A stretch of 64,000 nucleotides of DNA from Rickettsia hoogstraalii (GTDB lineage Bacteria > Pseudomonadota > Alphaproteobacteria > Rickettsiales > Rickettsiaceae), in the NCBI RefSeq assembly GCF_000825685.1, contig NZ_CCXM01000001.1:248001-312000 (forward strand), read 5' to 3'. The position numbers and the translations under genes are program-made. Shown here in pieces: positions 1 through 64,000 of the stretch. The notes beneath the pieces are model-generated. The model saw only the letters and a program-made list of their open reading frames with translations. It was not told where the DNA came from and made no database searches. Positions within the stretch are counted from its first letter, which is position 1. Every line of letters starts with the position of its first letter.

Positions 1-326
1 ACCATTTTACTAACCCCTTGATCATTAATTGTTTGATGAATTTCTATTCCGCTTATCTTATCTGAAGATATATTCACTAAATTATAACTCTTACTTCTAC
101 TATTTATTAATGTAAAATACATAGCAGAATTGCTAACTTTACCTTGCACATTTGTTGTAGGTCTTGCCCAAGGCTGTGCAAAGTTAACAGCTGCCTCTGC
201 AGGTAATAGATCATCGGGCTGATCAGAAGAAGAATTTGTAGAATTAGGATTTTGAGCTGTTTGGTTATCAGCATAGCTTACTGCACAAATTAAAGTTATA
301 AAACCAACTAATAAAGTTTTTAGCAT
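1..326 (-). CDS. Periplasmic copper chaperone PCu(A)C family (C-terminal part outside window)
   Basis: Reading leftward from ATG at 326, the frame stays open to the window edge. The product starts with a typical signal peptide (MLKTLLVGFITLICAVSYA), followed by a Ser/Asn-rich linker and a domain with WARPT, AMYFTLIN and GIEIHQTIND...KMV. This pattern of an N/Y strand, then His, then Met is that of the PCu(A)C (DUF461) family, which carries Cu(I) in the periplasm to the CuA site of cytochrome oxidase. A Sco protein is encoded at 32.7 kb, so both copper delivery factors are present in the window. The C-terminal His-x-Met ligands lie outside, so completeness cannot be judged. Confidence 0.75.
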   Translation of the reverse strand, partial: MLKTLLVGFITLICAVSYADNQTAQNPNSTNSSSDQPDDLLPAEAAVNFAQPWARPTTNVQGKVSNSAMYFTLINSRSKSYNLVNISSDKISGIEIHQTINDQGVSKM

Positions 327-367
327 AATAGTACCTATAATAAATTAAAATAGGATATTAGCATAAG

Positions 368-1066
368 TTATTTTTTTTGCAAAATATTCTTACGCACCTC
401 TTCAGGAAATTTCTCTATTGCATAACGAACTGCGGTTCTTGGCATTTGTGATATATAACGATCCAAAAAATCTATTAACTGTTTTTCATCTTTTTTTCCT
501 GCTTCACGTAGCATCCAACCTATTGCTTTATGCATTAAATCATGTTTATCGTTTAAGAGTAATTTTGCTATTTCAAAAGTTGTATCTAATTGATTATTTT
601 TGATAAAATACCAAGTAGCAACTATAGCTATTCGTCTCTCCCAAAGAATTTCCGATTTTGTTAATGTAAAAAGATAATCCTTTTCTTTATCCCATAAATA
701 AGCTCCTACAACGTGATGAGCTGATGCGTCCACTAAATTCCAATTATTTACGTATTTTATATTGTTTAAATAAAAATTATAAAAAAACTCTTTATCTTGT
801 GCTTTCTGATATTGCATAATCAAAATAGCTAACGCTAAAAATCTTTCTTCATTAAATTCTGAAGTAATAAGTCTGCTTAAATCCCCCACATCTAAATTAT
901 AATAACTTTTAGCTATTTTACGTAAAATCGGCACGGTAACCCCAATAAACCGGTCATGCTCTCCATACTCCCCTTCCTTAGTTTTAAAAAACAGCGTTCT
1001 ACGTTCCACAGGAATAGTAGCATTCTCAAGTAAAATATTTCTAATTTGTTGTAAATTTTCTTTCAT
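368..1066 (-). CDS. DNA alkylation repair protein, AlkD-like
   Basis: The 232-residue product is all-helical and HEAT-like, with stretches such as FFKTKEGEYGEHDRFIGVTVPILRKIAK and NWNLVDASAHHVVGAYL that mark the AlkD family of 3-methyladenine/7-methylguanine DNA glycosylases, which act on cationic N-alkyl adducts. The frame is open upstream to 1153, but MKENLQQIR at 1066 is the better start because the extra 29 residues fall inside the preceding gene and do not resemble the family. The start overlaps the 3' end of the O6-methylguanine methyltransferase gene by 26 bp, so the two are probably cotranscribed and translationally coupled as a small alkylation-repair operon. Confidence 0.85.
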   Translation of the reverse strand: MKENLQQIRNILLENATIPVERRTLFFKTKEGEYGEHDRFIGVTVPILRKIAKSYYNLDVGDLSRLITSEFNEERFLALAILIMQYQKAQDKEFFYNFYLNNIKYVNNWNLVDASAHHVVGAYLWDKEKDYLFTLTKSEILWERRIAIVATWYFIKNNQLDTTFEIAKLLLNDKHDLMHKAIGWMLREAGKKDEKQLIDFLDRYISQMPRTAVRYAIEKFPEEVRKNILQKK

Positions 1067-1553
1067 GTTCAATAAGCCATTTTTTACGATGTAATCCTCC
1101 GCCATATCCTCCAAGTTCGCCATTGCTATTAATAATACGATGGCAAGGAACAATTGTTGCTAACTGATTCATGCCGTTAGCATTTGCAACAGCTCTATAA
1201 GAAGTAGGTTTGCCCAAAGCTTTAGCCTGATTTAAATAACTTCGTGTTTTGCCGTAAGGTATATTAATTAATTCTTGCCAAACCATTTTTTGAAATGGGC
1301 TTCCTAAAAGATATATAGGAGTATTAAATTTTTGCAAAGTACCGTTAAAGTACAATTTTAACTCCTCTTCAATTGATAGAATAGGTTTAGTGCGATCTTC
1401 AGTAATAGCTGATTTTGTTTTAGCTTTAAGTCTTTTAATTTTATGCTCTAACCCTTTACTTTCAGCAAAATCGAGTAAATAAAGCCTCTCTTCATCACTA
1501 ATTACCAGCATTGAACCAAGAGGCGTATCAAGCCAAGCGGATTTTAAACTCAT
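1041..1553 (-). CDS. ogt: Methylated-DNA--protein-cysteine methyltransferase
   Basis: The 170-residue product has the suicide methyltransferase signature IVPCHRI with the acceptor Cys at residue 137, preceded by the helix-turn-helix region PYGKTRSY and followed by GGYGGGLHRKKWLIEHE. It repairs O6-methylguanine by irreversible transfer of the methyl group to Cys137. Length fits a single-domain Ogt/MGMT without the Ada regulatory domain. It is the upstream member of a two-gene unit with the AlkD-like gene (26-bp overlap). I see no lesion in it. Confidence 0.9.
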   Translation of the reverse strand: MSLKSAWLDTPLGSMLVISDEERLYLLDFAESKGLEHKIKRLKAKTKSAITEDRTKPILSIEEELKLYFNGTLQKFNTPIYLLGSPFQKMVWQELINIPYGKTRSYLNQAKALGKPTSYRAVANANGMNQLATIVPCHRIINSNGELGGYGGGLHRKKWLIEHERKFTTN

Positions 1554-1647
1554 TTGTTAACCTAAATATAATTTCTTAGTATTATAATATTAATTTTTTT
1601 ATTTAACAATTTTAATATTTTAATACAACAATTTATAGGTAATTATT

Positions 1648-2253
1648 ATGAAAAAAGCTCATGTTTTTAAATATTCTCAGGTAATTAAAACGGATAGAAT
1701 AGCAACTATAACTCAATTTAGCCAACACTCTTCTATAGATCCACAAAATGCTGGAACTATAGCTATAAATGAAGAAAAAGACGGCGGGATAATAGACCAG
1801 TATAAAACCGGTAAAATCACTACCGAAGAATTTCGTATAGGAATGAATGAATTAATTGAAGAAGCAGGCGGTAAACCTATTACAAATCTTGAAACATTTG
1901 ATAAATGCTGGAATGCTATGTGCATAGTAGAACCTAAAAAACTAGCAGAGCTATATAATTTACAACAGACGCATAAATTTCATATCCATATTGTAGGCGG
2001 TACAAACGAATTACAGCATAATTATATTCAGCAAGAAATACAAAAAGCCTCGATTAAACCTGATATTTCTTATACACTTTCATATGAACTCGGTACATTA
2101 GATAAGAAAAAATTAGAATATTATACAGAAAATGTTTTAAAAGCACAAAATTATGAGCCGGTATGGCACACTGCTAATCAAAATGACTACGACCAGAACG
2201 CTTTAGACATATTAGGAAAATATTACGATAATACTACTACAGATATTATATAA
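1648..2253 (+). CDS. HAD-like hypothetical protein lacking the N-terminal catalytic motif
   Basis: The 201-residue protein contains a helical cap-like segment (YKTGKITTEEFRIGMNELIEEAGG, about residues 51-75), then FDKCWNAMCIVEPKKLAELY and HIHIVGGTNE, which follow the layout of YihX/GPP-type HAD hydrolases. The N-terminal DxD(T/V) nucleophile motif expected before residue 30 is not visible, and the Thr/Ser motif II is only weakly present, so catalytic activity is doubtful. It stands alone between the alkylation-repair pair and the restriction locus. The fold assignment is inferred from pattern only. Confidence 0.6.
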   Translation: MKKAHVFKYSQVIKTDRIATITQFSQHSSIDPQNAGTIAINEEKDGGIIDQYKTGKITTEEFRIGMNELIEEAGGKPITNLETFDKCWNAMCIVEPKKLAELYNLQQTHKFHIHIVGGTNELQHNYIQQEIQKASIKPDISYTLSYELGTLDKKKLEYYTENVLKAQNYEPVWHTANQNDYDQNALDILGKYYDNTTTDII

Positions 2254-2318
2254 ATATTGATGCCTCTAAAATTCTACAATAGCGGATTATACAATATTCG
2301 CTATTTGTGTTATTTAAA

Positions 2319-5300
2319 TCATTTAGCTTCATGCTCTTTAGCAAAATCAATTAAACTCTCCACGACTTCGTTTAAATCTTCAGGCTTAAAAATGATACCA
2401 ATTTTTTTCTCAACAACATCAAAAAAATAATCATCTAGCGAATTTCTCATTTCATTTAAAATTTTAGTGTTTTTTGTCCAATGAACAATTGTTTTCTGCT
2501 TAATGATGTCATAGGTATCACGAGCAATTTGAATGGCATTTTTACACTGATTTTGATTTGTTTTATCCTGTAAAAAGTTAAGTAATTTTCTGTAAAAAAC
2601 TAGCTTTGTTTTGTTGTTGCTTAATTCACTTGGTACGTCTTTTTTAAGTTCAGCTCTTATTTTTTAAAAGATCACTATCCGATAAACGTTTATTATGATG
2701 CTGTATGATTGTGTTATTTATAAGGGTAGAAAATTTTTGATAAAAGGCAGGATCGATATTGATATAATCCTTAATAGTATCTTGTATTTGATTAACCATA
2801 TCCATGACTGCGATTTCTGTTCTTTTGATAAATTTTTCAAACATTTCATCGTCAAAAATGTTAACCGCTTCAGTTTTAGTAATATTACCGACAATAACAT
2901 GCTCATCAAGCAATTTTGTGATTTGAGTGGTATATATTTTTTTATCCGGTTTTTCTTTGTAACGCTTTTCCACGATCTCTTTGAGCTTATTAAATCTCTT
3001 TAATTCATTCTTTAGTTCTTTTGAAGAAACCTCAGATAATTTATTAGAGTTAGAAGCTATAGACATCAGATTTTTAAATTTATTCAACAAGAAATAAAAC
3101 TTATTACGTATAGTTTCATCGGCTAAATGCTGTTCGAGCTGTTCAGAATCTAAATCGTTAGACACATTTATAAAAATATTTTTAATTTCTTGCAGTAACG
3201 GAAAAAGTTCTTTTAACTTATCATCTACAAAAAATATAGCGTCTTCTAAATCTTCTCTATCAAAATTGTTTAAACCGTAATTGTTATAAAATTGATGTGC
3301 TTGTTTTAATTGATTCAATAACCCTACATAGTCAATTATGTAACCGTATTCTTTAATTTTCCCTTTTTCTTCAAATAGACGATTTGCACGAGCAATTGCC
3401 TGTAAAAGATTATGCTCTTTTAATTCTTTGCATATGTAAATAACGACATTACGCGGTGCATCAAAACCGGTTAGTAATTTTGAAACTACAATTAAAATTT
3501 CAGGATCACCAGAACTTTTAAATTTTTTAATAATTCTATTATTAAATTTTAGTCCGTATTGTTCCCTCATGTTTTTTAAAAATTTATCTACTTCATTTTC
3601 ACTTTCAATATCTTTATAACCTTCACGGTCATCAGTAGAAGATATAACAACTTCAGAACTCACCTGTCCTATATAATCTAAAATTTTTGTAAAGCGAACA
3701 GCGATTAATCTAGAAGGAGCTATTAACATACCTTTTAAACCCGTGCCTTTAAACGTTTTTAAATAGTGCGTTGAAATATCAAATGCTTTTGCATAAATAG
3801 CTTCCTTTGTTTGAGAAAGCATCTTTGAGCGACTGAATCTTGTTTTCAAAGCTGCTTTTTCTTCTTTATCTAATCCGTTAGTAATCATATCAAAATATTT
3901 ATCAAGCAATGATTCATCTTCAAGATATTGCTGAATAATACGCCCTTCATAAAATAACGGTATGATCATGTTATCTTTTAACGCATCTTTTATAGTATAT
4001 TTATGAATTTAGCCCACCAAACTTTCTCATAGTGTTTTTTTGCTCTTTTAAAAGCGGTGTACCGGTAAATGCTATTAACAAGCGTTAGGCAAAATAGTTC
4101 GCATGTTATCTGCTAAATCACCGTATTGAGTACGATGACCTTCGTCAATAAGAGCAAAGATATTATCGTTAGAATCTCTACAATAATCTTCAAGAACTAT
4201 TTTAAATTTATTAATTACCGTAGTTATAATAGATACATTGCTTCTAATTAATTTAATTAGCTCTGCCGATGTAGTTGCAAGTTTAGGTTCAAGCCCGCAA
4301 GCTTTAAAAGTACTTTCAATTTGCCCGTCAAGTTCAACTCTATCGGTTATAATTATGATACGTGGATTCGTCAGGTTAGCGGATTTTAGTAGAAATTTGG
4401 CAATCATTACCATTGTTAAAGATTTGCCTGTACCTTGCGTGTGCCATATTACTCCACCTTTTCTAATATTCCCATCATGTTGCCCTATCCTTTTTATAGT
4501 TGCATGAGTGCCGAAAAATTGATGATGACGAGCTATTTTTCTTACGTTATTATCAAAAACACAAAAATTTTTAACTAAATCAAGTAATCTTTCAGGACGA
4601 CATAGAGCATAAAGTACTTTATCTTGTTCGGTAGGTTCTATACTACCTACTAATTGTTGTTTATCAAAATAATTTCTACAATTAGCAAAAGCACCTGAAT
4701 AAAGAGGATTTTTGCCCTCTTCAGTTAAAGGTTTGTTAATTAGATTACGTATAATATTGATATTTTGTTTTTTTTCTTCCTCTTCTCGCCAAATACTCCA
4801 ATATTTATCTGAGCTGCCTACGGTAGCATATTTCGCTTCATTTTTATTTATAGCGATTAATAATTGAGCATAATGAAAAAGATGCGGTATTTCATCTGAT
4901 TTTTGATTACGTATATGCTGAGATATAGCTTGATCTAAGGACTCGGTAGGCGATTTACATTCAATTACTACAAAAGGTATGCCGTTAACGAATAATACAA
5001 TATCGCATATACGTTCAGTATTCATTTTGGTTTTTACAGCTACTTCAAAAGCAATATTGTAAGTATTATTCTTAGGTTCTTGCCAATCAATATATTGTAA
5101 ATTATAGCTTTTAGAATCTTTCTTAATATTTGCACTTAAAGTTAGTAAATCATATATCTCTTGGTTAGTTTTTATTAAACCGCAATTTTTAATATCTCTA
5201 AGCTGACGCACAGCCTCTTTTGCATCCTTATCATCTGAGTTGATTTTATTCTTATTAAGTTCTTTAATTTTTTCGATTAATATATTCTCTAGCAATATGT

Positions 5301-5448
5301 TGTGAGGATTACCTCGTTCTATCTTTAGTTCTTGTTGAGTAAGCAGTTTATAGCCGAATGCTATTAATGCTTTCACGGCTAGTAAATGAGAAAGGTGTTT
5401 TTCGTTGATATTCGATTTGTTATTATTTGAAAGCATACTTTTAATCAC
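2319..5448 (-). pseudogene. hsdR: Type I restriction enzyme R subunit, multiply frameshifted
   Basis: The parts read in order as one HsdR. 5448-4075 carries the nuclease region (CDIVLFVNGIPFVVIECKSP, a PD-(D/E)xK core), Walker A HTQGTGKSLT and the DEGH box. 3969-2650 carries the rest of the helicase (VVSKLLTGFDAPR, ARANRLF) and part of the C-terminal region. 2655-2319 encodes the last about 110 residues in another frame (RAELKKDVPSELSNNK ... DFAKEHEAK, stop at 2319). There is a slip just after NAC near 4075, another near 4015 between GG and HKYTIKDAL, and one near 2655 in an A-run. The joining segment IAFTGTPLLKEQKNTMRKF is readable between the first two. Restriction activity should be lost. 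Confidence 0.9.
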
Positions 5449-5611
5449 TTCTAAATTTCTTTATGATTTCTAAGTAAGTTAACCGTAAAGATAATTTACC
5501 TAGTAAATTTGCTATCAAATCTGAAATTTAGAGCCTACCTGTAAATAAATTTTAACTGATAATTTAATTCTTTTTTGCTGCAAATTATAATTTTTACGTA
5601 TACGTATCTAC

Positions 5612-6727
5612 CTACACACGCCACTCGCCGGTAAGTAACTTCTGTATTAATCCTTGTTTTTGTTTTTTTATAAGCTCAAGCTCTTTTTTGTGTATTTCTA
5701 ACTCAGAACACAAACTATTAAGATAACTTGCAATTCGGTTTTGTTGCTCAAGCAAAGGTATATATACAATATAATTCTCAATAGAGGGTTTTTGAATATT
5801 CGGCAAACCTGATCCTGTTTTTAGCCGCATAATTTTAGGCTCATTTTGTTTGAGTTGAAAAAATAAAAAATATTTATTTAAATTAGCAGCTAAATTAGTG
5901 ACTGAATAGCAATGTCCGCCTAACCAAAATTTTTCCTTACATAAATTTACAAAACCACACGAACCACCTTCGCTAATAATAATAGTATTTGCTTCCATAT
6001 TCCATTGATCCGTAAAGCCTGAAGGAATTACACCACCATTCCAAACAGGATAAATACCGCCTTTCATATCAGGCGATTTAATTGTTTTCCTTTACGAATA
6101 GTAGCTATGCTAGAAAGTTTAACAACTTGCCACTTTTCTTCCTTTGCCAGGGTACTAAAGATATCTCTAGCAATTATATTATAATTTTGTTAATATCTTT
6201 ATACTTTCATCCCACACACGCAAAATATTAGCTATTTTTTGTTGTTCAGGGAGAGGAGGAATTAAAATAGGTAAATTTGAGTATTCTTCAGCATTTATAT
6301 TTGATTGCACTCCACTTCGTAAAATTTTTTTGATCCAAATTCTATATTCATTAGATTGAGTGAACAAGAAAAGATATTCCGGTAGAATAATTTTTTGATT
6401 TGGACGAAAACGAATTAAATAACTTGCATACGTTATAACTTTATTAGATTTATGTAAATAAGTTTTTCCTACACTACCAGTACGTGCAAAAACAATATCG
6501 CCTTTTTCTAAATAATAACTTTTCGCATCTGCAAGATTTATACTTTTAGTATTACGAGCGATTAAATTACCTTGTTCATCGATATCGGTAATACGTAAAT
6601 ATCTCGGTAACAAAGGATCATAACTTAGAGCAGCTACATTTGCACCATAAGAACCTTTTCCTATAATACAGTCTTTTAATAATCGATTTTTCCAATCCTT
6701 ATGCATCATTTCCGCTTCTAAACTCAT
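5612..6727 (-). pseudogene. hsdS: Type I restriction specificity subunit, frameshifted
   Basis: The first half (6727-6179, 182 residues) has one target-recognition domain and its conserved end ILIPPLPEQQKIANIL. The second half (6067-5612) has another target domain and ends with YIPLLEQQNRIASYL ... KKQKQGLIQKLLTGEWRV, the usual HsdS C terminus. Between them, about 40 residues (NIIARDIFSTLAKEEKWQVV ... IRKGKQLN) are readable only in a third frame, so at least two frame slips, near 6180 and 6070, separate the halves. The gene overlaps hsdM by 4 bp. Half-size HsdS proteins can sometimes dimerise, but the second fragment lacks its own N-terminal start region, so I call it broken. Confidence 0.85.
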
Positions 6728-8240
6728 ACATCAACTCCAAGCTCTTTTAAGTGAGCATCCATCTGTGAGCGTATATTTACTAGCTCTTTTTCGAGTTGTT
6801 GAATTTCTTTTTGCAGTTCTGCAATGTCAATTTCTTCTTCCTCCTCGTATGTATCAATATAACGGGAAATATTTAAATTATATTTATTTTCATGAATTTC
6901 TTCTCTACTTGCTAGATGAGAATATTTTTCAATAGTTTTTCTATTTTTATAAGTATCAACAATTTTATTAATATGCTCGTCTTCTAAAAAATTCTGCCCT
7001 TTACCTGCTTTAAAAAAGCTACTAGCATCGATAAATAATACATCTTTTCGTTGTTCGTTTTTCCCTCTTATTTCTCTTGAGCGATCAAATATTAAAATAG
7101 CTACAGGAATACTAGTTGAGGTAAAAAGATTAGCAGGCAGCCCAATTACTGCATCTAATAAATTTTCCTCGATTAAACGCTGACGAATTAAACCTTCTGT
7201 TCCCCCACGAAATAATACGCCGTGCGGTACTACTATAGCAGCACGCCCACTATGCGGCTTAGTAGTTTCAATCATATGAGAATAAAAGCATAGTCTCCTT
7301 TAGTTTTAGGAGGAATACCACGCCAAAAACGTTCATATTCATCATTAGTTGCGTTTTCATGCCCCCATTTTTCTAAACTAAAAGGTGGATTCGCAACAAC
7401 TATATCAAACTCCATAAGCTTATCGTTTTCAATTAATGCCGGATGATTTAGTGTATCACCCCAATGAATATGTGCTCCGCTTTCCATATGTAAAAACATA
7501 TTCATTTTTGCTAATGCCCATGTTGCATTATTCATTTCTTGACCATAAAGTGCATAATTATGATTACCTACCTCTTTAGCTGCTTTAATTAAAAGTGAAC
7601 CTGAACCGCAAGCCGGATCACAAATTATGTTGCCGGGCTTTGGAGCAGCAAGCTTTGCAAGCAAAGTTGATACGGCAGTAGGAGTATAAAATTCACCGGC
7701 TTTTTTGCCTGCATCTGAAGCAAAGCGTGATATTAGATAAATATAACATTCGCCTATAATATCTTCACTGACTCTGTCAGGACTTAAATCTAATTCCGGC
7801 TTGTTAAAATCTTCTAACAGCAATTTTAAACGACGATTTCGTTCTTTGGTCTTACCTAAATTAGACTCCGAGTTAAAATCGATATTACGGAATACTCCTT
7901 CTAATTTAGTAAAATTCTTCTCTTCTATTTGATCTAAAGCTTCATTTATAAGTTCACCGATATTATTTTCATTTCGTTTTATAAAGATATCATAAAAATT
8001 TGCATTTTCCGGTATTACAAATTGTTCTCGTTTTAATTGTTGTTTGGCTCTTAAAGGTTCATCTTTATATTTTTCTTCATATTCTTTTGAATGTGCTAGC
8101 CAAACATCTGAAATATATTTAAAGAATAGCATTACTAATATGTAATCTTTATAATTTGCTGCATCTATCACACCTCGAAAAGTATCACAAGCAGCCCAAG
8201 CAGCACTATTTATTTGATTTTGTTTTACTTGATCAGTCAT
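6724..8240 (-). pseudogene. hsdM: Type I restriction methyltransferase subunit, split by one frameshift
   Basis: The 5' part (8240-7272) has the N-terminal helical domain (AAWAACDTFRGVIDAANYKDYIL), the SAM-binding motif DPACGSGSLL and the catalytic NPPF motif (VVANPPFSLEKWGHE), ending KGDYAFILI. The 3' part (7275-6724) begins MIETTKPHSGRAAIVVPHGVLFRGG, the exact family continuation. One missing base at 7272-7275 turns the expected ILHMIE join into a stop that overlaps the next ATG as ATGA. This 4-bp overlap is a classic coupling geometry, so two polypeptides could in principle be made, but with hsdR and hsdS both broken the simplest reading is a decaying locus. Confidence 0.88.
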
Positions 8241-8262
8241 ATCTTTATTTGATTTATTTTAT

Positions 8263-10536
8263 CTAGTGATAGATTATATTGATAGCTTTTTCAAGTAAAC
8301 CAAGTTTATCAAGTATGATAAGTAAAGGGGTAATTTGTTTATTTAAATAGGCATCTTCTACTATATTTGTTGAATAAGAACTCGGACTATTCTGTAGTAA
8401 TGCAGCCCCAACATCGCTATATGACATAGGTTGCCCACTCAATCCTATAAGCGGTGGTGGCGGCATAAGCAATGCCCTAGCTAATCTAGTCTCTATTAAT
8501 TCAGGATGACTCTCTAATTTTTTACTTAAATTATAAGTGATTATCGCTAGTTCTTCTTTAACATTTTGCGGTAGATTATTTTCATTTGGACTTTTTCCTA
8601 CCCAACCCACTAATTCTCTTATTCTCCCTTGCTGCGTTACTATTTCAGCAGAGCTATTAAGTAAATGCAGCACATCAGCTTTAATGCTACCGTTTGCAGC
8701 TTTAAGTAAGCTTCCAACAAACGTAGCTGCCTTACCGGCATCTATATCAATAGTTCCGGCATTAATTCGGCTTATAACTTCTTTAATTGCATTAGTATTC
8801 ATTCCTCCGGCAAGCATTACTTCGTTATATAACGGTAACGGTAATATCTCGAGTGAATGAGAAGTTTTTATAATAACTGATTCTTTTGCAGAAATAGTCC
8901 CGCCTATAATGTAACCTTTTTTAGCATCAATATAGGCAGTTCCGTCTGTTGTGGTAACACTTTCGTAAATTGCCCCTGTCCTTTAGTTGGTTGTTGTTAC
9001 ATCATACCCCATACTCATTAGCCCGGCTAAAATAAGCTCTTCATCATTATTATTAATTGCTTCATGAATTAAATCAGGGCTTAGTTTACTATCTACGGCA
9101 GCTTGTAATAGCTTCGGATGATTTAAAAGTGGTTTGTCGTAAATTATTTCCTTTACTGCCCACGTTATTACTTTATTTGCAGCTTTATTTATTTGTTCTA
9201 ATATAATTTCATTAAGTTTATCTTCTACATCTATAAGTTTGCCCTTTGTAACTCTTCCTGTAGTAAGCTCTTCCATACTAGCCGTTATTTTTTCTATATC
9301 ATATGAATTTGTTAAGCTCGATACATCGTTTATTATTTTATTTATAATATTTTGCATTTCTGCTTTATTGCTACTTGTATTATTTTCTACGTTAATATTT
9401 ACTTTTTCTACTATTTGCTTAAATATATTTAACTTATCTATACGTATATTCTCATTTATTATAGCTTGCTGTTGTATTGTTTCCTCAATTTCATTTTCCA
9501 AATCAATTAGCTTTCCTTTAGTAATTTTATCGCTATCTATAATATCTTGTATACTCTTAACTGTTTTTTGCAGATTAGGTTTATTCCTACCTAATTTTGT
9601 TACTTTGTTCATTATATTATTTTGTAATGTTTCCTTGTCTATTTCGCTAATATTATTGATATTTTCTAATTTATTGTTCATCCTTGCCAGTACTTCATAA
9701 ATATTTTCTTCTGAACTTATAAGATTTTCTTGAGTTATATCTTGTTTTTCTGCTTCTTTAGGTAAATCTTTTATCTCTGCCGGCTTATTCTCATTTATAA
9801 CCGAAGTTGTTTGTTGTAATTTTAGGCTCTGTTGTTGTTTTTCATATTTCTTTTCCACATTTATTTTATTTTTTTCATATAATTTGTTTTCTTTATGTAA
9901 AGATTTCATAATTTTTATTGCTATTGTATATTTTTCTATAGCGTCACTGTATTTCCCTTGACTACATAAATTATTGCCTTCCGCATTTAAAGTTTCTGCT
10001 TTTTTCTCTGCTATGTTTTTATTTCTTTGGATATATTTCTTAATTTCTTGTTTTGCATAGTATCCTGTATTTTTTTCCCTGTTCCATCCAACATCAAGAT
10101 AAATAAGTGTAGTATTAATGACTAAAGCTACCTCTAGTTCTATTAGCCCTTGATCCCCTATACCATTAAGGTTAAGGTCAAGATAAGTAAGAGTATTGTT
10201 GGTTTTTAATGCTTTGGCAATAGCCTTAGCCCCTCTATCTTCTATGCTGTTACTGCTAGTTATACTGAAATTACTGCAACCAAAGCTAAGATGAGTGAGT
10301 GTACTGTTAATTTTTAAAGCTTCAGCTATCTCTACTGCTTCTATATTATCTATTTTATTCATGAAAAGATTAAGAGTAGTAATAATAGTGTTAGTTTTTA
10401 AAAATTCCATTACCTCTTTTATTTTTAGCTTATCCATTTTATTGTATGAAAGATTAAGAACATGGCTTCCTTTACTCAACAAAAGTGCTTCCTCAACCAA
10501 TCCCCTATCTCTTAGATACTTTATTAATTCTTTCAT
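8263..10536 (-). pseudogene. LRR / TPR / coiled-coil protein (about 757 codons) interrupted by one in-frame stop
   Basis: The first 517 codons (10536-8983) encode ribonuclease-inhibitor-type leucine-rich repeats (VLNLSYNKMD, ITTLNLFMNKI, LTYLDLNLNGIGDQG; residues about 27-150), a TPR-like helix pair (AEGNNLCSQGKYSDAIEKYTIAI, about 185-210), and a long charged helical region to about 450. A TAA at 8983-8985 follows TTTN. The same frame then continues without interruption as RTGAIYESVTTTDGTAYID through 8817 and on to 8263, ending EKAINIIYH. The distances are exact multiples of three, so one nonsense change separates the parts. LRR and TPR modules suggest a host-interacting or scaffold protein, but its function is unknown. 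Confidence 0.8.
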
Positions 10537-10751
10537 AGTCTACTCCTTATTAAATTCTATAAATTTTAATATTTTGTTAAAAATGAGCTTATAGACAAGA
10601 TAATAATAAGGAGTGTTAAGAATGCAATAGAAATTTAACTAAAAGTATGAATAAATGAATTGAGATTGCTTTAAGGAATATACAAAGTTAGTTTTTTTGA
10701 TGATATTTAAAATTCGGAATTTAAAAGAGATTTAATACAAAAATTAGACAT
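10537..10751. other. Intergenic stretch upstream of the LRR gene
   Basis: This AT-rich interval lies between the LRR gene start and the IS110 remnant. An AAGGAGT stretch just before the ATG of the LRR gene (about 10544-10550 on the plus strand read inverted as GAGTAGACTATG) could aid its translation. No RNA gene, coding segment or convincing hairpin was found in the rest. Confidence 0.4.
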
Positions 10752-11699
10752 GTATGGACCTACCTGATAATGCAAGAAAAAAATAATATATAACAGCAAA
10801 AAAATCGAATGCAGTCATGTATCCGGCTTATAGTTAATAAATCACTTTAAATTTACCCTATAGCCCTGATGGAATTCGCTGGCTTACAAACTATATTACT
10901 TATCATTTTGTCGACTTCTAAAGAGTCATTGTCCAGTTCAGTTTTTTTGTAAGCTAAGGTTCGTCTTATTTACCATCAATATTATCATTCTTTCGCATAT
11001 TCCGGATTAGAATCTATTAATTTAATTCTTTTATTTTTTTATCATTCTCTAGAAATTCTTCTTTTAACTCACTAAACGTTCGATAGCTTAGCTGACTTAA
11101 ATCCCCTTCATCTAAAATTTCGGTTAATTTTGTCATAATCTTATTGATTCCTTGCGGAATAACAAAACCAAATTCATGTAATAATCCCCTGATCTCATTA
11201 ACAAGAGCTGTACGATTTTTTACCAATCTCTGTCTTACCCTATGAATAAATAAAATATCTTGTTGCTCTACAGTTTTGATAGGCACAAACCTCATATTAG
11301 GTCTTGCTACTGCCTCACATATTGCTTCTGCATCAGCTTGATCATTTTTATTAGTTTTAACATAAGGCTTAACAAATTGTGGAGCCATTAGTTTTACATT
11401 ATGACCTAATTTTGTTAATTCTCTTGCCCAATAGCTAGAACCACCGCAAGCTTCCATGCCTACTAGACATCTTCTTGGTAAATTAGCCATAAAAGTTATA
11501 ACCTGCTCTCTCATTAATTTTTTTTTTAATATTGTCTTACCATTTTTATCTACACCGTGAATTTGAAAAATTCTTTTTGCAATATCTATACCAATTGTGG
11601 TAACTTCCATATGGACCTCCTTATTGTTGTTTAGGATTCATTTCCTATCCTAGAAGATTAGCTTCTGCTTCTCATTCTGTATATAGGGTAGGTCCATAC
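10752..11699 (-). mobile_element. IS110-family insertion sequence remnant
   Basis: The interval carries a truncated IS110-type transposase and is bounded by a 13-bp inverted pair: GTATGGACCTACC at 10752-10764 and its reverse complement at 11687-11699. At about 948 bp it is shorter than typical complete IS110/IS1111 elements, and the transposase C-terminal domain is missing, so there has probably been an internal deletion. Segment 10860-11000 contains a short readable peptide on the minus strand (LAYKKTELDNDSLEVDKMIS) that I cannot assign; it may be foreign sequence that replaced the transposase end. Subterminal inverted repeats occur in the IS1111 subgroup. Confidence 0.65.
11017..11610 (-). 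pseudogene. IS110-family transposase, C-terminally truncated
   Basis: The 197 residues cover the N-terminal RuvC-like DEDD domain: GIDIAKRIFQIHG (first Asp), GMEACGGSSYWA (Glu) and KTNKNDQADAEAICEA (Asp pair), then the start of the coiled linker ending KELN. The C-terminal Transposase_20 domain with its conserved serine is absent and stops occur in all frames just after, so the protein should be inactive. IS110 transposases act with a circular intermediate, and in some members a bridge RNA made from the noncoding ends. Nothing here shows whether such an RNA remains. Confidence 0.85.
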
Positions 11700-11774
11700 C
11701 ATTATTTTGGAACATAAAAGGAGCATTCAAAGTTTTTGCTAAATTTCAAAAAGCTCTAAAACCCTTATAGGAAC

Positions 11775-11849
11775 TGGTGGAGGCAAAGGGAATCGAACCC
11801 TTGACCCTCTGCGTGCAAAGCAGATGCTCTACCCCTGAGCTATGCCCCC
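11775..11849 (-). tRNA. tRNA-Ala(TGC)
   Basis: On the minus strand the cloverleaf begins GGGGGCA and ends TGCCTCC-ACCA. The D arm is AGCTCAGGGGTAGAGC, the anticodon arm TCTGC-TTTGCAC-GCAGA gives anticodon TGC, and the T arm is AGGGTTCGATTCCCT-like. The acceptor stem pairs fully with one G-U. CCA is encoded. It lies between the IS110 remnant and a small hypothetical gene. Confidence 0.97.
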
Positions 11850-11881
11850 GATTGTGTAGAAGATATATTGTTTGTAAGTAA

Positions 11882-12097
11882 TTAAGATAAGCTTTTAACT
11901 AATCCCCAAGGCAATGGCTGACCGTTACTTCCTACAACTAAATCTCCGGAAGATTCATATTCAGCAGCTAGAAAAGAATTTTGAGCAGCAATAAGCTTTA
12001 CCGGTTTGATTTTCTGACCGTTATGAAAATATTCTTTAGCCTGTTCCCTAGAAGTCGGGTTATTTTTGGAAGCTGTTTTTGCTTTAGCTTTAGACAT
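11882..12097 (-). CDS. Small lysine-rich conserved hypothetical protein
   Basis: The 71-residue protein starts with a basic segment (MSKAKAKTASKNN) followed by SREQAKEYFHNGQKIKPVKLIAAQNSFLAAEYESSGDLVVGSNGQPLPWGLVKSLS. It has no membrane segment and no motif I recognise. The composition, a compact ordered C-terminal part and a clean start just downstream of tRNA-Ala support a real gene. Function unknown. Confidence 0.6.
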   Translation of the reverse strand: MSKAKAKTASKNNPTSREQAKEYFHNGQKIKPVKLIAAQNSFLAAEYESSGDLVVGSNGQPLPWGLVKSLS

Positions 12098-12190
12098 ACA
12101 CTATTAACTTTTTCTTAAACTTGTGAATAATATAAAATTTTTTCCTAAACTTGTCAATAACTACCGTCTAGTATCTATAGAAAATTGTTA

Positions 12191-12832
12191 TTATTTACTT
12201 TCACCGACTAATGCTATTTTAAATTCTACTATTTCTGATATTGTTTTTCCGTCATATATACTAAACCCTACTCCTCTAAATTCTACTTTTGCGTTGATAT
12301 TAGCACCATATGATAATAACAGCTTATATATTTCATCATCCTTAATATCTTTAGAAGTACACCGAACGTTTTTAGCAACCGCATGTAAAGGTGTTTCTCC
12401 GGATTTTCTTTGATCAACCGCAGCTCCTTTCTCAAGTAATAGTTTTGCTACATTCAAGTACTTACCGCTTACAGCTTCATATAAGGCGGTCCCAGCAAAG
12501 CTCCGTCGTAACCGTTTACTACAGCCCCTTTTGCTATTAGATATTCTACCACTTCATAATGTCCATAACGTGCAGCCGTATTTAAAGGAGTGTCCTTAAA
12601 AACATCACAACACATATTAACGTTTGCTTTTTTTGCTTTAACTAGCCAGTTAGCAACTTTTATTGCATTATTTGAAGATGCTGAAAATAATTCAGTAGTA
12701 GATACCACCCGTAATTCATTTAAACCCTTTACTACATCCGCTCTATCAAAGGGAGATAGCTTCTTTTAAAACATTTTCAAAACCATATCGATTTACAAGA
12801 GTTAAATTACACTTTAATAGTTCCTTTATCAT
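12191..12832 (-). pseudogene. Ankyrin-repeat protein, frameshifted
   Basis: Starting at 12832 (MIKELLKCNLTLVNRYGFENVLKEA), the frame fails near 12755. It resumes as ADVVKGLNELRV ... FKDTPLNTAARYGHYEVVEYLIAKGAVVNG (about 12750-12495), slips again near 12490, and resumes as EAVSGKYLNVAKLLLEKGAAVDQ...GETPLHAVAK ... LLLSYGANINAK to 12191. The repeats match ankyrin consensus (TPLxxAARxGHxEVVxxLLxxGA), with at least three units. Ankyrin proteins of intracellular bacteria are often effectors, but this one should not be made intact. Two single-base slips account for the damage. Confidence 0.85.
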
Positions 12833-12848
12833 ATTCTACATAAAGAAA

Positions 12849-13136
12849 TTACTCGTTAACTAAATTTAAATACCCGGATGCGTATTTGTGTAGAACGTTA
12901 GCAATAAGAGTTTGATAAGGTATTCCTTCTTGTGCTGCCACTCTTTTTATATGATTCAAATCATGTAACGGCAATCTAATATTAATTCTTTCTGATTTTT
13001 TTAAAAAATTAGCAGCTGCAATTTTAGCTATCTCCTTTTGCTTTTTTAGCTCTTCTTCAGGTAGTTTTACAAGTTCACCTTTTTCAAAATAATCTAATAT
13101 TTCTTGCTCTTCCTCTGTTAATTTATATTTCTTCAT
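12849..13136 (-). CDS. CopG-type ribbon-helix-helix antitoxin of a BrnT-like module
   Basis: The 95-residue protein has an acidic, toxin-embracing N-terminal half (EEEQEILDYFEKGELVKLPEEELKKQKE) and a C-terminal ribbon-helix-helix segment ERINIRLPLHDLNHIKRVAAQEGIPYQTLIANVLHKYASG, which is typical of CopG/BrnA antitoxins that neutralise the toxin and repress their own promoter. Its start overlaps the 3' end of the upstream toxin gene by 14 bp, so the two are cotranscribed with the toxin first, as in brnTA. Both genes are intact in an otherwise decaying island. Confidence 0.8.
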   Translation of the reverse strand: MKKYKLTEEEQEILDYFEKGELVKLPEEELKKQKEIAKIAAANFLKKSERINIRLPLHDLNHIKRVAAQEGIPYQTLIANVLHKYASGYLNLVNE

Positions 13137-13431
13137 AGTTTTTACCTTTAGCTTTTATATATTCTTTAGTAGCTTTTCTACTTGGAATAATTGTTTTTAA
13201 AAAGACTTTATCTTCCTTTATAACACACGGTACTAAATAACAGTATCTATCTATCTCAACTATATATATTTTTTGATTTGGATATTTATCTTGATTAGGA
13301 TGATTTTGTATATTTAACACATAATCTTCTTGCTCTATTAAAGTAATTATCTGCTCAAAACTTACCCCTCTTTCTTTCAATAAAGTAATATTTTTGTCTT
13401 GATTAAATTCAAAATAATATTGTTTCTGCAT
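13123..13431 (-). CDS. BrnT-family toxin
   Basis: The 102-residue protein follows the BrnT pattern of a RelE-like ribonuclease fold: FEFNQDKNITLLKERGVSFEQIITLIE at the N terminus, an HPNQDKYPNQKIYIVEI strand, CYLVPCVIKEDKVFLKTIIPSRKATKEY at the C terminus. By family it would cleave RNA when free of antitoxin. It is the promoter-proximal gene of the pair with the CopG-type antitoxin and overlaps it by 14 bp. The assignment to BrnT rather than another RelE/ParE-like group rests on the overall pattern and the partner type. Confidence 0.75.
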   Translation of the reverse strand: MQKQYYFEFNQDKNITLLKERGVSFEQIITLIEQEDYVLNIQNHPNQDKYPNQKIYIVEIDRYCYLVPCVIKEDKVFLKTIIPSRKATKEYIKAKGKNYEEI

Positions 13432-13494
13432 ATTATAGTTAGTATTATGAAATTTTGCATGCCTTTTGTCAACACAATTTGATAAGCATTAACC

Positions 13495-13659
13495 GGCATT
13501 GCTAACTAAAGAGAGATAATAATAAAAAGCTCGATGTCATCCCGTGATTTATTCACGGGATCCAGTTAAAAATATCAATATTATTGATATTTTTAGTTGT
13601 TTTTCTGGATACCGTGGACAAGCCACGGTATGACATATCTCTCTTTAGTTAGCAATGCT
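13495..13659. repeat. MITE-like nested palindrome with 22-bp terminal inverted repeats and 8-bp target duplication
   Basis: Outer arms 13496-13517 and 13637-13658 are perfect 22-bp reverse complements (left arm begins GCATTGCTAACTAAAG). Inside lies a second palindrome, 13536-13634, beginning GTCATCCCGTG and ending CACGGTATGAC. The whole is flanked by the direct repeat CATTAACC at 13487-13494 and 13660-13667, which looks like a target-site duplication. The right copy contains the stop codon of the nucleotidyltransferase-HEPN gene. Confidence 0.85.
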
Positions 13660-13661
13660 CA

Positions 13662-14519
13662 TTAACCAATTCGCTTCAAGCAAATTCTTTCGGTGATTTC
13701 TTTCAGTTTTTCTACTCTCTCAATTAAGTATAAAAGCTGTTCTTTAGTAATTTTATAGTTTTTATCATATCTCGCATCAACATATGCTTTTTGAAGCAAC
13801 TCAAAACATTCTTTTTGCTCTGGGTTGCTATAGGAAATACTTGCAATAACTCGCTATTATAATTTGCTGCTCTGCTCCCTAATTTCTTTATATCGTGTAG
13901 TTTTGGTTTATAATTAGAAAAAACTAATAAAATAACTTTCGGTAGCTTGATGAAGATAAAAAGCACTATGTCTAAGGCTTTTTCTTTCTAAATTATTTTT
14001 AGAATCTATAAGAAATCCTGCTCCAAAATCAAACCACTCTTCATAATAATCTTTAGCAATTTCTTTCATCTCGCTCCAAGGTAAATCTTTAGCTTCGCTA
14101 AGTGTAAATTCCTTGCTATCATATAAAAGAATTCCTTCTTTTTTTATATCCGTGTAAAAATAACGCCCTATCTCCAACTGCTTATTTACCTCTTCTATTG
14201 ACTCTAGGATTATAGATATCTCTGAATCATACGGGATAATCTGAGGTTTTATTACTCCTGTTTTTTCTAACCTTTTATATATATTATCTTCTAACCTTAA
14301 AGCAGTATATCCTTTATATTTACTTTTCTTCAGAATTATCAAAATATCGGTATCGCTATGGTAACCGTTAGGTAAATCACGTACCCAATCGCCTCTCGCA
14401 AAAGAACCGTACAAGATAATCATAGCGATTTTATCTTGTGCAATATCTAAAATTTGCTGCACTATAAAATTAAGCCTAGCTTGGATTTTTAGGGAACGTT
14501 CAGGTAAAGTGGTTTTCAT
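13662..14519 (-). pseudogene. Nucleotidyltransferase-HEPN fusion protein, frameshifted
   Basis: The N-terminal part (14519-13914) has the minimal nucleotidyltransferase motif YGSFARGDWVRDLPNGYHSDTDILIIL (about residues 39-63). It then enters a HEPN domain (SLRHSAFYLHQATESYF). Near 13930 the frame slips to LLVFSNYKPKLHDIKKLGSRAANYNSELLQVFPIAT. Near 13815 it slips again to EQKECFELLQKAYVDARYDKNYKITKEQLLYLIERVEKLKEITERICLKRIG, with its stop at 13662. MNT and HEPN are usually paired as separate toxin-antitoxin genes; here they are one chain. Two slips make it a pseudogene. Confidence 0.85.
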
Positions 14520-14533
14520 TATAATACTCTTAT

Positions 14534-14727
14534 GTCATTCCCGCGAAACATTGTTGCGAGGATGTTTTTTTGTCATTGCGAGAAGAAACTGCAAGTTTCG
14601 ACGAAGCAATCCAGTAAAAAATTCTGTAAGTCAGAATTTTTTTAATTATTTTCTGGATTGCCACGTCGCTTCGCTCCTCGCAATGACGGTTCGAGTATCC
14701 ACGCAGGCAACACCTCGTGGGAAGGAC
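14534..14727. repeat. Nested palindromic repeat
   Basis: The outermost arms are GTCATTCCCGC and a decayed GTGGGAAGGAC. Inside are a partial TTGTTGCG arm and the inner palindrome 14572-14688, running from GTCATTGCGAG to CTCGCAATGACGG with the paired CTGGATTGC core. It sits just downstream of secA and may act as a bidirectional terminator. Apparent reading frames across it are by-products of the repeat. Confidence 0.9.
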
Positions 14728-14763
14728 ATAGAGTAAAAATCGTAGGGTATTATAGGTTTTCAT

Positions 14764-17484
14764 CTATTCATTTGCACCATGACAATATTTATATTTCTTG
14801 CCTGAACCGCACGGGCATAGCTCATTACGAGATACCCTCCCCCAGCTAGTAGGATCATCAGGATTTCTATCTTTAGGATCAATGCGTGATACGACTGGTT
14901 TAAGGTCAGTCTCAAGGCTACTTCCTGCATTATATTTCCTAAATGCCGGATCTTCCCGACTTTCTCGCATATTTTTCTGAAGTTTTTTATGCTCAAGCGA
15001 AACATCTTCTTTTTGAATATGTTTTAAATCGATATGGAAGTGATATACTGTTTGAATAAATAATTCTTTTAAATTATTAAGCATCTGCTCGAATAAGTTA
15101 AATGCTTCTCTTTTATATTCGCTAAGAGGGTCTTTTTGAGCATAAGCTCTAAGCGATATGCCTTGTCTTAAATGATCTAAGCTATATAAATGATCTTTCC
15201 AAACTTGATCAAGAGTAGTTAGTAAAATATATTTCACGGCATTATGCATTAACTCACTACTATAAGCTTCTTCTTTTGACTTATATATATCATGAGCCGT
15301 TTGTATAACGATTTTCGTGATTTCTTCTTCCGTTACGTCATTTTTACTTACTAAATTATGATCAAATTTCATAGAAAAGACACGATGCAATTCTACGCTT
15401 AAATTTTCTATATCCCAATCTTCTCTATAAGAGCCTACCGGCATAAAAGTTAATACTATCTTTTTAGCGAGTTCCTCAGTAGTACTATTTAAGAAACCGT
15501 GACTATCTTTAGATTTAATAATTTCAGTACGTTGCTCGTATATTATCTTACGTTGGTCATTCATTACATCATCAAAACGTAATAAATTTTTACGCATCTC
15601 GTAGTTATGTTCTTCAACTTTTTGCTGAGCTTTCTCAAGTGAACGACTAATCATCGGATGGTGGATAGCCTCTCCATCTTTCAATCCAAGTGTTCTAAGA
15701 ACTCCTGATATACGATCTGATGCAAAAATACGCATTAAATCATCATCAAGCGATAAGAAAAACTTAGTTTTTCCTGGATCACCTTGTCTACCCGACCTTC
15801 CTCTTAGCTGATTATCTATCCTACGGCTTTCATGCCTTTCCGTACCTATCACAAATAAGCCATCCACTTCAATAACCTGCTTCTTTTCTTCGGCAATTTG
15901 AGCTTTTATTTCAGCTGTTTTAGCTTCATAATTATGTTCTTTATCCAGCTGCTCTATTAACATTTCAGGGTTACCGCCAAGCATAATATCAGTACCTCGC
16001 CCTGCCATATTAGTTGCAATCGTTACTGCCTTAAACCTGCCTGCTTGAGCAATAATAAAAGCTTCCTGCTCATGAAATTTGGCATTTAAAACTTTATGAG
16101 GGATTTTTTCTTTATTTAAAACGCTTGAAAGCTCTTCTGACTTTTCTATGCTTATCGTACCGACAAGTATAGGCTGACCACGATCGTAACAATCTTTAAT
16201 CAGCTTTAATATAGCATCATATTTTTCTTTTTTACTACCGTAAATCTCATCATCAAGGTCAAGCCTTGTAACTTTATTATGGGTTGGAACTGCAACCACA
16301 TCGAGATTATATATGTCTTTTAATTCAGGTGCTTCGGTCATAGCCGTACCGGTCATACCTGATAATTTAGGATAATTACGGAAATAGTTTTGGAAAGTAA
16401 TTGATGCAAGAGTTTGGTTTTCATTTTGAATTTTCACGTTTTCTTTTGCTTCTAATGCTTGATGTAACCCTTCCGAATATCTACGCCCCTCCATTACACG
16501 ACCGGTAAATTCATCGATAATCATTACTTTACCTTCACGCACCAAATAATCTACATCAACAGTAAACATATTATGAGCTCTTAAAGCTTGATTAACATAA
16601 TGCACTAAAGTTAAATTTTCAAAATCATATAAACCAGTATCAGGTTTTATAATATTTTCTTTACTTAAAAGTGATTCTATATGTGTAATACCGGTTTCCG
16701 TTAAATTGATAGTTTTTAATTTTTCGTCTTTTTCAAAATCACTTGCATTAAGCAGGCGTACAATTTTATCAATTTTACCGTATAATTCCGAATTATCATT
16801 AACCGGACCTGAGATAACTAGCGGAGTTCTTGCTTCATCTATCAAAATCGAATCAACCTCATCGATGATAGCAAAATTAAAAGGACGAAGTACTCGCTCC
16901 TGCAAGCTATACTTCATATTATCTCTTAAATAATCGAAACCGAGTTCATTATTTGTTGCATGAGTAATATCGGCATTATAGGCGGCTCGTTTTGCTTCAT
17001 CAGGCATACCGGCAACAATACATCCAACCGATAAACCTAAAAAGTTGTAAATTTTACCCATAGAAGCAGAATCACGGCTTGCCAAATAATCATTCACAGT
17101 TACAACATGTACACCTTTTCCAGTTAAAGCATTTAAATAAGCAGGAAGCGTTGCAACTAAGGTCTTACCCTCGCCGGTACGCATTTCGGTAATCATGCCT
17201 CGGTGTAGTATCAGCCCCCCTATAAGCTGAACATCAAAATGACGCATACCGCAAACTCTTCTAGCCGCTTCCCTAACTACCGCAAACGCCTCATATACTA
17301 TATCGTCTAAAGTAGTTCCGTTTTTAAGCTTTTCTTTAAACTCTACAGTTTTATTCTTTAACTCCTCATCTGATAATTTTTGTATAGCAGGCTCAAGCGA
17401 GTTAATTTTCGTAATCTCGGCAAATAGTTTTTTTACAGTACGATCATTTGCAGTACCGAAAAGTTTTTTTAAAATAGAAAGCAT
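14764..17484 (-). CDS. secA: Preprotein translocase ATPase SecA
   Basis: The full-length 906-residue motor drives preproteins through SecYEG. Visible are the Walker A MRTGEGKT (101-108), the [14 protein letters not shown] box (about 208-221), the helicase end [15 protein letters not shown] and [11 protein letters not shown], the preprotein crosslinking and helical scaffold regions, and a C-terminal zinc-binding tail [16 protein letters not shown] that binds SecB or ribosomes in other bacteria. Start [11 protein letters not shown] matches the family. The gene is intact and bracketed by palindromic repeats, with the secretion-related parvulin divergently placed upstream. Confidence 0.98.
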
Positions 17485-17591
17485 TAAAATCCTTAAATAA
17501 TAATTTTGTATTTAAAATTTATAGTACGAGGCAGTTTTTATAAAAAGACCTCAATATCATTACCCACATGGCTCGAAAAAACGCCCTAGGT

Positions 17592-17729
17592 GTCATCCCC
17601 GCATAGGCGGGGATCCAGTACTTTAAAGCCTTTTAAGCTTTATTTGAATAAAATCTTGATCTTAAATATTTTTTTTAAAGCTCGACTTATCTCGCTTTAC
17701 CCTAGATTCCCGCCTACGCGGGAATGACA
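17592..17729. repeat. Palindromic repeat of the GTCATCCCCGC type
   Basis: The left end GTCATCCCCGCATAGGCGGGG and the right end CGCCTACGCGGGAATGAC are each small hairpins and also complementary to each other across the element, with an AT-rich centre containing TTTAAAGC... and ...GCTTTA. It belongs to the same superfamily as the outer layer of the repeats at 14534 and 18839. Confidence 0.8.
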
Positions 17730-17900
17730 TAAACCGATCCATGCAACAGAGTCAACACCACGCAGGAATGACATCGAATAAAGAAGTGTCCAGTACTATG
17801 TATTTTAAAATATAGGCGATTTTTGTTAATAGTGCTATATAAATTTACTACATAATTTTTGTAAATTATTATTAATAAATAAAATATTCTCAAATAGCTG

Positions 17901-17929
17901 TTGACGGTTATATATTATTTTTATAAAAT
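17901..17929 (+). promoter_or_regulatory. Candidate sigma-70 promoter for the parvulin gene
   Basis: TTGACG at 17901-17906 and TAAAAT at 17924-17929 are separated by 17 bp in a very AT-rich stretch, 35 bp before the ATG. The -35 matches consensus in five of six positions and the -10 is weaker. Confidence 0.55.
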
Positions 17930-17963
17930 TTAAGCTTATGTTTAACACAATTATGAGTCATAA

Positions 17964-18812
17964 ATGAAAAAATTATCTGTTATATTTTTATCAGTTAGCA
18001 TGCTTTCCGGTATTGCTTTTGCCGATAAAGACAAAGTAGTTGCTACCTATAAAGGCGGTGAAGTAAAAGAATCGCAAATTATGAAAGAATTTAAGCCTCA
18101 GCTTAATCTTCAATCAGGTGAAACAATCAAAAATTTCGATGATTTTCCACCGCAAGATCAGGAAAAATTAATAAAAATTTATGTTAATAATCTTTTGTTA
18201 AAAGAAGAAGTTGCTAAGTCAAATATTACTTCTTCTAAAGAATTCCAAGAAAAACTTGAAAATGCAAAAAATCAATTAGCTCAACAAGAATTACTAGCAA
18301 ATTATATAAAATCTAGTATTACAGATAAGATGTTTGATGACGAATATAATAAATATGTCGGTAATCTTAAAGGTAAAGAGCAAATAAAAGTTGCTCATAT
18401 TTTAGTTAAATCCCAAAAAGAAGCTAACGATATAAAGACCAAATTAAGCAAAGGCGGAAATTTCACTAAGCTTGCAGAAAAATCATCTCTTGATAAAGCT
18501 TCAGCTTCAAACGGCGGAGTTATAGGTTACATTCTACTAAATCAACCTGGACAGTTAGTACCGGAATTTGAGAAGAAAGCTTTTGCTTTAAAAGTAAATG
18601 AAGTTTCAACTCCTGTAAAAACCGATTTCGGTTGGCATATTATCAAAGTGCTTGAGAAAAAACCTGTGCCTATTCCAACAAAAGAAGAAGCAAAAGTAAC
18701 TATTGATAATATATTAGCTGCAGAAGTACTAAAGAAATATATTTCTGATTTAGAAGCTAAAGCCGATTTAAAAATCTTGTTACCTAAAGCAGACAGCAAA
18801 GCCGGATCGTAA
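17964..18812 (+). CDS. plp: Parvulin-like peptidyl-prolyl isomerase, exported
   Basis: The 282-residue protein has a signal peptide (MKKLSVIFLSVSMLSGIAFA), an N-terminal helical SurA/PrsA-like domain and a parvulin domain at about residues 140-235 (KVAHILVKSQKEANDIKTKL, SLDKASASNGGVIGYI, VSTPVKTDFGWHIIKVLEK). It should assist folding of secreted or outer-membrane proteins in the periplasm. The gene is divergent from secA and followed by a palindromic repeat. It appears complete. Confidence 0.92.
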   Translation: MKKLSVIFLSVSMLSGIAFADKDKVVATYKGGEVKESQIMKEFKPQLNLQSGETIKNFDDFPPQDQEKLIKIYVNNLLLKEEVAKSNITSSKEFQEKLENAKNQLAQQELLANYIKSSITDKMFDDEYNKYVGNLKGKEQIKVAHILVKSQKEANDIKTKLSKGGNFTKLAEKSSLDKASASNGGVIGYILLNQPGQLVPEFEKKAFALKVNEVSTPVKTDFGWHIIKVLEKKPVPIPTKEEAKVTIDNILAAEVLKKYISDLEAKADLKILLPKADSKAGS

Positions 18813-18838
18813 TTTATTTAATATCATTCACTTTTAAT

Positions 18839-19034
18839 GTCATTCCTGCGAGGTCTTGTTGCATGGACACCTGAATCGTCATTGCGAGCGACTGAAAGGA
18901 GCGTGGCAATCCAGAAAATAATTAAAAAAATGCTATTAATTAGCATTTTTACTGGATTGCTTCGTCAAAACTTGCAGTTTTTCCTCGCAATGACGGATAA
19001 ACAGGTCCACGCAACAATACCATACGGGAATGAC
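18839..19034. repeat. Three-layer nested palindromic repeat
   Basis: Outer arms are GTCATTCCTGC and CGGGAATGAC. Middle arms are TTGTTGCATGGA and TCCACGCAACAA. The inner palindrome 18877-18995 runs from CGTCATTGCGAG to CTCGCAATGACG around an ACTGGATTGC/GCAATCCAG core. It lies between convergent plp and acpS and probably forms strong RNA hairpins in both directions. Confidence 0.9.
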
Positions 19035-19070
19035 AATAGGTCACGCAAATATCTCTCACCAAGAATGACG

Positions 19071-19451
19071 TTATAAATCGCCCTCAATCACAGCAAACGC
19101 TACGCATACAGGATAATCATCAGAAAGAGAAAGGTGAATATTAAAAGGCGGGAGTTTGTTTGTATAGTTTGAACTAACTTCTACTATAGGCTTGCCCAAA
19201 TTATCATTTAGTATAGTAATATCTTTTAAATTTATACCTTGACCTATACCAACTCCAAAGGCTTTACTTACAGCTTCTTTAGCAGCAAAACGCTTTGCTA
19301 AAAATACAGCATGACCTGTTTTGTCCAATAAACTAAACTGTGCTAACTCCTTTGAAGTTAGAATTTTTTTAGCAAAAAGTTCCGGATATAAATGTAATAT
19401 TTTTTCGATTCTAGGAATTTGTACCATATCAGTACCGACACCGATAAGCAT
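19071..19451 (-). CDS. acpS: Holo-[acyl-carrier-protein] synthase
   Basis: The 126-residue enzyme transfers 4'-phosphopantetheine from CoA to acyl carrier protein. The Mg-binding residues are present: Asp8 in GTDMV and Glu59 in [12 protein letters not shown]. The family pattern IHLSLSDD...A(F)AVIE is seen at the C terminus. Its ATG immediately follows the rpoZ stop codon with no gap, so the two genes are cotranscribed. The gene is intact. Confidence 0.95.
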
Positions 19452-19835
19452 TTACTTATCGGTTTCATAATCTTCGCCATTCTCATCAATAAAGATTTGA
19501 TCATCTAAATCAGAATAATCTTCCCCGATATAAACTTCAGGTAAATACTCAAATTTTTCTTCTACATCTTCTAATTCATCTTGATTAACAAGCGGCTCTA
19601 TCATAGTTCTTGTACGCAGACTATTTATTAAGTCTTGTTCTAACTGTTCTACCGATACTTTTCCGGCAGCAATTCTACGTAATGATATAACAGGAGGTTT
19701 ATCACGCTTTTCTTTTTTGATTTGATTAGTTTCTACTTTATAATTTAATAATTTAGCATATCTTGTTGCTAGTACAACAAGCCGAAACCTATCCGGTATA
19801 ATTTTATTACAATCTTCTGCCGTAATTCTTGCCAT
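19452..19835 (-). CDS. rpoZ: DNA-directed RNA polymerase omega subunit
   Basis: The 127-residue omega chain assists assembly of the RNA polymerase beta-prime subunit. It starts [28 protein letters not shown] and contains [13 protein letters not shown], then an acidic C-terminal extension (about residues 85-127) common in rickettsial omega. The frame is open further upstream to 19910, but that part falls in a repeat, and the ATG at 19835 has a GGAG Shine-Dalgarno sequence at the right spacing. It is directly followed by acpS. Confidence 0.93.
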
Positions 19836-19868
19836 AATTTTCTCCGTTAAAAATAAAGTTATGTAAGG

Positions 19869-19962
19869 CATCATTGCGAGCAGCCGTAGGCTGCGTGGCA
19901 ATCTCGTCAAACATCCTGAGATTGCTTCGTCGAATTACGTTGTAATTCTTCTCGCAATGACG
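19869..19962. repeat. Palindromic repeat, CGTCATTGCGAG family
   Basis: The left end is TCATTGCGAGCAGCCGTAGG and the right end is CTTCTCGCAATGACG, with the paired CAATCTCG...CCTGAGATTG core. It separates rpoZ from murA; its left end lies in the rpoZ leader, so it could shape the 5' end of that transcript. Confidence 0.9.
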
Positions 19963-19976
19963 GTACAATACCTATA

Positions 19977-21236
19977 TTATACTCTTTTTATATCCGCACC
20001 GCAATTACTTAATTTTTTTTCTAAATCTTGAAAGCCACGATCCAAGTGATATATTCGGTGTAATACGGTTTTGCTATTAGTACTAAGACCGGCGAGTATT
20101 AGCGATACCGAAGCTCTAAGGTCGCTTGCCATAACTTCCGCTCCTTTTAACATTTCTACACCTCGAACGACCGCCTTATTACCTCGTACTACTATATCTG
20201 CTCCCATTCTACATAATTCAGGGACATGCATGAAACGATTTTCAAAAATATTCTCGGTGATCATTGAAACACCGCTACTAAGCGTCATAAGGCTCATAAA
20301 TTGTGCTTGTAAATCAGTAGCAAAGCCAGGATAGGGATTAGTTTCTAAATCAACTGAATTTAACTTCCCTTCATAAGTTACTTGGACTCCGTTATTGATC
20401 GGCACAACTTTTATACCCGTTTCAATAAGTTTTAAAGCTATATTTTCTATAATATGGTAATCAATCCCACAAATTTTTACATCACCTTTAGTAATAGCTG
20501 CCGCAAACATATAAGTACCGGCTTCAATACGATCAGAAAGTACTTTATAGCTCGCTTTATTTAAAGAATCCTTACCTTTAATTGTTATTTCGCTAGTGCC
20601 GACACCTGCAATATCGGCTCCCATTTTGATAAGGCAATTACATAAATCAACTATTTCCGGCTCTCGACCGCAATTAAAAAGCACGGTTTCTCCCTCTGCT
20701 AAAACAGCTGCAAGTATTGCATTAATCGTAGCACCTACGGAAACTTTATCAAAAACAAAATGAGTACCTTTTAAGCGTCCTTTACTTGAAGCATTAATAT
20801 AACCGTCTTCTATTTCAATCGTAGCTCCCATAGCTTTTAATACGGCAATATGCAAATCTACTTGCCTTGCTCCAATAGCACAACCACCCGGAAGCGACAC
20901 TCTTGCTTTACCGTATTTGGTAAGCAAAGGACCAAGAACCCAAATCGATGCTCTCATTTTACGAACTATTTCATAATTTGCGGTAAAGTTATTTATATTT
21001 CCGGTATTAATTATAAGCTCAAATTCATCTTGATGTTCTAATATTTCAATATCTGCCCCGTGACTTCTTAGCAAATCTTTCATAGTACTAACATCCGTTA
21101 ACTTTGGAACATTAGTAATATGCAGTTTATCGGTAAGAATAGACGCTGCTATAATAGGTAACACGGCATTTTTAGCACCGCTAATATTAATACTACCTTT
21201 AAGAGGTTTACCGCCGTGAATAATTAATTTTTGCAT
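19977..21236 (-). CDS. murA: UDP-N-acetylglucosamine 1-carboxyvinyltransferase
   Basis: The 419-residue enzyme performs the first committed step of peptidoglycan synthesis, adding enolpyruvate from PEP to UDP-GlcNAc. The substrate-binding Lys22-Asn23 (SGAKNAVLP) and the catalytic Cys119 ([14 protein letters not shown]) are present, and length is normal. Because Cys119 is retained, fosfomycin sensitivity is expected from the enzyme alone. The gene sits between two palindromic repeats and looks intact. Confidence 0.97.
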
Positions 21237-21259
21237 AAATTATTTTGATAAAATTATAA

Positions 21260-21359
21260 CGTCATTGCGAGGAAAGGCAAAGCCTTGACGCGGCAATCTC
21301 ATAAAGCAGTATAAAATTCCTGAGATTGCCGCACTCGCTCCGCTCGTTCGCAATGACGG
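21260..21359. repeat. Palindromic repeat, CGTCATTGCGAG family
   Basis: It runs from CGTCATTGCGAGGAAAGGC to GCTCGTTCGCAATGACGG with a GCAATCTC/GAGATTGC core. It lies between gyrB and murA, immediately after the gyrB stop. Its left-end sequence matches the part of another copy that encodes the murE C terminus. Confidence 0.9.
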
Positions 21360-21367
21360 TTTTAAGG

Positions 21368-23806
<2,439 letters not shown>

Positions 23807-23885
23807 TTATTTGTTGCTAGAAACAATAAAAATAACTATAACGTAACTTATTAGAATAGTAAAGTTTCTTGATTTAAAAAGTTTA

Positions 23886-23985
23886 CGTCATTGCGAGGAG
23901 CGAAGCGACGCGGCAATCCAGTAACAGCTATGCATTTTAAACTGGATTGCTTCGTCAATTGCTATGCAATTTCCTCGCAATGACG
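23886..23985. repeat. Palindromic repeat, CGTCATTGCGAG family
   Basis: It extends from CGTCATTGCGAGGAGCGAAG to TTCCTCGCAATGACG with a GCAATCCAGT...ACTGGATTGC core. It lies between the divergent gyrB and HAD genes, so it is probably transcribed in a leader rather than acting as a terminator. Confidence 0.9.
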
Positions 23986-24015
23986 ATATGACAATACCAA
24001 ATTAGTGAGATAACA

Positions 24016-24876
24016 ATGAATATATTAAAGTTAAAAAATATTTTCGATGTAATTGATGATTATGACGTGTTTTTATTTGATCTTTGGGGTGTAATAATCG
24101 AAGGAGGACATACTTATCCGGGCGTCGTAGAAAATATTAATAAAATTATTAAACGGAAAAAAGTATATTTTGTTACTAATGCTCCACGAAATATTTTTTC
24201 GCTGCATCAAACAATTAAATCTTGGGGAGTAAACGTGTTACCTGAAATGATTCTTAGCTCAGGTGAAATAGCAGTAGAAATGATTTTAGAAAGTAAAGAA
24301 CGATTCGGTATTGAAAAGCCGATAATATATCACTTAGGACATTTAGAAAATGATATAATAAACGGAATTCAATGTCCTATCACTGATGATATTAACAAAG
24401 CTAATATTTTCTTAATGACTATTTACAGAGACGAAAACGAAAATTTAGATTTAAACGAATTCGATGAGTTATTTAAAATTGTTGTACAACGTAAAATGGT
24501 CAATATTTGTGCTAATCCTGACCTTGGAATAAATCAACACGGTGTTTATAGATATTGTAGCGGTTATTATGCCGAAAAAATAAAGCAGTTTGGCGGAAAA
24601 GTAATTTATAGCGGTAAGCCATATGAAGACATATATAGCAAGATTTTAAAAGAATGTCATAATACCCCTAAGAATCGTATGTTAATGATTGGGGACACTT
24701 TTTACACCGATATACTTGCAGCAAATCGCCTTGATATAGACTCTGCCCTAGTGTTAACCGGAAATTCTAGAGAATATCATAGTAATTTTGATAATATTGA
24801 GGAAAAACTGGATAGTTTAACAAAAACTGCTGTTAAGCAATCGATTATGCCTAGTTTTGTAGTGAGTTTGTCGTAG
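24016..24876 (+). CDS. HAD-superfamily class IIA hydrolase (NagD-like, TIGR01459 type)
   Basis: The 286-residue protein has the HAD nucleophile motif FLFDLWGVIIEGG (Asp22), motif II FVTNAPRN, the motif III lysine in IYSGKPYEDIY and motif IV MIGDTFYTDILAA. The C2-type cap sits between motifs II and III. This is the alphaproteobacterial HAD-IIA group related to NagD nucleotide/sugar phosphatases. The substrate cannot be told from sequence. All catalytic motifs are intact. Confidence 0.88.
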   Translation: MNILKLKNIFDVIDDYDVFLFDLWGVIIEGGHTYPGVVENINKIIKRKKVYFVTNAPRNIFSLHQTIKSWGVNVLPEMILSSGEIAVEMILESKERFGIEKPIIYHLGHLENDIINGIQCPITDDINKANIFLMTIYRDENENLDLNEFDELFKIVVQRKMVNICANPDLGINQHGVYRYCSGYYAEKIKQFGGKVIYSGKPYEDIYSKILKECHNTPKNRMLMIGDTFYTDILAANRLDIDSALVLTGNSREYHSNFDNIEEKLDSLTKTAVKQSIMPSFVVSLS

Positions 24877-24886
24877 ATACAGACAC

Positions 24887-24990
24887 CGTCATTGCGAGCG
24901 GTCGTAGACCGCGCGGCAATCTCATGAAATAATAACAAACTCCTGAGATTGCGGACGTACAATTGCTACGCAATTTCCTAGCAATGACGG
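24887..24990. repeat. Palindromic repeat, CGTCATTGCGAG family
   Basis: It runs from CGTCATTGCGAGCGGTCG to CTAGCAATGACGG, with a GCAATCTCA...TGAGATTGC core. It sits between the HAD gene and tRNA-Leu and may terminate the former. Confidence 0.88.
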
Positions 24991-25046
24991 ATAAACAACA
25001 ACTCTATTGATATTTTACTTATAATCTGCTATAGAGTAAAACTAAA

Positions 25047-25133
25047 GCGGTCGTGGCGAAATTGGTAGACGCGCAGCATTGAGGGTGCTGTTCTGTAAAA
25101 AGATTGGAAGTTCAAGTCTTCTCGACCGCACCA
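25047..25133 (+). tRNA. tRNA-Leu(GAG)
   Basis: The class II tRNA begins GCGGTCG and ends CGACCGC-A-CCA. The anticodon arm CAGCA-TTGAGGG-TGCTG gives anticodon GAG. The long variable arm (TTCTGTAAAAAGATTGGA region) and T arm GTTCAAGTC are typical of tRNA-Leu. CCA is encoded. Confidence 0.95.
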
Positions 25134-25402
25134 CTCGCCGGTTTTTCACAAAGCCAAATTTTTTCTGTTTTAACACTTCAGATTTTATATTTACTCCTAA
25201 GTTCTTCTTGTTAGCAAATGTTTGTGCTAATTGCATACTCCTGATAAATGAAAAGGAGTTGAAATAAAAACTATTGCTTATTTGTACTCTGTGATTTATA
25301 TTGATTAGCAAATTGTACACAATTCCGTGCTAAGCCTAGCCTAGCTACACCGGCTTTAAATAATTATAATAAGTCTATAGTAAACTATTAGGTAAATAGG
25401 TC

Positions 25403-26773
25403 ATGCCTAATTTCAATATATTTAAAAGCATCTTACCTGATCATCATGATCAATTTGCCAAGATTTTTGATCAAATTAATGATCTGATTGAAGATCACAA
25501 TTATGACGCTGCTGCAAGCAGGCTGGCTAAGCTTCATTATGCCGATTTAGCGGATTTCTTAGATAATCTTAACAATAAAACATATAAAATAATTATTCCT
25601 TTATTACAGGATGAAATTAAGCCTAAAACGTTAGTATCGTTAAATGCTTATAGTAAGCCTTTAATAATAGAAACTTTAGGCATAAAAAAATCTGCAGAAT
25701 TAATCAATAAGCTAGTTATAGAAGATGCTATTGAAGTAGTAATAGATCTAGACGATGATATAAAAGACCTTATCCTAAGTAATCTTACTAAAGAAAAAAA
25801 ACACCAAATTACCTTAGGTTGTACATATCCCGAAAATACGGTAGGTAGGGTAATTGAGCGAGATTTTATTAATCTTCAAGAAGGATGGACGGTCGAGGAA
25901 TCATTAAATTTTATCAAAAACGTAAAGAATGACTTTTATGCGGCAATCGTTACAGATAATAAATTACGCCCTATCGGTATTATTTCTCTTAGCACGCTAA
26001 TTAAAGGCAAAAAAAATGAATTAATAAAAGATTTGATGAGCAAAGATTTTAAGCTTGCAGATGCTTTTACCGACTTAAATGAATTAAGCTTCATTTTTAG
26101 ACAATATGCTTTAACTATTGTACCGGTAGTAAATAAAAGCGGTAAGTTAGTAGGTAGCGTATCAATCGATAATATAATTTATATTATCGAAGAACAAGCT
26201 GGAAAAGATATATTATCATTAAGCGGGGTACACACTCAAGATACTTTCTTCAATGTATTTTATACCGTTAAACATCGTTTTCCTTGGCTCTTTGTTAATC
26301 TAATCACTGCCTGCATGACCTCACTTATCATTAACCATTTTAACGACACTATTGCAAAACTTATAACGCTTGCAGCTACTATGCCTATTGTAGCTTCAAT
26401 GGGCGGAAATGCCGGAACACAAGCCATGACCGTTACGGTTAGAGCCCTTGCTAATAAAGATATTCATTATAATAATGTCAATAAAGTTATATTAAAAGAA
26501 ATAGCAGTATCGGCTTTTAACGGTTTTGTACTTGCAATTATCGGCGCAGGGCTTAGCTTTGTGATGTTGCTTGACTTAAATCTTAGCGTTATTTTTGCTA
26601 TTGCAGTTATTTTAAATTTTTTAGTAGCCGGATTATTCGGCTCTGCTATTCCTATAATACTGCATTATTTTGATATAGACCCCGCTGCAGGCTCCGGCGT
26701 ATTTCTAACAACCATAACCGATGCTCTAGGTTTCCTAACTTTCTTAAGCCTTGCTCATATTTTTTTAGTGTAA
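25403..26773 (+). CDS. mgtE: Magnesium transporter MgtE
   Basis: The 456-residue transporter has the cytoplasmic N domain (helical superhelix, residues 1-130), a CBS-pair region (about 135-265; VTDNKLRPIGIISLSTL, IVPVVNKSGKLVGSVSIDNI) and five membrane segments from about residue 285. The signature MPIVASMGGNAGTQAMTV and the pore-lining Asp-containing segment DIDPAAGSGVFLTTITDALGF are present. MgtE is a Mg2+-gated Mg2+ channel of the inner membrane. The gene is intact and is followed by a 600-bp repeat-rich gap. Confidence 0.96.
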   Translation: MPNFNIFKSILPDHHDQFAKIFDQINDLIEDHNYDAAASRLAKLHYADLADFLDNLNNKTYKIIIPLLQDEIKPKTLVSLNAYSKPLIIETLGIKKSAELINKLVIEDAIEVVIDLDDDIKDLILSNLTKEKKHQITLGCTYPENTVGRVIERDFINLQEGWTVEESLNFIKNVKNDFYAAIVTDNKLRPIGIISLSTLIKGKKNELIKDLMSKDFKLADAFTDLNELSFIFRQYALTIVPVVNKSGKLVGSVSIDNIIYIIEEQAGKDILSLSGVHTQDTFFNVFYTVKHRFPWLFVNLITACMTSLIINHFNDTIAKLITLAATMPIVASMGGNAGTQAMTVTVRALANKDIHYNNVNKVILKEIAVSAFNGFVLAIIGAGLSFVMLLDLNLSVIFAIAVILNFLVAGLFGSAIPIILHYFDIDPAAGSGVFLTTITDALGFLTFLSLAHIFLV

Positions 26774-26787
26774 TTGTTTATTAGGTG

Positions 26788-27105
26788 TCTTTCCAAACCA
26801 GCTTATAGAGAGGAATTTAAAGGAGACACGGAAGTGCTTGCCACCACAGCGTACGTAGAAGTACGTGAGGATGCGAGTAGGTCTTGTTGCGTGGATACCC
26901 GAATCATCATTGCGAGGAGCGAAGCTTTGCTGCAATCCAGAAAAATAATTTAAAAAATTCTGATTTATAGAATTTTTTTACTGGATTGCTTCGTCGAAAC
27001 TTACAGTTTCTTCTCGCAATGACGGAAAAATTGATCCACGCAACAATGCCATGCGAGTCTAGGCTCGACGTATTAAATTACCTCTAGAAGCGAAGTTTGG
27101 AAAGA
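26788..27105. repeat. Rickettsial palindromic element (same family as the one in the rhodanese gene), disrupted
   Basis: Arms TCTTTCCAAAC (26788-26798) and GTTTGGAAAGA (27095-27105) bound an element whose body GAGGAATTTAAAGGAGACAC, then AGTACGTGAGGATGCGAGT, then TTACCTCTAGAAGCGAAG matches the one at 55.6 kb. Removing the nested insertion and one duplicated 8-mer leaves about 138 bp. Confidence 0.85.
26879..27050. mobile_element. MITE-like palindromic element inserted in another repeat, with 8-bp direct repeats
   Basis: Terminal inverted repeats are CTTGTTGCGTGGAT near the left end and ATCCACGCAACAATGCC at the right. Inside is the CGTCATTGCGAG-family palindrome. It is flanked by ATGCGAGT at 26871-26878 and 27051-27058. 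The uninterrupted relative at 55.6 kb has this 8-mer once, which supports a target-site duplication. Confidence 0.85.
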
Positions 27106-27381
27106 TATCTATTCAAATAAAAATACATACACATTACAGCAAACAGTAGCTATAGCTCCAAGACATTTACATATACCGCAACAGTTAGATTAGTATTATT
27201 TAAGGAGCTAGATTGTGCATACTCTTGTACTTCTAAACTATTACGGTTTGACATAGTTACATTTTGACTTTAGGATTAATATTTAAAATTATATAACAAT
27301 AATTTTTAATCTGCAGCTATTTATTATTAAAATTTTTTAATTAATAGCCTACAAATTATAATGAAATAAGAAATAACTTTT

Positions 27382-28071
27382 ATGGAAGATATAAGCTCTT
27401 GGAAAGAAAAGTTTGAAATTTGTGTTTATAGTAAAAAATCACTCGATAAACTCGAATATTTAAATACTAAAGTAGAAAATCCTATAGATATCCTTGAAAT
27501 CAAAAAAGGTATCTACTATGCACGTAAATATCACGGTTCTCAAATGCATCAATCAGGCGATTCTTATTATTCGCACCCGATTGAGGTAGCAATTATGCTT
27601 GCTGAATTTGTAGATGAAGAAGCACCTAAGCTTTATAACGTTATTATGCTGCAAGCTGCTTTACTTCATGATACTATTGAAGACACCGAATTAACTGAAG
27701 AAGCAATTACCGAAATTTTTGGATCGGAAGTAGCAAAACACGTAGAAGGTCTAACTAGAATTAAATCTTACGGGAAGATAAGTAGCGGAGAAAGCCTAAA
27801 CTTACTAATTAAAGAGAAAAGATACAATACGGCATTAATAAAATTATTTGACCGAATTCATAATGTGCAAACTTTGGGAGTTAAATCACCTGAGAAAGCT
27901 AGAAAAATTATTGAAGAGACTTTAATAAATTTTCTTTTGGTCGCTGCTAATATAAATTATAAACTAGAACGAGAATTTGCTGAATTATGCCTAAAAGTTT
28001 TTAATATCGAACTGGAAAGACAAAAAACTTTTTCTAATAATAACTCTCTGCTTCCTCCTCTAACTTTATAA
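27382..28071 (+). CDS. RelA/SpoT-like HD domain protein ((p)ppGpp hydrolase domain only)
   Basis: The 229-residue protein has the SpoT hydrolase HD domain and nothing else: ARKYHGSQMHQSGDSYYSHPIEVAIML, the metal-binding LQAALLHDTIEDT, EITEIFGSEVAKHVEGLTRI and the later IKLFDRIHNVQTL with its Asp. The synthetase, TGS and ACT domains are absent. Rickettsiae are known to carry several fragmentary spoT-like genes, so this is a stand-alone hydrolase candidate for clearing (p)ppGpp. All HD residues are present. It converges with a broken transporter gene, overlapping its end by 38 bp. Confidence 0.88.
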   Translation: MEDISSWKEKFEICVYSKKSLDKLEYLNTKVENPIDILEIKKGIYYARKYHGSQMHQSGDSYYSHPIEVAIMLAEFVDEEAPKLYNVIMLQAALLHDTIEDTELTEEAITEIFGSEVAKHVEGLTRIKSYGKISSGESLNLLIKEKRYNTALIKLFDRIHNVQTLGVKSPEKARKIIEETLINFLLVAANINYKLEREFAELCLKVFNIELERQKTFSNNNSLLPPLTL

Positions 28072-29359
28072 AATGATTTACTCCAAATGTATAACCAATT
28101 AGAATTGGAATAATAAAGAATAATAATCCCCAGTGATTAAAATAATCTATCAAGTAAATTGTTCCAAAAGAAGAAACTGCAAACATTAAAGCTCTTGATA
28201 AAGCAAATATAAAACTGCCGCATGTAAAACGTTTTAATACCGGACATCTTACATAAAACACTGCACCTGCCGGAAAAGTAGTAGGGCAAATACTACAATA
28301 AATAATTGGAATAAAAGTAATTCTATAGTATTTGAAATATTGTTTAGTAAGATAGGAGACATAATAGCTACAATAGAAAATATTATTAATCTTACCTTAA
28401 GAACTTTTAAAGGATGTATTTTACAAACCAAATAAGTAACAATTATTGTACTTATTAATTCTGTACCACAAACAATAAAATTTTGATGAATTACTTGAGC
28501 GGCACTGTAATTAAATGAGTTTTTTAGCATATTACCGCAATAAATATAAACAATATAAAACCATAACGGGGCTCCACAATGTATAAAAAAGAAAGCTATT
28601 GCTGTTGGTTTATTAATTTTTTTACTCCAAATAGGGCTTGATTTTAGCCTATTACTATCTATCCCCGCTTGTGCTACAGTTTTCTTTATTCGTCTTTTTG
28701 CATCAATGAAATCCGGAGTCTCTCTAAGATTTGTCCTTGCAACAGCACCAACTATAGCAATAGCTGCTCCAAACCAAAATGCAATACGCCAATCAAGTCC
28801 AAAAGAAGTAACAACTGTTCCTAGCGCCAATGCTACGGTTGCACCTAAAGTTACAAAAACAACAAGCGAAGCCACTACCCAATAACGTTGAGGAATTTTT
28901 GTCATTTCGGTTAGATAAAGCTCGGCACCTACTACCTCCCCATAGAGGACATCCCCTGAGCGATACGACACGCAGTTACTACAGACACGCAGTTACTACA
29001 AAAGTTGCCGTAATACCAATTTCGGCATAAGTTTTTAAATTAGCCATTATAAGACAACAAAGCGACATTAAAAAAGTTGTAATAATTACCGTTGCCTTAC
29101 GACCTATAGTATCTCCTATCCAACCGAATATTAAAGCACCGATAGGTCTAAATACATATGTTGAACAATATGCAATGGCAGAATATAGAGAAGCAGCTCG
29201 TGCATCGGCTTCAGGAAAAAATAGCTCGTTAAGTAGTACCGCCATGTGTACATAAAGCATGAGATCAAAATATTCAAGAAACGTACCTATCGATAGTAGC
29301 CCTATTGCTTCTTTTTGATTACGGGCTAAACTCTTTTGCTCTTTTGCGTAACTTAACAT
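28034..29359 (-). pseudogene. proP: ProP-type MFS proline/betaine transporter, broken in at least three places
   Basis: Fragment 29359-28979 carries the first two to three membrane helices (LLSIGTFLEYFDLMLY, RPIGALIFGWIGDTIGRKATVI). Fragment 28971-28249 resumes at GEVVGAELYLTEMTKIPQRYW and runs through the middle helices. Fragment 28261-28034 holds the last two helices. A perfect 17-bp tandem duplication (28967-29000) and a one-base loss near 28945 break the first junction; a slip near 28260 breaks the second. Rickettsiae carry many proP paralogs, so loss of one is plausible. Confidence 0.88.
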
Positions 29360-29450
29360 GCTTTTTTACAGATTAGTTAAAATTAATAAAGAACTATACT
29401 GTTTTATATAAAAATAAAAGTCAATTTAAAAAAATTAGATTTTATAGCAT

Positions 29451-29807
29451 TGCTAACTAAAGATAAATGTCGTAATGAGCTGAGCTTGTTGCGTGGTTCA
29501 ATTTCACCTCTGTCATCCCGTGGCTTGACCACGGGATCCAGTTAAAAATACTAATATTATTAGTATTTTTTATTGTTTTTTGGACCCCGGGGTCAAACGA
29601 ACTAGGTGACACAATGGGTTTTACCGGTCCACGCAACAATACCTAATGAGCTGAATGACTGAAAGGAGCTTATCAATCTAAGAAAATAATAAAAAAAATT
29701 TTAGTTTACAGAGTTTTTAACTAGATTGCTTAGTCAATATACTTTTAAATTTCTTTGCAATGGCGTTAATTTATTAAATAATCTATCTTTATTTAGCAAT
29801 GCCAATA
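29451..29807. repeat. Degenerate composite palindromic repeat
   Basis: The left arm GCATTGCTAACTAAAGAT and right arm ATCTTTATTTAGCAATGC are inverted copies, related to the perfect arms of the 13495-13659 element. The body includes a decayed CGTCATTGCGAGCGACTGAAAGG-type palindrome that has been split by the insertion at 29484-29643. Confidence 0.75.
29484..29643. mobile_element. MITE-like palindromic element with 11-bp flanking direct repeat
   Basis: The element begins GCTTGTTGCGTGG and ends CCACGCAACAATACC. Inside is a GTCATCCCGTGGC palindrome. TAATGAGCTGA is present at 29473-29483 and again at 29644-29654, as expected for a target duplication on insertion into the older repeat. Confidence 0.8.
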
Positions 29808-29950
29808 AATTTCTAATTTAATACTTGCAATTTATCTTATAATTACTTATATTCAGATTCGCTTAGATTAAAAAGCACTAAGGCGTTTTATATGTAATTA
29901 ATTTTGATCCCCTTAAACTTTTTACATTAAAACGCCGTTGTTTTATTTAA

Positions 29951-30025
29951 GCGGGTGTAGCTCAGGGGTAGAGCGCTACCTTGCCAAGGTCGAAGTCGAG
30001 GGTTCGAATCCCTTCACCCGCTCCA
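29951..30025 (+). tRNA. tRNA-Gly(GCC)
   Basis: It begins GCGGGTG and ends CACCCGC-T-CCA. The D arm is AGCTCAGGGGTAGAGC, the anticodon loop TTGCCAA gives GCC, and the T arm is GAGGGTTCGAATCCCTT. The anticodon stem CTACC/GGTCG contains one T-C mismatch. CCA is encoded. Confidence 0.95.
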
Positions 30026-30043
30026 GTGATTTTTCCGTTTTAT

Positions 30044-30246
30044 GTCATTCCCGCATGACGTTGTTGTGTGAATACCAAAACCGTCATTGCGAGGAGCGAA
30101 GCGACACGACACGGCAATCTAGAAAAAGATTAAAAAAATTCTGTAAATCAGAATTTTTTACTGGATTGCTTCGTCGAATTACTACGTAATTCTTCTCGCA
30201 ATGACGGAAAATCAGTCCACGCAACAATGCCTTTTCACAAATGACA
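30044..30246. repeat. Nested palindromic repeat
   Basis: The outer arm is GTCATTCCCGC, with a decayed partner CACAAATGAC. Middle arms are TTGTTGTGTGAATACC and TCCACGCAACAATGCC. The inner palindrome 30082-30206 runs from CGTCATTGCGAGGAG to TTCTCGCAATGACGG. It follows tRNA-Gly. Confidence 0.88.
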
Positions 30247-30266
30247 TCATTAAGTTTATCATAAAT

Positions 30267-30404
30267 TTAATCTTCCAAACCATATTTTTTCTTAATATCT
30301 TCTAATGAAATTACTTCTTCTCCTTTTTCTATACGAGACAAAGCAATTAATAAATCCGCTTTTTCTTCTATATAATTTTTTATATCGGCGATTTTAGTTG
30401 TCAT
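30267..30404 (-). CDS. Small orphan antitoxin-like protein
   Basis: The 45-residue protein MTTKIADIKNYIEEKADLL...SRIEKGEEVISLEDIKKKYGLED resembles the toxin-binding C-terminal region of RelB/Phd-type antitoxins, especially the ending GEEVISLEDIKKKYGLED. No toxin gene adjoins it, so it is either an orphan antitoxin or the remains of one. The frame is open to 30461, but the first 19 residues look random. A clear Shine-Dalgarno sequence is lacking. Confidence 0.5.
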   Translation of the reverse strand: MTTKIADIKNYIEEKADLLIALSRIEKGEEVISLEDIKKKYGLED

Positions 30405-30537
30405 AAATATAATTAGTTTTTGATTATTTATACTAGCACGAACTATAATTAACTTATACATTATTTATTTTACCCTTGCATTAAAGCTATTAGGTAGCTA
30501 TTTTTATTTTATTGATTTTTTTTAAAGGAAGCAACAT

Positions 30538-30966
30538 ATGTCAGCAAATACGCAAGATAATCAGGCAAATAATAACGACACTATAGAGATACAGGAAACT
30601 GAGGTAGTGCCTGTAGAAACAAATTCTCTACAATCGGGGTTAACAAGCTTAATACCGATGGTTTTAATTTTTGCCGTATTTTACTTCTTATTATTACGTC
30701 CGCAAGAAAAACGACGCAAAGAAAGAGAGAAATTAGTAAGTGAAGTTAAAAAAGGCGAAGAAGTTCTAACAAATAGCGGCATTTACGGTATTGTGACTAA
30801 AGTAAGTGAAAATGACAATAATATTGAAATCGAAATAGCTAAAGACGTACGTATTAAAGCTTTAAAAAGTGCTATTATCGATATAACTAGTCGTACAAAA
30901 GAAGTAGCAGTAAAAAAAGAAAATAACAAAAAAGATAAGAAGGTAAGCGGTGCAAAATCTTCCTAA
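30538..30966 (+). CDS. yajC: Sec translocase accessory subunit YajC
   Basis: The 142-residue protein has one membrane helix (LIPMVLIFAVFYFLLLRPQEKRRKE, about residues 38-63) followed by the YajC domain (VKKGEEVLTNSGIYGIVTKV) and a Lys-rich C-terminal tail. The acidic, Gln/Asn-rich N-terminal extension of about 35 residues is longer than in E. coli. It forms the SecDF-YajC complex in the inner membrane. Its end overlaps the secD start by 17 bp, so the two are coupled. AAAGGAAG precedes the ATG as a ribosome binding site. Confidence 0.93.
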   Translation: MSANTQDNQANNNDTIEIQETEVVPVETNSLQSGLTSLIPMVLIFAVFYFLLLRPQEKRRKEREKLVSEVKKGEEVLTNSGIYGIVTKVSENDNNIEIEIAKDVRIKALKSAIIDITSRTKEVAVKKENNKKDKKVSGAKSS

Positions 30967-32506
30967 GTGGAAAATTTTTCTTTCAATTATATGTACGGTT
31001 TTTGCGGTTATTTGTGCCTTACCTAATTTCATGCAGGTAAACTCTAAGTTTCTGCCTCATGATTCAGTAAATCTAGGGCTTGACCTTAGAGGAGGAGCCC
31101 ATTTATTACTCGATGTTGATTTTGACACCTACTTAAATGATTCAATGGAAAATCTTGCTGACACTTTACGCAAAAATTTTCGTGAGGATAAAATAGGCTA
31201 TAAAAATCTGTTAGTTAGACAAAATAACATTCAATTAGAAGTAAGATCGCCTGAAGAATTAAAGCCGTTAAAAAAAATAATTAACAAAATTGATCCGGAA
31301 ATTATCGCTGAAGTAAACGAAAATAAAATAAAGCTTAGCTACAGCGAATCTAGATTAAATGACTTACTTAATAAGGTAGTAGACCAATCTATTGAGATCG
31401 TTCGCATGAGAGTTGATAGTACCGGCACTAAAGAGCCGACACTACAGAAGCAAGGCGATAAACATATATTACTGCAAGTTCCCGGCGAAGAAAATCCCTC
31501 TTACCTGAAGAATATATTAGGGAAAACTGCAAAGCTAACTTTTCATTTAGTTGATGAAAATGCCAATATCGAAGAAGCGGTAAAAGGACATGTTCCGGTA
31601 GGTTCAATGCTAGTTAAGGGAGATAGCGAAAGTCATGGGGAGTATTATGTAGTTATAAAGAAAAAAGTTGTTTTGGGTGGAGATCAGCTTACAACCGCTT
31701 CAGCTTCTTTTGACCAAAATTCACAAGCGGTAGTTGCTTTTTCTTTCAACAATTTAGGTAGTAAAATATTTGGTGAAATAACCAAAAATAATACCGGTAA
31801 ACGCCTTGCTATAGTTTTAGACAATAAATTACTAAGTGCTCCAACGATAAACGGAGCGATTATGGGCGGAAGCGGTATAATAACAGGAAATTTTACCGTT
31901 GAGTCGGCAAATGAGCTTGCACTATTATTGCGAGCCGGTTCTCTCCCTGCCCCGCTTAAGATTATTGAAGAAAGGAGTATAGGTCCTAACCTCGGTGCTG
32001 ATTCTATAGAATCAGGAAAAAAAGCAGGACTTCTAGGATTTATAGCAGTGTGTATATTTATGGTTTGGTCTTACGGTGTGCTCGGTTTATTCGCCAATAT
32101 AGCTTTAAGCCTTGCATTATTATATATTCTAGCTTTACTTTCACTTTTCCAAGCTACTTTAACTCTGCCTGGAATTGCAGGAATAATACTAACTATGGGT
32201 ATGGCTGTTGATGCTAACGTATTGATTTACGAAAGAATCAAAGAGGAATTGCATAAAGGAGTTTCTAATCTTTATGCTATTAGAACCGGTTTTGAATCCG
32301 CCTTTGCTACTATCCTTGATTCTAACCTAACTACGCTAATCGTTGCTTTTTTACTTTATATATTTGGAGTAGGTGCAATAAAAGGTTTTGCCGTTGCATT
32401 AACAATCGGGATTATATCTTCAATGTTTTCAGCGATTATCATTACTAAATTGTTAATAGATATTTGGGTAAAATATTTTAAACCTAAAAAACTAGGGCTG
32501 GTGTAA
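30950..32506 (+). CDS. secD: Protein translocase subunit SecD
   Basis: The 518-residue protein couples the proton gradient to late steps of protein export. TM1 is near residues 9-27, followed by the conserved LGLDLRGGAHLLLDVD, a large periplasmic head with the P1 regions, and five membrane helices from about residue 355. FTVESANELALLLRAGSLPAPL and the proton-path segment MAVDANVLIYERIKEEL are present. secF is not adjacent. The gene is intact and overlaps yajC by 17 bp. Confidence 0.96.
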   Translation: MQNLPKWKIFLSIICTVFAVICALPNFMQVNSKFLPHDSVNLGLDLRGGAHLLLDVDFDTYLNDSMENLADTLRKNFREDKIGYKNLLVRQNNIQLEVRSPEELKPLKKIINKIDPEIIAEVNENKIKLSYSESRLNDLLNKVVDQSIEIVRMRVDSTGTKEPTLQKQGDKHILLQVPGEENPSYLKNILGKTAKLTFHLVDENANIEEAVKGHVPVGSMLVKGDSESHGEYYVVIKKKVVLGGDQLTTASASFDQNSQAVVAFSFNNLGSKIFGEITKNNTGKRLAIVLDNKLLSAPTINGAIMGGSGIITGNFTVESANELALLLRAGSLPAPLKIIEERSIGPNLGADSIESGKKAGLLGFIAVCIFMVWSYGVLGLFANIALSLALLYILALLSLFQATLTLPGIAGIILTMGMAVDANVLIYERIKEELHKGVSNLYAIRTGFESAFATILDSNLTTLIVAFLLYIFGVGAIKGFAVALTIGIISSMFSAIIITKLLIDIWVKYFKPKKLGLV

Positions 32507-32530
32507 GAGTGTATCAGTAATGATTTTTAT

Positions 32531-32646
32531 GGCATTGTTGCGTATTGGATTCGTCATTGCGAGGAAAATTACGAAGTAATTGACGAAGCAATCTCAGGAT
32601 ACTTGACGAGATTGCCACGCTCCTTTCAGTCGCTCGCAATGACGAT
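32531..32646. repeat. Palindromic repeat with partial outer arm
   Basis: The left outer arm GGCATTGTTGCGTATTGGAT has no clear right partner. The inner palindrome runs from CGTCATTGCGAGGAAAATT to CGCTCGCAATGACG. It lies between secD and the Sco gene. Confidence 0.88.
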
Positions 32647-32700
32647 TTTGGCAATTTTCCTCAAGCTACAGAATGATAACGAAAAAATGGGTAATATCTT

Positions 32701-33318
32701 ATGAAAATGCAATCAAATGTTATAAAAATAATTATCGTAATTAGCTTATTAATAGGAGTAGGAGCATTATATTTGTTGTTATCTTTAAGAACGCCTGAAA
32801 AACCGCTTGCCGGTCAAGTTAATATCTATGAAGATAACGTAAAAATTGGCGGTGATTTTGAGCTAATAGACCAAAATGGAGAGATATTTAATAGTGATAA
32901 GTTGAAAGGCAATTTAAGCCTCATTTACTTTGGATTTACTAATTGTCCTGATATATGCCCAACCTCTCTAAATAAAATGACGGAGATTGTAGAAATTTTA
33001 AATAAACATAAAATAGATATTCTACCTATTTTTATCACTATTGATCCAAAACGTGATACACCTGAAGTACTTAAAGAATATTTAAAACATTTTCATCCGA
33101 AATTTATAGGTCTTACCGGTAACGAGCAGCAAATAAAAGATGTAACTGATAAATTCAAGGTTTTTTATGCTCGTGTAAATGGTGACGATGACGACCCAAA
33201 CTATATGCTTGATCATTCATCTTTTACCTATTTAATCGATGCAAACGGAAAATATCTAAAACATTTCTATTTAGATTCTTCACCTAAGGAAATTATGGAG
33301 TTTTTAAAAGGCAATTAA
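32701..33318 (+). CDS. SCO1/SenC-family copper delivery protein
   Basis: The 205-residue protein is membrane-anchored (helix at about residues 8-28) with a thioredoxin-fold domain. The copper ligands of Sco proteins are all present: Cys82 and Cys86 in NCPDICP and His172 in LDHSS. The family role is delivery of copper to, or thiol reduction of, the CuA site of cytochrome c oxidase on the periplasmic side. Its stop overlaps the next start as TAATG. Together with the PCu(A)C-type gene at the left edge this supports an active copper route. Confidence 0.92.
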
Positions 33319-33575
33319 TGAGTAATGACTTGCAGCTAAATTCAGAAAGCTTTAGACAAGAGGAATTTAAGGTTGAGCCTGCACAGCGTATTATAATACG
33401 TGAGCATAGGCGAACACCGCAAAATTCACTTGGATCAAGTTTTCTGAATGACGCTGTATTAACTGCATATTTATTTACTTTTACAGCTTTAACGATATTG
33501 TTAATTGCAAGTTTTTTAAATTACAAATCATTGAAAAATAAACAGAACTTTAATGCAAAAGAGAGTAAGAAATAG
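33318..33575 (+). CDS. Small membrane protein of unknown function between sco and ccmE
   Basis: The 85-residue protein has a charged N-terminal half ([21 protein letters not shown], residues about 14-34) and one membrane helix ([23 protein letters not shown], about 47-69), then a short basic tail. It overlaps sco by one base (TAATG) and ccmE by 23 bp, so it is translated as part of a tight three-gene unit. I do not recognise it. Size and position suggest a small helper of cytochrome or heme maturation, which is inference from context only. Confidence 0.7.
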
Positions 33576-33939
33576 ATTAATAACAATAATTATTTGTTTC
33601 TGCTCTGCAGCTCTTGGAATTAGTATAATACTTTACAATTTAGAGAAAAATATAGTATTTTTTTTGCCGCCGTCAAAAATTAATGAAATAGAACAAGGCA
33701 AAGAGTTAAGAGTCGGCGGGCTTGTTAAAATAGAATCAATAAATAAAATTGCTGCTGATAAGATAAGTTTTGTTATTACCGATAATATTAAGGATTTAGA
33801 AATATTATACCAAGGTGTACTCCCTGCTCTATTTCGTGAAGGACAAGGAATTATTGCTATCGGACAATTATCGGACGGAAAATTTATAGCAAGACAATTA
33901 CTTGCAAAGCATGATGAGAATTATAGACCTCCGAAGTAA
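33553..33939 (+). CDS. ccmE: Cytochrome c-type biogenesis heme chaperone CcmE
   Basis: The 128-residue protein has an N-terminal membrane anchor ([20 protein letters not shown]) and the OB-fold periplasmic domain ([35 protein letters not shown]). The covalent heme-binding motif is intact: His120 in [11 protein letters not shown] with Tyr124. It hands heme to apocytochrome c in the system I pathway. Its start lies within the preceding 85-codon gene. Confidence 0.94.
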
Positions 33940-33943
33940 CAAT

Positions 33944-34043
33944 GTCATTGCGAGGAGCGAAGCGACGCGGCAATCTCATGAGATAATATAAAAACTCCTG
34001 AGATTGCTTCGTCGAATTACTACGTAATTCTTCTCGCAATGAC
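33944..34043. repeat. Palindromic repeat, CGTCATTGCGAG family
   Basis: It runs from GTCATTGCGAGGAGCGAAGC to TTCTTCTCGCAATGAC with a GCAATCTCA/TGAGATTGC core. It separates ccmE from ppa. Confidence 0.9.
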
Positions 34044-34078
34044 AAAAAATAACTAAACCAACCAACAAAATAAAAAAC

Positions 34079-34600
34079 ATGTTTATAGATAAAATCAAAG
34101 CAAAAGCAAATAATGACGAAATAAACGTAATTATCGAAATTCCGATGAATAGCGGTCCAATCAAATACGAATTTGACAAAGAATCAGGAGCGGTTTTTGT
34201 TGATCGCTTTATGCAAACTACCATGAGCTATCCTTGTAATTACGGCTTTATTCCTCATACTCTTTCAAATGACGGTGATCCGGTAGACGTACTTGTCGTA
34301 GCTCATCATCCGATAGTGCCTGGGTCGGTTATAAAATGCCGAGCAGTCGGCGTATTGATGATGGAAGACGAATCGGGGCTTGATGAAAAAATAATCGCAG
34401 TACCGACTTCTAAACTCGATATTACTTTCGATCATATTAAAGAATTAGATGATTTATGTGAAATGCTAAAGAAACGTATCGTGCATTTCTTTGAGCATTA
34501 TAAAGATTTAGAAAAAGGTAAATGGGTTAAAGTTACCGGATGGGAAAATAAAGCAAAAGCGGATACTTTAATCAATAAAGGAATAGATAGGGCTAGCTAG
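34079..34600 (+). CDS. ppa: Inorganic pyrophosphatase
   Basis: The 173-residue family I pyrophosphatase hydrolyses PPi to drive biosynthesis. Signature residues are present: [34 protein letters not shown] and the metal-binding DGDPVDVLV, followed by [14 protein letters not shown] and W(E)NKAKA near the end. Length is normal. It is flanked by repeats on both sides and looks intact. Confidence 0.97.
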
Positions 34601-34624
34601 GATAAGAATTCATGGCTTTCAAGT

Positions 34625-34716
34625 CGTCATTGCAAGCAGCCGTAGGCTGCGTGGCAATCTCGTCAAATATCCTGAGATTGCTTCGTCAAAATTTTCAATT
34701 TTTCCTCGCAATGACG
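34625..34716. repeat. Palindromic repeat, CGTCATTGCGAG family
   Basis: It runs from CGTCATTGCAAGCAGCCGTAG to TTTCCTCGCAATGACG with a CAATCTCG...CTGAGATTG core. It lies between ppa and murJ. Confidence 0.9.
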
Positions 34717-34788
34717 ATGAAACCAATTCGCATAGGCAATATATCCTTACAATAACATATCTATAAAAACAGTAATATTAATAAAACA

Positions 34789-36312
34789 GTGACATTATTT
34801 CGTTCAGGAGTCGTAGTAGCTTTTTTCACATTAATTTCTCGCATATTCGGGCTTGTGCGTGAACAATTTATCGCATCATTATTTGGTTCTACCCCTATGG
34901 GTGATAGCATTAATGTTGCTTTTAAACTACCGAATCTATTTAGAAGAATTTTTGCAGAAGGAGCATTATCAAGCGTATTCATTCCTATTTATAATGAAAA
35001 AATGCTTATTTCTAAGAAAGCCGCTAATAATTTTTCAGGCGAGGTATTTACCCTTCTACTTCTGACATTAATAGTAATAATAGCATTAATGCAAATCTTC
35101 ATGCCACAATTAATGCTGTTTATTACTCCTGGATTTCACGGTAAAAAAGAAAAATTTGAGCTTACGGTATTTTTATGCCGAATTACAATACCTTATTTAA
35201 TATTTGTTTCATTAACGGCTCTACTTGGCGGAATATTAAACTCTGTAAAGAAATTTGCAGCCTTTGCTTTTTCACCGGTTATTTTAAGTGTATGCGTAAT
35301 AATTTTTACTTTAACATTTGATAATTATATAGAGTCTACTATCTCAATTAGCTTATCTTTAATAATTGCCGGAATATTACAGGTTTCTTTTATGTTTGTC
35401 TGTGTGAAAAGAGCGGATTTAAACTTTCCGATAATTTTTAACCCAAGCGATCCCGATGTAAAAAAGCTTTTGATTAATATGGGACCGGCAACCATTAGCT
35501 CCGGCGTACAGCAATTAAATCTTTTCATATCCCAATCTATTGCTAGCTTTATTGAAGGTGCTATTTCTATATTATCTTATGCCGACCGGATATATCAATT
35601 TCCTCTATCAATAATAGGTACTAGCTTCTCTACTATATTGCTACCTGAGCTGTCAAAAATCTATAAATCAAATGATATAGTAGCTGCAAAAAAAATACAG
35701 AATAACGCTATTAGAATGGGGCTATTGTTATCATTGCCTGCAACATTCGGTATTATAATTCTATCTCATCCGATTATTAATATAATTTATGAAAGAGGAG
35801 TATTCACGAGCCAAGATACTACAAATACAGCCGAGGCTATTTCTGCATTTGCACTCGGACTTCCTGCTTTTATTTTGGCAAAAATTTTAACTCCTATTTT
35901 TTATGCTAACGGAGATACTAAAACACCGCTCAAAATAACTTTATTTTCAATAATAATTAATACCGGTATGAATCTATTATTAATGGATTCTTTGAAGCAT
36001 ATAGGTATTGCAGTCGGTACATCTATTGCAGCTTGGTATAATCTAGGTTTATTATATAGCTATACTACAAAACAAAATAAGCTACATATAGAAGCAGGTA
36101 TAAAGCTTTTCTGTGGTAAAATTTTGTTATGCTGCATAATAATGTCTATCATCATTGCTTTAATAAAACATTATTATTTAGAATATTTTTATTCGGAATA
36201 TTTATTGATTAAAGTTTGCATGCTAGGCGGTACAATTGCAGTTGGAATGGGAGCATTTTTCGGCACGGCATATTTATTAAAAGTGGTCAATTATGATAAT
36301 AACAAGAAATAA
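34789..36312 (+). CDS. murJ: Lipid II flippase MurJ
   Basis: The 507-residue polytopic protein starts at GTG (MTLFRSGVVVAFFTLISRIFGLVREQFIASLFG), the family start. The MurJ signatures SDSINVAFKLPNLFRRIFAEGALSSVFIP-like (GDSINVAFKLPNLFRRIF, GALSSVFIP) and SYADRIYQFPLSIIGTSFSTILLPELSK are present, with about 14 membrane helices. It flips lipid II across the inner membrane for peptidoglycan synthesis, using product of MraY/MurG. It overlaps the next gene by 20 bp. The gene is intact. Confidence 0.95.
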   Translation: MTLFRSGVVVAFFTLISRIFGLVREQFIASLFGSTPMGDSINVAFKLPNLFRRIFAEGALSSVFIPIYNEKMLISKKAANNFSGEVFTLLLLTLIVIIALMQIFMPQLMLFITPGFHGKKEKFELTVFLCRITIPYLIFVSLTALLGGILNSVKKFAAFAFSPVILSVCVIIFTLTFDNYIESTISISLSLIIAGILQVSFMFVCVKRADLNFPIIFNPSDPDVKKLLINMGPATISSGVQQLNLFISQSIASFIEGAISILSYADRIYQFPLSIIGTSFSTILLPELSKIYKSNDIVAAKKIQNNAIRMGLLLSLPATFGIIILSHPIINIIYERGVFTSQDTTNTAEAISAFALGLPAFILAKILTPIFYANGDTKTPLKITLFSIIINTGMNLLLMDSLKHIGIAVGTSIAAWYNLGLLYSYTTKQNKLHIEAGIKLFCGKILLCCIIMSIIIALIKHYYLEYFYSEYLLIKVCMLGGTIAVGMGAFFGTAYLLKVVNYDNNKK

Positions 36313-37045
36313 GCACCAATCAAATTATCAGGATTTGCTAAAAACCTTAGCTATTATAGCTATGATCATTGATCATGTTGGTTTATATCTATATCCTGAA
36401 TTAACTATTATGCGGATCATAGGTCGTACAGCTATGCCGGTATTTTGCTTTTTTGCCGGTTATAATTTTCATGATAAGCCAAAAACCCATATAATAATAT
36501 TCGGTGTTTTATTACAAATATATACTACTGTACTATTTAAACAGTTTCTTACTACAAATATTCTAATCTCTATCTATTTAGGGCAATGGTATATTTATTA
36601 TTTTCGTAATTCTTTAATTCACTTTCTCTATAGCGGTTATTGTCATGTAATTATAATGGTAATATTATGGTATATTAGCTGGGCTTTGATTGATTACGGG
36701 ACTCTTGTAATTGCTATAATGATACTTGGATTTATTTCAAAACATGAGCAGACAAATCTAAAGCTTTGCTGCTTTATAGCAATTTTTGCTTCTTTCGTGC
36801 ATTCAACTCTTTTTACTCTTGCAATTTCCTTTAATGAGTTTAATTTTTCAAATACTGAATTAATTTTAGATCTCATCTTCTTAATGATTACCTATACATT
36901 AATGATACTAAAAGATTACTCACAAAAAATACCGATAAATTTAAAATGGATAAGCCGAAATGTTTTATATATTTACTGCATACAAATTATAATCTTACAA
37001 TTCATATTCATCTATAAATACACATATGGTTTTAAAAATTGGTAA
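36293..37045 (+). CDS. TraX-family membrane protein
   Basis: The 250-residue polytopic protein begins LLKTLAIIAMIIDHVGLYLYPELTIMRIIGRTAMPVFCFFAGYNF, the hallmark of the TraX family (F-pilin N-acetylation protein and acyltransferase-3-like relatives). About eight membrane helices follow. No conjugation genes are nearby, so a role in acylating some other envelope molecule is more likely than pilin acetylation; that is inference. It overlaps murJ by 20 bp, suggesting cotranslation. Confidence 0.75.
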   Translation: MIITRNKHQSNYQDLLKTLAIIAMIIDHVGLYLYPELTIMRIIGRTAMPVFCFFAGYNFHDKPKTHIIIFGVLLQIYTTVLFKQFLTTNILISIYLGQWYIYYFRNSLIHFLYSGYCHVIIMVILWYISWALIDYGTLVIAIMILGFISKHEQTNLKLCCFIAIFASFVHSTLFTLAISFNEFNFSNTELILDLIFLMITYTLMILKDYSQKIPINLKWISRNVLYIYCIQIIILQFIFIYKYTYGFKNW

Positions 37046-37119
37046 GTAAATATTAATAATTAGTGACAGTGGTCCTAGATTAATATTAATATGATTTAGA
37101 TAATATTGATATTACTTAT

Positions 37120-37722
37120 ATGGATTTGATAGATCGTCTAATTTCGGATAATGAACAATATAAAGAGCAATTTAGAAAAAACAAACTATTTGAAATTAAG
37201 TTAGATAGTTCCCTACAAAAAAATAAATTTCTTAAACATTTTCGGATTTGGTCAGACGAATTTCAAAAAATGGTATTAGCAAGAGTAGTGTTTTCTGAAA
37301 CAAAAGAATTTAAACAACTTGCATGGGAGCATCTTACCGATGAATTTGGACATAATATAGAATTATCCCAAAATCTAGAAAATAATGAAGAAGCTACAGA
37401 TTCTATTTTTGAGGCCTTAGGTTCTTGGTTTACACTAAAAATGATGACTCTTGGAGATAGTGAGCGAGCTGTTCTTGTCCATTTAGTAATAGAGTCTTGT
37501 GCTACTATATTCTATGAAAAACTAGGATCAATATTTTTAAATCATAAGTCAACAAAACATTTCAAAACACATATGCATCTTGATCCCGAACATGAACAAA
37601 TGGGAATAGATTTATTAAAACAAATAAATATTAATGATTCTTCTTTACTCACTATTCAAAAAAAAGGCTGGGATATGATTGACTCTCTGTTTACTAGACT
37701 TGCTGAAATCACACAGGACTAA
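37120..37722 (+). CDS. Possible heme-oxygenase-fold (iron-containing redox / TENA-like) protein
   Basis: The 200-residue protein is predicted to be helical with spaced acidic and His motifs: HLTDEFGHNIELS (about residues 66-78), VIESCATIFYEKLG (about 123-136) and MHLDPEHEQMGIDLLKQ (about 148-164). Glu and His at those spacings are what di-iron or cofactor-dependent members of the heme-oxygenase-like superfamily show. I cannot place it in a named family. It follows the TraX-like gene by 75 bp on the same strand. Confidence 0.5.
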   Translation: MDLIDRLISDNEQYKEQFRKNKLFEIKLDSSLQKNKFLKHFRIWSDEFQKMVLARVVFSETKEFKQLAWEHLTDEFGHNIELSQNLENNEEATDSIFEALGSWFTLKMMTLGDSERAVLVHLVIESCATIFYEKLGSIFLNHKSTKHFKTHMHLDPEHEQMGIDLLKQININDSSLLTIQKKGWDMIDSLFTRLAEITQD

Positions 37723-37792
37723 TTGGATAATAGGGTATCAGTAAATAAATTTTAACCGAATATTATAAATATCAAAAATAAAAACTAATTAA

Positions 37793-37821
37793 TTGACATT
37801 TAAATCCATTATATGTATATT
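37793..37821 (+). promoter_or_regulatory. Candidate sigma-70 promoter before the ankyrin-like gene
   Basis: TTGACA at 37793-37798 and TATATT at 37816-37821 have the optimal 17-bp spacing. The predicted transcript would have a leader of about 90 nt before the ATG at 37920. Confidence 0.65.
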
Positions 37822-37919
37822 AATATATTACTAAGGCTTATTTACATATTTTATTTACATATTAAAAGTTTTTAATATGTAAGCTATACAAATATTAAAC
37901 AATATTAATGGGTTAAGTT

Positions 37920-38477
37920 ATGTCAATACTCCGCGTACTAACAGCAACACCAAAAAGCATTTTTAGTAAACTTACTTATAAATACGATCTAGCTACTACT
38001 ATACGGGCTTATAATGCTGTAAATATATCTCTAGATGAAGCTTTCAAAACTTCATTACAAAATAATTCTTACAAAACTGCAAAACTACTACTTTCATCAG
38101 GTCAACTTAATCTTAATTATAGGGACGCCGAAGGAAATTCAGTTTTAATGAATATACTTCAATCACAAAATACTCCTCTACTAAAAAATTATTTTAGCAA
38201 GGCAAAAGTAGAAACTGATTTTAAATTATTTCCTTTAATACCTAATAATAGCGGTCATACAATTTATGAGATTGCTGCAGTAGCAGACAATAAAAAAATT
38301 TCAAAAATTCTTTATCATAAAATAGCAGAGCTTCATGATCTTAATAAAATAGTAATTCAAGCCTCTGCTAACAAAATAGATTCAAATACTTTAGATTTAG
38401 ATTCTCCTCCACCTTATAATCTTTCATATCATGATGATGCTACCCATATGACAGGAGAAATACTAGAAGGTAATTAA
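37920..38477 (+). CDS. Ankyrin-like protein with PPPY motif
   Basis: The 185-residue protein has degenerate ankyrin-like repeats (DEAFKTSLQNNSYKTAKLLLSSGQLNLNYRDAEGNSVLMNILQ, residues about 40-80; GHTIYEIAAVADNKKISKILYHKI). Near the C terminus is DSPPPYNLSYHDD, a PPxY motif of the kind bound by eukaryotic WW-domain ubiquitin ligases. A near-consensus promoter precedes it. A host-interacting role is plausible but not shown. Confidence 0.65.
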   Translation: MSILRVLTATPKSIFSKLTYKYDLATTIRAYNAVNISLDEAFKTSLQNNSYKTAKLLLSSGQLNLNYRDAEGNSVLMNILQSQNTPLLKNYFSKAKVETDFKLFPLIPNNSGHTIYEIAAVADNKKISKILYHKIAELHDLNKIVIQASANKIDSNTLDLDSPPPYNLSYHDDATHMTGEILEGN

Positions 38478-38510
38478 ATCCTACGAAAGCATTATTGAGT
38501 GAATAAAAAT

Positions 38511-38713
38511 CGTCATTGCAAGCGACTAAAAGGAGTGTAGCAATCTCAAGGAAATTAAAACTAGATTGCCACGTCGCTTTGCTCCTCGCAAGGCATTGTT
38601 GCGTGGATACCACCCCGTCATTGCGAGGAGGGACATAGTCCCGACGTGGCAATCTTGTCAAACCTTCTAAGATTGCTTCGTCGAATTACTACGTAATTCT
38701 TCTCGCAATGACG
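38511..38713. repeat. Two palindromic repeats in tandem
   Basis: The first copy is 38511-38590, from CGTCATTGCAAGCGACTAAA to GCTCCTCGCAA, truncated at the right. It abuts GGCATTGTTGCGTGGATACC, the left arm of a second element whose inner palindrome (38617-38713) runs from CGTCATTGCGAGGAGGG to TTCTCGCAATGACG. This suggests insertion of one copy into the right end of the other. Confidence 0.85.
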
Positions 38714-38726
38714 AAAATCACTAAAC

Positions 38727-40854
38727 CTAAACCAGCTCACTTACTTGCGATTTGGCGAAGAGCTTTATCTGAAAGTTAACAAAATTTAAATTACCTTTTG
38801 AACCTATTTCCGCAAATTTATGAGCTTTAAGTAACAGATCATAATCTTCCGCCAAATCAGCAAAGAAAAACTCCATTTCACCACTTTGTTTTACTCCTAA
38901 AATCTCACCGCTACCTCGAAGTTTTAAATCCTGCTCAGCGATATAAAACCCATCATTAGTTTGTTTCATTATCTCAAACCTACCTCGTGCAACTTTTCCA
39001 AGCCTTTTAGGATTATAGAGCAATATACAATATGACTGCAAAGAGCCTCGCCCTACTCTACCTCTAAGCTGATGAAGCTGAGCGAGACCAAACTGCTCAG
39101 CATTTTCGATAATGATTAAGGTCGCTTCAGGTACGTCTATTCCGACTTCAATAACAGTTGTTGCAACTAATATCTTAATTTTACCTTCTTTAAACTGCTT
39201 CATTATTTGGTCTTTCTGCTCGTTCTTCATCTTACCATGAATAATACCGGTATAACCTTGATATATATTTTCGATAGAGTTAAAACGATTCATCACATCC
39301 ATTAATAAACTATCCTTTTCCACTGCTTCTTTCTCTGCTTGCTCTATCAATGGACAAATCCAATATACCCGCTCACCTGCTATAAGCTTCTTATTTATCG
39401 CTTCGATAATATTGTTCTATCTTATTAACTGACATGGTGTTCGTAGCGATAGGCAAACGATTCTTCGGCTTACCCGTTAGCTTTGAGATATTCATATCAC
39501 CAAACATAGTAAGTGCTAAACTTCTTGGAATCGGTGTTGCAGTCATAACTAAAACATCAGGATTTACTCCTTTATTTATTAGATTCAAACGCTGCTGCAC
39601 TCCAAATCTATGCTGCTCATCGATAACTATATAACCTAACTTCTTAAAACTTACTTTCTCTTGAAATAACGCATGAGTACCGACTAATATATCAATCTCA
39701 CCGTTTTCAAGTTGTATCATAATATTTTTACGAGCTGCCCCCAGTATTTTACCTGTAAGTAATCCGACTCTTATATTAGTATTTTTTAAAGCTTTAACAA
39801 AGAACTCATAATGCTGATTGGCAAGCAAATCGGTTGGAGCCATAAGCGTTGCTTGAAACCCTGCTCCCACTGTATTTACCATCGTAAGCAAAGCTACCAA
39901 AGTCTTACCTGAGCCGACGTCACCTTGCAACAATCTCATCATTTCTACTTTATCGCTTTGCTCAAGCTCTATTTCTTCTATAACCTGCTTTTGATAGGAA
40001 GTTAGCTCAAACCCTAACTCATTTAATATATTTGCTTGAATGCCGACAGCTTTAGGATAAATATTACCTTGTTTTCCGGCAATTTGCGTGCGTACATTTA
40101 AAAGAGATATTTGATTAGCGATAAGTTCCTTAGCTGCTAGTTGTTTTTTGGCGTTATTATATAAATCGTCATTGCGAAGCCCCTCTATGTCATTCCCACT
40201 CTCTATGTCATTCCCGCCTACGCGGGAATGACATAGAGAGTGGGAATGACATAACCCATGCAAAACCTTCAAACTCTGCAATACCTCCTCCAAATAATCC
40301 TTTACCTCCTTATCTTCAAGTAGCTTACACTTCTCCTCAAAGATATCCATCGCTTTTATGATATATGAATATAGCTGCTTGTTACTAAGCAAGTATGTCA
40401 GGGAATAAATCGGCTCTATTTCTTTTGCAAATTTAGGATTCGTAATAAATTCAGGATGCGAAATCTACAAATAATGATCAAAAAATTGTACTTTACCGCT
40501 AATAATATGCTTTGTTCCGACTTTCAGCTTATTAAAAATAAACGGTGGAGGCTTATGAAAAAACACTAATAACAAAGAACCGGTATCATTACTAGCTGTA
40601 ATTTTTAAAGGCTGATTACCTTTTTTTGGTAAATTAACACTCTCAATTATAATTTCCGTTTGGATTATTTCACCGTCCCTAACCTCAGTTAAATTAGGCG
40701 ATAATATTTTATTTTGATATGTAACAGGTAGATAAAATAATAAATCACGAATATTATTAATACCGAGCCTCTTAAGAGCCGATACGGTATCTTCACGTAT
40801 ATTGATGAACGTTTTTACAGGAGCAAATAAAAATTTTTCTAGAATAGTTAGCAT
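38727..40854 (-). pseudogene. recG: ATP-dependent DNA helicase RecG, broken
   Basis: The three parts in order are RecG: 40854-40465 (wedge domain, YLPVTYQNKI), 40392-39391 (RecA-like 1 with GDVGSGKTLVALL, DEQHRFG and MTATPIPRSLA), and 39350-38727 (RecA-like 2 with ATTVIEVGIDVPEA and QLHQLRGRVGRG). A TAG stop at 40465-40467 interrupts an otherwise open frame (HYL-stop-ISHPEFITNPKF). Near 39400 a frameshift separates NKIEQ from NIIEAINKKLIAGERVYWICP. An in-frame 62-bp hairpin repeat sits at 40189-40250. Replication fork reversal by RecG should be lost. Confidence 0.9.
40189..40250. repeat. Perfect 29-bp-arm hairpin repeat inside recG
   Basis: Arms 40189-40217 and 40222-40250 are perfect reverse complements around a 4-nt loop CTAC. 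The sequence begins GTCATTCCCACTCTC and is of the GTCATTCCCGC family. In the recG frame it encodes CHSHSLCHSRVGGNDIES-like residues without a stop and without shifting the frame. Confidence 0.92.
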
Positions 40855-41015
40855 ATATTTTAAAGAATCTAAAACATATATTCTAAATTATTTTGCTAAG
40901 AAAATTAATAAGAATTTTTAGTTTACATAATTATATTTGTTTGCTATTTTATAAAAAAAATTAAATATAGGTTAATATGTTAACTAATTAACAAGGAAAT
41001 TCATATACTGTATTC

Positions 41016-41600
41016 ATGCAGAATAAAGCTAAAGAATTAGGAAGTAAACTCCAAAAAACAATGAATGAAAATAATGTAGAAGATTTTAAAAAATTAATGT
41101 TTGAAATGACTAATTTTATCGATATGTTCGGTATACAGCCGGACTCCATAATATTAGATGAAAAAAGCCTTATAAAAATCGCTAAACTTGATCCTATCAT
41201 CTCCCTAGCTTTTCTTACTAAGATATATATACCCTCAGAACAACCGCACTCCTCTATTATATACAAAGCTTTAACAGATTGTATCCAATCTCAAGAAATA
41301 ACAGGGGCCGGCACTTTATTATCATTATTATTCCGCTTAACAAGTAATAACATTCAAGATGTTAATAAATACCTTTATGAAGGAATAAAAACAGGAAATA
41401 TAGAAATAGTAGATAATCTTTTACGCTACGTTGATTTAAATCAAAATGCATTTAATATAGCTATGGAGAAAGGGGGAGAAATTAAAAATTTTATATGTCA
41501 AAGAGATAAAAAATTCTACCAGAGTGAACTTTCTAAGAATTATCTCGCCAGCGAAACACAAGTAGATATTACAGGGGATTCAGAAAGTCATCCGGAATAA
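41016..41600 (+). CDS. Hypothetical protein, possibly alpha-solenoid
   Basis: The 194-residue protein is helix-rich with no membrane segment. The region DVNKYLYEGIKTGNIEIVDNLLRYVDLNQNAFNIAMEKGGEI (about residues 120-160) looks like a worn ankyrin or similar helical repeat. No catalytic motif is seen. It starts just after the recG 5' end on the opposite strand and is followed by a palindromic repeat. Confidence 0.6.
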   Translation: MQNKAKELGSKLQKTMNENNVEDFKKLMFEMTNFIDMFGIQPDSIILDEKSLIKIAKLDPIISLAFLTKIYIPSEQPHSSIIYKALTDCIQSQEITGAGTLLSLLFRLTSNNIQDVNKYLYEGIKTGNIEIVDNLLRYVDLNQNAFNIAMEKGGEIKNFICQRDKKFYQSELSKNYLASETQVDITGDSESHPE

Positions 41601-41624
41601 ATATAGTTGCATTGATACTAAAGT

Positions 41625-41774
41625 CGTCATTGCGAGGAAATTACAAAGTAATTGACAAAGCAATCCAGTAAAATGCATAGCATTTTTATTATTTTTACTG
41701 GATTGCCACGCTCCTTTTAGTCGCTCGCAATGACGGAGCGATATCCACGCGGGCAATGCCGCTTCGCAATGACG
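41625..41774. repeat. Palindromic repeat with trailing half-copy
   Basis: The inner palindrome 41625-41735 runs from CGTCATTGCGAGGAAATT to TCGCTCGCAATGACGG. It is followed by the outer right arm ATCCACGCGGGCAATGCC and then a short extra end CTTCGCAATGACG, as if another copy's right end were joined on. Confidence 0.85.
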
Positions 41775-41787
41775 TTTTTTGCAATGC

Positions 41788-42989
41788 TTATAAATCTAAT
41801 TTTAGTCCTGCTCTTAAGAATAGCGGAAGATTTTAAAGGCATACCTTCGATAAATCCCGCTGTTTTGTAACCACCTGAGCCGACTATCTTAAATGTTTCA
41901 TTTTAAGCTAAGCTCAAAATTAACTGCCCCAAGACCGCCCTGTTTACAGCTCTCTTTTAAAGGAGTAGCAGTTAACATTTTAGGCTGATTCCAAAATGCC
42001 GATTCTAAACCTAAACCGACAAAATCGAATTCGATTAATTTATTTGCTTTAACTCCAACACCTTAAGACTTAAATTTCTGATTTTTGCCGTAATTAATAT
42101 TAACTTGAATAATATTTATTATCAACAACAAAATGGTTAACTAAACCACGCTCTAAACCATATGGAGCAAGTATCGCTCTAGTCGCAGGTAAATATTATT
42201 TAACCGGTCCTAATTCAATCATCGGAATATTATTAAGATCTTGATTCATTACAAATGAATAACCTGAATAAACTAAAAACGGATCAAATAAATCTAAATA
42301 AGCATATGAACGAATTTTATTTTTAGTAATATAATTTTTACCGTATATAGAGTTAATCGCTTTTACATATGCATTTATATCATTACCGTCTTTATCTTTA
42401 CCGTCGTACTAAAAATAACTTGCTTGATCTAGTCTTGTCCATAAATAACCTATACCGTAAGTAGGATTAATTTTGTTACTTGTCATATATCTATCTTTAA
42501 TATTTTCAGATAACAAATAGCTTGCTTGAATCCCACCTGTATCTATAGCAATTTGCTTATGAACTTGCAAAGAATTAAAATCTTTAGCTTTAAAATATGT
42601 TGTACCCTCAAAAGGATCTACTTCATATTTTGTTACTTTTAAATCAAATTCTCTTGCTCTTGCTCCATGACCTCCTATTTCATGATTACCTACCATAATC
42701 CAAGATGTAGCAGTAAATCTTGTAATATAACTTAAGATTTTCATAGCTATATTATCTGAATCGGCAAACATAGCATCATCTAATTGACGGTAACCTTCAA
42801 TCAATGACATAGCAGCATCGCTACTTGCTCTTGAGGACATATCTTTATCATAAGTAATTACATAGCTATAATTTTTTTAGAATTTTCTTGAATTGTCATA
42901 TCGTCATCAATATTTGATGCAGTTGCTAATACTGATGATGAATATAAAAGACAAGCAGCAATAGTTAAATTTAGTTTATTTAATTTCAT
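41788..42989 (-). pseudogene. Exported rickettsial protein with HEIGGHG motif, decayed
   Basis: The gene starts at 42989 with a signal peptide (MKLNKLNLTIAACLLYSSSVLA) and slips near 42850. It continues as 42840-42409 with MVGNHEIGGHGARAREFDLKV, an HExxH-like zinc-protease motif, through in-frame stops at about 42410 and 42200 (YF-stop-YDGKDKDGN; GPVK-stop-YLPATR). After further slips it ends with the recognisable tail FIEGMPLKSSAILRAGLKLDL at 41788. At least four lesions. Intact, it would have been a secreted or outer-membrane protein of about 390 residues. I do not know its family by name. Confidence 0.8.
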
Positions 42990-43146
42990 AGTATCGTTAA
43001 TTTTTATTAATCATAAGTAGCTACGGTATATACTATTTTAAATTTGTAAAGTATTTTTTTAATATACCAAACTTGTGTATGTCCTTGACTTCTTTTGAAA
43101 ATCCTCCTAATTTCTTAAATAATAGATATTAAATAATTTAAAATTT

Positions 43147-43845
43147 ATGAATAAAATCTATCCTTCGGCTGAAGCTGCTCTTGAAGGACTTCTTTATGAC
43201 GGCATGACTATAATGTCGGGCGGATTCGGTCTATGCGGTATTCCTGAAAATTTAATAAATGCACTTCTTAAAAGCAATGTTCAAAATTTAACGATTATAA
43301 GCAATAATTGCGGTGTTGATAATTTCGGACTTGGGCTTCTTCTTCAAACTAAACAAATAAAAAAAATGATTTCTTCGTATGTCGGAGAAAATAAGATTTT
43401 TGAGCAACAATATCTTGATAAAGTACTTGAGCTTGAATTAAACCCACAAGGAACTTTAGCTGAACGAATTAGAGCTGCTTGCATGGGAATTCCGGCTTTT
43501 TATACTAAAACAGGTATAGGTACAATAGTTGAAGAAGGCAAAGAAACAAAGGAGTTTAACAGCGAAAAATATATCATGGAAACGGCGTTGCAAGCCGATC
43601 TTGCTATTATTAAAGGCTTTAAAGCTGATAAAAGCGGCAACGTGATTTACAATAAAACTGCACGAAATTTTAATGCAGTCATGGCAGGTGCCGCTAAAGT
43701 TACAGTTTGTGAAGTAGAGGAAATAGTTGAGGTAGGAGAACTTGACCCTAACAATATTCACACACCTAATATTTTTATACAGCGATTAATAGTAGGTGAA
43801 AGATATGAGAAACGTATTGAGCAATTAACTGTCAGGGAAAAATAA
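43147..43845 (+). CDS. scoA: Succinyl-CoA:3-ketoacid CoA transferase subunit A
   Basis: The 232-residue alpha subunit contains the family glycine motif [18 protein letters not shown] and the segment [20 protein letters not shown], ending with [18 protein letters not shown]. With subunit B it moves CoA from succinyl-CoA to acetoacetate or related ketoacids. The stop lies 3 bp before the scoB start, so they are translated together. The gene is intact. Confidence 0.93.
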
Positions 43846-43848
43846 GAT

Positions 43849-44484
43849 ATGGCTTGGAGCAAAGAAGAAATTTATCAAATAACCGCAGAGGAACTTAAAG
43901 ACGGATTATATGTCAATCTTGGTATAGGTATGCCTACGCATGTAGCAAATTATATACCTAAAGGAGTGAATGTAATATTTCAAAGCGAGAACGGTATGCT
44001 TGGTATGGGACCGTTTCCTTACGCAGGAGAGGAAGATCCTGATTTAATTAACGCCGGTAAGCAAACTATTACTGCTATTCCTGAAAGCAGCTATTTCGAC
44101 AGTAGCTTTTCATTTGGGATGATTAGAGGTTCGCATGTCGATTTAACTATTTTAGGTGCTATGCAAGTCTCACAAAAAGGTGATCTTGCCAACTGGACTA
44201 TTCCGGGTAAAATGGTTAAAGGTATGGGCGGTGCTATGGATTTGGTTGCTAACACCAAAAGAGTAGTTATTATAATGGAACATAACGCAAAAGACGGTGG
44301 TGCTAAATTATTAAAAGAATGCAGCTTTCCGTTAACAGGTAAAAAAGTAGTTAACAGAATAATTACCGATCTTGGAATTTTTGATATTGATAAAGATGAA
44401 ATGATATTAGTTAGAAAGGCTGACGATGTTACTATTGAGGAAATACAATCTAAAACTGAAGCCGAGTTTATTGTAGGCTTATAG
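43849..44484 (+). CDS. scoB: Succinyl-CoA:3-ketoacid CoA transferase subunit B
   Basis: The 211-residue beta subunit contains the catalytic glutamate in FQSENGMLGMGP (about residue 46), which forms the glutamyl-CoA intermediate, plus the family segments NLGIGMPTHVANYI and RGSHVDLTILGAMQVSQKGDLANW. It pairs with scoA directly upstream. The gene is complete and followed by a palindromic repeat. Confidence 0.94.
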   Translation: MAWSKEEIYQITAEELKDGLYVNLGIGMPTHVANYIPKGVNVIFQSENGMLGMGPFPYAGEEDPDLINAGKQTITAIPESSYFDSSFSFGMIRGSHVDLTILGAMQVSQKGDLANWTIPGKMVKGMGGAMDLVANTKRVVIIMEHNAKDGGAKLLKECSFPLTGKKVVNRIITDLGIFDIDKDEMILVRKADDVTIEEIQSKTEAEFIVGL

Positions 44485-44519
44485 GAGAGAGGAGTTGTTT
44501 CGTATATCAGTAGTTTAGC

Positions 44520-44613
44520 CGTCATTGCGAGCGACTAAAAGGAGCGTGGCAATCTCAAGAAGGTAGTGTAAAATTTCTGAGATTGCCACGTCGCTTCGCT
44601 CCTCGCAATGACG
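44520..44613. repeat. Palindromic repeat, CGTCATTGCGAG family
   Basis: It runs from CGTCATTGCGAGCGACTAAA to TCGCTCCTCGCAATGACG with a GCAATCTCA...TGAGATTGCC core. It lies just after scoB and may terminate it. Confidence 0.9.
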
Positions 44614-44644
44614 ATTTAGTTGTAATATTTATATGGAGAATAAA

Positions 44645-45223
44645 ATGGTTAAAGTAGCTATCGTATATTATAGCGGGTATGGTCATACTGCAAAAGTAGC
44701 TGAAGAACTACACAAGAGCGTAAAAGAAGCAGGAGCAAATGTTTCTTTAATAAAAATAAATTAAAGACAAGCCAGATAATATTGATTGGGATTTATTAGA
44801 TAATGCCGATGCTATAATTTTTGGAACTCCAACTTATATGGGTAGTTTAGCCGGTCCGTTTTAAACCTTTATGGAGGCTACCTCAACTAGGTGGGCACAG
44901 CAAAATGGAAAGATAAAATAGCTGCAGCTTTTACTAATTCTGCTTCTTATTCAGGTGATAAGTTATGCAGCATCCAACAATTATTTCATTTTGCAATGCA
45001 GCATTGTATGATTTGGGTTGGGCAAACTGAAGCAGCCCCGAATTTTGCCGATCATGAGATGCCTGATCCCGACAAAATTAACCGCCTCGGTAGCTGGTCA
45101 GGACTTATGACTCAATCTAACCACAAATCTTCTCCTGATATTACTCCTACTAAAGGCGATTTAAAAACTGCTAATTTATTTGGTAAAAGAATAGTTGAAG
45201 TAACTAAGAAGTTTAAAGGGTAG
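44645..45223 (+). pseudogene. WrbA-like NAD(P)H:quinone oxidoreductase / flavodoxin-family protein, broken
   Basis: The start at 44645 gives [30 protein letters not shown] with the FMN-phosphate loop, then a slip near 44760. Next comes KPDNIDWDLLDNADAIIFGTPTYMGSLAGPF, an in-frame TAA near 44863, and TFMEATSTRWAQQ. A final slip near 44900 is followed by KDKIAAAFTNSASYSGDKLCSIQQLFHFAMQHCMIWVG to 45223. This is the whole WrbA-type flavodoxin fold in pieces. At least three lesions, so no active quinone reductase is expected. Confidence 0.88.
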
Positions 45224-45232
45224 ACCCCGAAT

Positions 45233-45352
45233 CGTCATTGCGAGGAAATTGTATAGCAATTGACGAAGCAATCCAGTAAAAAATTCTTATTTACAGAATT
45301 TTTTTAATTATTTTCTGGATTGCCACGTCGCCTACGGCTCCTCGCAATGACG
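45233..45352. repeat. Palindromic repeat, CGTCATTGCGAG family
   Basis: The inner palindrome runs from CGTCATTGCGAGGAAATTG to GGCTCCTCGCAATGACGG. It is followed by the outer arm remnant ATCCACACAACAAAGC. It lies between the convergent wrbA-like remnant and rickA. Confidence 0.9.
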
Positions 45353-45387
45353 GCTTAGGTATCCACACAACAAAGCATACTTAAAGA

Positions 45388-46960
45388 TTAACTTCTAACA
45401 AATGATGGTTTTTGTGAACTCCTATTACTTAGAATCTTTTGAGCATGCGTAGTCGTTTTAGCATCTCGTTCTCCTCTAGTTTTTAGAGCCTTTGGTTTAT
45501 TGCTATTAACACTAACATCACTCCAGTTACCACTATCGCTTTCACTGCCACTACTGCTACTACTAATCACTCATCTCCATAGCAACTCTTCGTGCTAAAA
45601 TTGATGCAACTCCATTAGGTTTGTTAACATTCTGAGCAGGCTTACTATGCGAATGTGCAACCGGTTTTCCTGTATTAGGATCAAACTCAACTTTTCTTAG
45701 TTTGTGTTCACCTCTTATAGACTGCAGCAATAAGTCTCTAGAATCTCGTGTCTTAACATCCGTTTTTTCAACTTTTCTTAGATTTTTTGGTCCTGCTATT
45801 TCTCTCATTAAATCAGAAGTATCTATAGAAGGACGTGGTTGATTTTCCGGTTTTTTAACCGTAGTAACTCCTACAGGCTTAGATAATATCTCAGTCTGAG
45901 CCGGAGCCATAGTAGGCATAGGCGGTGGTGGCGGATTATTTTTCGATAAAGGAGGTGGCGGCGGTGGTGGTGATGGAATATTATTTTGTGATAAAGGAGG
46001 CGGCGGTGTTACACTATTTTCCAAAGGTTTAGCTAGGGACGAGTTTGCTAATATTGGTTCTTTTTTTGAAGCCATGTGATTTGTAAGGTTACTTACTATC
46101 TTTTGTAACTCCTCATTGTCAGGCAACTTTGCAATTATATTATTAATATTTCTTTCCTTATTTTCAATTAATTCCTCAAATTTATGCTTCGTTTTATATA
46201 ATTGTTCATCAATCTTTCTAATTGTTCTAGTATTACTTTCTTTGTTTTTTGCTAAAACCTGCTCACTATTATTTACAAAAACATTTTTAACATTTTGCCA
46301 AATATTATTTAATTTTTCAAAAAATGTATAAGGTATTTCTTCTCTAATTTCAGCAACCTGTTTTTGTATTTCCTTAAGTTCTTTGATATTAGAATTCTCA
46401 GATATTAAATTTTGGATGTTTTGTTTTGTAGCATTTAAAGAATTATATTGTTTCTCTAGTTCTTCAGCCTTAATGAATTGTAAAGGATTTGTCATATGTA
46501 GAGCTGAGAATCTTTCAGGTTTACTCTTATAACTAAAATATACTTCCGACAATCTTTCTCTTTGTTCTTTAGATAAATCTTTCTTTGTTAAATCCTTAAA
46601 ATTTTTTTCGATTTCTTCTTGTAATTCTTGCTTTAAAGGTGCAGATTTTTCCGCTATATTATATATCTTATTATTAATATCTTTTAATATTTTGTTATTA
46701 TACTTTATTGCTTCATTTGTTAACTGTTCTTCACTTTTTACAAAAATATACTTTACATTAGAAACTGTTTTTACAAGTCTTTTAAACCAAGGCAACGATC
46801 TATTATGTTCTTTTTCTAGTTCTTTAGTTTCATTTTGTATTTCGATTAAACCTTGCAACTTCTTATTTTGTTCGCATAATTCATTTACTTGGCTTAATAT
46901 AGTATTTAAAGCATTATTTTCTTATGCTAATAATTTATTTATATCTATTTCTTTAGCCAC
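45388..46960 (-). pseudogene. rickA: RickA actin-assembly protein, damaged at both ends
   Basis: From GTG at 46960 the reading is (M)AKEIDINKLLA, then TAA at 46922-46924 replaces the expected codon 13, then ENNALNTILSQVNELCEQNKK continues in frame. The main body (to 45563) has coiled-coil N-terminal domains, the proline-rich region with PPPPPP blocks (about 45900-46020), two RDLL-type WH2 segments and the central segment VNKPNGVASILARRVAMEMSD. One extra T near 45565 ends the frame, and the acidic tail SSSSSGSESDSGNWSDVSVNS with the true end follows in another frame to 45388. RickA normally activates host Arp2/3 to make actin tails; loss of the acidic tail should abolish that. Confidence 0.9.
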
Positions 46961-47080
46961 GTCATACACCTACTATAAATTAATGTCGGCATTATAGTAA
47001 ATTTCTTGTACAAAAGCAAAAATAAAGTTAATTTATGTTAATATATTCTCAATAAATGAAAAGTAGATAGACGAGTATAG

Positions 47081-48166
47081 TTAACGTAATTTTAATGATG
47101 ATAAGCCTATAAGAGCAAATATAACTGAAATAATCCAAAATCTTATTACGACTTTTGATTCTGCCCAGCCGTGTTTTTCAAAATGATGATGGAGCGGTGC
47201 CATTTTAAATATTCTTTTTCCTTTAGTAGCTTTAAAATAATATACTTGTAAAATAACAGATGCCGTTTCAATAACAAACAAGCCGCCGACTATAGCTAAA
47301 ACTATTTCATGCTTAGTAATGACGCTAATAATCCCAAGTACACCGCCAAGGCTTAAACTACCGGTATCGCCCATAAAAACTTCTGCCGGTTGTGCGTTAA
47401 ACCACAAAAATCCAAGGCAGCTACCGACGAGTCCTGCACATAACACCGTTAACTCTCCGGTATTCGGTATATAGGTTAGCTGTAAGTAGTTCGAGTAAAT
47501 TAGATTTCCTACTAAATAACTTATTAAAGCAAAAGAACCAGCAGTAAAGGCAATAGGAACGGTAGCAAGACCATCAAGCCCATCCGTTAGATTCACGGCA
47601 TTAGAAGAACCGACTATAACAAATATAGCAAAAACTATATAAAAATAACCAAGATCCAAACTTAAATTTTTAAAAAACGGTACGTTAAGTAAATGACTTG
47701 GATTTTTATCTAGATATTCTAGTAAAACACATATAATTAAGCTAATAATTCCTTGCAGTAAAAGCTTACTTTTTCCCCTTACCCCGTAATGGTTATTTTT
47801 AGTTACCTTAGCATAATCATCCATAAATCCTATAATACCGAAGCTAATAAAACCAAATAACGTAATCCAAATATATTTATTAGTTAAATCAGCAAGTAAT
47901 AAAGTAGAAATACAACTAGACAAAATAATCATAATGCCTCCCATTGTCGGAGTACCTGCTTTTGTTTGATGCGATTCAGGTCCGTCTGAGCGTATAGGCT
48001 GACCGTTTTTTTGAAGAGATCGCAGAAATTTTATTAATATCGGACCCGTGATAAAGCTAAGGCTTAGAGTTATAATAATAGCAAGACCGCTACGAAAAGT
48101 AATATAGTGAAATAAATTAGCTATATGTGAATTATGGATGTGAGGAAGTAAAAGATTATATAACAT
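47081..48166 (-). CDS. mraY: Phospho-N-acetylmuramoyl-pentapeptide transferase
   Basis: The 361-residue polytopic enzyme makes lipid I from UDP-MurNAc-pentapeptide and undecaprenyl phosphate. Visible are the substrate-site motifs [30 protein letters not shown] with the Asp pair, [28 protein letters not shown] and [12 protein letters not shown] near the C terminus. Ten membrane helices are apparent. It is the third peptidoglycan gene in the order murE, murF, mraY on this strand. Confidence 0.97.
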
Positions 48167-48241
48167 TTGTAGATTTAAATTAAAAAGTGTGTTTTGATGT
48201 TGCTCATTGCACGCATGGATACCAAATCTTCATTGCGAGCG

Positions 48242-48412
48242 GGCATTGTTGCGTGGACCTGTTTATCCGTCATTGCGAGGAAATTGCATAGCAATTGACG
48301 AAGCAATCCAGTAAAAAATTCTTATTTACAGAATTTTTTTAATTATTTCCTGGATTGCCGCGTTGCTTCGCTCCTCGCAATGACGGAAAACCAAACCACA
48401 CAACATTAAAAA
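48242..48412. repeat. Nested palindromic repeat beside a fragment
   Basis: The left outer arm is GGCATTGTTGCGTGGACC, the right outer arm AAACCACACAACATT. The inner palindrome runs from CGTCATTGCGAGGAAATTG to CGCTCCTCGCAATGACGG. Immediately left, ACGCATGGATACC then TTCATTGCGAGCG (about 48210-48241) is a fragment of another copy. It separates murF from mraY. Confidence 0.88.
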
Positions 48413-48425
48413 TATCTTAGTGTAT

Positions 48426-49775
48426 TTATTTATAATAATCAACAATCTTATCAAGTTTTATACCTCTTGAACCTTTTATTAAGATAAGCTCATTACCTTC
48501 AAATAAATCCGTGATATGCGTAATTAATTCATCAACATTTTTAAAGTATTTTTTAGCTGTTTTGGGAGGTAGTAAATCATAAATATATTTAGTATTTACT
48601 CCTACTAAATAAACTTTAGAACAACCAGCATCTAGTATATAAGGTACTAGTTCTTCATGTAGCGGTTTAGAGCTTTCCCCCAGCTCTAGCATATCGCCTA
48701 TTATAGCGGTTTTATTCTCGGCAGGTACTTGCTTTAAATATTCTAATGCAGCTTTCATTGACCCTGGACTTGCGTTATAGTAATCACAAATTACACGAGA
48801 ATTTTGTATATTGATAATTTTCCCTCTTCCTTCGGTCGGAGAAATATTTGCTAAGTGATTTGCAGCTAACTCCATATCTTTACCTAATATATCGATAATT
48901 AAAAGTACACCGGTATAATTTTCGGCAAAATGCCTAGGAATGAACGGTATAGTTATCTCTAAGGATTTATTATTTATCTTATATTTTAAATGAACTTGCT
49001 CTCCTAGGTTCTCATATAAAACTAATTGTGCAGGTGTATTATGTGATATGCCGAAGTTATATACCCTATCAATAGAAAGGTTTTTTAATATCGATAATAT
49101 TTTGCTATAACAATTAGTATCAGCATTAATAACGGCAATATCATTTTTGCTAAAATTTTCAAAAATCTCACATTTAGCTTCAGCTATCTCTTCAAGCGAA
49201 TTAAAAAATTCTAAATGAGCCTCCGAAATATTAGTAATCATGGCAATATTCGGCTTTAATATTTGAACCAGTTCTCTTATCTCGCCTTTATGGTTCATGC
49301 CAAGCTCAAAAATGGCATATTCCGTATCATCAGCCATTGATGCAAGATTAATAAGCATACCGAGTTTGTTATTGAAATTACCTCTGCTAGCAAAAACTAG
49401 GGAATCATGTTGCAATAATATCTTCAGTGCTTCTTTAGTAGAGGTTTTACCGACACTACCGGTGATAGCTATGAATTTAGCTTTTGAATTCTCTCGTTTA
49501 TATAAAGCCATTTTTTGTAGAGCCTCAAAACAATCATCAACTAGGATAATTTTATCTTTATCATTTATCTCTACTTGCTTACTAACAATTACGGCTGCCG
49601 CTCCTTTATCTATTGCATCCTGAACATAATCATGACCGTCTCTATTACCCTGAAGTGCTATAAATAAGTCACCTTTTTTAACATCTTTGGAGTTGAATTG
49701 CACCTCATTACAATTGATAGAATTAGAGATTGTTATACCGAGAGCAGCACTTAAAGTTTTAGAGTTCCAAATCAT
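48426..49775 (-). CDS. murF: UDP-N-acetylmuramoyl-tripeptide--D-alanyl-D-alanine ligase
   Basis: The 449-residue Mur ligase adds D-Ala-D-Ala. It has the ATP loop [15 protein letters not shown], the [13 protein letters not shown] segment, [12 protein letters not shown], the Mur-ligase NADTN segment and the C-terminal [17 protein letters not shown]. The N-terminal domain ([26 protein letters not shown]) is of MurF type. It lies after murE with a palindromic repeat between them. Intact. Confidence 0.96.
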
Positions 49776-49854
49776 ATATTTTTGTTATTTACGTGTTGTT
49801 GTATGGCTTGTTTATATCATTCCCGTATGGCATTGCCCACGTGGATGCTCAACC

Positions 49855-49945
49855 CGTCATTGCGAGCGACTGTAAGGAGCGTGGCAATCTCAGGATTTTG
49901 GCATGGGATTGCTGCGTCAAGGCTTTGCCTTTCCTTGCAATGACG
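49855..49945. repeat. Palindromic repeat overlapping the murE 3' end
   Basis: It runs from CGTCATTGCGAGCGACTGTA to GCCTTTCCTTGCAATGACG. Bases 49917-49945 are also the last codons and stop of murE. Left of it, ATTCCCGTATGGCATTGCCC and ACGTGGATGC are outer-arm remnants. Confidence 0.9.
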
Positions 49946-51359
49946 TTAGTTTCCCTACAATTTCAGCATCATCAAAAGGTAATTTCTTATCGCCTATAAT
50001 TTGGTAATTTTCATGACCTTTGCCGGCAATTAATAAGATATCGTCCTGTTTTAAATTATTTATACCATATTTAATAGCTTCTTTCCTATCAGCTATTTCG
50101 ATATAATCCGCTTTCTCTATACCGCTTATGATTTCAGCTCTGATTAGCTTTGGGTCTTCATTGCGTGGGTTATCATCGGTAATTATGACGTTATCAGCAA
50201 GTTTTGCGGCTATTTGCCCCATAAGACTTCTCTTTGTCTTATCACGATTACCACCGCAACCAAAAACTACGCTTAGCTTACTATCACGTAATTTAATATT
50301 TTTCAGTTCCGTTAAAGCTTTTTCAAGAGCATCGGGAGTATGGGAATAATCAACAAAAATATTAGTGTTGCCTATTCGCTCCATTCTGCCTTTTACCGGT
50401 TTAACTTGGGTTAGAATTTCGATTATTTTATTAAAATCAAATCCGATATAATGAATGCTAAGAGCGGCAATTAACAAATTGCTAGCCTGAAAACTACCGA
50501 TTATAGAGGTATTAAAACTACATTCTCTATTATTAAATGCAAAATTAATATTTTGTCCTTTTAAAGAACCATTAATTTTAGTTATTTGTACATCACCTTT
50601 TTTTCCAACAGTTATAAATTTAATATTATGGTTATGTAGGTAATCTTTAATAAACTCTATTTCTTCTATATCGGAATTTAATATTGCAAGACCGCCTTGT
50701 AATAAATGCTTGGTAAATAATTTCAGTTTGGCTAATAAATAATTTTCTTTTGTATAGTGATAATCTAGATGATCCTGACTAAAGCTAGTAAAACATGCGA
50801 TATTTACTTTTATTTCCCCAAGTCTTGCTTGATTAAGACCATGACTAGAAGCTTCAAAAGCTAAATATTCTATATTGTTTTCAGCTAAATTATGGGCAAT
50901 TTTTCTAAAGCTTAAATAATCAAGCGTGGTTAATTCCGGCACATCATTTATAAGATTATCGCAGCCAAAAATCTCTACACCTATCGTACCTACAGATGCG
51001 GCTTTTTTCCCAAGTAATGAATATGTTTGAGCTATATAGGACACTACCGAGCTTTTGCCGTTAGTACCGGTTACGGCTATCAAATTCTTTGGTTTTTTAG
51101 GATAAAAAATCTCTATAGCTTCATATAAAGCTGCTTGTACATCTTCTACATAGATTACTTTATCTATAGTAGCACTTTTTTCATTGTCCGTAATTACTAA
51201 TACTGTACCTTTGTTTAAAGCCTCATTTATAAAATCATTTCCATCAACATTTTGTCCTTTAATCGCAAAAAAGACGTCTTTATCCTTAACGGTTTTAGAA
51301 TTAATCGACAAACCTTTTACGTTATGTTTTTGGAATAATTGTTTTAAGTTATGGGGCAT
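49917..51359 (-). CDS. murE: UDP-N-acetylmuramoyl-L-alanyl-D-glutamate--2,6-diaminopimelate ligase
   Basis: The 480-residue Mur ligase adds meso-diaminopimelate. It has the ATP loop AVTGTNGKSSVVSY, the ASSHGL motif and the mDAP-selecting DDNPRNEDP, so it is the diaminopimelate rather than the lysine type. The C terminus ends VGKLTSLQGKAKP, where the last nine codons and the stop are read from the end of a palindromic repeat. The protein core is intact, so the altered tail is probably tolerated. It lies downstream of mfd and upstream of murF. Confidence 0.96.
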   Translation of the reverse strand: MPHNLKQLFQKHNVKGLSINSKTVKDKDVFFAIKGQNVDGNDFINEALNKGTVLVITDNEKSATIDKVIYVEDVQAALYEAIEIFYPKKPKNLIAVTGTNGKSSVVSYIAQTYSLLGKKAASVGTIGVEIFGCDNLINDVPELTTLDYLSFRKIAHNLAENNIEYLAFEASSHGLNQARLGEIKVNIACFTSFSQDHLDYHYTKENYLLAKLKLFTKHLLQGGLAILNSDIEEIEFIKDYLHNHNIKFITVGKKGDVQITKINGSLKGQNINFAFNNRECSFNTSIIGSFQASNLLIAALSIHYIGFDFNKIIEILTQVKPVKGRMERIGNTNIFVDYSHTPDALEKALTELKNIKLRDSKLSVVFGCGGNRDKTKRSLMGQIAAKLADNVIITDDNPRNEDPKLIRAEIISGIEKADYIEIADRKEAIKYGINNLKQDDILLIAGKGHENYQIIGDKKLPFDDAEIVGKLTSLQGKAKP

Positions 51360-51384
51360 GTTTATTATGTTAAAAAAATGTTAC

Positions 51385-51570
51385 CGTCATTGCAAGAATT
51401 GGTTTTCCCGTCATTGCGAGAAGAATTACGCAGTAATTCGACGAAGCAATCCAGTAAAAAATTCTGTAAATCAGAATTTTTTTAATTATTTTTCTGGATT
51501 GCCGCGTCGCTTCGCTCCTCGCAATGACGACCTAGGTATCCACACAGGCAACGCAGAGCTAGGAATGACA
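51385..51570. repeat. Nested palindromic repeat between mfd and murE
   Basis: A partial left copy CGTCATTGCAAGAATTGG at 51385 is followed by the full inner palindrome 51409-51529 (CGTCATTGCGAGAAG to CTCCTCGCAATGACG). Right outer remnants are TATCCACACAGGCAACGC and AGGAATGACATCG, which is close to the mfd stop codon. Confidence 0.88.
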
Positions 51571-51576
51571 TCGAGT

Positions 51577-54500
51577 CTACGCCTCCGATAAATTCCAAAG
51601 TAACTGATTTGCCTCGGTAATTATATTTTTATCTACTAATTTCTTAATATATACTAATTTATTATCCGGTTTGATTTTTGCCTGATTAGAGTAAGTACTA
51701 ACGAATTTCAAAATTTTATCGGTCATATCGGCATTTTTATAAAATTTAATCACAAATCCGTTATCTCCTGAATCTAAATTCTCAATATTTAACTTAAAAC
51801 ATAATAGTTTTATTTTTACAATATCAAGTAAATTATTAAATTCAATCGGTAGTGAGCCGAATCTATCAATCATCTCATCTTTAAATTTCTCTACTTCTAT
51901 CTCGTTGCTTAAATTACCTATTCTTCTATATAGCCCAAGTTTAAGGACTGAATCGGATATATAATTATCGGGAATAAAGACGGATAATCCTAAATTAATA
52001 GTCGGAATAAATAGCTGTTCCGAGACAATCGGTTCATCTTTAAAAATAGCTATTTGTTCTTCCAGCATTTCTTGATAGAGTTCCGTACCTACTTCTTTAA
52101 TTTGGCCTGATTGTTCTTCACCTATCAAATTACCGAAGCCCCGTAAATCCATATCATGACTTGCAATAGTAAAACCTGAGCCTAAAGCACAACTATTTTG
52201 TATTATTTCTAAACGTCTTAAGGAGTGCGAGGTCATCTTTTTATGACTTGCTACCGTTAGATAGGCATAGCCCCGCACTTTACCTCGACCTATCCGACCA
52301 CGCAATTGATATAGCTGGCTAAGCCCCAGCATATCGGCCTTATGTATGATCATGGTATTTGCTTCGGCTATATCAATTCCTGATTCTATAATAGTAGTTG
52401 AGACTAGTATATCGAATTTACCGGCATAAAACTCGCTCATAACCTCATCAATTTTACTCGGGGTCATTTTTCCGTGAGCTATTTTATAGCTTAATTCCGG
52501 CACGATTTGTTTTAATTGTTTTTCGATATCCTCTATATCTTTAATTCTTGGAACTACATAAAAGCTTCTTCCACCTCTAAAATGTTCGCGTAATAATGCA
52601 TCTCTGATAATAACGGGATCAAGCGGCATAACCATCGTCCGAACTTCCAACCTGTTTAGAGGCGGCGTTGCAATAATGCTAAGTTCTTTTAAACCGGTCA
52701 TTGACATTTGCAGCGTTCTAGGAATCGGTGTTGCCGACATTGCAAGTACATGGGAAGAGGATTTTAGCGATTTAAGAAATTCTTTTTGACCGACACCGAA
52801 ATGTTGTTCTTCATCAATTATTAACAATTTCAAATTAAAGAATTTTGTATTTTTATGTAATAAAGAATGAGTGCCTACTATTATATTTATTTTACCGCTT
52901 TCAAGCTCTGATCTTATAATTTTTGCTTCTTTAGAACTAATAACACTAGATAATTGCTTAATATTTAAACCAAATCCCTTAAATCTTTCTATGAACCTTG
53001 AAAAATGTTGACTACATAAAATAGTTGTCGGTACAACTACGGCTACTTGAGGTAAATGTTCATTTAGAGATTTTGCTACCATAAAGACGGCACGCATTGC
53101 TACCTCTGTTTTACCAAACCCGACATCACCGCATATTAACCTATCCATTAACATACCGTTTCTTAGATCTTCTTTAATATCGTTTATAGCGGTTAACTGG
53201 TCTTCTGTTTCGCTGAAAGGAAAATTAGCACAAAATTTATCATATTCTTCAAGGTCAAATTCAACGGAAGCACTGCTATTAAGTTTCCTTTTAGCTGCTA
53301 TTTGTATTAAATGCAGTGCTATCTCTTTTATACGGTTTTTAAGTTTCGCCTTACTTCTTTGCCATGAGACGCTGCCAAGCTTATCAAGCTCTGCATTATC
53401 ATTACCGTATTTTTTTATTACCTCTATATTTTCAACCGGTATATATAACTTATCATTGCCGGCATATAAAATCTTTAAAAAATCATGCAGCTTGCCTTTG
53501 ATTTCTAAAGCTTCTAGCTTTAAAAACTGCCCTATTCCATGATCTTTGTGAACAACAAATTCGCCCTCAACTAAATTATCAAGCTCCAGCAAAATATTTT
53601 TAAGTTTTTTGTTAGTGTTTGTAGGACTAGGTTTTTCTTCTAATAATTCGCTAGCGGTAATAAATAAATATTCTTTCGTATAAAAGCTTTGATTTAAAGG
53701 AATTATCCCGACATTTATTACTGAAGCCTTAGCCTCATCTAATTTATTTATCTTATTATATTTATATTCATAATTTTGAATTATGCTTTTAATTCTCTCA
53801 AGACCACTTAAAGAAGCTGCACCTATTACGGTTTTTTTAGAAGAATGAGCTTTAATAATCTCAAATAATTTATCAAAAACCGTTTTCTTTTCTATAAAAC
53901 TTGTAGCGGCTATATTTTCAATTAAGCTAGCTTGCTCTGAGTTTTCAAAAGTAAGTAGTATATTATTTTTTTGTTCTAGTAATTCTGTTATTTCAGAAGC
54001 GGTAAAATATAAGCTAGTCGGTGAAAGGGTGGGATAGAAACTATTAAATTTAAGTTTATTTGCCTCTGATCTTGCGGAATAAAAATCATTATAACTATGC
54101 TCAAACTCTAAAATGGCTTGTTTTGATAAATTATCGAATATGAAAATAGGATCGTTTAGGTAATCTACTAAACTAGAGCAGGAATTATAAAATAGCGGGA
54201 GTAATTGTTCATATCCTGCGAATTTTCTTCCAGATATTACCGCCTCATATAAAGGATTATCGGTATGATTAACTCCAAAATTTCGTAAGTAATTATTCTT
54301 AAAATTACTGATTGTTTCAGAATTTAAAACTATCTCATTTGCAGGACTAATAACGAGTTCCGTACAAGATTTAGTTGAAATTTGTGTATCAATATCAAAT
54401 TCTTTTATTGATTCAATATAATCCCAGCTAAAATTAATTCTATAAGCTTTAGGACCAGGCAATATTATATCAATGATTTCGCCTCTAACCGCAAATTCCC

Positions 54501-54942
54501 CGACATCGATGCTACTCGCATTTCTTGTAAAACTATTTTCTACTAGAAACATAGCAAGCTCATCCGTAGTAAATTTCATTTTAGGGGATAATTTCAAAAA
54601 ATATTTAGAAAAAAAATCTTTCGGCGGTAATTTGTTTAATAAGTTTGCTGCATGAGTGATGAGTAATTTGCCGTTATTATTATTTGTTGTTAGCTTGGTT
54701 AATGTTTCTGCACGTCTAGATAAGATATTTGCATTTGGTGACGTATGGTCATAAGGGATGATATCATAGCTTGGAAAGTAATAGATATTTTCATTAGAAG
54801 AAAAAAATAAAGCTTGCTTGTATAATTGCAACGCCTCCTCTTCATTACTCGCACTCAAGATAAAATCTTGCTTAAGATTCTTAGTAAAATTATCGATTGC
54901 AAAGAAAGATTTGGCAGCCGCCGGAAATTTTTGTTGTAACAT
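51577..54942 (-). CDS. mfd: Transcription-repair coupling factor
   Basis: The 1121-residue ATPase releases stalled RNA polymerase and recruits UvrA. It has the N-terminal UvrB-like domain ([18 protein letters not shown]), the RNA polymerase interaction domain ([16 protein letters not shown] ... [15 protein letters not shown]), RecG-like helicase motifs [34 protein letters not shown] and [20 protein letters not shown], and the C-terminal D7 domain. Length is near the family norm. It remains intact while its helicase relative recG is broken. Confidence 0.97.
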
Positions 54943-54953
54943 TCTACAGGAGT

Positions 54954-55217
54954 TTATATTTTTGCTATTTTGCGTAATTTATCAATTATTTCGGCATCTA
55001 GATAAGAAGGAGCAGAAGATTTATTATTAATCCAATTATAAAGATCATTATCATTTTGATCAAGTATTAAAGTATAGCCTTCAAGTTTTTTTTCATCCAT
55101 TAAGGATAGGTACTTTTCGGCAAAGCTACCGAGTATATAATCCATTTCTTTGCAACCGCGGTTTTTACTACGGTAAAAAAGTTTCTTTTGTAAAGAGTTT
55201 TTATTTAATTTATTCAT
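54954..55217 (-). CDS. sdhE: Succinate dehydrogenase flavinylation factor SdhE
   Basis: The 87-residue protein has the SdhE/Sdh5 signature: [21 protein letters not shown] with the RGxxE core, followed by [14 protein letters not shown]. It helps attach FAD to SdhA. It begins 12 bp upstream of the mfd start region on the same strand, so cotranscription with mfd is likely. Intact. Confidence 0.92.
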
Positions 55218-55378
55218 CTATAACATCTTGCAAAATTTTTTTATAATAATATTATTAAAATTATCAGATACCAAGATCATTTTAAAATGCTTTAATAATT
55301 AAGCACTCTAATAAATCCATTCTACATGGGTAAAATTCTATTAACTTTTATTATCAATAACAGCAAAAAAGCGTAAAT

Positions 55379-55905
55379 ATGTCGGTTCAAAATATCTGTT
55401 CTACAAAAGCTTATGATATATTAATTTCAAATGATAATGCTTTTCTTGTGGATGTTAGGAACTAAAGAAGAGTGGCAACAAGTTGGGATACCTCATTTAG
55501 ATAATAAAAATAAGGTGGTCTTTCTAAGTTGGCAATTGAATAAAGATTTTGAAGATAATTTTTTATTTTTTATCTATAATTAAAGATAAAATAGAGGCAA
55601 CAAACTTCTTACAAACGTCCACTAATAAGGAGGAATTTGAAGGAAACACGGCACGCAGCACCGCAGCGTACAAAAAAGTACGTGAGGATGCGAGTACCGG
55701 ATTGACGTACAAATTACCCTTAGAAGCAAGTTATGCAAGAAGTTTGTTAATATTTTTTCTGTGCCGTTCAGGATATAGGTCATTTATCGCAGCAAATTTT
55801 ATAACTAACATAGGTTATAAAAATTGTTATAATATTAGTGACGGCTTTGAAGGAAATAATCAAGACAAAGGCTGGAAACAAAATAACTTACCGTGGCAGT
55901 TTTAA
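55379..55905 (+). pseudogene. Rhodanese-like protein with inserted palindromic element, frameshifted
   Basis: The ATG at 55379 gives MSVQNICSTKAYDILISNDNAFLVDVR, then a slip near 55462. It continues as [35 protein letters not shown], slips near 55560, then reads [18 protein letters not shown]. It enters an inserted element ([20 protein letters not shown] to LPLEASYAR) and resumes as [44 protein letters not shown], with the rhodanese active-site loop CRSGYRS. The stop at 55903 directly abuts the dnaA start. Two slips make it a pseudogene, while the element itself is in frame. Confidence 0.87.
55628..55740 (+). repeat. Rickettsial palindromic element (protein-coding insertion)
   Basis: The body from about GGAGGAATTTGAAGGAAACAC through AGTACGTGAGGATGCGAGT to TTAGAAGCAAGTTATGC has the same sequence as the element at 26788-27105. 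In the rhodanese frame it encodes about 38 residues ending LPLEASYAR. Ends are approximate. Confidence 0.85.
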
Positions 55906-57297
55906 GTGAGTACTAATCAAATAATTTTAACGGATCAAGGTGATAATTATGTAAATGTCTGGAGTCACGTGGCTCAAGATCTTTACAATCATTACGGTGA
56001 AACTCTATATAATAGCTGGTTTAGTAAAGTCAATTTTATAGAGTCTTCATTAAATACCGTTATTCTTTGTGCCCCTACTAACTTTGTTAGAGATTGGATA
56101 AAATCCAAGTACTCTATGGTCATATTGCAACTATTTCAACATTATAATAATACCATTAAGTCGATTGAAATAATTACTAAAGAGCTACCTGGAACAACCC
56201 AAACAGTTATAGAATTACCTACTAAGACTTTTGCCGATATCGGCAGTAGTGAGCTTAATTCGGAAAATATCTTTTCAACTCTTGACGTACGGTTTACTTT
56301 CGATAATTTTGTGGTTGGAGCCCCAAATGAACTAGCTTATGCAGCAGCAAGAGCGGTTGCGGAATCATCAGGTGCGGTTTCTGAGTCTAATCCGCTTTTT
56401 CTATATGGCGGCGTAGGGCTTGGTAAAACTCATTTAATGCATGCAATCGGTTGGTATATCAAGCAGAATAACCCAAGCCGCAAAGTGATATATATGTCTG
56501 CAGAGAAGTTTATGTATCAGTTTGTTAAAGCTCTGCGTAATAAAGAAGTAATCTCGTTTAAAGAGAAATTCCGCTCAGTTGACGTGTTGATGATTGATGA
56601 TATTCAATTTATTTGCGGTAAAGATAGTACGCAGGAAGAATTTTTCCATACTTTTAATACATTGATTGATAATAACCGTCAAATGGTTATTTCTTGTGAT
56701 AGGTCGCCTTCAGATTTAGATAATATTGAAGATCGGATAAAATCTCGTCTTGGATGGGGCTTAGTTGCCGACGTTCATAGTACTACTTATGAGCTGCGAC
56801 TCGGTATTCTAGAATCTAAAATTGAACAGATGAACGTTAAAATACCGAAAGACGTAATTGATTTTTTAGCCTCTAAAATCGTTTCAAACGTTAGAGAACT
56901 TGAAGGAGCTTTAAATAAAGTGATAGCTCATTCTAATTTTACTTTAAAAGAAATTACACTCGAAAATACACAAAATATTTTAAGAGATTTATTACGTTCT
57001 AATGAAAGAATAATTACCGTTGAAGATATTCAGAAAAAGGTAGCTAGTCGTTATAATATTAAATTATCCGATATGTCTTCTTCTCGAAGATTACGAGAAG
57101 TTGCAAGACCGCGTCAAATAGCTATGTATCTTAGTAAAGCATTAACACCGAAAAGCCTTGCAGATATCGGTAAAAAATTCAGTAAAAAAGACCACACGAC
57201 GGTTATGCATGCTATTAAGAAAGTAGAAGAATTACTGGAAAACGATATAGAATTACGCGAAGAGATTAATTTGCTAATGAAAATATTGCAGAATTAG
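55906..57297 (+). CDS. dnaA: Chromosomal replication initiator DnaA
   Basis: The 463-residue AAA+ initiator starts at GTG ([22 protein letters not shown]). It has domain I, a linker, Walker [10 protein letters not shown] (about 158-166), Walker [10 protein letters not shown], sensor segment DRSPSDL and the domain IV signature [18 protein letters not shown] that binds DnaA boxes. The start codon follows the rhodanese stop without a gap. I see no cluster of DnaA boxes nearby, in line with rickettsial origins not being next to dnaA. Confidence 0.96.
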
Positions 57298-57317
57298 CTG
57301 TGATTGCATGAGTTTTT

Positions 57318-57437
57318 CGTCATTGCGAGAAAAAACTGCAAGTTTTGACGAAGCAATCCAGTAAAAAATGCTAAATTTAGCATTTTTTTATTATTTTTTT
57401 TGGATTGCCACGCTCCTTACAGTCGCTCGCAATGACG
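57318..57437. repeat. Palindromic repeat, CGTCATTGCGAG family
   Basis: It runs from CGTCATTGCGAGAAAAAAC to GTCGCTCGCAATGACG with a GCAATCCAGT...TGGATTGCC core. It follows dnaA and may terminate it. Confidence 0.9.
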
Positions 57438-57474
57438 ATTGCGGTATTTTCTGCATAATACAACAAAACACCAA

Positions 57475-57912
57475 ATGCCCTCAAAAAACGATTTAGTAAA
57501 AGAAATTTTTTTAAGATTATCCGGAAAATACCGAATTAACAGAATTATAGATAATTATGGTTACGGTGAGGGGATAGCATATTTCCTACTTAAAAGTTTA
57601 AATGAATTAATCTATAAAGAGGAATTGCAAATTCACTATAACGACTACGATCATCAAATCCTTGCTAATAAAGAATATAGATATATTTTAGAAAATAATA
57701 ATATTGTAAAATATTTTGCCAAAGCAGAAAATAGCTTATTTCATCGTTTAGATTTTATAGATAACTCAAGAGCTACAGGTAGCCATTTACGCGGCAGCGA
57801 TGAATATAATGCTACCTATATATTTTTAAATCCTGATTCTTTTACTCTTAACTACCAAGTTCTAGGACCTCAAAAAGACTATAATATTAATACTGTTTTT
57901 AATCGCATATAG
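57475..57912 (+). CDS. Hypothetical rickettsial protein
   Basis: The 145-residue protein MPSKNDLVKEIFLRLSGKYRI is soluble and mixed alpha/beta (YGYGEGIAYFLLKSLNELIYKEEL, HYNDYDHQILANKEYRYIL, SLFHRLDFIDNSRATGSHL, ATYIFLNPDSFTLNYQVLGP). The frame opens at 57439, but its first 12 codons abut a repeat, so I chose the ATG at 57475. I do not recognise the family. Its end overlaps a convergent gene by 14 bp. Confidence 0.6.
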   Translation: MPSKNDLVKEIFLRLSGKYRINRIIDNYGYGEGIAYFLLKSLNELIYKEELQIHYNDYDHQILANKEYRYILENNNIVKYFAKAENSLFHRLDFIDNSRATGSHLRGSDEYNATYIFLNPDSFTLNYQVLGPQKDYNINTVFNRI

Positions 57913-59712
57913 TATTAGTATGTTCTCCCATTAGTTTAAAATATTCTTTCATACTATCGTCTATAGCAGTTGTTTCCACAGTTTGATTACTATAATCATC
58001 ATTTTCATCATATATATCTTTTCTTTTAGAAAAAGAAAGTTTTAATCTCTTTTTAGACGAGGTAGGAGAAATAGTTTGATTAAATTTGGGGGTAATATCT
58101 TGTAATACATCTTTGGTATATTCAGGAGTATCAATATCATACCATTCTTTTATTTTAGCACATAAAATTTGTAGAATTTCAGGTAAGATTTTTTTAATTT
58201 CTTTCTTGAGAGATGCTTGTTTTTGAGCTAAAAACCCCTCAATATTTTTTAAGCTTTCAGTAAATTCCAAGTAGGTTATTTCAATTAAATCCTTTAAATC
58301 TTGAGAAAAATCCTTTTTTTCAAGCAGCTTAGTTTTTGTAAGCTTTAAATTGCGTTCTCCTATATTATTTACTTTAAGAATTAAAGCAGTTAAATTTTGG
58401 TCTAATGAATTTAACAAATCCGTAGGACAATGTTCTAATTTATTAACTTGTTCTAAAAAATGTTTGATATCATTGATTTTTATATTATCCATTTTTTTGT
58501 AAAATTGCATTGAAGATAAGATGTCAAATATTCGTGCTATATTTGCTAATTTATAATTATTTAATTTTTCACTAAGCCATTCTATTAATATATTACCTTC
58601 TTTGATAAGTAATAGATCACCGTTTTGTACATTTGTAATGTCATAATCCATAGAATAAGAATTTGGTAACACATATTTATAGTTTTTAATTATGCCTCTT
58701 GTTTGAGCAACGGCATGCTCGGTAGACATAGGAAAAAACTCCTTATTTGATAAAAATATACTATTTTTGTCAATAAGTTCTAGAAACATCGGAGCTGTAA
58801 ATAAGGTTGCATTATTTCTATATATTTCAACTATAAACAATAAATATGTTAGCTTTTCAGCAAAATAGTTTAAATCACGCGGTAGCTCTTGTATAGTTTG
58901 TGAAGCTTCTTTATTTTTTATAACTTCAAATATACGTTCTATAATATTATTTTTATGTTCTAGCCTTTGATTAAATTTAGATAAGATTTCATCATATGTT
59001 CCAAAACCCGGTACATCTGTTTGTATATTACCGCTTTTATAATGCATAACATGATTAGCTGTAAATGTTTTTTTCATAGTATTAGGGATATTACATATAG
59101 TAGAAGAATTATCATCCATACCATCTAACATTACAGATTTTAGAGTAATTTTAGTTGTTTTAGTAAATGCTAACAACTCTTTAGAATTATGTATTGTAAA
59201 ATTTAATAAGTTATTACTTATGCTTTTTAAGTTGATATTACTATTTTGCAATTCTTGTAATAATACTTTCTTTGCATACTCAGCAGTAAATACCACCTGC
59301 TAAAGTAAATATCTTAGGAATAGAGTAATTTGTATAAAATACACAGTGCAATAGCTTTTGATAATCCGTATCACTTATATTTTCTTTGTTATACTCTTTA
59401 AATAATTTATTAAGATGCTTATTAAAAGCAGTTTTTATAATTTGTAAGTTTTTTTGTAAAGACTCATTATCTACAGTTAATATTTCAGATTTAATTTTTT
59501 TATAAGTATTTCTAATAGCAGAATATTTAAAAAATCTATCGGCTAAATTATGTAATATTAAACCAAGTCTAAGTTTTAATCCTTTAGAGGTACTTATATA
59601 ACTAATATCAAGTATATTTCTTAATAAAAAATCAAGATGTTGAGGTGAGGTGTAATTTTCTTTTGACTCTTCCTCAGAAGAGCTGTCTAAGATTTTGTAT
59701 TTTTAGTGTCAT
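57899..59712 (-). pseudogene. Large helical rickettsial protein, frameshifted
   Basis: From ATG at 59710-59712 the first codons (MTLK) slip within a run of five A, then read KILDSSSEEESKENYTSPQHLDFLLRNILDISYISTSKGLK to FTLAGG near 59290, where a second slip occurs. The frame 59296-57899 continues as VFTAEYAKKVLLQELQNSNINLK to GEHTNTICD. The intact product would be about 600 residues, mostly helical, with an acidic start and a basic segment SSKKRLKLSFSKRKD near the end. Function unknown. It lies 23 bp after a small upstream gene. Confidence 0.7.
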
Positions 59713-59734
59713 TATTTATAGTAGTAAGGTTTAA

Positions 59735-60079
59735 TTATTTAAAATATATTTTTATAAAGTCGTTTAAATTATCTACAGCATCAGCGAGAGGAATTGTTTC
59801 ACCTATATAAGGCAGATAATCTACATTAGAAACATGATCATTTTCAGATATTAAATCTTTAACATTCAAAGTTACTCCAGTATTTCCTTCGAATAAATAA
59901 AAAAATGCCAAAGCTTTAACTATTTCACCTTTTATAAGATGCTTAGATAATTCTTTTTTTCCATAAGCAATTGTATCTTCAGTACTGTTTAACTCGTTAA
60001 TTACTGAGGATTCCATTTTCTTTATTTCAGCTGCTAATAAATCGGGATTTACATCGCTATTACTAGGATTACTTAGCAT
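59735..60079 (-). CDS. Small acidic hypothetical protein
   Basis: The 114-residue protein MLSNPSNSDVNPDLLAAEIKKM is acidic with helical segments and a central LNVKDLISENDHVSNVDYLPYIGETIPLADAVDNLNDF. No motif is recognised. It is the first gene of a unit with the 57899-59712 gene, divergent from the patatin gene, so it shares the 189-bp promoter region with it. Intact as far as I can tell. Confidence 0.55.
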   Translation of the reverse strand: MLSNPSNSDVNPDLLAAEIKKMESSVINELNSTEDTIAYGKKELSKHLIKGEIVKALAFFYLFEGNTGVTLNVKDLISENDHVSNVDYLPYIGETIPLADAVDNLNDFIKIYFK

Positions 60080-60208
60080 ATCTCATACCATTATAGTTAT
60101 AATATTAGCTATATACTAAAATATTAATCATTAATCAAGCCTTCTTTACTAATAGTTACAATTTTATTTTATAAGTTAAATTTTGTTAAGTTTATACAGA
60201 TAAATTTA

Positions 60209-60237
60209 TTGACAATTATTAACTTTTGTTATATACT
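60209..60237 (+). promoter_or_regulatory. Near-consensus sigma-70 promoter of the patatin gene
   Basis: TTGACA at 60209-60214 and TATACT at 60232-60237 are 17 bp apart, with only one mismatch in the -10 hexamer. The transcript would start about 25 bp before the ATG at 60269, which is preceded by TTTGAGGTA. Confidence 0.8.
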
Positions 60238-60268
60238 GCCGCACAATGTAAATCTTTGAGGTATTGTT

Positions 60269-61762
60269 ATGGCAGAAAAAATTGATAATGCAAAAACTAA
60301 TAGAGTACTTGCACTTTCCGGCGGTGGAATTAAAGGTATATCCGAGTTAATGGTGCTTATAGAAATCGAAGAGAGAACAGGAAAATCTATTACTGAACTA
60401 TTTCCTATTATTTCCGGTACTAGTGTCGGTGGTCTTATCGCCGCATTATTAACAATTCCGAAAGAACCAGGTTCAAAAGAAGCAAAATATAGTGCTAGAG
60501 AAGCCCTTGAGATATTTAAGTCGAGTGCAAATGATATATTTCCTGATACTTTCTTAGGTTCAGTTAAGCAGTTATTTACTCATAAATATAGTCAGAAACC
60601 TTTAAAAGAATTAATAGAAAAATATTTAGGCGATAATAGAATGGATAATACTACTTCCCGCCTTGTTATTCCAGTAAATGATTTGACTACTAACGGTGGA
60701 GAATTGGAAATTTTTGACAGCTTTCACGGTTATAGCCCTCATGTTAGGGTAAAAGACGTATTGCTTGCAACAACAGCTGCACCTACATATTTTAAACCTA
60801 TTATGGATAAAGCAGCCGTACAAGGATATGATTATGCTTCAGGTACTCCTTATGTATATGCAGATGGGGGACTCGATGCTAACAGACCGGCAAACGAAGT
60901 TTTAAAGTTGATCAAAAAAGGTTATATACATAAAGAGCAAAATCATATACGCGAAGAGAAAACCCTCACACGTGAAGAGCAGAAAGAGATATTAGACAAT
61001 ACTATGGTTTGTGCATTCAATTTCAGTAATGACATCGAACCTATGAGTTCCATACCTAAAATCGGCTTTGACGGAGTAATAGGTTGGCTTGTGAAAGGAA
61101 AATTAGTAAGCAGGCTTATGAACAATATGGAAAATTCTTCCACTATCGAGGTTAAAAATGATTTACCAGGAGAAGATGAATTTTTTGAAATAGGATTACC
61201 TATTACTAAAAAGACTGAAAGTTTAGATGATGCAAGTCCTAAAAATATTGAAAGATTAGAAGAAATAGGACGTAAATATGTGCAGGAGAATAACGAATTA
61301 ATTCAAAAATTATGCGATAACTTGCTTGATAATTTAAACAAAGAACAAGCAACTAACCAAACTGTAGATCTAATAGATGAAGGCTTTGAAGAAGAGGATA
61401 TAGCAAACAACGAGGATGCAGTTAATACACCGATAGCTCAAGCTCTAGATTCTAAAGATATAAAAGACATAGAACCTGGAAAAGAAGAATTATTAGCAGG
61501 TATCAAGGAGTTTTTTAATCCATTTATCGAAAAAAATCCAGAAGCAAAAGCAGATATAGAGAATTTTTTACACGAAATAAAAAATTGGACATTAGAAGAA
61601 ATTGAAAATGGTATTGTTAGTTTTAAAGAAGCTAGCTTAAAATGGCAAGCCGAGCAGAATAGCCTTGATGTATTTAGTAGCTGTAGTATGGAAGCCTTAA
61701 AGGAAGAGATGGACCTTGAAGGGATAGACGATGAGGTCTCAAACCATGAGATTTTAGCGTAA
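60269..61762 (+). CDS. pat1: Patatin-like phospholipase A2
   Basis: The 497-residue protein has the patatin domain with all catalytic elements: oxyanion hole SGGGIKG (17-23), nucleophile GTSVGG with Ser52, and the catalytic Asp199 in YADGGLDANRPANE. The C-terminal third is acidic and helical with no match that I recognise. No signal peptide is present. Rickettsial patatins are secreted without a Sec signal and act on host membranes during entry and escape; that is family knowledge. It is intact and driven by a strong-looking promoter. The pat1 name rests on its place beside dnaA. Confidence 0.9.
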   Translation: MAEKIDNAKTNRVLALSGGGIKGISELMVLIEIEERTGKSITELFPIISGTSVGGLIAALLTIPKEPGSKEAKYSAREALEIFKSSANDIFPDTFLGSVKQLFTHKYSQKPLKELIEKYLGDNRMDNTTSRLVIPVNDLTTNGGELEIFDSFHGYSPHVRVKDVLLATTAAPTYFKPIMDKAAVQGYDYASGTPYVYADGGLDANRPANEVLKLIKKGYIHKEQNHIREEKTLTREEQKEILDNTMVCAFNFSNDIEPMSSIPKIGFDGVIGWLVKGKLVSRLMNNMENSSTIEVKNDLPGEDEFFEIGLPITKKTESLDDASPKNIERLEEIGRKYVQENNELIQKLCDNLLDNLNKEQATNQTVDLIDEGFEEEDIANNEDAVNTPIAQALDSKDIKDIEPGKEELLAGIKEFFNPFIEKNPEAKADIENFLHEIKNWTLEEIENGIVSFKEASLKWQAEQNSLDVFSSCSMEALKEEMDLEGIDDEVSNHEILA

Positions 61763-61850
61763 AAGCAACACTTGTCATAAAGTTAGATTAGTTATAATAA
61801 TATTCATACAATATTTCCACTTTATAACTTACACAAATTATATGACTACT

Positions 61851-63462
61851 CTACCGCATACTATATATAAAAAAAGTATCATTTATTTGGGTTCTATGGT
61901 TTGTTATAGTTAACAAATCATACATTATGTCTTCCCATTTTCTCTTTGATAAATCTATAAAATTATCAAATGGCGGACGCAGCTTATAATGAAGTTTTTC
62001 GGCATCGTGCTTTAAGTCAAAAAATATTAAATTTATTAATTTTCTTTTTTCTTCAGCAATCAAACCTATAAATTTCTGATGAGCTTCAGAAGCAATTTTT
62101 ACTAAGGAAATCAGTTTTGTAATAAAGCTATCATCTGCTTTATTACATATTTCAATTTTGTTATTTATTTCTTGGTATTTTTGCGTATATTCTAATAGTT
62201 TCTCTTCATATTCTTCTTTACTGAGCGTATTATCAAAAAATAAATCTTTTAATCTATCTATACGCATTTTGAATTTGGCACTTTCTGCCTCTAATTCTTT
62301 CTTACGTGTTTTATAATATTCTTGCTCTATATCTGTCGAATTTTTTATATAGTCTATTAATTTTTCTAAAAATTCCGGTTCTAATTGCATTTGATGTTAA
62401 AACGCTTTCTATATCATCTAGTACTTTTTTTTCTGGTATATATATATATATTGACTTTTTGGGGTTATCCGCATCCCATATTCTTAAGTAGTTCCAAACT
62501 CCAACATTACCATTAGCATAAGTTTTTTGTTTAGTATCGGATGTTACAACTTTACCAGTATTAGCACATTTAATTAATCCCCTAAACACACAACCCTTAT
62601 TACTCTCTTTAAATTTATTTCGTTCTTTTAAAACTATCACACATTGTCAAATAGTTCTTTTGAAATAATAGGTTCATATAAATGCGGATAATATTTATCA
62701 GCTTTTTTATAGTACATTACTCCATAATAAAAGGGATTTTGAATAATCTGCAAAAGATGGATTGTGCATAAATAACCTTTATTACCTCTTAAATTGGTTT
62801 AACCCCATTCCTTTGTTTTTTCTAATTATTTCAGGCAAAGTATATATGCCTTTAGCATATAATTCAAATATTCGCTTTATAAGCGGTGCTCTATTAGGAT
62901 CAATAAATATTCTATCTCTGCCTCTTTTAGCTCTATCCCTACTATGTAAATAACCGATAGGAGAAGGAAGACTAATCCATTCACCATGGTGTAATTTATA
63001 CTCAGTAATGTTATTTACGTTATTACGTGCATCATCAGAACGGTATTGTACGAGCTTTATACCTAAATCCCATTGCATTTTTTCTTGCGATGTTGAGTAT
63101 TTATGTATAACAAGATTTTGACGACAGAAATGTAGCTCTATTTTTTCATCATCAATAAGTTTCTTAAGCATTTCTAATTCTTTAAAATTGCTACTTTGTA
63201 ATATATTTACTTCACATTCTACTACTGCTACAATTTCTTTTTGGCTTGCAGCAAAATTGATCGCCTCCATAAATATTTTACGCTTTCCCGTTGTAGCAGA
63301 TTCAGCCAATTCATAAATTTTTAAAATTTCTAAATTGTTATCTGCACAATATTCCTTTGAGTCTGACGTTTGACCTGTAAGTGAATAACCTGATTGCTGC
63401 TGACGTTTAGTTGATACTCTTGAGATTATTATTGCTTTTGCTGCTATTTTTCTTTTTTGCAT
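61851..63462 (-). pseudogene. Large serine recombinase, decayed
   Basis: The N-terminal part (63462-62782) has the resolvase domain with the Ser motif IISRVSTKRQQQSGYSLTGQ and the start of the recombinase domain (PSPIGYLHSRDRAKRGRDRIF...APLIKRIFELYAKGIYTLPEI). A slip near 62790 is followed by fragment 62640-62311 with the zinc-ribbon remnant FRGLIKCANTGKVVTSDTKQK, then fragment 62390-61851 with the coiled-coil C terminus. Large serine recombinases integrate phages or genomic islands. No cargo is evident beside it and it should be inactive. Confidence 0.85.
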
Positions 63463-63634
63463 ATTAGGCTCTGCGTATGGAAAATTAATTTAATCTATTT
63501 TTGTTCTTTTTGGCTACAAAATTATAATATTCTTTTGAACTAAAAGCAACTTTTTATTGCAAAAATCTTATCAATTTTCACTCAAAAATATCTAGGGACA
63601 TAAATAATTTAATTTTCCGTACGCAGAGCCTAAT
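63463..63634. repeat. Palindromic element abutting the recombinase start codon
   Basis: Arms 63463-63488 and 63609-63634 are reverse complements with one mismatch (left arm begins ATTAGGCTCTGCGTAT; the right arm ends CGCAGAGCCTAAT). The recombinase ATG lies directly outside the left arm and the Bcr-like remnant's stop codon just outside the right arm. Confidence 0.85.
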
Positions 63635-63636
63635 AC

Positions 63637-64000
63637 TTAATTTTTGTGTTTTTTCTTATATAAAATCCAAATACAGTAAAATGCAGCAGCAGAGCTAATA
63701 CTTAAAACGAAGCATAATAAAGCAAAATTGCTTATCGTTTTGCTGTGTATTTTAGAAACCAAATAAGTTACAGCAGCAATAACTACGTAGTATATTGCAC
63801 CGAATATAGATCCCCTGCCGTACCTGTTACTTTAGCATAATCCTCCAGTGCATAACGAAGCGTCATAGGGATAAGTAGATTATGCCAACCATATGAATCA
63901 TCATCGGTGCAAATACCATAGCGATTGCAAGACTATGACTCGCTGAAACCACTTCTAATATAAAAGCATTTACCGCAAATAATATACAACCGCACAAACT
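63637..64000 (-). pseudogene. Bcr/CflA-type MFS drug transporter, 3' fragment, frameshifted
   Basis: Entering from the window edge, the minus strand reads [27 protein letters not shown], slips near 63885 and reads [26 protein letters not shown]. It slips again near 63815 and reads [32 protein letters not shown] to its stop at 63637. The segment [14 protein letters not shown] is typical of Bcr/CflA transporters. At least two slips within 360 bp indicate a pseudogene; the 5' part lies outside the window. Confidence 0.8.

Follow-up and report, generated by a model that had tools for sequence, protein, structure and literature searches.

RPE-4, RPE-6 and RPE-7, three palindromic elements of Rickettsia, reportedly go back to Ogata in 2002. 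By their published descriptions these are palindromes tagged with ATGAC, a motif that Matsutani et al. noted in all three, where many copies exist and different types can occupy one orthologous site (PMC3767692). The account of them in that 2013 paper is given without transposon ends or a target duplication and leaves hotspots versus common origin undecided, and the table of a 2007 review marks the target duplication of Rickettsia palindromic elements with a '?' (PMC2229807). Insertion sequences (IS) that target REP palindromes have been described, including ISNm1106 of the IS5 family, in a paper that lists R. conorii without IS (Tobes and Pareja 2006, PMC1525189). CGTC-type REPs have the tag TGACA/TGACG (PMC3733652). 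Within the IS5 family, 8 tabulated rows of the IS903 group show 9-bp repeats, and the other groups 2-6 bp (PMC3281130). Our search of an open-access library turned up no passage that ties palindromic elements of Rickettsia to ends of the IS903 type and none that states their target duplication; an earlier description is possible.

Here, we analyzed a window of 64,000 nucleotides of Rickettsia hoogstraalii (contig C1, positions 248001-312000, of the genome termed G000), where an element with IS903-like ends interrupts an older palindromic element. The ends of IS903 start with GG and carry TTGTTG, as do the ends described below, and the likeness to the IS903 group extends to a 9-bp duplication and to an NF033579/PF13737 transposase on full relatives. 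The inner element differs from that group in being 171 bp long without a transposase and in having copies that favor REP palindromes. It shares with RPE-4, RPE-6 and RPE-7 the ATGAC-tagged palindromes, the many copies and the presence of different types at one orthologous site, in contrast to their published description without transposon ends or target duplication (PMC3767692). The described REP-targeting IS likewise use the REP as a target (PMC1525189), but here REPs house MITEs as well as, in related genomes, full IS, and the MITE has REPs of its own in its interior.

Results

A 171-bp element interrupts RPE1 downstream of mgtE

The outer palindromic element lies downstream of mgtE at 26783-27110 of the forward strand, where the borders were set by the symmetry of its arms, AGGTGTCTTTCC...GGAAAGATATCT. 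It was identified as RPE1 from TIGR01045, its inverted arms and uninterrupted orthologues. The left part of the interrupted copy matches profile positions 1-31 of 48 with 53.2 bits, and an uninterrupted paralogue at 55628-55740 of the forward strand scores 76.2 bits, placing both copies in RPE1 above the TIGR01045 cut-off of 30. The frame around the paralogue is rhodanese-like (Rhodanese, 18.9 bits, under the cut-off of 22.2); at 55549-55905 the RPE1 is carried in frame in a short rhodanese-like ORF, directly upstream of an ORF that was named DnaA-like by its look.

The piece that splits the outer RPE1 spans 171 bp at 26880-27050 (forward strand) and was recognized from the symmetry of its ends and its fold. 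Inverted-pair comparison places the terminal inverted repeats at 26880-26896 on the forward strand, GGTCTTGTTGCGTGGAT, and at 27034-27050 on the reverse strand. Counted from GG, GGTCTTGTTGCGTGGAT and GGCATTGTTGCGTGGAT, the latter read on the other strand, match at 15/17 positions, and the ends TTGTTGCGTGGAT form a perfect 13-bp inverted pair. With at most one mismatch this 13-mer occurs 10 times in the window versus 0.05 expected, and the element folds with -43.8 kcal/mol (z -9.06 versus shuffled sequence). Of the 14 stop-free stretches of at least 22 aa that overlap the area of the inner element, six were scanned, where no transposase family matched; the one NCBIfam model to match the scanned translations was RPE1 (TIGR01045), in the flank, and a Pfam hit below its cut-off was taken as chance. 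A plasmid collection searched with the inner element gave no match at E 1e-5.

A preliminary description of this DNA had proposed a 172-bp element with inverted ends inside a rickettsial palindromic element, flanked on both sides by an 8-bp duplication. The interruption and the inverted ends are borne out, with RPE1 as the outer element, while family symmetry (GG...CC) sets the size at 171 bp. The 8-mer ATGCGAGT does flank the insert, at 26871-26878 and 27051-27058, 180 bp apart, and is present once in the uninterrupted paralogue, at 55688-55695, as had been described. It occurs three times on the forward and once on the reverse strand of the window, so its mere presence says little and its position at both ends of the insert is what matters. 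The family rule extends the duplication from 8 to 9 bp, where the left copy is ATGCGAGTA (26871-26879) and the right copy ATGCGAGTC (27051-27059), both on the forward strand and differing at the ninth base; taken alone, the window copy fits an 8-bp duplication plus one extra A equally well. The chance of agreement at 8/9 or better at a fixed place is ~1e-4, assuming equal bases.

Orthologous sites reveal the state before insertion

The end of mgtE was recovered in 21 of the 23 genus genomes searched, G000 counted. RPE1 beside mgtE is uninterrupted in G014, G015 and L008, an endosymbiont of Omalisus with an mgtE sequence identical to that of G014, where the sequence runs through the site without a seam and ATGCGAGTC, with the 8-mer inside it, is present a single time. 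Interrupted copies are those of G000, G001 and G002, the mgtE sequence of the R. australis record L003 being identical to that of G002. The other 16 of the 21 genomes gave no match to RPE1 beside mgtE, with AGATATCT kept in G022. Inspection of these sites indicates that the pre-insertion state is the orthologous RPE1, and not the copy at 55.6 kb, a paralogue that had been put forward in this role; an empty site, which was to be looked for in other genomes, is present. The nesting, together with the uninterrupted RPE1 of L008/G014 and G015, shows that the inner element is the younger of the two, as was also suggested. The proposed event, in which a mobile palindromic element entered an older one and duplicated its target, is supported by the empty site of the orthologues and by the 9-bp duplications around sister copies.

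Several further observations concern the same region. In G022 (L109), the RPE1 place downstream of mgtE has shrunk to TTATTAGATATCTATTC with a single copy of AGATATCT, a sequence that borders RPE1 on both sides in L008, which may reflect either near-precise loss or an 8-bp duplication of RPE1 itself. In G017 (L127), a TTGTTG-type end pair lies downstream of mgtE (2008 and 2179, reversed locus), where no RPE1 was found. L001, L002 and L004, which have no RPE1 beside mgtE, were considered as the pre-RPE1 state and rejected, as remnants suggest deletion.

A second element of the same end-type, with 162 bp and another core, lies in the window at 29482-29643 (forward strand) between copies of TAATGAGCT at 29473-29481 and 29644-29652 of the forward strand, which agree at 9/9. 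Its site is empty, with TAATGAGCT once, in R. rhipicephali (L001) and in R. kotlanii (L004, with an mgtE sequence equal to that of G007). In R. australis (L003) the insert is present, but its left end is shortened.

The site beside mgtE may have been hit once or twice

At the base where G000 carries 171 bp, G001 and G002 carry a 161-bp element with a different core. Two independent insertions at this identical base, one in the lineage of G000 and one in that of G001/G002, by the same mechanism, are an evenly balanced possibility. By the sequences compared, the interrupted base in RPE1 is a hotspot: in G014, whose mgtE copy is empty, RPE1 at L151 is interrupted at the same base as the mgtE copy (ATACGAGTA/ATGCGATTA, 7/9), as is another RPE1 in G002 (L148), where the 9-mers have decayed to 4/9, and a further RPE1 in G021 (L012) was hit 8 bp away (ACGTGAGGA, 9/9). 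These copies came from searches that detect only RPE1 sequences close to the patterns used; one such search gave 33 places, of which only the three mgtE places match exactly, and 5 of the 30 others were inspected. The differing cores, 171 versus 161 bp, also argue for two insertions, whereas the left 9-mer ending in A, common to all three mgtE copies, argues against them.

A single insertion that G000, G001 and G002 inherited from their common ancestor, with the core later swapped by recombination between copies, is a credible history that we rate somewhat below an even prospect. It is consistent with the same base in three genomes and the shared left A, and with the mgtE tree, which places the three genomes in one part with support 92/94 and leaves the fork open; double-tagged flanks elsewhere suggest that recombination between copies occurs. 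Against it, cores and lengths differ, and G000 shares its right flank, CTAGGCTCGACG, with the empty RPE1 of G014/G015 and not with G001/G002. Because the base is a hotspot, two insertions are slightly favored. The mgtE insertion may predate the split of G001/G002 from G000.

Many copies of the family are flanked by 9-bp duplications

To describe the family in G000, the window and 38 loci (105 kb) were sampled, where loci were chosen non-randomly by matches to the inner element or its ends. From 51 left and 45 right ends, 31 end pairs were formed; unpaired ends and pairs of more than 450 or fewer than 40 bases were left out. At 9 bp the flanks of 10 pairs agree exactly, of 14 within one mismatch and of 17 at 7/9 or better. 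Lengths of 5-8 and 10-14 give no agreement at all, whether exact or with one mismatch allowed, and at length 4 none agrees exactly and 2 do within one mismatch. Shuffling the right flanks over 1000 rounds gave means of 0.77 exact pairs (max 4) and 1.98 within one mismatch (max 7). This agreement between the flanks of the symmetric (GG...CC) family elements sets the length of the duplication at 9 bp, from which the window copy departs at one position. No duplication within one mismatch was found for 17 of the 31 pairs.

The sample from other genomes comprised 20 loci in five genomes, where 22 left and 16 right ends yielded 14 pairs once those reaching to within 30 bases of a locus edge had been excluded as well. 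At 9 bp, 1 pair is exact and 1 more lies within one mismatch, with none at lengths 4-8 and 10-13; that is to say, flanks disagree in 12 of the 14. Recombination between copies could explain those that have no duplication. A survey of 261 genomes from this order recovered the exact end pattern in 29, comprising all 18 of the genus in the draw and 11 others. It has 57+69 matches in G000 and 0 for a reversed-pattern control, and with up to two mismatches there are 347 matches versus 3 for the reversed control.

Many insertions lie at a fixed distance from REP tags and carry REPs themselves

Reading outward, TGACA/TGACG (TGACR) begins precisely at position 10 in 20 of the 62 junctions, which places 17 of the 31 G000 elements at 9 bp from a REP tag; at any other position it begins in at most 4 of the 62. 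In other genomes the count at position 10 is 9/28. Frequent target 9-mers are TCCTCGCAA (4/20) and ACGCGGGAA (3/20), and the RPE1 target ATGCGAGTA resembles TTGCGAGGA, the reverse complement of TCCTCGCAA. Three elements, at window position 18852, L103 and L104, have the tag on both sides, where the first of them (18852-19021) has it at position 10 on each side next to unlike 9-mers. Such double-tagged flanks are not expected from simple insertion, so recombination between copies is their likely cause, and the flanks of 18852-19021 are probably recombinant. IS ends lie closer to the REP loop in G238, from another genus, and position within the REP thus differs between groups. Targeting of the hairpin apex was considered too, where 7 of 17 target sites had an inverted-repeat score of at least 8 versus 2.9% of 3000 random places, only partly above random; this reading was dropped because the fixed distance to the REP tag fits the sites better.

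REP tags also occur at both inner borders in 26 of the 31 family elements, with left tags starting at base 23-34. Within the inner element of the window, the left internal REP (26905-26918, forward strand) has the tag CATCA, a variant of CGTCA, followed by TTGCGAGGA, a 9-mer that serves as target elsewhere (L095). The right internal REP (27011-27024, reverse strand) reads TTCTCGCAA and then an intact TGACG on the forward strand. The core displays the CGTC-type REP features of a [CT]GTC tag, AT, a palindromic stem and an inverted pair. Elements therefore contain the kind of site that is used as a target, and nesting is permitted. At L090, a 342-bp element surrounds a 162-bp one with both duplications at 9/9, and removal of the inner element and one 9-mer leaves 171 bp. 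L093 has a 267-bp element around a 173-bp one (8/9 and 7/9), and at L151 a 349-bp element within RPE1 surrounds a 170-bp one (7/9 and 8/9), the outer element minus the inner and one 9-mer again measuring 170 bp.

Full insertion sequences with related ends

An IS of 1122 bp in G258 (L044), from another genus of the family, has ends GGCTTTGTTGCGTGGATAG/GGCTTTGTTGGGTGGATAG and a duplication, GGCTCGTAT, at 9/9. Its 323-aa transposase matches NF033579 of the IS5 family with 228.7 bits (cut-off 140) in addition to PF01609 and PF13737. Within the genus, two IS of 1150 bp in G020 are bounded by GGCTTTGTTGCATGGC/GGCGTTGYTGCATGGC, one base off the pattern, where the L072 copy encodes a 321-aa transposase (NF033579, 228 bits; PF13737 also matched). 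Neither the two G020 IS nor L042 and L043 have a matching duplication. The flanks of the G020 copies, L072 and L078, look swapped between them, as after an inversion between the two. G016 has an end-plus-transposase fragment in which the exact end, GGCATTGTTGCGTGGATAAG, stands next to a transposase start, and G003 also has an end-plus-transposase fragment. IS ends at L052-L071 (G258, G238 and G252) are close to contig ends, many of them in REP-like palindromes, and G258 flanks suggest 10-bp duplications (GGCGCGGGAA).

Searching G000 with PF13737 and the L044 protein found no such transposase. The PF13737 transposases of the genus were rejected as direct partners, as seven of their ten loci have other ends, GGCTTTGTTCGGAAGGG; two (G020) have ends of the inner-element kind, and the tenth is truncated where its contig stops. 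L044 and L072 both carry the NF033579/PF13737 transposase, and we infer from duplication length and ends that the full relatives belong to the IS903 group within IS5.

Discussion

The inner element is probably a non-autonomous MITE of the IS903-like group of the IS5 family, inserted with a 9-bp duplication by a transposase acting in trans. It has the terminal inverted repeats (15/17 bp), the target duplication (8/9 here; exact in 10/31 of the family sample) and the short, transposase-free length (171 bp) of a MITE. Two ends, GGNNTTGTTGCRTGGA (also written GGCATTGTTGCGTGGA), enclose an inverted pair of CGTC-type REP palindromes. A transposase from a full insertion sequence, supplied in trans, would recognize these ends, a 9-bp staggered cut would be made in RPE1 at ATGCGAGTA/C, which resembles the REP 9-mer TTGCGAGGA, and repair after insertion would double the 9 bp. 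Sequence directly documents the end structure, the duplications of 9 bp, an orthologous site that lacks the insert, the fixed-distance REP tag and related full IS with such ends; a transposase of the IS5/IS903 kind would then have moved the MITE, acted in trans and since been lost from G000.

Movement of the inner element, whose core is a REP pair, by a tyrosine (RAYT/TnpA-REP) transposase is very unlikely: RAYT movement is not known to leave such a target duplication, and both the 9-bp duplication and the presence of IS5-type ends at the outer borders (GG...CC) speak against this reading, despite the CGTC-type REP tags in the core. An association with RAYTs, which would favor this reading, has been described for GTAG REPs (PMC3733652). 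Scarcely credible at all is an origin with no transposition, where the direct repeat reflects coincidence or gene conversion between RPE1 copies and REP clusters. REP and RPE sequences are abundant enough for mosaics and 17/31 pairs have no clear duplication, but the seamless empty site in orthologues, the low chance of 8/9 agreement together with exact duplications at 9 bp and at no other length from 4 to 14, and the second element at 29482-29643, whose empty sites in two named species largely refute this reading, all stand against it.

There is a further possibility, which we offer tentatively and hold to fall short of probable: nesting may feed itself, where the cargo is the REP palindrome preferred by the transposase and each insertion adds landing sites. 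The elements at L090 and L151 are layered cases of this sort, and L151 made the possibility somewhat more likely in our view. If true, such nesting would recursively build Russian-doll palindromes and would explain both the mixed RPE-4/6/7 'families' at one site and the ATGAC motif, and IS903-type transposition would be the missing engine for a large class of Rickettsia palindromic repeats. For one class of Rickettsia palindromic elements, the ends are now defined, the duplication is set at 9 bp, orthologues show the site with and without the insert, and a transposase family stands as candidate, which together make its mobility testable. The constant 9-bp spacing to the REP tag offers a possible reason for the accumulation of different palindromes at the same places.
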